Source: a virus
Length of the DNA stretch: 34,345 nt
Reading direction: 5' to 3' (one strand)
IMG/VR virus record: IMGVR_UViG_3300035188_000643
Location: 1-34,345 of that record
Made by a program: the position numbers and the translations under genes. Under the pieces are notes generated by a model that saw only the letters and a list, made by a program, of their open reading frames with translations, was not told where the DNA came from and ran no database searches. Of this stretch, positions 1-34,345 are shown in pieces (within the stretch, counting starts at the first letter, position 1; each line of letters starts with the position of its first letter).

Positions 1-39
1 TAGGCCGAAACGCCCCCTCCGGGGGGCGTCCACCCGTAA
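1..39. repeat. Terminal direct repeat (left copy of contig overlap)
   Basis: Bases 1-39 are identical to 34307-34345. A short exact end repeat on a contig normally means a circular or circularly permuted molecule cut open by the assembler, so one copy should be counted once. The repeat lies inside the hammerhead ribozyme (stem III and the 5' part of stem I). Confidence 0.95.
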
Positions 40-58
40 GGCGGGTGCTGACGAGGCC
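1..58 (+). ncRNA. Type II hammerhead ribozyme
   Basis: All conserved parts of a hammerhead ribozyme are present in the circular order of type II (open at stem II). The 5' strand of stem II is GGCC (3-6), followed by GAA (7-9). Stem III is 10-17/22-29, starts with the A-U pair 10/29 and is capped by C(UCCG)G, an UNCG-type tetraloop. The cleavage-site nucleotide H17 is C30, giving the triplet GUC. Stem I is 31-36/42-47 with loop UAAGG. The core CUGACGA is 48-54, and GGCC (55-58) closes stem II. Predicted self-cleavage is between 30 and 31. On the circular genome the ribozyme begins at the stop codon of the gene at 34055. Bases 39-41 (AGG) could pair with CCU at 34305-34307, which would be a loop I tertiary contact (inference). 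Confidence 0.9.
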
Positions 59-87
59 GTCAGAGTGAACAACAAACCAATCAACAA

Positions 88-315
88 ATGAACGCAACCG
101 AAACGCTCCGTGAACTCTCGACTCTTGTCTCAAATAACATGGCCGCACATGTGGCCGTCTGCGAATACTCTGCCGAGGACAACACGCCCACGCTGCACAT
201 CGACCTCTGGCGTGGTCTTGATTTGTGCGACCTGCCGGAACAGGTGGCGGCGTTGACTGTAGTGTCCGAGGGACATTGGGACGGTGGCCGCAGTTACTCG
301 TTGCAACTGGCCTAA
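88..315 (+). CDS. Hypothetical protein, 75 aa
   Basis: Unrecognised small acidic soluble protein. It starts 30 bases downstream of the hammerhead ribozyme, so its transcript, if read through from the left, would carry a 5' end made by ribozyme cleavage. The leader (60-87) is A/C-rich with no Shine-Dalgarno sequence. The C-terminal half alternates hydrophobic and polar residues like a small beta sheet. No membrane segment is seen. Confidence 0.65.
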   Translation: MNATETLRELSTLVSNNMAAHVAVCEYSAEDNTPTLHIDLWRGLDLCDLPEQVAALTVVSEGHWDGGRSYSLQLA

Positions 316-339
316 ATTTGAACCTGAACCAAACTAAAC

Positions 340-555
340 ATGAGCACATCTCACTACTCCCGCAGGCCGTACCAAGGCCCGCAACCTGCACCGGCAAACA
401 CAAAGCGGCACAGCGTCGCCTACGCATGCGGCCTTGGCGCACTACTCATCACCGACCTTGTCGCAATCCAGTTTTGCGATTGCCTTGGCGAAAGCCTGGT
501 GATAGCCGGGCTGGCAATCCTGACGACCATCACCATGGCAAGGAGGGCAGCATGA
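340..555 (+). CDS. Small membrane protein, 71 aa
   Basis: Unrecognised. A polar, Pro/Arg-rich N-terminus of about 25 residues is followed by two short hydrophobic stretches (roughly residues 28-43 and 51-66), ending in Arg-Arg. This suggests one or two membrane passes in the inner membrane. The leader is again A/C-rich without an SD. Its stop overlaps the next start by ATGA (552-555). Confidence 0.6.
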   Translation: MSTSHYSRRPYQGPQPAPANTKRHSVAYACGLGALLITDLVAIQFCDCLGESLVIAGLAILTTITMARRAA

Positions 556-1259
556 GCGGCTACATGAGCGGCTTGCTCAATGGCAAGCCGTGCTGGAGTC
601 CGTCGGCACGTACTCGGGAATATGAGTTCGGCCCAATCAGGTCAACAGAGACCGAAAACCAAGCCATACTGCGCGAGGCTGCGCAGCTGGTGGCCGATGC
701 AGTCCGGCGGGGACTCGCTCGCCGGGCAGATGAGCCTACGCTGACCGAGTCTGAAGCCGGTGCCATCCTGGACAAGGCGGCATCCGGTAAATTGTTTCGG
801 CGACGGCCACCGCAAGAAATGCGGTACTGCGGCTGCGGCGAGCTGATGGGCAGGCGGGCATTGAAATGCACCGCGTGCTGGAATCGCGAGCGTCAGCCGC
901 GCATCCGGGCACCAAAACCGCACAAGGTCCGGTTTTGCGGCTGCGGCGTGCAACTCCCAACCGCATGGAGTCAGCGCTGCATTGATTGCCGAAGGCCGAT
1001 GAAGCCTTGCACAGCCTGCGGCACTATTTTTCGGCCAAACGAGAAAAAGGCTAAAGCGTGCAGCCGAACATGCCTACAGACTTTGCTGTCCCAGGCGCAG
1101 CTGGCGCGAGTCAAGACGACGGTCAAAATCCCATGCATGGTTTGCGGCATCGAGTTTGCAAACTACCGAAAGGGCAAAGGCCCGCGCAAAACCTGCAGCA
1201 TGGAATGCAAGCGCAAGGTTGCGCAACTTAACGCAAGAAACTTTAAGGCCAAGAAATGA
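552..1259 (+). CDS. Four-finger zinc-ribbon protein, 235 aa
   Basis: I chose the ATG at 552 because AGGAGG (541-546) sits 5 bases upstream and the ATG overlaps the previous stop by ATGA. The N-terminal ~90 residues are mostly charged helix. The C-terminal half holds four successive cysteine clusters: two begin with CGCG followed by CxxC, and two have CxxCGxxF followed by CSxxC. The last type is common in phage HNH-associated and other nucleic-acid-binding zinc proteins. No HNH catalytic motif is seen, so it probably binds DNA, RNA or a protein rather than cutting. It overlaps the helicase-methyltransferase gene by ATGA (1256-1259). Confidence 0.75.
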   Translation: MSGYMSGLLNGKPCWSPSARTREYEFGPIRSTETENQAILREAAQLVADAVRRGLARRADEPTLTESEAGAILDKAASGKLFRRRPPQEMRYCGCGELMGRRALKCTACWNRERQPRIRAPKPHKVRFCGCGVQLPTAWSQRCIDCRRPMKPCTACGTIFRPNEKKAKACSRTCLQTLLSQAQLARVKTTVKIPCMVCGIEFANYRKGKGPRKTCSMECKRKVAQLNARNFKAKK

Positions 1260-3445
1260 CCTACGACGACTACATTACGGGCAAACAAAAGACCGTGCGA
1301 GATGCGGGGTTTGAGCCCTTGCCGATCATTGCGCCGCTTTTTGACTGGCAGGCGCACATCGTGCGATGGGCCGTCAGAAAGGGCCGTTGCGCACTGTTTG
1401 AGGACTGCGGGCTTGGCAAGACTGCTCAACAGCTTGAATGGGCGAGCCAAGTAGTGCGGCACACTGGCGGCAGCGTGCTTATTCTTACTCCGTTGGCGGT
1501 TGCTTCTCAAACTGCACGGGAAGCGAAGAAGTTTGGAATTGAGGCAACTCAAGTTTTATCTAGTGCTGACATTAACTCGGCAGGAGTTTGGATCACTAAC
1601 TATGAGAAGTTAGAGCATTTTGACTGCTCAATTTTTGCCGGAGTCGTTCTTGACGAGTCTTCAATTCTAAAATCGTTTACTGGAAAGACGAGAAAGGCGC
1701 TGACAGACGCGTTCTCTCAAACTCCCTATAGGCTCGCATGTACCGCGACCCCATCACCGAACGACTACACCGAACTCGGGCAGCACGCTGATTTTCTCGG
1801 GATCTGCTCGCCTGCTCAGATGCTGGCGACATTCTTCGTGAACGACACGTTCAACACTGGGGACTGGCGACTCAAAAAGCACGCTGAAAGCGAGTTTTGG
1901 AAGTGGCTTGCAAGTTGGGCGGCGTGCGTTTCAAAGCCTTCAGACATTGGATTTGAAAACGCTGGGTACGATTTGCCAGCACTTAACATGCAAACAATTC
2001 TGGTGGACGCTGACATCAGCACAAACACTGGGGAGGACTTGTTTCGCATTGCCACGCTATCAGCGACGACGATGCACCGCGAAATGCGCATGACCTCGGC
2101 AGACCGATCCAATGCGGTGGCCAATCTCGTGAATGGATCAAGCGAACCTTGGATTGTCTGGTGCAACACTAATGACGAGGCTGACAATCTTGCGCAGCGA
2201 ATCCCGGATGCTATTGAAGTCCGAGGATCAGATGCGCCATCGCGCAAAGAGTCTTTGCTGTCCGATTTCAGCCAAGGCCTGGCTCGCGTAATTATTACCA
2301 AGCCGAGCATCGCTGGGTTCGGCCTTAACTGGCAGCACTGCCGCAACGTGGCATTTGTGGGACTTAGCTACTCGTTTGAGGACTTCTACCAAGCTCTCAG
2401 ACGCTCCTACAGGTTTGGGCAAACGCAAGAGGTGAACGCTTACATCGTGCAGGCAAAGACGGAAGGAGCCATCCTTCAATCAATCAGACGCAAAATTGAG
2501 CAACATGAGAAAATGCAAGAGAACATGAAACTAGCAGCAGCAGAAATGACTTTTCAGAAGTCCGAGACAGTGGAAGCAAAGACCGGAGTGGACAGTTACT
2601 CAGGCAAGAATTGGACAGTGCACCACGGAGACTGTGTCCGAGTTGCCAAGACAATCCCAACAGGATCAATTGACTTCTCAGTTTTCAGCCCACCGTTTGC
2701 TGACTTGTTTACCTACTCAAACGATCCTCAAGACATGGGCAACTGTGACTCAATGGCAGACTTCATGGTGCACTTTGATTTTCTCATTCAAGAGATCAAA
2801 CGGATCATGCAGCCTGGGCGCGAGGTGGCTGTGCACTGCGTGGATTTGCTTTCCACGAAATGGAAGACTGGATCCATCCAGTTCCAAGACTTCAGCGGCG
2901 AGATCATCCGCGCGTTTTGGAAGCATGACTTCCTGTTTCACTCTCGCATCTGCATTTGGAAGAGTCCGGTGACAGAGATGCAGCGCACAAAGGCGCACGG
3001 GCTCCTGCACAAGACGCTCAAAACCGATTCCTCTAGTTCGCGAGTCGGCTGCGCTGATTACCTGCTAGTTTTCCGAGCACCAGGGCAGACAGTTGTCCCA
3101 GTGACAAAAGACGGATCAGAGTTTCCAGTCTCTTGGTGGCAGGAAGTGGCATCTCCTGTCTGGATGACAGTCGATCAAGGGCGCGTTTTGAACGGAGAGG
3201 TGGCGCGAGATCAGGCAGACGAAAAGCACATTTGTCCGCTGCAGCTCGACGTGATCGAGCGAGCCATCACGCTCTGGAGCAACCCCGGCGAGTTGGTTTA
3301 CTCGCCATTTACCGGGATCGGCTCAGAAGGCTACGGCGCGCTAACTCTTGGACGCCGATTTGTAGGATCGGAACTCAAGAAATCCTACGCAGAACATGCA
3401 GTGACGAACCTTTGCAATATCGAAGCTCAACCGAGCCTTTTCTAA
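1256..3445 (+). CDS. SNF2/DEAD-like helicase fused to beta-class DNA methyltransferase
   Basis: A 729-aa two-enzyme fusion. The N-terminal half is a superfamily 2 helicase: Walker A GLGKT (residues 52-56), Walker B DESS (133-136), motif III TATP (163-166), and a motif VI region near 371-391 with QALRRSYRFGQ. The C-terminal part, from about residue 455, is an amino-methyltransferase. The catalytic motif SPPF (478-481) precedes the SAM-binding FTGIGS (685-690), which is beta-class order. SPPF favours N4-cytosine (or N6-adenine) methylation, not C5. A putative target-recognition segment lies between the two motifs. Possible roles are self-protection from host restriction or coupling methylation to DNA remodelling. 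Such fusions occur in phages; the substrate site is unknown. Confidence 0.88.
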   Translation: MTYDDYITGKQKTVRDAGFEPLPIIAPLFDWQAHIVRWAVRKGRCALFEDCGLGKTAQQLEWASQVVRHTGGSVLILTPLAVASQTAREAKKFGIEATQVLSSADINSAGVWITNYEKLEHFDCSIFAGVVLDESSILKSFTGKTRKALTDAFSQTPYRLACTATPSPNDYTELGQHADFLGICSPAQMLATFFVNDTFNTGDWRLKKHAESEFWKWLASWAACVSKPSDIGFENAGYDLPALNMQTILVDADISTNTGEDLFRIATLSATTMHREMRMTSADRSNAVANLVNGSSEPWIVWCNTNDEADNLAQRIPDAIEVRGSDAPSRKESLLSDFSQGLARVIITKPSIAGFGLNWQHCRNVAFVGLSYSFEDFYQALRRSYRFGQTQEVNAYIVQAKTEGAILQSIRRKIEQHEKMQENMKLAAAEMTFQKSETVEAKTGVDSYSGKNWTVHHGDCVRVAKTIPTGSIDFSVFSPPFADLFTYSNDPQDMGNCDSMADFMVHFDFLIQEIKRIMQPGREVAVHCVDLLSTKWKTGSIQFQDFSGEIIRAFWKHDFLFHSRICIWKSPVTEMQRTKAHGLLHKTLKTDSSSSRVGCADYLLVFRAPGQTVVPVTKDGSEFPVSWWQEVASPVWMTVDQGRVLNGEVARDQADEKHICPLQLDVIERAITLWSNPGELVYSPFTGIGSEGYGALTLGRRFVGSELKKSYAEHAVTNLCNIEAQPSLF

Positions 3446-4434
3446 TGAAAATCAGACACTCATCTCTCCCAAAACTGGCCCTGTGCGGCCAGTACCAAGG
3501 CGCATCTGGCACGTCCGAGGCCGCCGCACGCGGCACTATGCTGGACCGTGTTTTTCGGGACGCCTGGACGACCGGCGAGCTGCCGCGCGAACTCAACGAC
3601 GAGGACACAGCCGCAGTGCAATGGGCCATCAACCGGTGCATCCTGCTTAACGGCGGCGCTGACCGGCTGACGACCGACGAGGCCGACTGCAAGGTCCGCA
3701 CGATCGGGCTGGAGCACGAGGGCACCGCTGACGGCGTAGCAGTGCGCGGGCAGTGGTCGATCGACCTTAAGTCCGGGCAGATTTACGACTACAACGCCCA
3801 GATGGCAGCCTACGCGCTGGGACTGATGCAAACCCACTTTGTGGGGTACTGGACCACGCACCTGCTGTTTTGCGACCAGAAGCAGGTTGTGTCCAAGCGG
3901 TGGACCTACCAAGAGGCGCACGACCTCGTGCAAAGCGTGCTCGCCAACGTGGGCAGCGCGCCGGTCGAAAACGATTACTGCGGCTGGTGCAGCAAATCGC
4001 TGACCTGTCCTGCGAGAGTTGCCAGTAAAGACAGCGCGCTGGTTACAGTCGCCGGGCTTGCGCCAACGGTGCAGGACGAGACCTTTCTGGCACTTCTAAA
4101 CGACCCTGACCGACTCGGGCAGTTTCTGGCAGCTTGCCAGACGCTGGACGACTTCCGCGACGCGGCAAAAGCAAAGGCCCGCGAACTGCTCGAAGCGGGG
4201 CAGAAGGTGCCAGGTTGGAGGCTGCAAAAGCCGCGAGCATCCGAGTACATCGAGGCCGAGCATGTCGCGCAGGCGGTGCGAAACGGTGCAATTGGTGCCA
4301 GTGACGCGATCCTAGCGCAAGGCTCGATGAGCGCCAAAAAGGCCGAGGCTCTCTGGAGTGCTGCGGGTGCAGTGCTGCCGGATGAGCTGGTGCAGCGCAA
4401 AGTTGGGCAGGCTCCCTTGGTACAGGCAAAATGA
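3445..4434 (+). CDS. RecB/Cas4-like PD-(D/E)XK exonuclease with Fe-S cluster cysteines
   Basis: The ATG at 3445 overlaps the previous TAA by one base (TAATG). The frame is open much further upstream but there it only shadows the methyltransferase, so I reject the longer start. Nuclease motifs: GTADG (D96), IDLKS (D107, K109) and the RecB-family Q119-x3-Y123. One cysteine before the nuclease core (C14) and three after it (C179, C182, C188) match the four-cysteine Fe-S arrangement of Cas4 and AddB nucleases. With the downstream RuvC-like and RecT-like genes it fits a phage recombination module: resection by this nuclease, then annealing. The charged C-terminal ~130 residues are unassigned. Length 329 aa. 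Confidence 0.85.
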   Translation: MKIRHSSLPKLALCGQYQGASGTSEAAARGTMLDRVFRDAWTTGELPRELNDEDTAAVQWAINRCILLNGGADRLTTDEADCKVRTIGLEHEGTADGVAVRGQWSIDLKSGQIYDYNAQMAAYALGLMQTHFVGYWTTHLLFCDQKQVVSKRWTYQEAHDLVQSVLANVGSAPVENDYCGWCSKSLTCPARVASKDSALVTVAGLAPTVQDETFLALLNDPDRLGQFLAACQTLDDFRDAAKAKARELLEAGQKVPGWRLQKPRASEYIEAEHVAQAVRNGAIGASDAILAQGSMSAKKAEALWSAAGAVLPDELVQRKVGQAPLVQAK

Positions 4435-4907
4435 GCACTCAAAACTACATTGCAATCGACCCAGGCGTGGGAGGCGGCATCGCCTACATTGACACAGACG
4501 GGAGTGTGCATGCACTGCCAATGCCTGCAACGCTTCACGACCTAGACACGCAGTTTCAGATTCTTGTGACAAATACCGCTGGGCCGTTTTTCCCGACGTC
4601 CATCGTGTTTTTGGAGGAACTCCCCAAGTTTGCCGGAAAGATGAGCGGCTCAAGCATGGCTACCATGTTTCGCAATTACGGGCGTATCGAGGGCATTCTT
4701 GCCGCTTACGGTGCGAGAATCGAATACCTGCCGCCCAAAAAATGGCAGCAGGCGCTCGGACTCGGTGACAAAAAAACCCACGGGCCGCGATGGAAAGCGC
4801 ACCTTAAAGGGCGCGCACAAGCTCTATATCCGCAACTCACAGTGACGCTCAAGACCGCCGACGCACTGCTTATTTTGGAGGCGGGAATCAAACTGAAAAA
4901 CAAATGA
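4431..4907 (+). CDS. RuvC-like Holliday junction resolvase, 158 aa
   Basis: RNase H-fold resolvase. The N-terminal strand carries AIDPGVGGGIA with catalytic D10, strand 4 gives FLEEL (E62/E63), and the C-terminal helix carries TADALL (D144). The PPKKWQ segment near residue 101 is typical of RuvC-like phage resolvases. It would cut branched recombination or replication intermediates before packaging. It overlaps both neighbours by ATGA, so the gene is translationally coupled inside the recombination module. Confidence 0.85.
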   Translation: MSTQNYIAIDPGVGGGIAYIDTDGSVHALPMPATLHDLDTQFQILVTNTAGPFFPTSIVFLEELPKFAGKMSGSSMATMFRNYGRIEGILAAYGARIEYLPPKKWQQALGLGDKKTHGPRWKAHLKGRAQALYPQLTVTLKTADALLILEAGIKLKNK

Positions 4908-5635
4908 ACCTGATACCATTCGACCAAACCAAACTGATGGCCGAGGCCATTGCTAAATCCAAGCTGTTCGGGATCCAGACAGCCGAACAGGCGTTGGCTT
5001 TAGGGCTGCTCTGCCAAGCCGAAGGACGGCATCCCGCCGAAGCTGCCCGGGATTACCACATTATCGGCGGCAAGCCGTCTCTCAAGTCTGAGGCAATGCT
5101 GGCACGGTTCCAGCAGGCTGGAGGCCGCGTGGAGTGGCACGAGTACACGCACGAATCCGTTTCTGGGACGTTTACGCATCCACAGGGAGGCTCGCTGAAG
5201 GTTAGCTGGACGATTAAGGACGCCGAGCGCGCCGGGCTGACTGGCAACCCGACATGGAAGAAATTTCCGAGGCAAATGCTCAAGGCCCGCTGCATTTCCG
5301 AGGCAGTCCGGGGGATTTTTCCCGGGGTTCTGTCTGGGCTTTACGCACCCGAGGAGGTGCAAGAGTTCGCGCCGGTGCAGGTGCAAACCGAGCCGGAACC
5401 TGTACAGATTGAAGCCGAGCCTGTAGAGTCGCCGGTCCCGCCAATGCTTGAACGAATCCACCCGATGCAGCGACTGCTGGCCGACAAATCAGCAGCGCAG
5501 CGTGAAAAAGTCACGCAAGGGGCAGTGAAACGGGGATGGATCAAAGATGGACAGACGTTCCTCGACATCCCGGGGGACATCACAACTCAGGCAGTAGCCT
5601 TCCCTGAGCGGTTTTTCAGCGCCTTCGGTATCTAA
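4904..5635 (+). CDS. RecT-like single-strand annealing protein, 243 aa
   Basis: The first ~145 residues resemble the RecT family: a helical N-terminus with EQALALGLLCQAEGRHP, then SLKSEAMLARFQQAGG, and a conserved segment with KFPRQMLKARCISEAVR. From about residue 150 there is a Pro/Glu/Val-rich linker and a separate C-terminal tail. Phage RecT proteins anneal complementary strands after exonuclease resection, which fits the RecB-like nuclease two genes upstream and the SSB-like protein next to it. Confidence 0.82.
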   Translation: MNLIPFDQTKLMAEAIAKSKLFGIQTAEQALALGLLCQAEGRHPAEAARDYHIIGGKPSLKSEAMLARFQQAGGRVEWHEYTHESVSGTFTHPQGGSLKVSWTIKDAERAGLTGNPTWKKFPRQMLKARCISEAVRGIFPGVLSGLYAPEEVQEFAPVQVQTEPEPVQIEAEPVESPVPPMLERIHPMQRLLADKSAAQREKVTQGAVKRGWIKDGQTFLDIPGDITTQAVAFPERFFSAFGI

Positions 5636-5646
5636 TCAAACACACT

Positions 5647-6051
5647 ATGCCATCACTAAAAATTGAACCTAACCAACAGCAAGCCAGCATTGAAGCCGGG
5701 ATCCACCTCGCCAAAATCGAGCATGCCATCGAGGCAGTCTCAAAAGCCGGGAACGAGATGCTGCAACTCGAAGTGAAAGTGGGACCGCTCACCTTCAAAA
5801 GCTGGGTTGTGTTCACTGCTAAAAACTCCCGCAACGTGGCGGAGTTTGCAACGGCCATCGGAAAGCGGGTGGTCGAAGGAAAGACGCTGGTGATCGAAAC
5901 TGATGACTGCGTTGGAAAAATTGCAAAGGTCGAACTCGGGCCCGGTGACCGGATCAGCGACAAGACCGGCAAGGCGTACCTTGAGATCAAACGCTGGTTG
6001 CCTCCTAGCGTTGCCGATGACGACCTGATGCCTGACGAAATCCCGTTCTAA
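5647..6051 (+). CDS. Probable phage ssDNA-binding protein, 134 aa
   Basis: A beta-rich core (about residues 40-115, alternating hydrophobic strands with GPLTFKSWVVF and KTGKAYLEIKRWLP) is followed by an acidic tail ending DDDLMPDEIPF. The tail is like the acidic tip of bacterial and phage SSBs and of DUF669-type proteins. Its position after RecT also fits an SSB. The fold cannot be proven by eye. The short A/C-rich leader (5636-5646) has no SD. Confidence 0.6.
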   Translation: MPSLKIEPNQQQASIEAGIHLAKIEHAIEAVSKAGNEMLQLEVKVGPLTFKSWVVFTAKNSRNVAEFATAIGKRVVEGKTLVIETDDCVGKIAKVELGPGDRISDKTGKAYLEIKRWLPPSVADDDLMPDEIPF

Positions 6052-6053
6052 CC

Positions 6054-6260
6054 ATGCGCGTCAAAGACACACCCAAGCAGCCTTCTGTTTCTCAAAAGCA
6101 AAAAAACAAAATGGAAGCACTGCGCAACCAGGCTGCATTGCATTTGCTTGCAGCAATGGTTTCCGATCCGAGGTCAAACCATTGGAGCAATGAGGAGATG
6201 GTTGGCGATGCCGTCCACATAGCCGATTTGTTGGTTGCTGCACTCAACCGAAAAAAATAA
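6054..6260 (+). CDS. Hypothetical protein, 68 aa
   Basis: Unrecognised. A basic, Gln/Lys-rich N-terminus is followed by two predicted helices. The end DAVHIADLLVAALNRKK is of a type seen in small phage proteins encoded beside recombination genes. It begins two bases after the SSB-like gene. Confidence 0.55.
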   Translation: MRVKDTPKQPSVSQKQKNKMEALRNQAALHLLAAMVSDPRSNHWSNEEMVGDAVHIADLLVAALNRKK

Positions 6261-6302
6261 TCCGCAATTGGGGGCCGCGCATCCAACCAACGCGGGAACT
6301 CA

Positions 6303-6518
6303 ATGAACAAAACTGAACTGACGGAAGCGGAACGGATTGCGGACGAACTGATGAAGACTCACACGGCACTGGTGACCTCTGGGCAGCCTGGACTGCATCC
6401 GCTGGCGACTGACACGTACAAGTTGGCAAAGGCGATCCGACTTTTTAGCGCTACCGCGAAACCGGAGATTGTGTCCGACCTGGTTCGCGCACAAAGACGA
6501 CACGAGGCAGCACTCTAG
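6303..6518 (+). CDS. Hypothetical helical protein, 71 aa
   Basis: Unrecognised, mostly helical and charged. Upstream, 6261-6302 contains a CCGCG/CGCGG hairpin with an A/C-rich loop, which leaves the start region single-stranded. It ends three bases before the replicative helicase start. Confidence 0.55.
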   Translation: MNKTELTEAERIADELMKTHTALVTSGQPGLHPLATDTYKLAKAIRLFSATAKPEIVSDLVRAQRRHEAAL

Positions 6519-6521
6519 CGC

Positions 6522-7850
6522 ATGAGTGTGCAAAACATCCCGCAGGCCGAGCAGGCCGAGCGGGCGGTGCTGGGCTGTCTCCTATTTGCCCCACACACCG
6601 CACTCCCATCGGTGACAGCCTCGGGGCTGACCGCTGCGGACTTTTACAACCCGACATTTGCCAAAATCTTTGCGGGCATCCAAGCGACCGCTGACGCTGG
6701 GGAAAGCCTCAACCCCATCGGGCTGGCGACGAAGCTAGCGCACCAGGGCGTACCGTTTGCAATCATCTCGGACCTGTCCACCGGGATGCCAAGCCTTGAG
6801 CCGCTGCCGAGCTGGTGCGGACTGGTGCTGGACGCATCGAGGCGGCGCAGGTTGCTGCAACAACTGACCGAGGCCGCAAAAGCGCTTAGCGACGGGCTGC
6901 CTACCGGCGACGTCGTGGCTGGGCTGGGCGACGCTGTGACGGTTGCCAGTGCCGAGCAAGGGCTGGGTTCTATAATACAGACGGCGTTCAATGACCTGCT
7001 GACCTATGATACGCAGTGCGATAAAAACAATCTGATCGGCAACCGTTGGTTGTGCAAAGGCGGCTCGCTGTTGATTAACGCTCAGAGCGGAATCGGGAAA
7101 AGCTCGCTCACGATGCAGCTTGCAATCGGCTGGGCGTTGCACGGCAAGGGACATTTTGCAGGCGCTTTGACGTTTGCAATTACACCAGTTCGACCGCTCA
7201 AAAGCCTAATTCTACAAGCTGAAAACGATATCGGCGATCAAGCGGAAATCTTGCAATCTGTGATTTGCAAATACGGGAAAAACGAATGCGGCGAGTCTGA
7301 AAAACAAGCATTAAACGAGCGGTTGGTTTTTTATCGGGACAACGTACACAGCGGGCCTGAGTTTTTAAGAGTTCTCGAAGCGCTTATTGTTAAGCACAAA
7401 CCTGACGTTGCGTGGATTGATCCTTTAATGTGCTACCTCGGGGACGACATCTCAGACCAGAAAGTGGTGACCGAGTTTTGCAACGGGCTCAACCGAATTA
7501 GCAGCAAAACCGGAGTGCTTTTGGTGCTGATTCATCACTTGCCAAAACCCCGGGAAGGCACTGCTCGCACGGACTCTGACTTGGCTTATGCCGGGTTCGG
7601 ATCGAGCGCACTGACCAACTGGGCGCGTGAGGTAGTGACTCTACAAAGAGTCGAGACTGAGCTAGGACAACCGCCGACGTGTTCGCTGACGGCAACAAAG
7701 CGCAGGCTGCGGGCTGGCATGAGTACTTGGGAGGGGCAACCAAGCGCGAGGATCTACATTCGGCACAGTCCGAATCCCGAAAAGCATGGGATGATTTGGC
7801 AGCAATGTTCGCAGCCAGAACAGCCAGAGGAACCCAAAAAACGAAAATGA
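6522..7850 (+). CDS. DnaB/RepA-like replicative helicase, 442 aa
   Basis: The N-terminal ~120 residues resemble the DnaB N-terminal domain (QAERAVLGCLLF, then FYNPTFAKIF). A RecA-like ATPase domain follows, of the RepA/AAA_25 type: Walker A NAQSGIGKSS (188-195), Walker B VAWIDPL (about 296-302), and the sensor-like LIHHLPKP near 345. It should unwind the replication fork as a hexamer. The next gene, a winged-helix protein carrying iterons, is a natural initiator or loader partner. The middle of the gene (about 7000-7450) is richer in A+T than its flanks, which hints at mosaic origin. The 3' end overlaps the next gene by ATGA. Confidence 0.82.
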   Translation: MSVQNIPQAEQAERAVLGCLLFAPHTALPSVTASGLTAADFYNPTFAKIFAGIQATADAGESLNPIGLATKLAHQGVPFAIISDLSTGMPSLEPLPSWCGLVLDASRRRRLLQQLTEAAKALSDGLPTGDVVAGLGDAVTVASAEQGLGSIIQTAFNDLLTYDTQCDKNNLIGNRWLCKGGSLLINAQSGIGKSSLTMQLAIGWALHGKGHFAGALTFAITPVRPLKSLILQAENDIGDQAEILQSVICKYGKNECGESEKQALNERLVFYRDNVHSGPEFLRVLEALIVKHKPDVAWIDPLMCYLGDDISDQKVVTEFCNGLNRISSKTGVLLVLIHHLPKPREGTARTDSDLAYAGFGSSALTNWAREVVTLQRVETELGQPPTCSLTATKRRLRAGMSTWEGQPSARIYIRHSPNPEKHGMIWQQCSQPEQPEEPKKRK

Positions 7851-8503
7851 AACCACGCTCTGAGAACCCAAAAGACGAGGGCCCTTTTGCCTGGCAGACC
7901 CGCGAGGCTGCAAAAATTGCAGGCCGATACGGGCCGAACCACTACGCCGTTTATCACGCGTTGACTCACTTTCAAAGCGCTGCTGCAGCCGATCAAAAAC
8001 GCCGCTTTGCAGCTTCATACGAGCAGCTGGCCGAGCACATAGGAGCATCAAAAAACACCGTTGCGAGGTGCTTGCCGGTGCTCGCAAAAGCCGGGCTGGT
8101 GCGCATTTTTTCCGGGGCAAATAGCAGCCGAAGAGCGACCCGAAACGCCTTTTGTTTGCTCTCAATTAGCCACCCCTTACAGGGTCATGGCACACCCTCA
8201 CAGGGTCACGACGTGAAACCCTCACAGGGTCACGACGTGAAACCCTCACAGGGTCGCAAGAAGAGAACAGAGAACAAATTTACAGCGGGGCCTCAAGCCC
8301 CCGCGTGTAAATTAGAGAAAGAAGAAACTGAGCCCGCTCGCTCGCGCTTGAGGCGCGGCAGCGGCTCAAAAGAACACCCAGACATCTCCCACTTGCCGGA
8401 ACGGGATCAGCAGTACATCCGGCACATGTGGGCCGAAGCTGAAAAGACCGACCGGATCATCGCCGAACAACAGGCAGCCGAAAATTCTGAAGATTTTTCC
8501 TAA
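7847..8503 (+). CDS. Winged-helix replication initiator-like protein, 218 aa
   Basis: I chose the ATG at 7847 (ATGA overlap with the helicase); the longer open frame upstream is a shadow. Residues ~10-110 form a helix-turn-helix/winged-helix domain (YEQLAEHIGASKNTVARCLPVLAKAGLVRIF), like phage O/DnaD-type replication proteins and MarR-like replication regulators. A low-complexity segment with three PSQGH-type repeats follows; its DNA is the iteron array at 8174-8254. The tail is charged. The layout (initiator gene with internal iterons, next to a helicase gene) is like lambda O/P. Confidence 0.75.
   Translation: MKPRSENPKDEGPFAWQTREAAKIAGRYGPNHYAVYHALTHFQSAAAADQKRRFAASYEQLAEHIGASKNTVARCLPVLAKAGLVRIFSGANSSRRATRNAFCLLSISHPLQGHGTPSQGHDVKPSQGHDVKPSQGRKKRTENKFTAGPQAPACKLEKEETEPARSRLRRGSGSKEHPDISHLPERDQQYIRHMWAEAEKTDRIIAEQQAAENSEDFS
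8174..8254 (+). repeat. Four iteron-like repeats, candidate replication origin
   Basis: Four copies of a 12-base imperfect palindrome, CCCTCACAGGGT, start at 8174 (CCCTTACAGGGT variant), 8195, 8219 and 8243, at spacings of 21, 24 and 24 bases. The last two intervals also share GTCACGACGTGAAA. They lie inside the winged-helix replication gene and are followed by a purine-rich, A+T-richer stretch (about 8255-8330), as in the lambda origin. In the protein they encode a near-repeat of PSQGHDVK. The origin role is inference. Confidence 0.65.
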
Positions 8504-8534
8504 ACCGACAACACAACCTAACCGATACCCAACC

Positions 8535-8861
8535 ATGATCCCTGACCTTGTGAACGAAATTGAACGTCTCCGCGACGAGAACGCAATGATGGCAACCAAG
8601 CCTTGTCTCGAATGCGAGACCGTTGTGCCTGGACTGCAGTCCCGACTGGAGGACCAGAAACAAACCATCCGCACGCTCCGCAACCTGCTGCAGCGCGCCG
8701 ACAGCGCACTTGGTGCCGTGCCGTACCACGTCGCCGGGGTGCAAAGCCAAGACCCGATCGGGCACATGATGGCGCTCGAAGTCTGGGACAATTACGCAAT
8801 CATCCTGTCTGACCTCAGGCGAGACATCCGCAAACTCCTTACAGGCGCACAGAAAGCCTAG
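8535..8861 (+). CDS. Coiled-coil hypothetical protein, 108 aa
   Basis: Unrecognised. Long N-terminal heptad-like helices (about residues 1-20 and 28-55) are separated by a CLEC cysteine pair. The C-terminal half is also helical. The leader (8504-8534) is A/C-rich and lacks an SD. Confidence 0.6.
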   Translation: MIPDLVNEIERLRDENAMMATKPCLECETVVPGLQSRLEDQKQTIRTLRNLLQRADSALGAVPYHVAGVQSQDPIGHMMALEVWDNYAIILSDLRRDIRKLLTGAQKA

Positions 8862-8877
8862 TTCTGATACCCTAACT

Positions 8878-9087
8878 ATGCAAACCAATATGACCACAGC
8901 GGACTGGCCTAGAAAGCGGCCTTATTTGGTCAGCGCAGATTACCAGCCGTTCCGTTGGTGGATGGTTAGCGCTGATGGCGAGTGTGACGCACGGATGCAG
9001 ATTGCTGACCGATTCGGCATCGCACTCGATGAGCTTGAGGCAAAGCTGGCAAATGCTGAAGAGATCAAGCGGAGCAACATTGTATGA
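8878..9087 (+). CDS. Hypothetical protein, 69 aa
   Basis: Unrecognised. An aromatic N-terminal half (QPFRWWMVSADG) is followed by an amphipathic helix. A second ATG at 8890 is possible; the first follows an A/C-rich leader. Its stop overlaps the next start by ATGA. Confidence 0.55.
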   Translation: MQTNMTTADWPRKRPYLVSADYQPFRWWMVSADGECDARMQIADRFGIALDELEAKLANAEEIKRSNIV

Positions 9088-9344
9088 CTGACGAACAAAT
9101 CAACGCGGCTATTGCGGAGGCTACCGATTGCGCTGGACACGGAAACTACACGCACGACCTGAACGCCATGCATGAAGCCGAAATGGTGCTTGCTCCTAAA
9201 AACTGGGACCGTTTCTCTGAGAAGTGGTGGAACTATTGCAAATATTTGCGGCGCGATGACGCTGACAAAGCCATCCACGCAACAGCCCGGCAACGTGCAG
9301 AGGCTTTTTTGAGGACGCTGGGTAAATGGGAGGAGGGGGAATGA
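9084..9344 (+). CDS. Hypothetical protein, 86 aa
   Basis: Unrecognised small charged protein, helical by composition and rich in Trp (WDRFSEKWWNYCKY). It is coupled to both neighbours by ATGA overlaps, as expected of accessory early genes. Confidence 0.6.
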   Translation: MTDEQINAAIAEATDCAGHGNYTHDLNAMHEAEMVLAPKNWDRFSEKWWNYCKYLRRDDADKAIHATARQRAEAFLRTLGKWEEGE

Positions 9345-9529
9345 GCACCAAACCCGTCGAACGGCTTGAGTTGACCCTCGCCATTGAAACCGCGATGGCT
9401 GCGCTCGAAGAGACGACCAAACAACTCAGACTCGCGCACAGACGCATTGCTGCGTTAGAAACGCAGATGCGCAGGGAGGGCTGGACACAGGAGGACCTTG
9501 ACGAGGTGCAGCCTAATGTGCATCACTGA
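9341..9529 (+). CDS. Hypothetical coiled-coil protein, 62 aa
   Basis: The ATG at 9341 overlaps the previous stop (ATGA) and follows GGAGGAGGGGG, a strong SD. I prefer it to the in-frame ATG at 9326. Most of the protein is one long heptad-like helix. No family is recognised. Confidence 0.6.
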   Translation: MSTKPVERLELTLAIETAMAALEETTKQLRLAHRRIAALETQMRREGWTQEDLDEVQPNVHH

Positions 9530-9602
9530 AGAGGACAGAGCTTGCCAAGGCGTGAGCCTCAAACCGGCGGGCCATTACTTCCGCGACACCTGCGTGGCCT
9601 GA
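9516..9602 (+). CDS. Possible 28-aa cysteine-containing microprotein
   Basis: ATG at 9516 with stop TGA at 9600-9602; overlaps the end of the previous gene by 14 bases. The peptide starts MCITEEDRAC and ends FRDTCVA, so three cysteines are spread over 28 residues. A GAGGACCTTGACGAGG stretch upstream could serve as a weak SD. It fills a space otherwise without a gene, but it is too short to be sure. Confidence 0.35.
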   Translation: MCITEEDRACQGVSLKPAGHYFRDTCVA

Positions 9603-9709
9603 TTTCGGTTGGGCGGTAAATGGTGTGACAACCGGAGAGACGGCCATAGACAGCGACACCTGCGGCCATGCAAGTGGTGTGACAGCCGGGAGAGACCGGC
9701 AATCCTTTC
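9583..9709 (+). repeat. Duplicated structured intergenic module
   Basis: Two copies of GCGACACCTGCG (9583-9594, 9653-9664) are each followed by TGGTGTGACA (9621-9630, 9675-9684) and then a short hairpin with a GAGAGA loop: CCG/CGG at 9632-9643 and CCGG/CCGG at about 9686-9699. In both copies ACACC can pair with GGTGT. The second hairpin ends about 10 bases before the ATG at 9710, so it could control that gene. A related TGGTGCGCA plus GAGAG hairpin occurs at 33495-33516. Confidence 0.5.
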
Positions 9710-10045
9710 ATGGCCGAGCCAGACTATTCCGCAGGCATCGAAGACCTCCTCGACCTTGGCCTAACGCACGACCAGGCCGAGGACGTCTGGCGTTGGTACG
9801 TCAAAGGATGCCGGGCGCACGGGCAGACATCGGGAGGCGTGGCAATCGTGCGCATCCTTAGCTGGTTGCTTGAGGCAACAGCACGCAGCAACATGCGACT
9901 CAGGATTGTGGGGATGGCGTTTGGCACTGGCCTTGGGCACCTGACGGGCTACGAGGACATGAGTCAGGCAGCAGCGGCACTGGGAGTGTCGCACCAGGCT
10001 GTGGAGTACGCTGCAAAGCAGGCTAGCAAAGCCATGCTTGGGTAG
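9710..10045 (+). CDS. Small HTH protein, possible transcription factor, 111 aa
   Basis: The C-terminus carries a helix-turn-helix of sigma region 4 or Fis type (MSQAAAALGVSHQAVEYAAKQASKAM). The N-terminal half is an acidic helical segment. Standing between the early genes and the promoter-bearing gap before ParB, it is a candidate switch for middle or late transcription. That role is inference; the HTH is clear. Confidence 0.6.
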   Translation: MAEPDYSAGIEDLLDLGLTHDQAEDVWRWYVKGCRAHGQTSGGVAIVRILSWLLEATARSNMRLRIVGMAFGTGLGHLTGYEDMSQAAAALGVSHQAVEYAAKQASKAMLG

Positions 10046-10136
10046 GACCCCCGGTAAGGAGTCTTCTACAGAGGCTTTTCGTCGGGGTGAGGTTGATGAC
10101 GCGTGCTCCTTTTTTGTGCAATCGGCAAAAAGTGCC

Positions 10137-10164
10137 TTGTTAACAGGCTGACTCGGCATATATT
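10137..10164 (+). promoter_or_regulatory. Sigma70-like promoter for the hypermodification cassette
   Basis: TTGTTA (10137-10142) and TATATT (10159-10164) are separated by 16 bases. Expected transcription start is near 10171, immediately before the ATG at 10172, so the ParB-like mRNA would be leaderless or nearly so. The rest of the 10046-10171 gap holds a T-run (10110-10115) and a weak GGCA/TGCC hairpin (10125-10136). Confidence 0.5.
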
Positions 10165-10171
10165 GCCTAGC

Positions 10172-10825
10172 ATGGCAGTTAAAAAGCTAGAGTCCGTACC
10201 AATCGAGGCGCTTATCCCCTACGCTTGCAACGCGCGCAAACACTCTGACGAGCAGGTGGCGCAGATTGCTGCCAGCATCCGCGAGTTTGGGTTTAACGCG
10301 CCTGTTCTGGTGGACTCCGAAAACGGCATCATTGCCGGGCATGGCCGCGTGTTGGCTGCTCGTAAGCTAGGGCTAGAGGCCGTCCCGTGCTTGCGGCTGA
10401 ACCACCTGACAGAGACGCAGCGCAGGGCGTATATCCTTGCGGACAACCGGCTGGCCGAACTTGGTGGCGGGTGGGATGACGAGATGCTCGGGCTTGAGTT
10501 GGCGGACTTGCGAGAAGCTGACTTTGATTTGGATTTAGCTGGGTTTGATGCGCAAAAAATTGAAGAGTTTTTGAATTCTAAAGAGCCAGAAACTGTAGAA
10601 AACACAAAAAAACCAAGCGTAATGTCTGACTTTGTAGACAAATACGACGATTCAATTGTTCGGCAAATTGTTTTAATTTATTCCCTGCAACAGTACAATT
10701 CCGTGATTGAAGCATTTGGTAATTACGCTGAAAAAAACGGCCTTAGCAACAATGTCGAAGTAGTGAATCACCTTCTTGAAACAAACGGATATGCAATTTC
10801 TGAACGCGCAACTGAAGAAGCTTGA
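10172..10825 (+). CDS. ParB/Srx-fold DNA-binding protein with unusual C-terminal domain, 217 aa
   Basis: I chose the ATG at 10172: the ParB domain starts there, and the longer frame from 10103 would run across the promoter. Residues 1-115 are a ParB-like N-terminal domain (NARKH at 20-24, GIIAGHGRVLAARKLG at 52-67). In many phages this domain is fused to an amino-methyltransferase. Here, after residue 135, a ~80-residue A+T-rich extension replaces it (SIVRQIVLIYSLQQY, then an acidic helical end). The composition break falls inside the gene. Genes of this type next to phage TET/JBP enzymes may recruit the modifying enzymes to DNA (inference). There is a 35-base overlap with the next gene. Confidence 0.78.
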   Translation: MAVKKLESVPIEALIPYACNARKHSDEQVAQIAASIREFGFNAPVLVDSENGIIAGHGRVLAARKLGLEAVPCLRLNHLTETQRRAYILADNRLAELGGGWDDEMLGLELADLREADFDLDLAGFDAQKIEEFLNSKEPETVENTKKPSVMSDFVDKYDDSIVRQIVLIYSLQQYNSVIEAFGNYAEKNGLSNNVEVVNHLLETNGYAISERATEEA

Positions 10826-11603
10826 TTGCAAGGAGCTTCAAAATCACCACGCAAAAGAATCAGATTGCCAAATCGTAGTAAATCAAAACACTACGGTGCT
10901 GTTAAATGGGAAGCCGATTGTGGTTTATATTGCGAATTTGCCAAAATCCACGGATTCTCTTTTTGATGCATTAACAAGAATTAAATATGACACAAACACG
11001 CGGACAAGCGGCATGGTCACTTCGTCAAAAATCTTTGGTTACGCTCCGCGAAACGCTATTAGACAATTATCATGTCGAGCCGCTTCAATTGCTGCTCATC
11101 AACCTAAAGAAAGCGATATTCTAAAGCAATTTGCAAGCGTTGCGGCAGAGCAGTATCACGCAACCAACAGTGAACTGGCGCAGCGACACGCACGAATAAC
11201 AGAAGAGAAAGTAAAACCGGGATACAGGATGGCTGGATCCATGTTTACGAGCGGCATCGTAAACCACAACAATCCACTCAAGTATCATTTTGACACAGGA
11301 AACTACCTGGGCGTGTGGTCAGCCATGTTTGCTTTCAAGCGTGACATTGACGGAGGCCGATTGGCTTGTCCCGAACTTGGGATAGCATTTGAGTGCGCTG
11401 ACAAATCGCTGACCATGTTTGACGGACAGTCAATTTTACACGGGGTAACTCCTATCATCAAAAAAAGACCGGAAGCAGTTCGGTATACAGTTGTTTACTA
11501 CTCGCTTAAACAAATGTGGTCGTGCGAGTCAAACGAAGAAGAAATTGAAAAGCTGCGAGCAATGAGGACAAAAATAGAAATCTCAAGGAAAATCAAAAAA
11601 TGA
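10791..11603 (+). CDS. TET/JBP-family 2-oxoglutarate/Fe(II) dioxygenase (DNA base oxidation)
   Basis: The C-terminal two-thirds show the double-stranded beta-helix signature: HFD (H166, D168) in YHFDTGN, then GGRLACPELG, the distal iron ligand H217 in SILHGVTPI, and R231 (2-oxoglutarate) in VRYTVVYYS. The MTSSKIFGYAPR-like segment around residues 75-87 also fits phage TET/JBP enzymes. These oxidise the 5-methyl group of 5-methylcytosine (TET) or of thymine (JBP) in DNA to hydroxymethyl. The glycosyltransferase directly downstream (ATGA overlap) would then add a sugar. I chose the ATG at 10791; a TTG at 10776 is an alternative. Base composition is clearly A+T-rich compared with the rest of the genome, suggesting transfer. 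Length 270 aa. Confidence 0.85.
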   Translation: MQFLNAQLKKLDCKELQNHHAKESDCQIVVNQNTTVLLNGKPIVVYIANLPKSTDSLFDALTRIKYDTNTRTSGMVTSSKIFGYAPRNAIRQLSCRAASIAAHQPKESDILKQFASVAAEQYHATNSELAQRHARITEEKVKPGYRMAGSMFTSGIVNHNNPLKYHFDTGNYLGVWSAMFAFKRDIDGGRLACPELGIAFECADKSLTMFDGQSILHGVTPIIKKRPEAVRYTVVYYSLKQMWSCESNEEEIEKLRAMRTKIEISRKIKK

Positions 11604-12475
11604 ACTGTGTAATTAACCCAACGAAATGCACGGCAACTTCAATCACTGCCTCAAATAAAATTGCAACTTGGATTTCTGGCCTGCTTCACATCTCGCTGGT
11701 TGACGATAAGCAGCTTGCAATAAAAGCTTTGCAATCAAAACAAGACACGGTTTTTGTTGTCAACGGAATGTTTGGATTCTGTGATTTCAGAAAAGAAATA
11801 GAGCTGCTTTGCGCCAATGCCAGAGAAGTTATTTGGATCGGCAACGATTACATGTGCAAGCTGCCGACGAACCTGAAGGGAAAATCAAACCTCAGAAGAA
11901 TTGCGCAATACGATAACTTTGATGGAATCAGCAATCACAAGTTAGTCGACTTCAATAAGCTGCTATTTTTTGACGGCGCAAAAAGAGCCTACCGTAACGC
12001 TGGGATGTTCTACTACGGGGCGTTCAGGCAAAACAGAATTGATAATTTCAAAAAATGGTTTTCGCAAAGCGAGGTTCCCGTTCACATATCCACATCGCAA
12101 AAAAACTCAGGCAATTTTGCGGCGATAAACAGGAACGCAAAAATCTATAAGGCGAATGGTGACATAAAAAAGTTCATTCATTTTTTCCAAAGCTCTATAT
12201 ACATAGAAGACAAGGTTTCTTCGAAAATCCAATACACGCCTGCGAATCGTTTTTACGAAGTCATTGGAAGCAAGGTTCTTCTGCTGTATGACATCCAAGC
12301 AAAGAATACTTTGTCTCGCGCTGGCTACTGGGATGACATTTTTTCTGTTTCCTCGCCCGCTGAATATGCCGAAAAGTTGAAGCAATCAGAATCCTTGCGC
12401 GAAAAGCAGATTGAGATGTTTCGCGGCAGAGATTTCAAATCCGAGCTAAACAGGGAATTCTTTGCTGCACTATGA
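11600..12475 (+). CDS. GT-B-like glycosyltransferase, predicted DNA hydroxymethyl-base glycosylation
   Basis: The second half looks like the nucleotide-sugar-binding domain of GT-B enzymes: FYYGAFRQNR (137-146), then VHIST (161-165), and a CgeB/GT1-like segment IYIED...YTPANRFYEVIGSKVLLLYD (200-231) with E220 in the usual sugar-nucleotide position. The N-terminal ~125 residues would be the acceptor domain. It has ATGA overlaps with the dioxygenase upstream and the small terminase downstream, so expression is coupled to packaging. Predicted role: attaching a sugar to the hydroxymethyl group made by the dioxygenase. Sugar and acceptor base are unknown. It is A+T-rich like the dioxygenase gene. 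Length 291 aa. Confidence 0.72.
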   Translation: MNCVINPTKCTATSITASNKIATWISGLLHISLVDDKQLAIKALQSKQDTVFVVNGMFGFCDFRKEIELLCANAREVIWIGNDYMCKLPTNLKGKSNLRRIAQYDNFDGISNHKLVDFNKLLFFDGAKRAYRNAGMFYYGAFRQNRIDNFKKWFSQSEVPVHISTSQKNSGNFAAINRNAKIYKANGDIKKFIHFFQSSIYIEDKVSSKIQYTPANRFYEVIGSKVLLLYDIQAKNTLSRAGYWDDIFSVSSPAEYAEKLKQSESLREKQIEMFRGRDFKSELNREFFAAL

Positions 12476-13038
12476 GCCTTACAGAGCAAGTCTCAAAGGC
12501 TCAGGTTAAAAACATCCTAGCCAAGCTCAAGGCGGGCAAGACAATCAGCCGCGCAGAGCAGGCAATGGTGGCCGCATACGAGGCGGGCACGCTGCCAGAT
12601 TTGACGCTGGAGCAGGTTGCCGCGCACTTTGGGCTAAGTCGTCCAGGCGTCTTGCGTTGGAAGCGGGCAATGGCAAAGGCTGGACTGCCGTGGACAACGA
12701 TTGAGGGCATCCAGAAGTGGCGCGACTCCAAAGAGCAGCAGGCAACGCCTAGCGACATCAACGGCGTCAAAAAGCAGAAGCTCGAACGCGAGGTGCGGCG
12801 ACTGGACATCAAAATTGCGGAGGACGAAAAGCGACTTGTGCCCGTGGAGCAGGTGGTTGAGGAAACGATTCGCGTGGTTGCAACTTGGTGCGCGGAACTC
12901 GACGCACTGGTGAATGACCTGCCGGGGCAGTTGGCAGGACTGACCGAAACGGAAATTCAACCAAAGCTCCGCAGCCGGTTGGAATTGCTCAAACTCAATG
13001 CACGCGCCAGCTTCGAGCATCATCCCGCATCGAGTTAA
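12472..13038 (+). CDS. Terminase small subunit, 188 aa
   Basis: The N-terminal half has a helix-turn-helix (LEQVAAHFGLSRPGVLRWKRAMAKAG) for recognising the packaging site. The C-terminal half is a helical assembly region rich in Leu/Glu, similar in layout to Nu1-like small terminases. It lies directly before a GpA-type large terminase, which starts inside it (41-base overlap). Composition returns to G+C-rich here, marking the right edge of the A+T-rich cassette. Confidence 0.8.
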   Translation: MSLTEQVSKAQVKNILAKLKAGKTISRAEQAMVAAYEAGTLPDLTLEQVAAHFGLSRPGVLRWKRAMAKAGLPWTTIEGIQKWRDSKEQQATPSDINGVKKQKLEREVRRLDIKIAEDEKRLVPVEQVVEETIRVVATWCAELDALVNDLPGQLAGLTETEIQPKLRSRLELLKLNARASFEHHPASS

Positions 13039-14800
13039 CGCGGCGGCAAGATCGGTCAGGCTGGCCTATACAGGTGACCCGTTAGACTGGCTTGAGGCTA
13101 ACGTGCGTTTTCCGCACAGCTCCCGCTCGACGCATTTTGACCGGCATACCGCTCCTTGGTGGAACGCGGTTTTCCATGACTTTGCCGACCCGACATGCCG
13201 ACAGACTTTCGTGCAAGCCTGCACTGGAGCAGGCAAGAGCACGGCACTGGAGGCGCTGGTATGCTGGGCAGTGGCGCAGCAACCTGGGCCGATGCTCTCC
13301 ATAACACAGACCGATGCAACCTCTGCCGAGTGGATGGCAACCAGGTTGATGCCGGTACTCAACGCCTGCGAACCGCTCCGGGGGCTCATGCCGACGAACC
13401 GGCACCACACTAAAAAAGACGGGATCTACTTTGCCCATATGCCACTCATGTTGGGCGGCGCAAACACCTCGAACGCGCAAGAAAAATCCGTGCAGGTTTT
13501 GTTCCTCGACGAGTGCTGGCAGTACAGCGACTTGGTGACCCAATTCAAAAAACGGCTCCACGACCGGTGGAACGGCTACGCGCTTCTGACAAGCCAGAGC
13601 TTTGAGGAACCGCACCAGCTGACCGAGGAGTGGAGGTCCGGCGAAGAGTTTCAGTGGTGCCATCGCTGCCCGGGGTGCGAAGAGTGGGTTAAACCGGCTT
13701 GGGTCGACATCAAATACGATGAATGCAAAAACGAGAACGGAGAGTGGAACTGGGGCGCGCTTGTCAAAACGGTGCGGCATGAGTGTCCACACTGTGGGCA
13801 CGTCACGCCAGACACGACGGCAGCCCGCCGGGCACTGACGCAGCGCAGCGAATGGCGCAGCGAGGGCAACGACCACGTCGAGGGCTACCGCTCACGCCGC
13901 GTGTCTGCCCAGTCCGTTTACTGGATCCGGTGGGCTGACCTTGTCATTCAGTGGTGCCAGGCTTCCGACGCTCGACACCTCGGGGTTCTCCAGCCGACCA
14001 AAGACTTCCGCATGCAGCGGCTCGCGGAGCCTTGGAAGCTGGAGGAAGAATTGCCAGCGCTAGAACTGGAGGCGTCCGAGTACTGGGTCAACGAGTGGCA
14101 AGACGGACGACCGATGCCTGACGAGGCCGCCCGGGTGTTTACCGTGGACTGCCAGCAGGACCATTACTGGGGCATCTGCCGGGTGTGGCTTAAAAACGGG
14201 CACAGCCGCCTTTTGTGGGCTGGAAAGATTCTGACCGTCGACCAGATCCGGGAGATCCAGACGCGGTTGAAAATTCCAGACAAGCGCACGCTGCTGGACG
14301 CGGGAAATTCATTTCACGGGCGGGTGTACGATACCTGCGCGAAATACGGGTGGACCGCCCTAGTTGGCCGCGCAGAGGATCATTTTACGGTCCGGGGGCA
14401 GGACGGAAAACCGATCCGTCGCTACTACTCCGCACCGGACCGCGTGGTGGCACCGACCACCCGGGACGCCGCTGGAAAGCGCGTTTTTGTGACCTTTTTC
14501 TACTGGGCGTCGGACCCTATCAAAGACATCCTCGCCAACCTCCGCAACACGGGCTCGCCTGTTTGGGAATTCCCGCAGGACGCACCGCCCGAGTACGTCC
14601 GGCACCTCAATTCCGAGCGCAAACGAGCGACGGTGGACAAGCGGACCAAGAAAACTAGGCTGCGGTGGACCGCTACAGGCAGGCCTAACCACATGTGGGA
14701 CGCCGAGGCCATGAACGTGCTCGCCGCGCAGATTCTCGGCATCCTACCGGACATGATTTCCACCGCTCCAGAGGTTGACGAGCCTGCACCGGAGAGCTAG
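12998..14800 (+). CDS. Terminase large subunit, GpA family, 600 aa
   Basis: Walker A CTGAGKST (75-82) and Walker B LFLDE (168-172) form the packaging ATPase. Two zinc-knuckle-like cysteine groups follow (C221, C224, C227 and ECPHC near 262). The nuclease domain has acidic residues in VFTVDCQQD, TLLDAGN and HMWDAEAMN. GpA-family terminases cut at cos sites and package DNA into preformed heads. Length is close to lambda GpA (about 640 aa). The start lies inside the small-terminase gene. Confidence 0.93.
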   Translation: MHAPASSIIPHRVNAAARSVRLAYTGDPLDWLEANVRFPHSSRSTHFDRHTAPWWNAVFHDFADPTCRQTFVQACTGAGKSTALEALVCWAVAQQPGPMLSITQTDATSAEWMATRLMPVLNACEPLRGLMPTNRHHTKKDGIYFAHMPLMLGGANTSNAQEKSVQVLFLDECWQYSDLVTQFKKRLHDRWNGYALLTSQSFEEPHQLTEEWRSGEEFQWCHRCPGCEEWVKPAWVDIKYDECKNENGEWNWGALVKTVRHECPHCGHVTPDTTAARRALTQRSEWRSEGNDHVEGYRSRRVSAQSVYWIRWADLVIQWCQASDARHLGVLQPTKDFRMQRLAEPWKLEEELPALELEASEYWVNEWQDGRPMPDEAARVFTVDCQQDHYWGICRVWLKNGHSRLLWAGKILTVDQIREIQTRLKIPDKRTLLDAGNSFHGRVYDTCAKYGWTALVGRAEDHFTVRGQDGKPIRRYYSAPDRVVAPTTRDAAGKRVFVTFFYWASDPIKDILANLRNTGSPVWEFPQDAPPEYVRHLNSERKRATVDKRTKKTRLRWTATGRPNHMWDAEAMNVLAAQILGILPDMISTAPEVDEPAPES

Positions 14801-14855
14801 TCTACGGGCTCAACCAAAAACCACCCTTTTGCGGGGGTGGACTCCGGGCAACTTG

Positions 14856-14889
14856 CCCCCGGCTCCCGAGTGGGATGTCCGGGGGTTTT
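14856..14889 (+). terminator. Rho-independent terminator after terminase
   Basis: CCCCCGG (14856-14862) pairs with CCGGGGG (14879-14885), with an inner CCC/GGG stem and a following TTTT (14886-14889). A second hairpin, CCACCC/GGGTGG (14821-14840), lies just upstream. The T-run is followed at once by CTTGTCCCGA (14891-14900). Confidence 0.65.
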
Positions 14890-14890
14890 G

Positions 14891-14900
14891 CTTGTCCCGA
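14891..14900 (+). promoter_or_regulatory. Conserved CTTGTCCCGA box upstream of gpW
   Basis: The 10-mer CTTGTCCCGA occurs here and at 17543-17552, each time just after a terminator T-run and 23 bases before an ATG. A 9-base version at 26732-26740 is 24 bases before an ATG and also follows a strong hairpin. Function unknown: it could be a phage-specific promoter element or a leader signal. Confidence 0.4.
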
Positions 14901-14913
14901 TAGGCTTGGATAG

Positions 14914-15180
14914 ATGGCTCCCGACCAAAAGCTCCTGCTCCAAGTGTTTCTCACGCGCGATGTGGCTGAGTTGCGGGCCATCGTGGCTCAAAAATTTGAC
15001 CTAGTCAGCGCTGGCAAAAGCTCGCTGGTTTCCAGCAGCATCGACGGCGCATCCTTTCAGTTCAACGTGGGCGGGACGCTCAGCCCGCTCGACGTCATGA
15101 TGCTGGCGCAGATGGCGCTAAACTACAAAGCCGCCGGGATCAACGCGCCAGTCCGCCGCACCCAGGCCTATTTCATATGA
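14914..15180 (+). CDS. gpW-like head-tail joining protein, 88 aa
   Basis: A short protein between terminase and portal, the place of lambda gpW. The N-terminus is helical (QKLLLQVFLTRDVAELRAIVAQ), the middle forms a beta hairpin (SSSIDGASFQFNVGG) and the end is helical, as in the gpW fold. It would join completed heads to tails. It ends in ATGA overlap with the portal gene. Confidence 0.7.
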   Translation: MAPDQKLLLQVFLTRDVAELRAIVAQKFDLVSAGKSSLVSSSIDGASFQFNVGGTLSPLDVMMLAQMALNYKAAGINAPVRRTQAYFI

Positions 15181-16679
15181 CCTTTCTGGACCGCATCAAG
15201 AAAATGGCGGGGTTTGGCGCGCCGAAGGTGGGCGCAAATATCGGTGGAGCCTACCGCAGGCAACGCCTTGTGGAGGGCGGCGTATGGGCAGAGCCGTGGT
15301 GGAGAAATCACACCCAGAGCATCAGCAAGGAATTGACCGTCGGGGAATGGCGCACGGTCAATTCGGCGGCTCGCAAACTTTACTGGAACAACGGGATGGT
15401 CAACGCCGCCATCGACCAGAAATCCATGCTCAGCGTGGGGATGGCGATGCGGCCTATCTTCGTGGGCGCTGACAAGGAGTGGGGCAAACAAGCCGAGGCC
15501 GTGCTGCTCGACTGGTTCCAAATCGCCTACCTCGATGGCAAATCTTGGTGGGAAGGGCTGCGGCTGGAATCAACAGCCATCGACAGGGAAGGGGACCTTC
15601 TGACGATCCTGACCACGTCGCAAAACGGTTACCCTCAATTGCAGCAGGTGCCGTGGCATCAAATCGGCTCCCGGGGGGACGATGGAGTTTTGACCGAGGG
15701 CCGGTATCGTGGGCTTAGGATTTACAACGGCGTGATACTGTCCAAGACCAACCGCGCCATCGCCTACCGTGTGCTGGGCGAGGACCAGAGCGGCGCAGAG
15801 GACCGGAACATCCCAGTCCAGGCGTGTATGCTCACGATGGACCCCCGCGAGGTCGACCAGGTGCGTGGGATCTCCGCTTTTGCTCCGGCGATTCGCGATT
15901 TGATTTCCCTCAAGGACCTCGGGGACGACATCCAAAGCGCTTCCCGGATGGCTGCCAAAATCGGGCTCCTTGTCACCAATCAGCAAGGCATGGCAGACGC
16001 CAGCGACGCTTACAACGCGCTGACCGAAACCAACATCCCGCAGTGCGGGCCGGGCTTGCGCATGACGCCTATGGCCGGTGGCCGTATTGAGTATCTGACT
16101 GCTAACGCGGGCGAGTCTATCGACCAGATCGACGCCAAGATTCCAACCGAAGCGCAGGACCGCCTACAGGAGCGTCTGATCCGCAACGCTTTGCTGGCGG
16201 CACAATGGCCGCCGGAGTTTGGATGGGACATGAGCAAACTGGGCGGCGCATCCGCCCGCATCGTGTTGGAACAGGTCAACCGCATTACCTCTGAGCGGCA
16301 CGCTTATCTCGCGGCGTTCTGCAAGCGCCGGTGCGCCTATGCGGTGGCCCGATTTGTGGAACTCGGCATCCTGCCGGAGTATCGGGGAACCGATCGGGAC
16401 CGTGGCGGTGCGTATCAATTCAGGTTCACCGAACCTGCGCGCCTGACTGCCGACAGCGGCTACGCAAGCCGCGATGCCATCGAAGCCTACCGCGCCGGGA
16501 TGCGCAGCATGACCGACATTCTCGCCAGCGGTTCCAAGACGCTTGAAGAACACCTGGACGAAGTCGAACGCGAGGAAATCGAAATCAAAAAACGCGTCGA
16601 ACGCTCGGGGCTGACCCGCGAAGTGTTCGGACTTTTGACCCCCAACGGCAACCCGACAACCTCGGTGCAAGAGTTATGA
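15177..16679 (+). CDS. Portal protein, lambda family, 500 aa
   Basis: Typical lambda-type portal sequence: an early segment with NSAARKLYWNNGMVNAAID, the GEDQSGAEDRNIPVQACML region with the following QVRGISAFAPAIRDLI, and a long helical C-terminus. It forms the dodecameric ring through which the terminase pumps DNA. It overlaps the protease gene by ATGA. Confidence 0.92.
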   Translation: MTFLDRIKKMAGFGAPKVGANIGGAYRRQRLVEGGVWAEPWWRNHTQSISKELTVGEWRTVNSAARKLYWNNGMVNAAIDQKSMLSVGMAMRPIFVGADKEWGKQAEAVLLDWFQIAYLDGKSWWEGLRLESTAIDREGDLLTILTTSQNGYPQLQQVPWHQIGSRGDDGVLTEGRYRGLRIYNGVILSKTNRAIAYRVLGEDQSGAEDRNIPVQACMLTMDPREVDQVRGISAFAPAIRDLISLKDLGDDIQSASRMAAKIGLLVTNQQGMADASDAYNALTETNIPQCGPGLRMTPMAGGRIEYLTANAGESIDQIDAKIPTEAQDRLQERLIRNALLAAQWPPEFGWDMSKLGGASARIVLEQVNRITSERHAYLAAFCKRRCAYAVARFVELGILPEYRGTDRDRGGAYQFRFTEPARLTADSGYASRDAIEAYRAGMRSMTDILASGSKTLEEHLDEVEREEIEIKKRVERSGLTREVFGLLTPNGNPTTSVQEL

Positions 16680-17479
16680 AATTTCAACGTGTCATCGAGC
16701 AAGTTTTCTACCGCCCGTGGCTCATCACGCCGGGCGGCTACGCAGCGGTCCGCAAGCTTGTTGAGGCGCGGCTGGTGCGCGCAAACGGGGACGAGTACGA
16801 GGGGATGATGAAGTCCCAGCGCGAGCCGATGGAGATCGACGGTCAGGGCATTGCGCACATTTGCATCGAGGGCACGCTGGCAAAGGGGATCAGCGCTATC
16901 GAGGCATGCTGCGGCGTCTGGGATTACGAGTGGGTCGCTGAGGATCTCGAAGCCGCGATGGAAGCCAACGTGCGCGGCGTGCTGTTGGAAATCAACTCCC
17001 CGGGGGGCAGTTGCTCGGGCTGTTCGGAAATCACCGACCTCATCCAGTTTTTGAAGGTCCCGATTGTGGCCTATTCCGACGACACGGCTTGCTCTGCCGC
17101 GTACAACATCGCCGTGTCCTGCGACAAAGTTTACGGCTCGATCGGTTCAACCTGGGGCAGCATAGGCACAATCATCCCGTGGACGGACCAGTCCGGCATG
17201 TTTGAGGAAGAGGGGCTTAAATGGGACCCGATTACCTCGGGCCCGCTTAAAGGTGCAGGCATGGGGCCGTCCTTGACGCCAGCGCAGCGCGCCAGCCTGC
17301 AGCAGCTAGTGGACGACAGCTTCTCGCAGTTTCGCGACAACGTCCTTCGCAACCGCCGCGTCGATGACGAATACATGACCGGCGCAGCTTACTTGGCACC
17401 GCGAGCCAAGGCAGCAAACCTTATTGACGGCATCGGAAATCAGGAGCTTGCGTACGAGGCGATTCTTGGTATGCTGTAG
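16676..17479 (+). CDS. S49/SppA-type head maturation protease, 267 aa
   Basis: ClpP-crotonase fold of the phage protein C / SppA group: LLEINSPGGSC (oxyanion region), catalytic Ser140 in DDTACSAAYNIA, and a possible catalytic Lys192 in SGPLKGAG. It should process scaffold and/or portal during capsid maturation. Unlike lambda C there is no in-frame scaffold C-terminus; the scaffold-like protein is the next, separate gene after a terminator. Confidence 0.88.
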   Translation: MKFQRVIEQVFYRPWLITPGGYAAVRKLVEARLVRANGDEYEGMMKSQREPMEIDGQGIAHICIEGTLAKGISAIEACCGVWDYEWVAEDLEAAMEANVRGVLLEINSPGGSCSGCSEITDLIQFLKVPIVAYSDDTACSAAYNIAVSCDKVYGSIGSTWGSIGTIIPWTDQSGMFEEEGLKWDPITSGPLKGAGMGPSLTPAQRASLQQLVDDSFSQFRDNVLRNRRVDDEYMTGAAYLAPRAKAANLIDGIGNQELAYEAILGML

Positions 17480-17507
17480 CCGTTCAGTTTGTTCATTGGG
17501 TTCATTG

Positions 17508-17541
17508 GCCCGCTCTGGTTTCATGGCCGGAGCGGGCTTTT
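17508..17541 (+). terminator. Strong rho-independent terminator after the protease gene
   Basis: An 11-bp stem with one G-U pair (17508-17518 with 17527-17537), an 8-base loop and TTTT at 17538-17541. It separates the portal/protease operon from the scaffold and coat genes, perhaps to set their transcript levels apart. Confidence 0.82.
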
Positions 17542-17542
17542 C

Positions 17543-17552
17543 CTTGTCCCGA
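17543..17552 (+). promoter_or_regulatory. Second CTTGTCCCGA box, upstream of the scaffold-like gene
   Basis: Identical 10-mer to 14891-14900 with the same spacing (23 bases) to the ATG at 17566, again directly after a terminator T-run. Confidence 0.4.
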
Positions 17553-17565
17553 CTTCCTTGGTTGT

Positions 17566-17967
17566 ATGGAGTCTCCTGCAACCCTCACCGACGCGCTGGC
17601 CGCGCTCTCTGCCGCGCAGGCAGACCTCGCCGCGCTTAACGCGCTGACCGCCGAGCACTCGGCAGTTGTCGCCAATTTTGAAGCACTCAAGGCCCGCAGC
17701 GCGGAACTCTCCGCAGCGCTTGAAGTTGCCAACGCCAACAACCGCGACCTGGCTGCCGCGCTCGACGCGATGAAAGCCGCCGAGGCTGACGCAGCCGCAA
17801 AAGCTAACGCAATCGTGGCAAATCTGGGCGTGGCTCCCGTGGCCATCGTTCCCGAAGAACTTTCCGCGCCGAAGACCCGCAACGAACTCTGGGCGCACTA
17901 CATGACTCTGGGCTTCGTCGAGCGTAATGAGTTTTACGCCGCGAACCGGAAAGCAATGCAGCTCTAA
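17566..17967 (+). CDS. Scaffold-like coiled-coil protein, 133 aa
   Basis: Residues ~5-90 are an Ala/Leu-rich coiled coil with regular heptads. A C-terminal domain (KTRNELWAHYMTLGFVERNEFYAANRKAMQL) follows. Position between protease and coat gene and the coiled-coil architecture fit a capsid scaffold or a head decoration/assembly protein. The C-terminal phrase is common in small phage proteins next to coat genes. Confidence 0.6.
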   Translation: MESPATLTDALAALSAAQADLAALNALTAEHSAVVANFEALKARSAELSAALEVANANNRDLAAALDAMKAAEADAAAKANAIVANLGVAPVAIVPEELSAPKTRNELWAHYMTLGFVERNEFYAANRKAMQL

Positions 17968-17987
17968 CCCTCACACATTAAATCACT

Positions 17988-18869
17988 ATGGCCCTCAATG
18001 GCGTTTTCCTCGCACAAATCGCGCAGCAGTCGCTGCCGTTCCTGACCAACGCGTTTGCTCCTCTCCGGGGCATTACGACCGACTTCAGCACCGACGTCGC
18101 ATCCGCTGGCAGCTCGGTGACAACCCGCTTTGCAACGGTTCCGTCCGTTGTGGACATCACCTCCGCTGGCTACGCTCCCGTCGCCGGTGACACGACCGCT
18201 CGCACGATCTCGCTCGACCAGCATCGCGGCGTGACGTTGGGCTTCACCGACATCGAAGTCCTCCAGTCTTCGGTGAACTTCCGCAACCTGTTCCTGACCC
18301 CCATGTTGCAGGCGTTGGGCGCTGACATGTTCGGGCAGCTTTGGAACCTGGTGACTGCCGCAAACTTCGCGCAGACCCCTCTTTCCTCCAGCGCTGCGAA
18401 CTTTGACCGGCAGGACGTGATTGACCTCGGCGTAACGCTGACGCAGACGCTCAAGGCTCCAAAGATGGGCCGCTCGGTCATCATCAATCCCGCCTACTAC
18501 GGCGCGATTTCCAAGACGTTCATCAGCGCGGAAATCCCCGGCATCACTCCCTTCAAGGCTGAAGGAACGGTGCCGCGCGTGTCCGGCTTTGACATCTATG
18601 AGTCCGACCTTTGCGACGCGAACAGCGAAGCACTCGCCGGGTTTGCTCTGCACTCCAGCGCGCTCATCATGGCAGCCCGCCGGGTGAACCCCGAGGCCGC
18701 GTTGCAGGATTCGATTGAAATCGCCGAAGTCGTGGTGCCCGACCTCGGGCTGCCGCTGACTTTCCGGGCCTACTACAACCGCGAACTGGGCCAGAGCTGC
18801 ATCAATGTCAGCTGCATCTGGGGCGTCGCAAAGGGCACCGGAATGGGCGTCCGTATCGTCACTCCCTAA
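17988..18869 (+). CDS. Major capsid protein, 293 aa
   Basis: Probable coat protein by position and features: N-terminal helix, then TRFATVPSVVDI and a GDTTARTISLDQHRG strand region, beta-rich body, and end KGTGMGVRIVTP. It resembles P22-like or other HK97-fold coat proteins of environmental phages. A strong hairpin follows the gene, as often after highly expressed coat genes. The leader CCTCACACATTAAATCACT has no SD. Confidence 0.75.
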   Translation: MALNGVFLAQIAQQSLPFLTNAFAPLRGITTDFSTDVASAGSSVTTRFATVPSVVDITSAGYAPVAGDTTARTISLDQHRGVTLGFTDIEVLQSSVNFRNLFLTPMLQALGADMFGQLWNLVTAANFAQTPLSSSAANFDRQDVIDLGVTLTQTLKAPKMGRSVIINPAYYGAISKTFISAEIPGITPFKAEGTVPRVSGFDIYESDLCDANSEALAGFALHSSALIMAARRVNPEAALQDSIEIAEVVVPDLGLPLTFRAYYNRELGQSCINVSCIWGVAKGTGMGVRIVTP

Positions 18870-18885
18870 CTGACTACCCCCTACT

Positions 18886-18925
18886 AAGCAGAGGCTCCGC
18901 TCTTTACGGGGCGGAGCCTTTGCTT
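18886..18925 (+). terminator. Long hairpin after the coat gene
   Basis: A 15-bp stem with one G-U pair: 18886-18900 with 18911-18925, loop 18901-18910. No T-run follows, so it may be a terminator, an RNA-stability element or an attenuator for the gene at 18941, which starts 15 bases later. Confidence 0.65.
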
Positions 18926-18940
18926 CATCCGATTATCACG

Positions 18941-19171
18941 ATGAAAATCTCCCTCGTAATTGAAGATACCGGCGCAGGCCCGCAGGTGATCTTTTCCTCA
19001 CCGGAACCAGCTGACGCTCGCCAGTTTTTCAAAACGCACGCGAACCCCGGCAAGCTGGTGCTCGTGTGCAACCCGACTCCCGACAACTTCCGCACGATCC
19101 GGGGCACGCCGGTGGTCGAAGCCGTGGCAGTCAAAGCGCCAATCCGGCGCGTCAAAGAACCGCTTCTGTAA
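18941..19171 (+). CDS. Hypothetical head protein, 76 aa
   Basis: Start placed at the ATG at 18941, after the coat-gene hairpin; an upstream TTG at 18920 lies inside that hairpin. Small beta-rich protein of unknown family. Its position suggests a head-completion or decoration role. Confidence 0.55.
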   Translation: MKISLVIEDTGAGPQVIFSSPEPADARQFFKTHANPGKLVLVCNPTPDNFRTIRGTPVVEAVAVKAPIRRVKEPLL

Positions 19172-19474
19172 ATGTCTGACTGGCGCGACATAACCGCAAC
19201 CGCACTCGGCGACGCTCTCGGGTACATGCAAGCCGACAGCGCGACGTACCAGGGCGTCACTGTGGACTGTGTTGCATCCGAGCGTGAAAGCCAGACGCTG
19301 GCAATCGGCGGTTTTGAATCGCACTTCATCGGCTCTGTCCGGCTCGCAAAAGCTGGATTTCCGGTACCAGTGAAAGGCAGCAAAATCTCGGTGAACGGCA
19401 CAGAGCGCCGAATTGGCGACGTGGCAGAGGACCCGGTTTCGTGGACTTTGTACTTGGAGGACGTTACCCGATGA
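19172..19474 (+). CDS. Head-tail connector-like protein, 100 aa
   Basis: Beta-rich, 100 residues, in the usual place of a head-completion protein between coat and tail genes. The EDPVSWTLYLEDVTR end is typical of small connector proteins of the gpFII / head-closure type. No firm family assignment can be made by eye. Confidence 0.5.
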   Translation: MSDWRDITATALGDALGYMQADSATYQGVTVDCVASERESQTLAIGGFESHFIGSVRLAKAGFPVPVKGSKISVNGTERRIGDVAEDPVSWTLYLEDVTR

Positions 19475-19851
19475 TGGATCTCCTTACATGCGAAGTAATC
19501 CGCGATGAGATTGCGCCTGATTTCGATGGCGTGTACATCGGACTGCCGCACGACGGCGACAGCATCACCATGCCGTGCGTTTTGCTTGATCTCCGGGGGG
19601 ATGCTCTAGTGGGAGGACCGCTGCAACGTGGAGCGCTTACGGCAGCCGTGATGAGCCAGACGGATGACTCGACCGTGGCTCAGCACATTGAGCTGGTGCA
19701 ACAAATCACCGATGCCATTAAGGGCGTCACTGGGACAGGCTCTGAGGTGCAGATTTACGGAGTAGTGGCAGTGACTTCCGAAAATCAGAACACCGAACGC
19801 CACTGGATTACCAATTTGCAATTCACCTTGGGCTATGGCCCGCAACCTTAA
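19471..19851 (+). CDS. Tail terminator-like protein, 126 aa
   Basis: Start at the ATG at 19471 with ATGA overlap (the frame is open from 19441). An alpha/beta protein of 126 residues in the place of the gpU-like tail terminator, just before the tail tube genes. It has a central helix (AQHIELVQQITDAIKG) between strands, like the gpU fold. Confidence 0.5.
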   Translation: MMDLLTCEVIRDEIAPDFDGVYIGLPHDGDSITMPCVLLDLRGDALVGGPLQRGALTAAVMSQTDDSTVAQHIELVQQITDAIKGVTGTGSEVQIYGVVAVTSENQNTERHWITNLQFTLGYGPQP

Positions 19852-19856
19852 AAGTC

Positions 19857-20159
19857 ATGCCAACATTCGGAGTCACTAGCACATTCGGAGTCACCGCGCC
19901 GACCGGCTTTTTACAAAGCTCGGAACAGACGCAGGAGGTTGAAACCGCGACCATTAAAGGCGCAGCCGGGCGCGTGGAAGAAGCTCAAGCAAAGCCGCGC
20001 AGCAAAACGACCGTTACAGTCACTTGCAAAGGTTCTGCCGTGCTTTCCACGGTTCCGGTTGGCAGCGACTTCAACGCTATCACGCTGACATCCAGTAAGT
20101 TTTCCGAAACCAACGACGATTTCCCGACTAGCGAAGTCACCGCCGTACTTTTTGAATAA
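19857..20159 (+). CDS. Small tail protein, 100 aa, paralogue of next gene
   Basis: Short beta-rich protein starting MPTFGVTSTFGVTAPTG. It and the next gene share the length and the start (TFGVT/TFGIT), and both put a charged middle before a TVT/FSVKGKG-like strand. They look like a diverged tandem duplication. Likely tail tube subunits, but possibly baseplate-like caps. Confidence 0.5.
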   Translation: MPTFGVTSTFGVTAPTGFLQSSEQTQEVETATIKGAAGRVEEAQAKPRSKTTVTVTCKGSAVLSTVPVGSDFNAITLTSSKFSETNDDFPTSEVTAVLFE

Positions 20160-20161
20160 AC

Positions 20162-20467
20162 ATGAGCACTTTCGGCATCACCAAAATCACCGGCGACCTG
20201 ATCGAATCTGTGGACCTGACTTTGTCCGCAGAGACAAAGGAGCTGATCAAATCGGACGGCACTCATTCAACGGCGCGCAACGTGGACACGTCTTTTGCTT
20301 TTTCGGTTAAGGGCAAAGGCGATTTGCCTGCGATCACTTTGGGCGGCAGCACTGGCGCGCCAACTGGCGTTTCCGGGAAAGTTATCATCACCAAAATCAC
20401 CGAGAGCCAGACGAATGAAGACTGGCAGGGCTGGAGCTACGACGGCGTGGCCTATCCCGAAGCCTGA
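20162..20467 (+). CDS. Small tail protein, 101 aa, paralogue of previous gene
   Basis: Starts MSTFGITKITG and ends with a WQGWSYDGVAYPEA segment. Same size and start as the previous protein, separated by two bases. A candidate major tail tube protein, though short for that role. Confidence 0.5.
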   Translation: MSTFGITKITGDLIESVDLTLSAETKELIKSDGTHSTARNVDTSFAFSVKGKGDLPAITLGGSTGAPTGVSGKVIITKITESQTNEDWQGWSYDGVAYPEA

Positions 20468-20484
20468 TCATAGGCAATCCGATT

Positions 20485-20937
20485 ATGTCACAATTCAAGG
20501 TTGGGATGCGGATTGATTACATCCGCGACGACATGCCGCCGCTCAAGTCACCCAACACCGATCTCATCGGTGCCTGGTTGGCTGTGGGCGGTGAGCTTTT
20601 GGACGAGGAAAATTTCCACGACACCGTGGAGGAAACAAAGGACGGCATCCGACGACAGGTGATCTGGAGCGTCAAAGGCGACAAGCTGGCAAAGTGCGGC
20701 GACGAGGAATTGTCCTTTGAAGAGTTTCGTCGCCGGTGGCTTTCGGAGGACTGGCGCAAGGCCAACCCCGGGCACCTTGTGACAATCATGAAGGCGCAGC
20801 GGGATTACGCTGTGTCACTTAAGGATTGGCTGAAGCAGCAAAAGCCGTGCGCACTCATCCGCAAGGGTCGTCGTCACGTCGTGATTCATCCCGACCTTCC
20901 GGAAGACCAGAAGCAAAAACTCCTCAACCAATTATGA
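20485..20937 (+). CDS. Hypothetical tail assembly protein, 150 aa
   Basis: Unrecognised, mostly helical and charged, with a Trp-rich centre (FRRRWLSEDWRKANPGH). It sits directly before the frameshifted tail chaperone (ATGA overlap), so an assembly role is likely. Confidence 0.55.
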   Translation: MSQFKVGMRIDYIRDDMPPLKSPNTDLIGAWLAVGGELLDEENFHDTVEETKDGIRRQVIWSVKGDKLAKCGDEELSFEEFRRRWLSEDWRKANPGHLVTIMKAQRDYAVSLKDWLKQQKPCALIRKGRRHVVIHPDLPEDQKQKLLNQL

Positions 20938-21314
20938 CACCTTTCCTGCAAGCATCCGTCGAAATTGACGGGCTTTCGCTCCGACCTTTTACGCTCCGCA
21001 GCAGGCTCAACTGCATGGCGCTCGGACTCACCCTATTTACCGAGGCCGAAGGCGGCGAACTGACGCAACAGCAAATCGAGGAGCAGATTCTCGCGCTGGC
21101 ATGGGAAAGATCCCAGCCGGTGGGCGTTGTCCGCAAGGCAATCGACGGCGGCACGGCTTGGGATGAGATCCACGCCTTTGCGGATTCTCTGCCGCTGACC
21201 GCGCTCCCCAAGCTGGTGGCCGAAATCAACCGAGTGGCGGCTGAAATCAAAGATGCAACCGTGCAGGTGATCCCTCGCGGCGACTCGATAGATAAGGACG
21301 CGCCGGGAAACTAA
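20934..21314 (+). CDS. Tail assembly chaperone, gpG-like short product, 126 aa
   Basis: Start at the ATG at 20934 by ATGA overlap. A helical protein preceding the tape measure gene, in the gpG position. Its last codons are CCG GGA AAC TAA: the slippery heptamer GGGAAAC overlaps the end of the gene, so most ribosomes stop at TAA while some shift to make the longer gpGT product. Both would act as chaperones of the tape measure protein. Confidence 0.75.
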   Translation: MTPFLQASVEIDGLSLRPFTLRSRLNCMALGLTLFTEAEGGELTQQQIEEQILALAWERSQPVGVVRKAIDGGTAWDEIHAFADSLPLTALPKLVAEINRVAAEIKDATVQVIPRGDSIDKDAPGN

Positions 21315-21532
21315 TTGGGCCGGGGTGGGAGGCGTCCTTCATTTTCACCCTGGCAAAAGAAACCGGCTGGACCGAAAGTACCATTTTAGACCTTCCAATG
21401 ATCCGCTCTCTCCAATACTACCACGCCGCGCTTTGGAGCGCTGGAGCGTGGACAGTCCGCGAGACGGCAAAGCCGGTCGAACAACTCAACCGCCTGTTGG
21501 CGTTCGTGGAGGACGAGGTCGACGATGATTAA
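20934..21532 (+). CDS. Tail assembly chaperone, gpGT-like -1 frameshift product, ~199 aa
   Basis: After a -1 shift at 21305-21311 translation continues from CTA (21311) to TAA (21530-21532). This adds 73 residues beginning LIGPGWEASFIFTLAKETG and ending FVEDEVDDD. The extension has no plausible start codon of its own at its beginning, its frame reads through with sensible composition, and it resembles tail chaperone T domains. The next gene starts inside it at 21525. Confidence 0.75.
21305..21354 (+). promoter_or_regulatory. Programmed -1 ribosomal frameshift signal
   Basis: The slippery heptamer G GGA AAC (21305-21311, in the zero frame) is followed by the stop TAA, a 7-base spacer (21312-21318) and a 9-bp stem with one G-U pair: 21319-21327 with 21346-21354, loop of 18. 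All parts match the -1 frameshift pattern of lambda G/GT (slippery site GGGAAAG). Confidence 0.85.
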
Positions 21533-22373
21533 GTTGACGCTCAACGAGGCGCAGGCTGAATGGGGTGCGGCGACACTGGCGCGCATCGGCGAAGGCGTTG
21601 CCACTGGAGGCGTTGCGCTGCCTGTTCTGATGGCAGAATCCTTTGCCGAGTACCTACTGACCGTCCGAGGGCTGACGCCGCCAGCAAAAGGCGCTCGCGT
21701 CGTCGGCAGCGTGGAATTGTCCCGTGGCAAAGCTGCCATTGACGTGGACCTGCGGCGCGCGTTTATCGTGGCCGCAAAAGGTGCAATTTCAACCGTGGCC
21801 GGTGGAAAGCTGGGCAGCACCATTGCAAAGCGCATCCCGGCAAAGATTGGTCGCAAAGTAGCCTCGCGCGTGGCGCAGATTGCCAGACTTCGCACGGCAA
21901 AACGTGTTGGGCGGCTCGCTGCTCGCGGCGTCCAGGCTGCCGGTAAAAAAGCAGTCAAAGAGGTGCTTAGCGCTGCCGACGAGGACCCGCAAAGCTGGTA
22001 CGAAAAACAGCGGCGCAACGGGCGGTTCCGTGGGACGACTCGCATGGAGATCGACACCACCAGGCTGGAAGTCATCCGCAGGTCATTGCACGCGCGCGTT
22101 GGTTATTTGCAGTCCGGCTGGAACGCAGCTTGCGAACGGTTTCGCGTGCCAACTCCGAGTTGGATCAGCGGCAAAAACGGCAGGGGCACCGTCAACGTTG
22201 ACCGCAATGACTCTCGCCTGCAAATCCGCGCGGAAAATCAAGTGACCTTCACGGATGACATCACAGGAATGCAGCGGCGACTGAACTTTGCTGCGCAGCT
22301 CGTGGCGAAACGAATGGAACGCAGGTCAAAAGAGGCCGCCGAAAAGGCCATGCAACAGATCATTGACACATGA
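21525..22373 (+). CDS. Hypothetical tail protein, 282 aa
   Basis: Unrecognised. Rich in Ala/Arg with helical first half and a basic middle (AAKGAISTVAGGKLGSTIAK). It lies between the chaperone and the tape measure gene, so it may be a minor tail or tape-measure-associated protein. ATGA overlap with the tape measure gene. Confidence 0.6.
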   Translation: MIKLTLNEAQAEWGAATLARIGEGVATGGVALPVLMAESFAEYLLTVRGLTPPAKGARVVGSVELSRGKAAIDVDLRRAFIVAAKGAISTVAGGKLGSTIAKRIPAKIGRKVASRVAQIARLRTAKRVGRLAARGVQAAGKKAVKEVLSAADEDPQSWYEKQRRNGRFRGTTRMEIDTTRLEVIRRSLHARVGYLQSGWNAACERFRVPTPSWISGKNGRGTVNVDRNDSRLQIRAENQVTFTDDITGMQRRLNFAAQLVAKRMERRSKEAAEKAMQQIIDT

Positions 22374-24049
22374 GCGCTACCGCACAACTCGCACTTGATG
22401 TCCGGGGGTTCCTCGCGGGCATGGACTTGGCAAAGCAGGCCATCAACAACTTTCGCGCGGACTCTGGCAAAGTCGATGAAGGCAACGGGATGGGAAAGCT
22501 AAAGGTGGCTGCCATCGGGCTTGCTGCGGGCATTGCAGCGCTTGGGACGGCGGTTTACAAAGGCGTGCAGTCAACGGTGCAGATGGGAGCGCGTTTGGTT
22601 GATGTCAGTTACAAGTCCGGGCTAGCGGTGAACCAAATCATGGCGCTCGAACGCGCGATGGACGAGGTGGGCGGCAAGACCGAGGACGTTGCACCTGCCA
22701 CCGATAAATTCAACGCGGCAATCCAGCAGGCTGCCAATAACACAGGCCCGCTCGTCAACATCCTGCAACGCGCCGGGCTGACCATGGCGCAGGTTTCCAG
22801 CATGGGCGTTGCCGACCGAATGAACGCCGTTGCTGCGGCGATCCGCAACATTCAGCACCCAACCGAACAGGCAGAAGCTGCCATGGCTGTTTTCGGCGCG
22901 TCTGGAACCAAAATGGTTGCGGCACTCGACCCCAAGAATCTCAACAGCGCAGCCTCGGCGCTCGGGGCTCAAGCGCAAATCATGCAAGCAAACGCTGGCG
23001 TGTTTGCCCGGATCATGCAGCTGATGGGCGCGCAAGGATCGTCGCTCAACAGCCTAGCCGTTGCTGTGAAAGGAAAGCTGCAAGGGCTTTTCACTGGCAT
23101 TGCTGCCGGGGTGGCACCCACAGTGCTCAAAATCATGGAGGCCAGCGCAACGGGTGGCCAGAACCTTGCAAACGCCATCCGTCAGTTTTCTCCTGCTCTG
23201 GAACCTTTGGCGGCACTTGTGGAGTCTCTTGTCAAAATGGATTTAGCCGGAGTGGGGGCGCAGCTTGGTGCGGGCGCTGCGGCGATTGCTGAAGCAATCA
23301 TGGGAGGGGATGCGATCGCTTACATCCGCGCAGGCTTGACGCTTGCCGGGGCAGAGTTTCGTTCAGTCTTGGTAGACGCATCCGTTGTGATTGCCGAGCG
23401 GTTTGCAATGCTCAAAGACGCCATCGACATCCCCGGAATCACCGACCAACTACAATCCGGAATGCGATCCGCTGGCAACGTATTGCTGGGAGTGTTGCAG
23501 CAAGGCATCGCTTTTGTCCTGGCTCAACTGCGCGACGGGTCAAAGGTGCTCAAGGTGCTTGTGTCGGAGTCAACCGTGTCAGGACTGGCCGAACGTGGCG
23601 CTGCCGCTGTACGGGCTGCGGCAAACGCACTAGGTGAAAGTATCGCCAGCGTCCCAAAGGCGTTTTTAGACGGCGCACAGGCCGCGCAGGAGGCAGGACA
23701 AGCCGACGTTGATGCAGCTCGGGCGACGATGGCTGACATCACTGCGCGCGCAACTGCAACCGCTGCACAGACTGCGGCTGCGATGCGCCAACAATTTGCG
23801 ACCCCATCCGCCGGTGCGCAGGCAGTCACGCTGCCGCAAACTTCTGCGGTGGCGCAACAGCCCGTGGGCGCAATCGTATCCAGCCTTGCCAAAATCGGCG
23901 GCGACATCTCAGGTCCGCGTACCAACGCGCTCGACATCCAACGGGCGCAACTCTCCGCACAGCAACAGACCGCGCGCAACACCCAAATCATGGCTGACAA
24001 ACTCAAAGCACAGCCATCAACCGGCAACATGGTTCCCGTCTATCAATGA
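22370..24049 (+). CDS. Tape measure protein, 559 aa
   Basis: Starts like tail tape measure proteins (LALDVRGFLAGMDLAKQAINNF), is almost wholly helical and Ala-rich, and has hydrophobic segments (VAAIGLAAGIAALGTAV near residue 45; further ones at about 230-310). It follows the chaperones directly. It is short for the family, suggesting a short to medium tail. Tail length in siphoviruses scales with this protein's length. Confidence 0.85.
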   Translation: MSATAQLALDVRGFLAGMDLAKQAINNFRADSGKVDEGNGMGKLKVAAIGLAAGIAALGTAVYKGVQSTVQMGARLVDVSYKSGLAVNQIMALERAMDEVGGKTEDVAPATDKFNAAIQQAANNTGPLVNILQRAGLTMAQVSSMGVADRMNAVAAAIRNIQHPTEQAEAAMAVFGASGTKMVAALDPKNLNSAASALGAQAQIMQANAGVFARIMQLMGAQGSSLNSLAVAVKGKLQGLFTGIAAGVAPTVLKIMEASATGGQNLANAIRQFSPALEPLAALVESLVKMDLAGVGAQLGAGAAAIAEAIMGGDAIAYIRAGLTLAGAEFRSVLVDASVVIAERFAMLKDAIDIPGITDQLQSGMRSAGNVLLGVLQQGIAFVLAQLRDGSKVLKVLVSESTVSGLAERGAAAVRAAANALGESIASVPKAFLDGAQAAQEAGQADVDAARATMADITARATATAAQTAAAMRQQFATPSAGAQAVTLPQTSAVAQQPVGAIVSSLAKIGGDISGPRTNALDIQRAQLSAQQQTARNTQIMADKLKAQPSTGNMVPVYQ

Positions 24050-24687
24050 GCACTCTTGTACGCACCGAGACAGGCCGCGACGCGCGCGGAAACAAGTTTC
24101 TCACCGAGACTTATGAGTCTTTCACGGAGCCAACGCCGTCGTTTTCCGCAAACTCCTGGTCGAAGTCGCAAAGCGACGGCGTATGGACGCTGGTGCAAAC
24201 TTTTACCGAGGAGATTCCCGATCCCGGCGGCGGTGGTGGCCAAACCTTCCCAGACATTTGGAGCCTTGATATTACCACTACATCGGAACCGATTGAAACG
24301 CATCCAGTTTTTCGGCTTACGATGTCAAACGCCGAAATGGCGAACTGGACAGCTTGGAAACAAGGCAGAGAGGATGCAACCGACCCAGCAACATCGAGCA
24401 ACGCAGCCGTGCAAAACTTGTACCTGCGCTACAACCGTGGGCAAACCGATTACCTAGCGTCTCGCATCGTGCTGAAACACCAAAAGGTGTACGTCGCACC
24501 GCCGTCGCTAGCTGGCGTTGGCTACGCGCTTAACGAAATCACTGGCAACCCGTTTACCTTTTCAAACTCAGTCAATTTTTTGGTGACTGGCGCAACTTGC
24601 GTGCAGGAAGGCAGCAACTACCGCGTGACCATGGAATACCTGACATCCAGCTTTGGCAAATGGGACGCGTACCTCTACGGGCCGTAA
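24046..24687 (+). CDS. Distal tail or tail-tip protein, 213 aa
   Basis: Unrecognised. Beta-rich with a GGGGG linker near residue 65. The position after the tape measure gene is that of the distal tail / baseplate hub. ATGA overlap with the tape measure gene. Confidence 0.5.
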   Translation: MSTLVRTETGRDARGNKFLTETYESFTEPTPSFSANSWSKSQSDGVWTLVQTFTEEIPDPGGGGGQTFPDIWSLDITTTSEPIETHPVFRLTMSNAEMANWTAWKQGREDATDPATSSNAAVQNLYLRYNRGQTDYLASRIVLKHQKVYVAPPSLAGVGYALNEITGNPFTFSNSVNFLVTGATCVQEGSNYRVTMEYLTSSFGKWDAYLYGP

Positions 24688-24688
24688 A

Positions 24689-25231
24689 ATGAACCTGCCA
24701 GACGTACAACGCGGCATGGCCATTTTGGCCGACCATATCCACCGGCTCAACGCCGCCGTGCGGCAAGTCCGTATGCGTCCCGGGCTTGGCTACTTCGTCA
24801 AAGAGACAAGCGGCGGTACGAGCCTAGTAATCAATCAAGGATTACTCGGTGGCGGTGGAGGCGGCGGCGCAATACCATGTCCGTTTGAATGTACTGATGC
24901 CTCGGCAGACAACACGCTCAAGGTTCAGGTGGCATGGGGCTTAATCTGGAACATGCTGCCGACTGGCATGTTTCCTGACAACGATCCGACGCTCAAGCTG
25001 ACGGTAACCGAGAATTGCTTCATCTACAGCAAGATCCAGTTTAACCTCACAACCTTGTTGCCAAGCTCAATCAGTTTTTCGGTTGAGAGCGAACTGCAAT
25101 CAAACACGACGGACACCCAGTACAATCTCATTGCGAGCGTACAGGTTGATACGGTAGCAGACCCGCCAGCCATTACGCAGATTCGCAACGTTTGCCAGCA
25201 GCCATTCCCGAGTCCGTGCTCACTCGCTTGA
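24689..25231 (+). CDS. Hypothetical tail-tip protein, 180 aa
   Basis: Start at the ATG at 24689, one base after the previous stop; the frame is open upstream but only as shadow. A short helical N-terminus, a glycine stretch (GGGGGGGA near residue 62) and a beta-rich body. Family unknown. Confidence 0.55.
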   Translation: MNLPDVQRGMAILADHIHRLNAAVRQVRMRPGLGYFVKETSGGTSLVINQGLLGGGGGGGAIPCPFECTDASADNTLKVQVAWGLIWNMLPTGMFPDNDPTLKLTVTENCFIYSKIQFNLTTLLPSSISFSVESELQSNTTDTQYNLIASVQVDTVADPPAITQIRNVCQQPFPSPCSLA

Positions 25232-25232
25232 C

Positions 25233-26525
25233 ATGTCTCTCAACGATTACAACAAGCGGGCGCGGCTAGACATCGCCGTGCAGATTACGGGCAGCGGGCA
25301 GTTTTACCCGTTTTCTAACGGAGGCGGCGTGCCGGTACCTTGGACTCTGTCTGGTGTCGTCATGCCGATTGATTTCGACGACGGCGATTTGACCGTAAAG
25401 GACGAAACTTGCGGCATCCCCTACGGTTCCGAAAAACAATTTCGGACTTTTGACATCCTCGGATCAGTGGGCAACAACTCGGGCGTCGCCAGCGTGGGGC
25501 AGCTGCCGCAGTTTCCGTTTGGGCTAGTCAACTTCGAAAACCGAGGCACATGGACCGTCAACACGTCGCCAGTGCTAAGCGCTAATGGCAATGCAGACGG
25601 GGACCTCGTGGTGCGAGGTTACTACACGGTGGCGCAACCAGACGGCGCAGGCGTTGACGATCCGATTCCGATTGATCCTCCGATTGACTTTTTAACCCGC
25701 GTTTACCCCGGCGACCGCGTCTCAGTCTCTGGGACTGGCGGCAGTAGCAAATGGGTGGTTGCTTCTCAGTACCGCTACCCAAAACCAGACAGGACATTTT
25801 TCTGGACGCCGAACAGCAGCCCTGTGCTGGCATCCGGCGGACTTGCTGACGGTGAACTGGCGCTACCGGGGACAATAATGCTGCCGACGGCGACCTATTA
25901 TGTGGAGGACGAGGCAGACGCCATCGACGGCATGCGCTATTTCATCGCAGGTCAGGGTGTAAAATTTGACGGGCAGCGCTGGACAAAGCTGACCGCTGAC
26001 GCATTTGTTTACGAGCCACCCAGCGGGCCGCGAGAGTTTTGGGTTACCGACGTGTTTTACAGCTCAACGGATCGAGACGCAGCCAGGCTGGAACGCGATT
26101 TTTCTAACCGTCCGTTTGTCAGCACCAACCAGACAATCGACGACGGCAGTCCGGTCCAACTGATTCTGAGTCCCGAGGGCTCGCCACCTGAGACGATCGA
26201 CCTCCTCTTCCGGTGGAACGGCGGCAACAACGGCGTGCCGACAAATATTCAGCCTGCTGTTGCCGTTATAAACAACTTCGGAGACGCCTGGAGCACGTAC
26301 AGACTCAACACGCGCAACTGGCTGCAAGAGCGGATTCCCAGCGCGTTTGGCGCTGCATTCCGGCTGAACACAACAGACCCCGAGGTCTACATCGAACTAT
26401 ACGTCGATGAGTTTATAGACGGCAACGTGACGGAGATTAGCCAGACGGTGACAAATCCCGAAACTGGCGACGTGCTGACGAACACCTACACCGTGACGCT
26501 CACGGCGACCCCGTACATAGAATGA
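25233..26525 (+). CDS. Tail protein with repeated binding module, 430 aa
   Basis: A beta-rich protein with two copies of a module that starts W(T)xNxSPVL(A)S(G)GxADG: near residue 109 (TWTVNTSPVLSANGNADGD) and near residue 189 (FFWTPNSSPVLASGGLADG). A third copy lies in the fibre at 27370 (AWTVNTSPVIASGG). The module probably folds as a small beta domain on the tail tip or fibres, perhaps for receptor contact. The next gene overlaps by ATGA. Confidence 0.65.
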   Translation: MSLNDYNKRARLDIAVQITGSGQFYPFSNGGGVPVPWTLSGVVMPIDFDDGDLTVKDETCGIPYGSEKQFRTFDILGSVGNNSGVASVGQLPQFPFGLVNFENRGTWTVNTSPVLSANGNADGDLVVRGYYTVAQPDGAGVDDPIPIDPPIDFLTRVYPGDRVSVSGTGGSSKWVVASQYRYPKPDRTFFWTPNSSPVLASGGLADGELALPGTIMLPTATYYVEDEADAIDGMRYFIAGQGVKFDGQRWTKLTADAFVYEPPSGPREFWVTDVFYSSTDRDAARLERDFSNRPFVSTNQTIDDGSPVQLILSPEGSPPETIDLLFRWNGGNNGVPTNIQPAVAVINNFGDAWSTYRLNTRNWLQERIPSAFGAAFRLNTTDPEVYIELYVDEFIDGNVTEISQTVTNPETGDVLTNTYTVTLTATPYIE

Positions 26526-26749
26526 TCCCGCAATGGCTAGCTGACAAACGGGCTCAGGTGTGCTTAGCTTGCGACAGGTACGCAGGCTGTCCTACGCGGT
26601 GGGACATCCTAGCCGACAGGCCGCAGTGTCCACTTGGCAAGCTGCCAAGCCGGGACGAGGAAATAGCCGCTAGGGCATGGCCTGCAGGCGCACAGCCGGT
26701 AAGCGGGTGTTGCGACAGTGCGCAACACTACCTTGTCCCGCACCCCTAG
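26522..26749 (+). CDS. Small cysteine-rich protein, 75 aa
   Basis: Six cysteines, the first four as CxxC, C and CPLGKLPS spaced like a zinc or Fe-S knuckle, then a CC pair. Similar small CPLGK-type proteins are encoded near tail genes of other phages; function unknown. Its end contains the hairpin and CTTGTCCCG box that precede the next gene. Confidence 0.6.
   Translation: MIPQWLADKRAQVCLACDRYAGCPTRWDILADRPQCPLGKLPSRDEEIAARAWPAGAQPVSGCCDSAQHYLVPHP
26714..26740 (+). promoter_or_regulatory. Hairpin plus CTTGTCCCG box within the end of a gene
   Basis: An 8-bp hairpin GTGTTGCG/CGCAACAC (about 26707-26728) is followed by CTTGTCCCG (26732-26740), 24 bases before the ATG at 26756. It repeats the hairpin-then-box arrangement of 14856-14900 and 17508-17552, but here inside coding sequence and without a T-run. 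Confidence 0.35.
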
Positions 26750-26755
26750 AGTGTA

Positions 26756-27076
26756 ATGGTCGCCGTCCAGACAAGCTCAACGATTCAGCGGGGGACTGAC
26801 TGGGACTTTTCTTTCCAGCTACAGGAGGACGGGCCGTGCAGCAACTACACCGACCTGACCGACTGGTTTGTCAGTGTAACACTCAAGACCTCGGCAGGCG
26901 TTTCGCTGACGACCCCAAGCATCGTGCGACCGTCGCCTGATGTCGTTTCGCTCCGGCTGACCAACGCACAGACCGCACTGTTTTCCGCGCAATTTGGGGC
27001 TCAGTTGACCGTCAATGTCCAACGGCCTGATGGCTGGGACATCCGGCTCATAGAGGCCCGCGTCACTATCTCTTGA
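26756..27076 (+). CDS. Hypothetical tail protein, 106 aa
   Basis: Beta-rich small protein beginning with STIQRGTDWDFSFQLQEDG, a pattern of BppU-like or other fibre-attachment domains in which a protein has its N-terminal beta-sandwich bind the baseplate. Assignment is tentative. Confidence 0.5.
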   Translation: MVAVQTSSTIQRGTDWDFSFQLQEDGPCSNYTDLTDWFVSVTLKTSAGVSLTTPSIVRPSPDVVSLRLTNAQTALFSAQFGAQLTVNVQRPDGWDIRLIEARVTIS

Positions 27077-27078
27077 CC

Positions 27079-27360
27079 ATGAGCTGCAATACACTCTGTG
27101 GCCCTCTGGTGGTCACATTACTCACTGGCGCTCCCGGGCTGCAAGGCCCAGAGGGACCCCAAGGCCCGCAAGGACCTCCCGGATCGCTGACCAGCGTGAC
27201 CGGCGACCTTTCGCTCGCAACCGGCGGCGGAGGCACGGTGGCAACAGTTACCGGCATCCGGGGCAAAACCGTTTCCGCGACGGAACCGACGGCAAACCAG
27301 ATTTTTCAGTACAACGGCACCGCGTGGGTGCCAGTAGATTACACAGCAGGCACTTACTAA
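27079..27360 (+). CDS. Collagen-like short fibre protein, 93 aa
   Basis: The ATG at 27079 is preferred to TTG at 27073. It contains six G-x-y triplets (GLQGPEGPQGPQGPPG), a collagen-type triple helix stretch, then a beta-rich C-terminus ending in TAGTY, similar to the end ASAGTY of the next fibre. It is likely a trimeric tail fibre or neck element. Confidence 0.7.
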   Translation: MSCNTLCGPLVVTLLTGAPGLQGPEGPQGPQGPPGSLTSVTGDLSLATGGGGTVATVTGIRGKTVSATEPTANQIFQYNGTAWVPVDYTAGTY

Positions 27361-27369
27361 CTTAAGACC

Positions 27370-28311
27370 ATGGCATTCCCAATCATTCCCATTCGCAACG
27401 CTGTTACGACCTCTCCTGACGCGCCGCTTGCTGGCGCTCTGCAGCTGGCTGAGCTGGCCGTCAACACGGCATCTGGCAAACTGTATTTCAAGGCCAACTC
27501 TGGCGTGGTAGAAATCGGCGGCACGCAAGGCGCGCTGACCACCAATGACCTCACTAGGCTTGCCGAGGCCAACAAGGTCCCGCAGCTGACCGCTGACGGG
27601 CTCATTTCGACCTATCAAATCCAAAACCTGACCACGGCGCAGATTGGCGCGCTGACGACCTCGGCCATTGCCGGGCTCATCCCGCAGTTGGGCGTTGATG
27701 GCAAGATCTCCACGGCGCAGCTGCCATCCGCGATCATCGGAGGCGTGACCTACAAGGGCGCGTGGACGGTCAACACATCGCCGGTGATTGCATCCGGCGG
27801 CGTTGTCGGGGCTGGCACGGCTGCCAAGGGCGATTACTACGTGGCGTCCAACAGCGCGACGCTCTCGCCTGCCATCGACGGGCAAACTCGCGTGGAGGCC
27901 GGGGACTGGATTGTGTTCAACGGCACAACCTGGGACTTCGTGGACGGTGCCAAGTCCGAGGTGCTTAGCGTCAACACTGTGCTCCCAGTCAACGGAAACA
28001 TCACGCTGACGCCTGCAAATATCGGCGCGGTGAGTACTGCTCAGCTAACGCAGCTGGCAACGCCTGGTGGTGTTCCTGAGTTGACGGCCAGCGGGTTCCT
28101 CTCGACGGCGCAGCTGCAAATTGCGACCACGTCCCAGCTTGGCGTGCTCAGCGTGGACCCGCTCAGCAGCAACGGCTTTTTTGTCTCAGGCGCAGGCGCT
28201 GCCAAAATTATTCCGGGGACCTCGACGGTGGTGGGCGGCATCAAGTCATCCGCAAGCATCGAAATCGCCGGAGACGGCACCGCAACAGTCGCATCTGCTG
28301 GTACCTACTAA
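27370..28311 (+). CDS. Tail fibre protein, 313 aa
   Basis: The N-terminus MAFPIIPIRNA followed by LAELAVNTASGKLYFK is a fibre module that is shared with the next gene. The middle has Leu/Gln repeats (TAQLTQLATPGGVPELTASG) typical of trimeric fibres, and the W-x-V-N-x-SPVIASGG module near residue 130. It would project from the tail tip for host recognition. Confidence 0.75.
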   Translation: MAFPIIPIRNAVTTSPDAPLAGALQLAELAVNTASGKLYFKANSGVVEIGGTQGALTTNDLTRLAEANKVPQLTADGLISTYQIQNLTTAQIGALTTSAIAGLIPQLGVDGKISTAQLPSAIIGGVTYKGAWTVNTSPVIASGGVVGAGTAAKGDYYVASNSATLSPAIDGQTRVEAGDWIVFNGTTWDFVDGAKSEVLSVNTVLPVNGNITLTPANIGAVSTAQLTQLATPGGVPELTASGFLSTAQLQIATTSQLGVLSVDPLSSNGFFVSGAGAAKIIPGTSTVVGGIKSSASIEIAGDGTATVASAGTY

Positions 28312-28314
28312 TCT

Positions 28315-29643
28315 ATGGCATTCCCGATCATACCAAAGCGCAGGAGCGGCGCGTCGGGAAATCCGACAACGCTCAACCTCGGGGAGCTTGCCGTCAACAC
28401 TGCCGACGGCGAGCTTTACCTTGGCGGAGACGGCGGCGTAATGCTGCTCAACGGGCCAGTAGCCGCTGGCACTACGGTTACGGAGCACACAGGCGACGGC
28501 ACGACAGTTGCGTTCACGTTTGCAGGTTACAACGGCACCGAGGACGGCGGGTACATCGTCAGTGTGGGCGGTATCGACCAGCCGCCGAGCAAGTACGCCA
28601 TCACCTCGACCGCAGGCGGGACGATTACTTTTGTCGAAGCACCGGTTACCGGAGAACTGATCTCCATACGCGCGATGGTTGCCGGGGGCGGCGGTGGCAG
28701 CGGCGACGCAACTTCCCTGCAAGGCCGCGACATTGCAACGACGGCACCGACTGACGGGCAAGTGCTGGCTTGGAACGCCACAAACTCAAAGTGGGAACCG
28801 ACTTCGTTAAACGGTAGCGTAACTTTTAACACCGCCGGTACGCACACGTGGGTCGTGCCGGCTTGGGTAAGATACGCTTATGTTTCTGCCATTTCTGCCG
28901 CAGGCACAGACGGCACGGCAACCAATGGACAACCCGGGCAGACGGGTTCCAATGCCTATTTCGACACCGAAGGAAATCCAGTTGCCGCAACAACTGGCGC
29001 AAATGGTGCCGACGGAACCGCATCTGCGGGCAGCGATGGCAAGGGCATTGCTATTGCTGCCATCACTTGGAGTTTGCCGGGGGGCACAGGTGGAGCCGCT
29101 GGTGTTGCGGGGTATGGCGGCGGTGGCAGCGGCGGTGGAGGTGCAGTTAATTCTGATGGCAGCGTTTATTTGTCACCGGCAGCCGGTAGTACAGGAAACG
29201 GACCAAACGCTGGCAACGGCGGCAACACTGGCACACCAGGCAGTGGCGGGAGCGCAGGCGGGGTTGACGCAACAGCTGGAGGTAATGGATCTAGCATCGA
29301 TCCATTCGGAGGAGCTGGAGGAATTGGCGCAACAAACGGAGGAAACGGAGGCGATGGCGGTGCCGGGGGATATATTGGCAACGGCGGGGGAGGTGGCGGC
29401 GGTGGGGCAAATCATTCTGGAGGAGGCGGAGGCGCAGGTGGAACTGCTTTGCTTTATTTTGGCAATCCATTACAAGGATCAGCAGGAACTCCAGGCCAAG
29501 GCGGCACAGCAATACCTGGAGGCTCGGGAACTTCCGGAGCTAGTTTTGACGACGCTGTAGACTTTTCTGCGGTTGCAGGAACATCCATTTCAATCGTGAT
29601 CTCCGAAGGAAACGGAGACGCAAGCATCACCATTACTTACTAA
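28315..29643 (+). CDS. Glycine-rich tail adhesin, 442 aa
   Basis: N-terminal module as in the previous fibre (MAFPIIPKRRSG, LGELAVNTADGELYLG). After residue ~180, glycine-rich runs (GGGSGGG, GGNGGDGGAGG) alternate with short beta segments. This resembles polyglycine-II adhesins of tailed phages such as T-even gp38, whose loops determine receptor specificity. The gene is probably a host-range determinant and fast-evolving. Confidence 0.75.
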   Translation: MAFPIIPKRRSGASGNPTTLNLGELAVNTADGELYLGGDGGVMLLNGPVAAGTTVTEHTGDGTTVAFTFAGYNGTEDGGYIVSVGGIDQPPSKYAITSTAGGTITFVEAPVTGELISIRAMVAGGGGGSGDATSLQGRDIATTAPTDGQVLAWNATNSKWEPTSLNGSVTFNTAGTHTWVVPAWVRYAYVSAISAAGTDGTATNGQPGQTGSNAYFDTEGNPVAATTGANGADGTASAGSDGKGIAIAAITWSLPGGTGGAAGVAGYGGGGSGGGGAVNSDGSVYLSPAAGSTGNGPNAGNGGNTGTPGSGGSAGGVDATAGGNGSSIDPFGGAGGIGATNGGNGGDGGAGGYIGNGGGGGGGGANHSGGGGGAGGTALLYFGNPLQGSAGTPGQGGTAIPGGSGTSGASFDDAVDFSAVAGTSISIVISEGNGDASITITY

Positions 29644-29644
29644 C

Positions 29645-31123
29645 ATGCCGCTCAACTCTCCAATTATCACCGGCGACGTGTCCGGCGGGCTGCACTCGAC
29701 GAGTGTGGACAAGCTCAAGGGCAACGCGGTTGCCGCTGTTACCCCTCGGGACGGGGAAGTCCTAACGTGGAACGGTGATGCATGGGTACCAGGTGCTCCA
29801 TCTAATGGTGGATCTGGAGGCGGTGGAGTTGCGTTTTATTTCAACGGCGCAACCGCTGCACAGTCTCCCACAACTGGCCTTCCCGGCACACCCGTTGAGC
29901 TTGGCCGCGTAGCAGACACGGCGCTTACGACCATTACGTCCGGCACGCTTTCGGAAGTGGACTACACGCTTATTAAAGGCTTTGTGTCCGATGTGCTCGA
30001 TCCTGGCACCACCGTTCTCCCAGCTGGATTGTGGGATTTCAACCTGTGGGCAGCGTCAAATGCTAGCCAGTCGCACCAAACCATCTTTCGGTTGCAGATT
30101 TTTAAGTACGACGGGGCGAATGCACCGACGCTACTTGCGACTTCTGACGATGTTTCGATTTACGACCCAACCGTTGCCGCGCAGTACATTGCGAGCGTGG
30201 TGATTCCGCAGACTACAATTCTTGCGACCGACCGCATTTATATCGAGGTGCAGGCGAAAGCCACCGCAAACAACCGCACCATCACGATTTACACCGGCGA
30301 CGCAAAGCCTTCACACGTCCACACTACCATTCCTTCCGTCACTGGAACGGGCTTGGTGAAGGTGGTCAGCTCGGTGATCCAAAGCCCTGCAAGCCTGCTG
30401 GTGGATGCGGACGTGGACGCTAACGCGGCTATTGCGCAGAGCAAGATTGACGGGCTAGTTAGTGCGCTGGCAAACGTCCCGACGCCGGGCGCTTATATTG
30501 AGTTTTTTGAGCAGTTTTTGAGCACAACTTCACTTTCTGGAAATCTGACGTTTGGAGTCACTGGGGGCACAAACTCACAGGCAAATTCTGGTTTTGGAGT
30601 CGTCGCGATGTCTACGGGAACGGCAGCCGCTGTTACACAGCAATCTCGGTTAAACCAAGCTGGGAATGTCGCATTAATTGGAGTTGCAGCGGCTCGCGTT
30701 ATATTTCGAGCGGGACAAAGCGGGGCAACTTGGTTTGACGGCACTTTAACCGGAGCTTTCCGTTGCGGGTGGGGCGATTCTATCACTTCCGAATCAGCAA
30801 ACGGCATTTACTTTCGAGTGCAAAACGGGCAGGGAATTGACTTTGTGACGCGCACAGGCAACTCGGAAACTTTGACATCAACGGGTGTTTCCTTTGCTGC
30901 AAACGCTTTCCGTTCCATGGAAATTTTAATCAATGCCGCAGGAACGCAGGTTGTTGCGAAAATTGACGGCGTAACTGTCGCCACGCATACAACCAACATT
31001 CCGACGTCTCGCGTATTTTTCTTCGCACACATTAATCGCACAGCAGCGATTGGAACGGCGGTGGTTGCAAACATGGACTTCGTCTACTCGCGTATCACTC
31101 CGAACACGCCGTACTTCGCATGA
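29645..31123 (+). CDS. Tail fibre / receptor-binding protein, 492 aa
   Basis: Beta-rich fibre. The start (SPIITGDVSGGLHSTSVDKLKG) is a fibre-shaft motif, and the C-terminal half (from ~280) resembles a jelly-roll or concanavalin-like binding domain with repeated aromatic and Gly turns. It ends in ATGA overlap with the next small gene. Confidence 0.72.
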   Translation: MPLNSPIITGDVSGGLHSTSVDKLKGNAVAAVTPRDGEVLTWNGDAWVPGAPSNGGSGGGGVAFYFNGATAAQSPTTGLPGTPVELGRVADTALTTITSGTLSEVDYTLIKGFVSDVLDPGTTVLPAGLWDFNLWAASNASQSHQTIFRLQIFKYDGANAPTLLATSDDVSIYDPTVAAQYIASVVIPQTTILATDRIYIEVQAKATANNRTITIYTGDAKPSHVHTTIPSVTGTGLVKVVSSVIQSPASLLVDADVDANAAIAQSKIDGLVSALANVPTPGAYIEFFEQFLSTTSLSGNLTFGVTGGTNSQANSGFGVVAMSTGTAAAVTQQSRLNQAGNVALIGVAAARVIFRAGQSGATWFDGTLTGAFRCGWGDSITSESANGIYFRVQNGQGIDFVTRTGNSETLTSTGVSFAANAFRSMEILINAAGTQVVAKIDGVTVATHTTNIPTSRVFFFAHINRTAAIGTAVVANMDFVYSRITPNTPYFA

Positions 31124-31299
31124 CGCAACTCCTCGACCTCATTGCTCAACAAGCAGCCGCGCAGGGGCTCTCCATGGCTCTTACGCTGGCCGCAGTCTGG
31201 CACCTGCACGGCAAGATTCGAGAGTGCGAAGCTGACCGAAAAGCGCTTTGGGAACGACTACTCAACGAACATGAAACAGACACTGAAAAATTACGTTAG
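31120..31299 (+). CDS. Holin-like small membrane protein, 59 aa
   Basis: A 59-residue gene starting in ATGA overlap with the fibre gene. A membrane segment (about residues 14-30, QGLSMALTLAAVWHLHG) is followed by a charged helix with ECEADRKALWERLL. The arrangement is like BhlA/UviB-type holins. It probably helps make the membrane hole for lysis with the endolysin downstream. Confidence 0.6.
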   Translation: MTQLLDLIAQQAAAQGLSMALTLAAVWHLHGKIRECEADRKALWERLLNEHETDTEKLR

Positions 31300-31453
31300 G
31301 CAGCCTTCGACATGGCTCGGACTTGCAAAGCTGGGTGCAGCCCTCGGGCTCTACTCCACCGGCGTCGGTAACACGACCGTGGATGCCATCCTTGGCATCT
31401 TTGGCGTGATCGACGTAATCCGTAACGAGCGCGGGCAGAAGCCTCTCCTATGA
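31271..31453 (+). CDS. Small membrane protein, second holin candidate, 60 aa
   Basis: ATG at 31271 (29-base overlap with the previous gene). Two hydrophobic stretches, WLGLAKLGAALGLYSTGV and ILGIFGVIDVI, with a basic start and end, give a small two-pass membrane protein. Start sequence (QPSTWLGLAKLGAALG) resembles phage holins. Confidence 0.6.
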   Translation: MKQTLKNYVRQPSTWLGLAKLGAALGLYSTGVGNTTVDAILGIFGVIDVIRNERGQKPLL

Positions 31454-31683
31454 CCGTTTTACCCGTGCCGGTAATCCCGGCAATGCAAGCGCGCTACTTG
31501 GGCGCGACTCCTCCCGCTGGGCTGCAAATTCTCGCCGCAGTTAAGCGTATCCTCCCGCCCGCAGGGATGGACGGCGTGGGGCTGCCGCCAGACAAGATCA
31601 ACCCGTACAGCGGCATCTACGACGAGCACGGCAGGCTGCCGCAAATCCCGGGGCCGGGCACTACGTTTATTGCCCGCGTGTAG
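31450..31683 (+). CDS. Hypothetical protein, 77 aa
   Basis: Unrecognised. Pro/Gly-rich and without a strong membrane helix. ATGA overlap with the holin-like gene, so possibly part of the lysis cluster. Confidence 0.55.
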   Translation: MTVLPVPVIPAMQARYLGATPPAGLQILAAVKRILPPAGMDGVGLPPDKINPYSGIYDEHGRLPQIPGPGTTFIARV

Positions 31684-31686
31684 CCT

Positions 31687-32433
31687 ATGGCAAACATCAC
31701 CCGAAGCTGGAAACGGTTTTTAGCCGTCGGGTGCAGCCACGGGCACCACGCCGACCAGGCATTGCTCAACAAGGTTCTGGCGTTCAAAAAGCGCTGGAAA
31801 CCTCACACGACGCTGCACCTGGGCGACGCAATCGACCTTGCGTGCCTGCGCGCTGGCGCAGCCGGTACAGCCGACGACGCAGTGGATCCCGAGTCTGACC
31901 TCAACGACGGGCTCGCGTTTCTTTCCCGCTTGGAGCCGCAGGTCTATTTCCTTGGCAACCACGAGGCGCGACTGAATACGCTGATGGAATCACCGCGTGC
32001 CATTGTGGCCGCACTGGCAGCCCGTGTAATGGCACAAATCACCGACAGGGCCAAGGACATGCGGTGCGCTGTTGTAGACTACAATTTTCAGCAAGGCTGG
32101 AGGCTGTTCGGGGACGCATTGTTCGGACACGGGTACATGATCAACGAAAACGCAGTGCGCGATCATGCCGAGGCAATCTGCGAAGGGGCCGCAAGCAAAG
32201 TGGTGATCGCACATCTCCACCGGGTGCAGCAGGCTGAGGGCCGCAACCGTGCGCACCCAACGGGCTATTGCGTAGGATGGTTGGGCAATGTCAGCGCCAT
32301 GGGCTACGCAGCCAACCGGAGAGCAACTTCGTCCTGGAGCAGGGGCTTTGCATGGGGCGAATACTCAGACAACGAAACCGTCATATGGCTGGCAAAAGAG
32401 ACCAAAAACCAAGACTTCCGGCTGCCGATTTAA
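31687..32433 (+). CDS. Calcineurin-like metallophosphoesterase, 248 aa
   Basis: Metal-binding motifs: GCSHGH (15-20), HLGDAID (44-50), LGNHE (89-93), FGHGY (146-150) and AHLHR (175-179). The first motif is CSH where the family usually has DxH, so one metal ligand may differ. It would hydrolyse phosphomono- or diesters; substrate unknown. Phage homologues sit among late genes and are not explained. Confidence 0.8.
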   Translation: MANITRSWKRFLAVGCSHGHHADQALLNKVLAFKKRWKPHTTLHLGDAIDLACLRAGAAGTADDAVDPESDLNDGLAFLSRLEPQVYFLGNHEARLNTLMESPRAIVAALAARVMAQITDRAKDMRCAVVDYNFQQGWRLFGDALFGHGYMINENAVRDHAEAICEGAASKVVIAHLHRVQQAEGRNRAHPTGYCVGWLGNVSAMGYAANRRATSSWSRGFAWGEYSDNETVIWLAKETKNQDFRLPI

Positions 32434-32645
32434 CTGGATCGGTCATCGCCGCCCTAAAGGCCGAGTTGCTTGGGGAAGCGCCGCCAGAGGGATGGTACAG
32501 CGTGCGCCAAATATCGGACATGCTGAGTGTAAGTTTCGAGGCAGCGATGCGCTTGGCAAGGCGCAAAAAGTGGCCGCGTAAGAGTTACATGACGACGACA
32601 GTTGACGGGCGTAAACTTACCGCGCACCACTTTTACATCTTATGA
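32385..32645 (+). CDS. HTH DNA-binding protein, 86 aa
   Basis: ATG at 32385 (49-base overlap with the phosphoesterase). It has a helix-turn-helix (GWYSVRQISDMLSVSFEAAMRLARRKKWPRKS), similar to small phage regulators or excisionase-like proteins. It could regulate late genes; no partner integrase is seen, so excision is unlikely. Confidence 0.6.
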   Translation: MAGKRDQKPRLPAADLTGSVIAALKAELLGEAPPEGWYSVRQISDMLSVSFEAAMRLARRKKWPRKSYMTTTVDGRKLTAHHFYIL

Positions 32646-32866
32646 CCGACGCCGAAAAACAGGAGTACTTGAACCGCATGGTTGCCGAGATCGGCGAGCA
32701 TTTTGATTGCGTGCAGATACTGGCGCACGACAGCGACACTGACAGCTACACAACGTTCGAGGCCGGTGCAGGCAGCTTGTTTGCGCGCCAGTACCAGGCG
32801 CTCCGGTGGTCTGAAGGCCCTTGTGCGGAAACCGAAACCGTGGAGGATGATGAAGATGACGACTAA
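32642..32866 (+). CDS. Hypothetical acidic protein, 74 aa
   Basis: Unrecognised. Helix at the start, beta strands in the middle and an acidic tail EDDEDDD. ATGA overlap upstream; its end overlaps the endolysin start. Confidence 0.55.
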   Translation: MTDAEKQEYLNRMVAEIGEHFDCVQILAHDSDTDSYTTFEAGAGSLFARQYQALRWSEGPCAETETVEDDEDDD

Positions 32867-33464
32867 TCTCAGCCCGCGCGGCATCAAGGCCATCATCGCT
32901 TGGGAAACCGGCGGAGAGCACGAGTACAACCGCAACCCGGAATGGCCCGGGGAATCGTCAGGAGTCACAATCGGGATCGGCTGGGACCTCGGGCACACTC
33001 CGGCAACCGAGACCGCCAGGGCGTGGGACCCGCATCTGGACAAGAAAACACTGGCCGCACTGATCGGCGTTTCAAACCGGCGAGGGGAGGACGCCAAGTT
33101 TATCCTGCCGCACGTCCGGCACCTCGTGATCCCGTGGGACGCAGCGCTGGCCGTTTTTGAGGATGTCACAGTGCCGACTTGGTACCTGCGGACGCTCCGA
33201 ATCTGGCCGCAGGTGCAGGCGTTGCCCGGGGACTGCGCAGCGGCGCTAGTGTCCATCGTGTTTAACCGTGGCCCGAATCTGACAGGCGACCGGCGGCGCG
33301 AAATGGTGCGCATCCAAGAGCTTTTGCGAGTCAACGAGCTGGCACAAATACCTGACCAGATCCGCGCGATGAAACGACTGTGGCCCGACTCTAGGGGCCT
33401 ACGGCGGCGCAGAGACGAGGAGGCACAGCTTTTTCAGTCCGGTCTAGTTCCAACCGGAGAATGA
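32856..33464 (+). CDS. Endolysin, lysozyme-like glycosidase, 202 aa
   Basis: I chose the ATG at 32856 because GGAGG (32842-32846) is 9 bases upstream; ATGs at 32847 and 32850 are possible. Catalytic Glu17 in AWETGGEHEY and a Ser/Thr-Asp pattern SGVTIGIGWDLGH (T38, D44) resemble GH24-type phage muramidases. It cuts peptidoglycan glycan strands; no signal peptide is seen, so it should need the holin-like proteins. Confidence 0.78.
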   Translation: MTTNLSPRGIKAIIAWETGGEHEYNRNPEWPGESSGVTIGIGWDLGHTPATETARAWDPHLDKKTLAALIGVSNRRGEDAKFILPHVRHLVIPWDAALAVFEDVTVPTWYLRTLRIWPQVQALPGDCAAALVSIVFNRGPNLTGDRRREMVRIQELLRVNELAQIPDQIRAMKRLWPDSRGLRRRRDEEAQLFQSGLVPTGE

Positions 33465-33614
33465 TTTGGGACCAAGTCCCAGCAAGTGGCCGAATGGTGC
33501 GCAGGGAGAGCCTGCGACGGGGTTTTACAGTTTCCCCTCTTGAAACAAAGGCACTTGCAACGCTGGCGGAAAACAGCCACTAGACAACCAGCCGTGGCTG
33601 GCTAGGCTGCGGGC
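33465..33614 (+). other. Structured intergenic region, no gene
   Basis: 150 bases between the endolysin and the DUF3310 gene. Hairpins: GGGAC/GTCCC (33468-33480); a 7-bp helix GCAAGTG/CACTTGC (33482-33488 with 33552-33558) enclosing CGCAGG/CCTGCG with loop GAGAG (33500-33516) and GGGG/CCCC (33519-33537); then TGGC/GCCA (33564-33579) and CCAGC/GCTGG (33588-33601). This multibranched layout looks like a structured RNA but is not a canonical tRNA. The first hairpin could end endolysin transcription but lacks a T-run. Confidence 0.45.
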
Positions 33615-33824
33615 ATGGACCCAGTAAACCATCCACCGCACTACACTTCACACCCATCGGGCGTGGAGTGCATCCAAGTGGCCGAGCACTTCAACTTTTG
33701 CATCGGCAACGCAATAAAGTATCTCTGGCGCGCCGGGCTCAAAGGCGAAGCACTTGAGGATTTGCGCAAAGCCGCTTGGTACATCAATCGTGAAATCAAC
33801 CGTTTAGAGCGCAATGAGCACTGA
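33615..33824 (+). CDS. DUF3310 family protein, 69 aa
   Basis: Small DUF3310 (SaV-like) protein: PVNHPPHYTSHPSGVECI, the NAIKYLWRAG motif and EDLRKAAWYI. Widely found in phages; sometimes annotated as a nucleotide kinase, function unproven. Its stop overlaps the next gene. Confidence 0.82.
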   Translation: MDPVNHPPHYTSHPSGVECIQVAEHFNFCIGNAIKYLWRAGLKGEALEDLRKAAWYINREINRLERNEH

Positions 33825-33975
33825 AAAAACACTCCGAGAACACTGCCGGGAGATTGGCAAGCTGGGCGGCGCAGCAAAATCCGAAAAAAAAGCAGAAGCG
33901 GCGCGCCGAAATGCCAGCAAGCCTAGGCCTAAAGCACGGGAAATGAACGCTTTGAGGCGGGCAAAAAAAAGTTGA
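33814..33975 (+). CDS. Small basic protein, 53 aa
   Basis: Very basic protein (Lys/Arg/Ala-rich, helical) starting in an 11-base overlap with the DUF3310 gene and ending in TGA at 33973-33975. It may bind DNA or RNA. It has a start like MSTEKTLREHCREIG and a tail rich in KPRPK. Not assigned. Confidence 0.6.
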   Translation: MSTEKTLREHCREIGKLGGAAKSEKKAEAARRNASKPRPKAREMNALRRAKKS

Positions 33976-33982
33976 AAATAAT

Positions 33983-34006
33983 GCTAGCCAAGCGTGTTTG
34001 GCTGGC
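33983..34006 (+). promoter_or_regulatory. Nine-bp hairpin in the leader of the last gene
   Basis: GCTAGCCAA (33983-33991) pairs with TTGGCTGGC (33998-34006) with one G-U pair and loop GCGTGT. It lies between the small basic gene and the last gene. It might end or attenuate transcription; no T-run follows. The next bases, 34007-34054, are an A/C-rich leader without an SD. Confidence 0.4.
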
Positions 34007-34054
34007 TATAGTTGGCGTTGTTAGCAGGAACAACCAACCAACAAGCCAACGAAT

Positions 34055-34309
34055 ATGAAGCGCAAAACCAAAAAAACCATTAAGTACACCGCCAAAAAAA
34101 TCGCCGCAGGCCATTACCTGTATCGTGGCTGGACCATCAAGCGGTTCGACTACGGCACTCTTGGATGTTCCGAGGCAAACAGTATCGAGTGGAACATCTT
34201 CGCTCCCGGTGAGGAGAATTGGGACAACAGTGAGCCAACCTTGGGGCTTGCAAAAATGGTCGTGGACACCTGCATCAAGCAGGCAGCGGAGCGGGCGCTG
34301 GCAACCTAG
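34055..34309 (+). CDS. Hypothetical protein, 84 aa; stop codon inside the ribozyme
   Basis: Basic N-terminus (MKRKTKKTIKYTAKK) then HYLYRGWTIKRFDYG, a strand-rich core and a C-terminal helix. It resembles small phage DUF-type proteins with a YRGW motif. Its TAG stop (34307-34309) falls in stem II of the hammerhead ribozyme that spans the contig ends, so the ribozyme would trim this mRNA just after the coding part. On the circle the ribozyme continues at base 1. Confidence 0.65.
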   Translation: MKRKTKKTIKYTAKKIAAGHYLYRGWTIKRFDYGTLGCSEANSIEWNIFAPGEENWDNSEPTLGLAKMVVDTCIKQAAERALAT

Positions 34310-34345
34310 GCCGAAACGCCCCCTCCGGGGGGCGTCCACCCGTAA
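34307..34345. repeat. Terminal direct repeat (right copy)
   Basis: Identical to bases 1-39. This copy holds the 5' part of the hammerhead ribozyme (stem II strand, stem III, cleavage site and part of stem I); the complete copy is at 1-58. Confidence 0.95.

Follow-up and report, generated by a model that had tools for sequence, protein, structure and literature searches.

A type II hammerhead ribozyme at a stop codon may split a phage transcript between two exchangeable genes

The role of hammerhead ribozymes in phages has been open since their discovery, and the window analysed here (the whole stretch of viral DNA, 34,345 nucleotides in length) raises the question of what such a ribozyme would do where one gene ends and the next is about to begin. 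In 2011, type II hammerheads were proposed to divide long transcripts of phages into mRNAs the length of a gene or an operon (PMC3088659), and neither the ribozyme family nor the transcript-splitting proposal is new. For the ribozyme in the window, splitting of the transcript between its two neighbouring genes is also the best-supported reading of its role.

A type II hammerhead in front of an early gene block

The window consists of a circular viral contig of 34,306 bases plus a 39-base overlap, bases 1–39 being the same as bases 34307–34345. In a preliminary description the ribozyme was said to span the contig junction; the junction only reflects where the assembler opened the circle. In the relative L002, whose neighbouring proteins are identical to those of the window, the junction is one uninterrupted sequence with a single ribozyme, which makes the junction a matter of assembly. 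The genes and ribozyme parts (the latter as read from the sequence) are:

34307–34345: assembly overlap, a copy of bases 1–39 (sequence identity; L002 is continuous across it)
34055–34309, plus strand: upstream gene, 84 aa, unknown function, with its stop codon TAG at 34307–34309 (open reading frame with homologs; exchanged in relatives)
3–58, plus strand: type II hammerhead ribozyme (Rfam RF02276, 43.1 bits at 3–65; covariation)
3–6 and 55–58, plus strand: stem II, GGCC/GGCC
7–10, plus strand: core GAAA
10–17 and 22–29, plus strand: stem III, closed by UCCG
29–31, plus strand: U29 and C30, with the predicted cut between 30 and 31
31–36 and 42–47, plus strand: stem I, with loop UAAGG
48–54, plus strand: core CUGACGA
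64–87, plus strand: A/C-rich leader of the downstream gene (from the sequence; similar leaders in relatives)
88–315, plus strand: downstream gene, 75 aa, unknown function (exchanged for other genes in relatives)
340–555, plus strand: early-block gene, 71 aa
552–1259, plus strand: early-block gene, 235 aa
1256–3445, plus strand: early-block helicase–DNA methylase fusion

A cmscan search, as the preliminary description had called for, returned Hammerhead_II (RF02276) as the sole Rfam match in the window (3–65, plus strand; 43.1 bits, E 9.2e-6), above the curated cut-off for this covariance model (gathering score of 37 bits). All parts of the conserved core CUGANGA/GAAA/UH are present (CUGACGA, GAAA, and U29 C30), and stems I and III are closed by loops with stem II open, which is the type II permutation. 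The earlier observation of a type II hammerhead with every core position is thereby confirmed, and the GGCC/GGCC stem II, the cleavage nucleotide C30 and the UNCG-type cap (the UCCG loop of stem III) were found as described. Its placement between the last gene and the first small early gene also held, as the upstream TAG occupies bases 1–3 and the next ATG is found at base 88, 29 nt past stem II.

On its 5′ side the ribozyme is preceded by a metallophosphoesterase-like gene, a DUF3310 gene, a 53-aa gene and the 84-aa gene. Homologs of the ORFs that end at the ribozyme differ mainly at third codon positions, which marks these ORFs as real genes. On the 3′ side, three small or unknown genes and the helicase–methylase fusion are followed by replication and recombination genes (exonuclease, Holliday junction resolvase, RecT-like, SSB and DnaB-like), so that the ribozyme stands before the early block. 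Among isolated phages, only weak helicase or methylase matches were found when looking for similar DNA.

A similar setting is known from the HHphage of haloviruses HF1/HF2, likewise a viral hammerhead before an early helicase operon, where a transcript 5′ end was mapped within 3 nt of the hammerhead cut site (PMC3088659). HHphage differs, however, in having a variant core, in belonging to an archaeal virus and in lying 13 nt before the helicase start, whereas in the window small genes separate the ribozyme from the helicase.

That the boundary might really be set by nearby sigma-70 promoters or terminators was also considered and rejected, matches being no more frequent than in shuffled sequences. 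No sigma-70 promoter match was found in 1–1300, and one weak match was found upstream at 33985. Beside the latter, between the 53-aa and 84-aa genes, lies an inverted repeat (AGCCAA-GCGTGT-TTGGCT, 33984–34003), a possible operator.

Conservation of the ribozyme and exchange of its neighbours

With the helicase–methylase protein as query, 80 viral loci were gathered; among those with enough upstream DNA, about 20 have the ribozyme at the same place. Loss of core bases in close relatives had been named as an outcome that would speak against the ribozyme, but the core was invariant across 22 aligned sequences. In this alignment, standard pairs made up 98.3% of paired cells, changes on both sides were seen in 5 pairs (16 cells) within stems I and III, and the covariation score amounted to 0.204, versus 0.090 for shuffles and at most 0.078 with the partner slid. 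Stem II is invariant in the window family and therefore offers no covariation test. At the level of sequence comparison, the fold and its conservation are established, and occurrence at the same place in many relatives, together with compensatory changes, confirms that the element is more than a chance pattern. An inactive relic or chance look-alike would be conceivable, given that 4 of 18 consensus hammerheads were inactive in vitro (PMC3088659) and that activity in the window is predicted only; however, the invariant core in 22 relatives and the covarying stems make this very improbable.

The element is dispensable, since relative L036 retains the same neighbours as the window but has no ribozyme, the genes being joined directly (TAA-CC-ATG). 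No substitute ribozyme was found in 14 loci of relatives lacking the window ribozyme, and L126 carries two ribozymes enclosing one small gene. Relatives with two ribozymes or none provide natural comparisons.

Exchange of neighbouring genes was counted over 35 ribozymes, each having one or more genes in common with the window phage family. The genes that end at these ribozymes fell into 21 families and those that follow them into 13, and one four-gamete set was encountered, in which two upstream and two downstream families occur in all four pairings. As judged from these comparisons, unrelated genes are swapped on both sides in the window phage family and the ribozyme stays. This could in turn mean that the ribozyme DNA serves mainly as a conserved recombination joint between cassettes, cleavage being incidental, as the variety of gene families flanking it and the four-gamete set would suggest. 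However, compensatory substitutions preserve the RNA fold of stems I and III as the DNA sequence varies, and the covariation between tail and core (see below) works at the RNA level, so that we regard a DNA joint as unlikely.

Several otherwise unrelated upstream cassette genes share a common N-terminus (MTTNTA or MTTN) preceded by an A/C-rich leader, and the 5′ end of the cassette looks as if it were a second fixed joint. The small-gene leaders (64–87 in the window, and in relatives) are likewise A/C-rich (AACAACAAACCAA...) and have no clear Shine-Dalgarno sequence. None of the bacterial or archaeal loci had window-family genes close to the ribozyme.

The upstream stop codon at the ribozyme

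In the window, the upstream gene ends in TAG at bases 1–3, and the G of this stop codon doubles as the first base of stem II. This overlap, like the pairing of the tail with the core (see below), goes beyond the preliminary description. For comparison, viral, bacterial and archaeal contigs were subjected to pattern scans with a three-stem filter, yielding a collection of at least 401 distinct type II ribozymes in 198 clusters defined by similar flanking DNA. The scans were biased to GGCC stems, and the proportions given here are therefore those among the matches listed in this collection rather than those of all type II hammerheads.

A stop codon was counted when located at –12 to –4 relative to GAAA, i.e. 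0–5 nt before stem II or overlapping it. Among the matches listed, the stop of an ORF of at least 40 aa was positioned there in 250 of 345 viral cases (133 of 172 flank clusters), and in 18 of 30 cases (13 of 23 clusters) on cellular contigs (bacterial and archaeal). With ORFs of at least 60 aa, this was so for 216 of the 345 viral matches listed versus 2.4% at control anchors located 300–700 bases away, although these anchors were not confined to gene boundaries and part of the excess thus merely reflects that the ribozyme is intergenic. The sharpness of the peak and its asymmetry nevertheless exceed what an intergenic location would give: stops were most common at –6 (TAG), followed by –9 and –7 (TAA or TGA), and on the downstream side the median gap to the next ATG was 25 nt, far longer than the upstream gap. 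Such strict placement behind many unrelated genes points to one common job, for which we suggest the making of message ends, 3′ for the upstream gene and 5′ for the one that follows.

The placement coincides with a base that may be part of the ribozyme itself:

2, plus strand: invariant A before stem II, middle base of TAG (putative tertiary contact with U37 of loop I)

Among 171 de-duplicated ribozymes of the GGCC subtype having a 17-nt stem I, stem II was preceded by A in every case and loop I began with U in 171 of 171, whereas the base after stem II, a possible partner of this A, was U in only 2; none of these three positions was imposed by the search pattern. From the invariance of both bases we infer an A–U tertiary contact (A2–U37 in the window). 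A conserved reverse Hoogsteen pair has been described in type I and III hammerheads (PMC6155905). A stop TAG at –6 has the invariant A in its middle, and TAA or TGA at –7 has it as the last base, so that in the GGCC subtype the A is often part of the stop codon.

This overlap might indicate that cleavage is gated by translation, a terminating ribosome covering the A and stem II so that the cut is made only after the last ribosome, or when the upstream gene is not translated. In most cases, and behind many unrelated upstream genes, the stop codon either includes the invariant A or directly adjoins stem II, which speaks for such gating. However, compactness alone could yield a short gap, phage genes often being only a few bases apart, and such a stop is missing from a quarter of the viral cases. 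Ribosome gating at the fused stop codon is possible, but we hold it to be rather doubtful.

The loci also contained type III (n=7) and type I (n=14) candidates, and in some of the type I candidates a stop falls within the ribozyme. In L313, L328 and L412, type I ribozymes starting with GTAACAC-CTGATGA seem to hold the in-frame TAA of the upstream ORF in stem I, so that stop-codon overlap may not be exclusive to type II.

The 3′ tail and the catalytic core

Stem II of the window ribozyme is followed by the tail GUCAG, which is complementary to CUGAC of the core and, with G53–C58 added, gives a 6-bp hairpin:

48–53 and 58–63, plus strand: alternative hairpin CUGACG/CGUCAG, which excludes the core and stem II (covariation; energies; family conservation)

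This hairpin excludes the active fold and, according to the energy model, is favoured in the 3′ cleavage product, where it adds 8.4 kcal/mol to the stability of the downstream product (from –9.1 to –17.5). Within CUGANGA only position 7 of the core (base 52 of the window) varies, and the comparison demonstrates that the tail base follows it. Among the matches listed, C was combined with G in 44 ribozymes (15 clusters) and U with A in 33 (20 clusters), versus U with G in 2 and C with A in none. A Fisher test on the clusters yielded 1.5e-8, an optimistic value because it takes the clusters as independent. Moreover, matched double changes distinguish near-identical ribozymes (L116/L294, L145/L269 and L182/L174), and between L182 and L110 a matched double change was found despite an insertion between both places.

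About a fifth of the collection has a tail after stem II that is able to pair with the core (NTCAG tails). Core pairing for these ribozymes was 0.83, and fell to 0.44 with the tail of another ribozyme. That all tails pair with the core as a general rule was rejected: tails other than NTCAG showed no excess of complementarity to the core, which was if anything lower than for swapped tails, so that refolding is not general. Other core sub-stretches (TGANG, GANGA etc.) as tail partners gave a weaker excess or none. Pairing of the core is predicted for the 3′ products of nearly all members of the window family, via two types of tail (GUCAG in some and a longer tail, GUCCUUCGUCU, in others).

Taken together with the stop-codon placement, this makes it probable that self-cleavage divides a polycistronic mRNA at the stop codon and leaves a hairpin on both new ends, the tail then refolding the core and rendering the cut final. 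The ribozyme would mark a gene boundary in a polycistronic phage transcript and cut it between bases 30 and 31. The upstream message would be left with stem III as a 3′-terminal hairpin and, through the fusion of stop codon and ribozyme, with almost no loose 3′ UTR; the downstream message would start with stem I as a 5′-terminal hairpin. Because of topology, only type II among the three permutations can supply two closed ends, which would explain the use of type II between genes. The upstream strand of stem II would depart with the upstream fragment, and the freed CUGAC of the core would pair with the tail GUCAG, so that the new 5′ end would carry two hairpins side by side. Refolding of the core by the tail, which is transcribed last, would separate the fragments for good. 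As a fixed joint, the ribozyme would let genes be swapped on either side with the arrangement unbroken. Actual cleavage, the folding order and an effect on mRNA stability are presumed in this scheme.

In the energy model, with tertiary contacts uncounted, the alternative hairpin beats the stem II fold before cleavage as well (–36.5 versus –34.3 kcal/mol), so that the tail could instead switch the ribozyme off. Acting as an off-switch or timer, it would allow cutting only until it captures the core, leaving part of the transcripts uncut with both genes on one message, and the covariation of tail and core fits this equally well. However, the ribozyme can already adopt its active fold while the tail has yet to emerge, the putative A–U contact would stabilise this fold, and partial cleavage is not indicated by any result here. 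Refolding of the core after the cut thus seems the most likely reading of the tail; its main rival, the off-switch, has in our view only a modest chance of being right. With two base changes, the core-covarying tail allows a precise test of whether refolding locks cleavage or limits it. More speculatively, the GGCC subtype of phages might be built around the stop codon, a base of which would dock stem II on stem I, with termination and self-cleavage mutually exclusive and, in some of its members, with the cut locked by a covarying tail through refolding of the core.

The type II hammerheads described before (PMC3088659) resemble that of the window in core, permutation, phage context and intergenic position. 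They differ in their common tertiary contact, a pseudoknot between loop I and the 3′ tail, which is not visible in the window (loop UAAGG, tail GUCAGAG). Among the matches listed, at least 4 pairs of such a pseudoknot were possible in 53% of ribozymes with a stem II of 2–3 bp and in 8% of those with a 4-bp stem II. The main text of PMC3088659 was found to mention neither stop-codon fusion nor a tail covarying with the core, and neither feature was found in the hammerhead literature searched, which left aside several key bacterial papers and supplements.

Other phages also encode self-cleaving RNAs. The theta (HDV-like) ribozymes of gut phages represent another ribozyme class and, in the part of the source consulted, are tied to suppressor tRNAs (PMC10879173). 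In a prophage region of Agrobacterium tumefaciens, a triple hammerhead is present around ardA, the ribozymes of which cut in E. coli (PMC3088659); these flank single phage genes and thus likewise sit at gene boundaries, albeit as three ribozymes where the window has one. Similar arrays are also present in our collection (L089, L097 and L337), and in these three loci and L353 four to seven type II hammerheads were seen within a few kilobases of a single viral contig, each close to a gene end.
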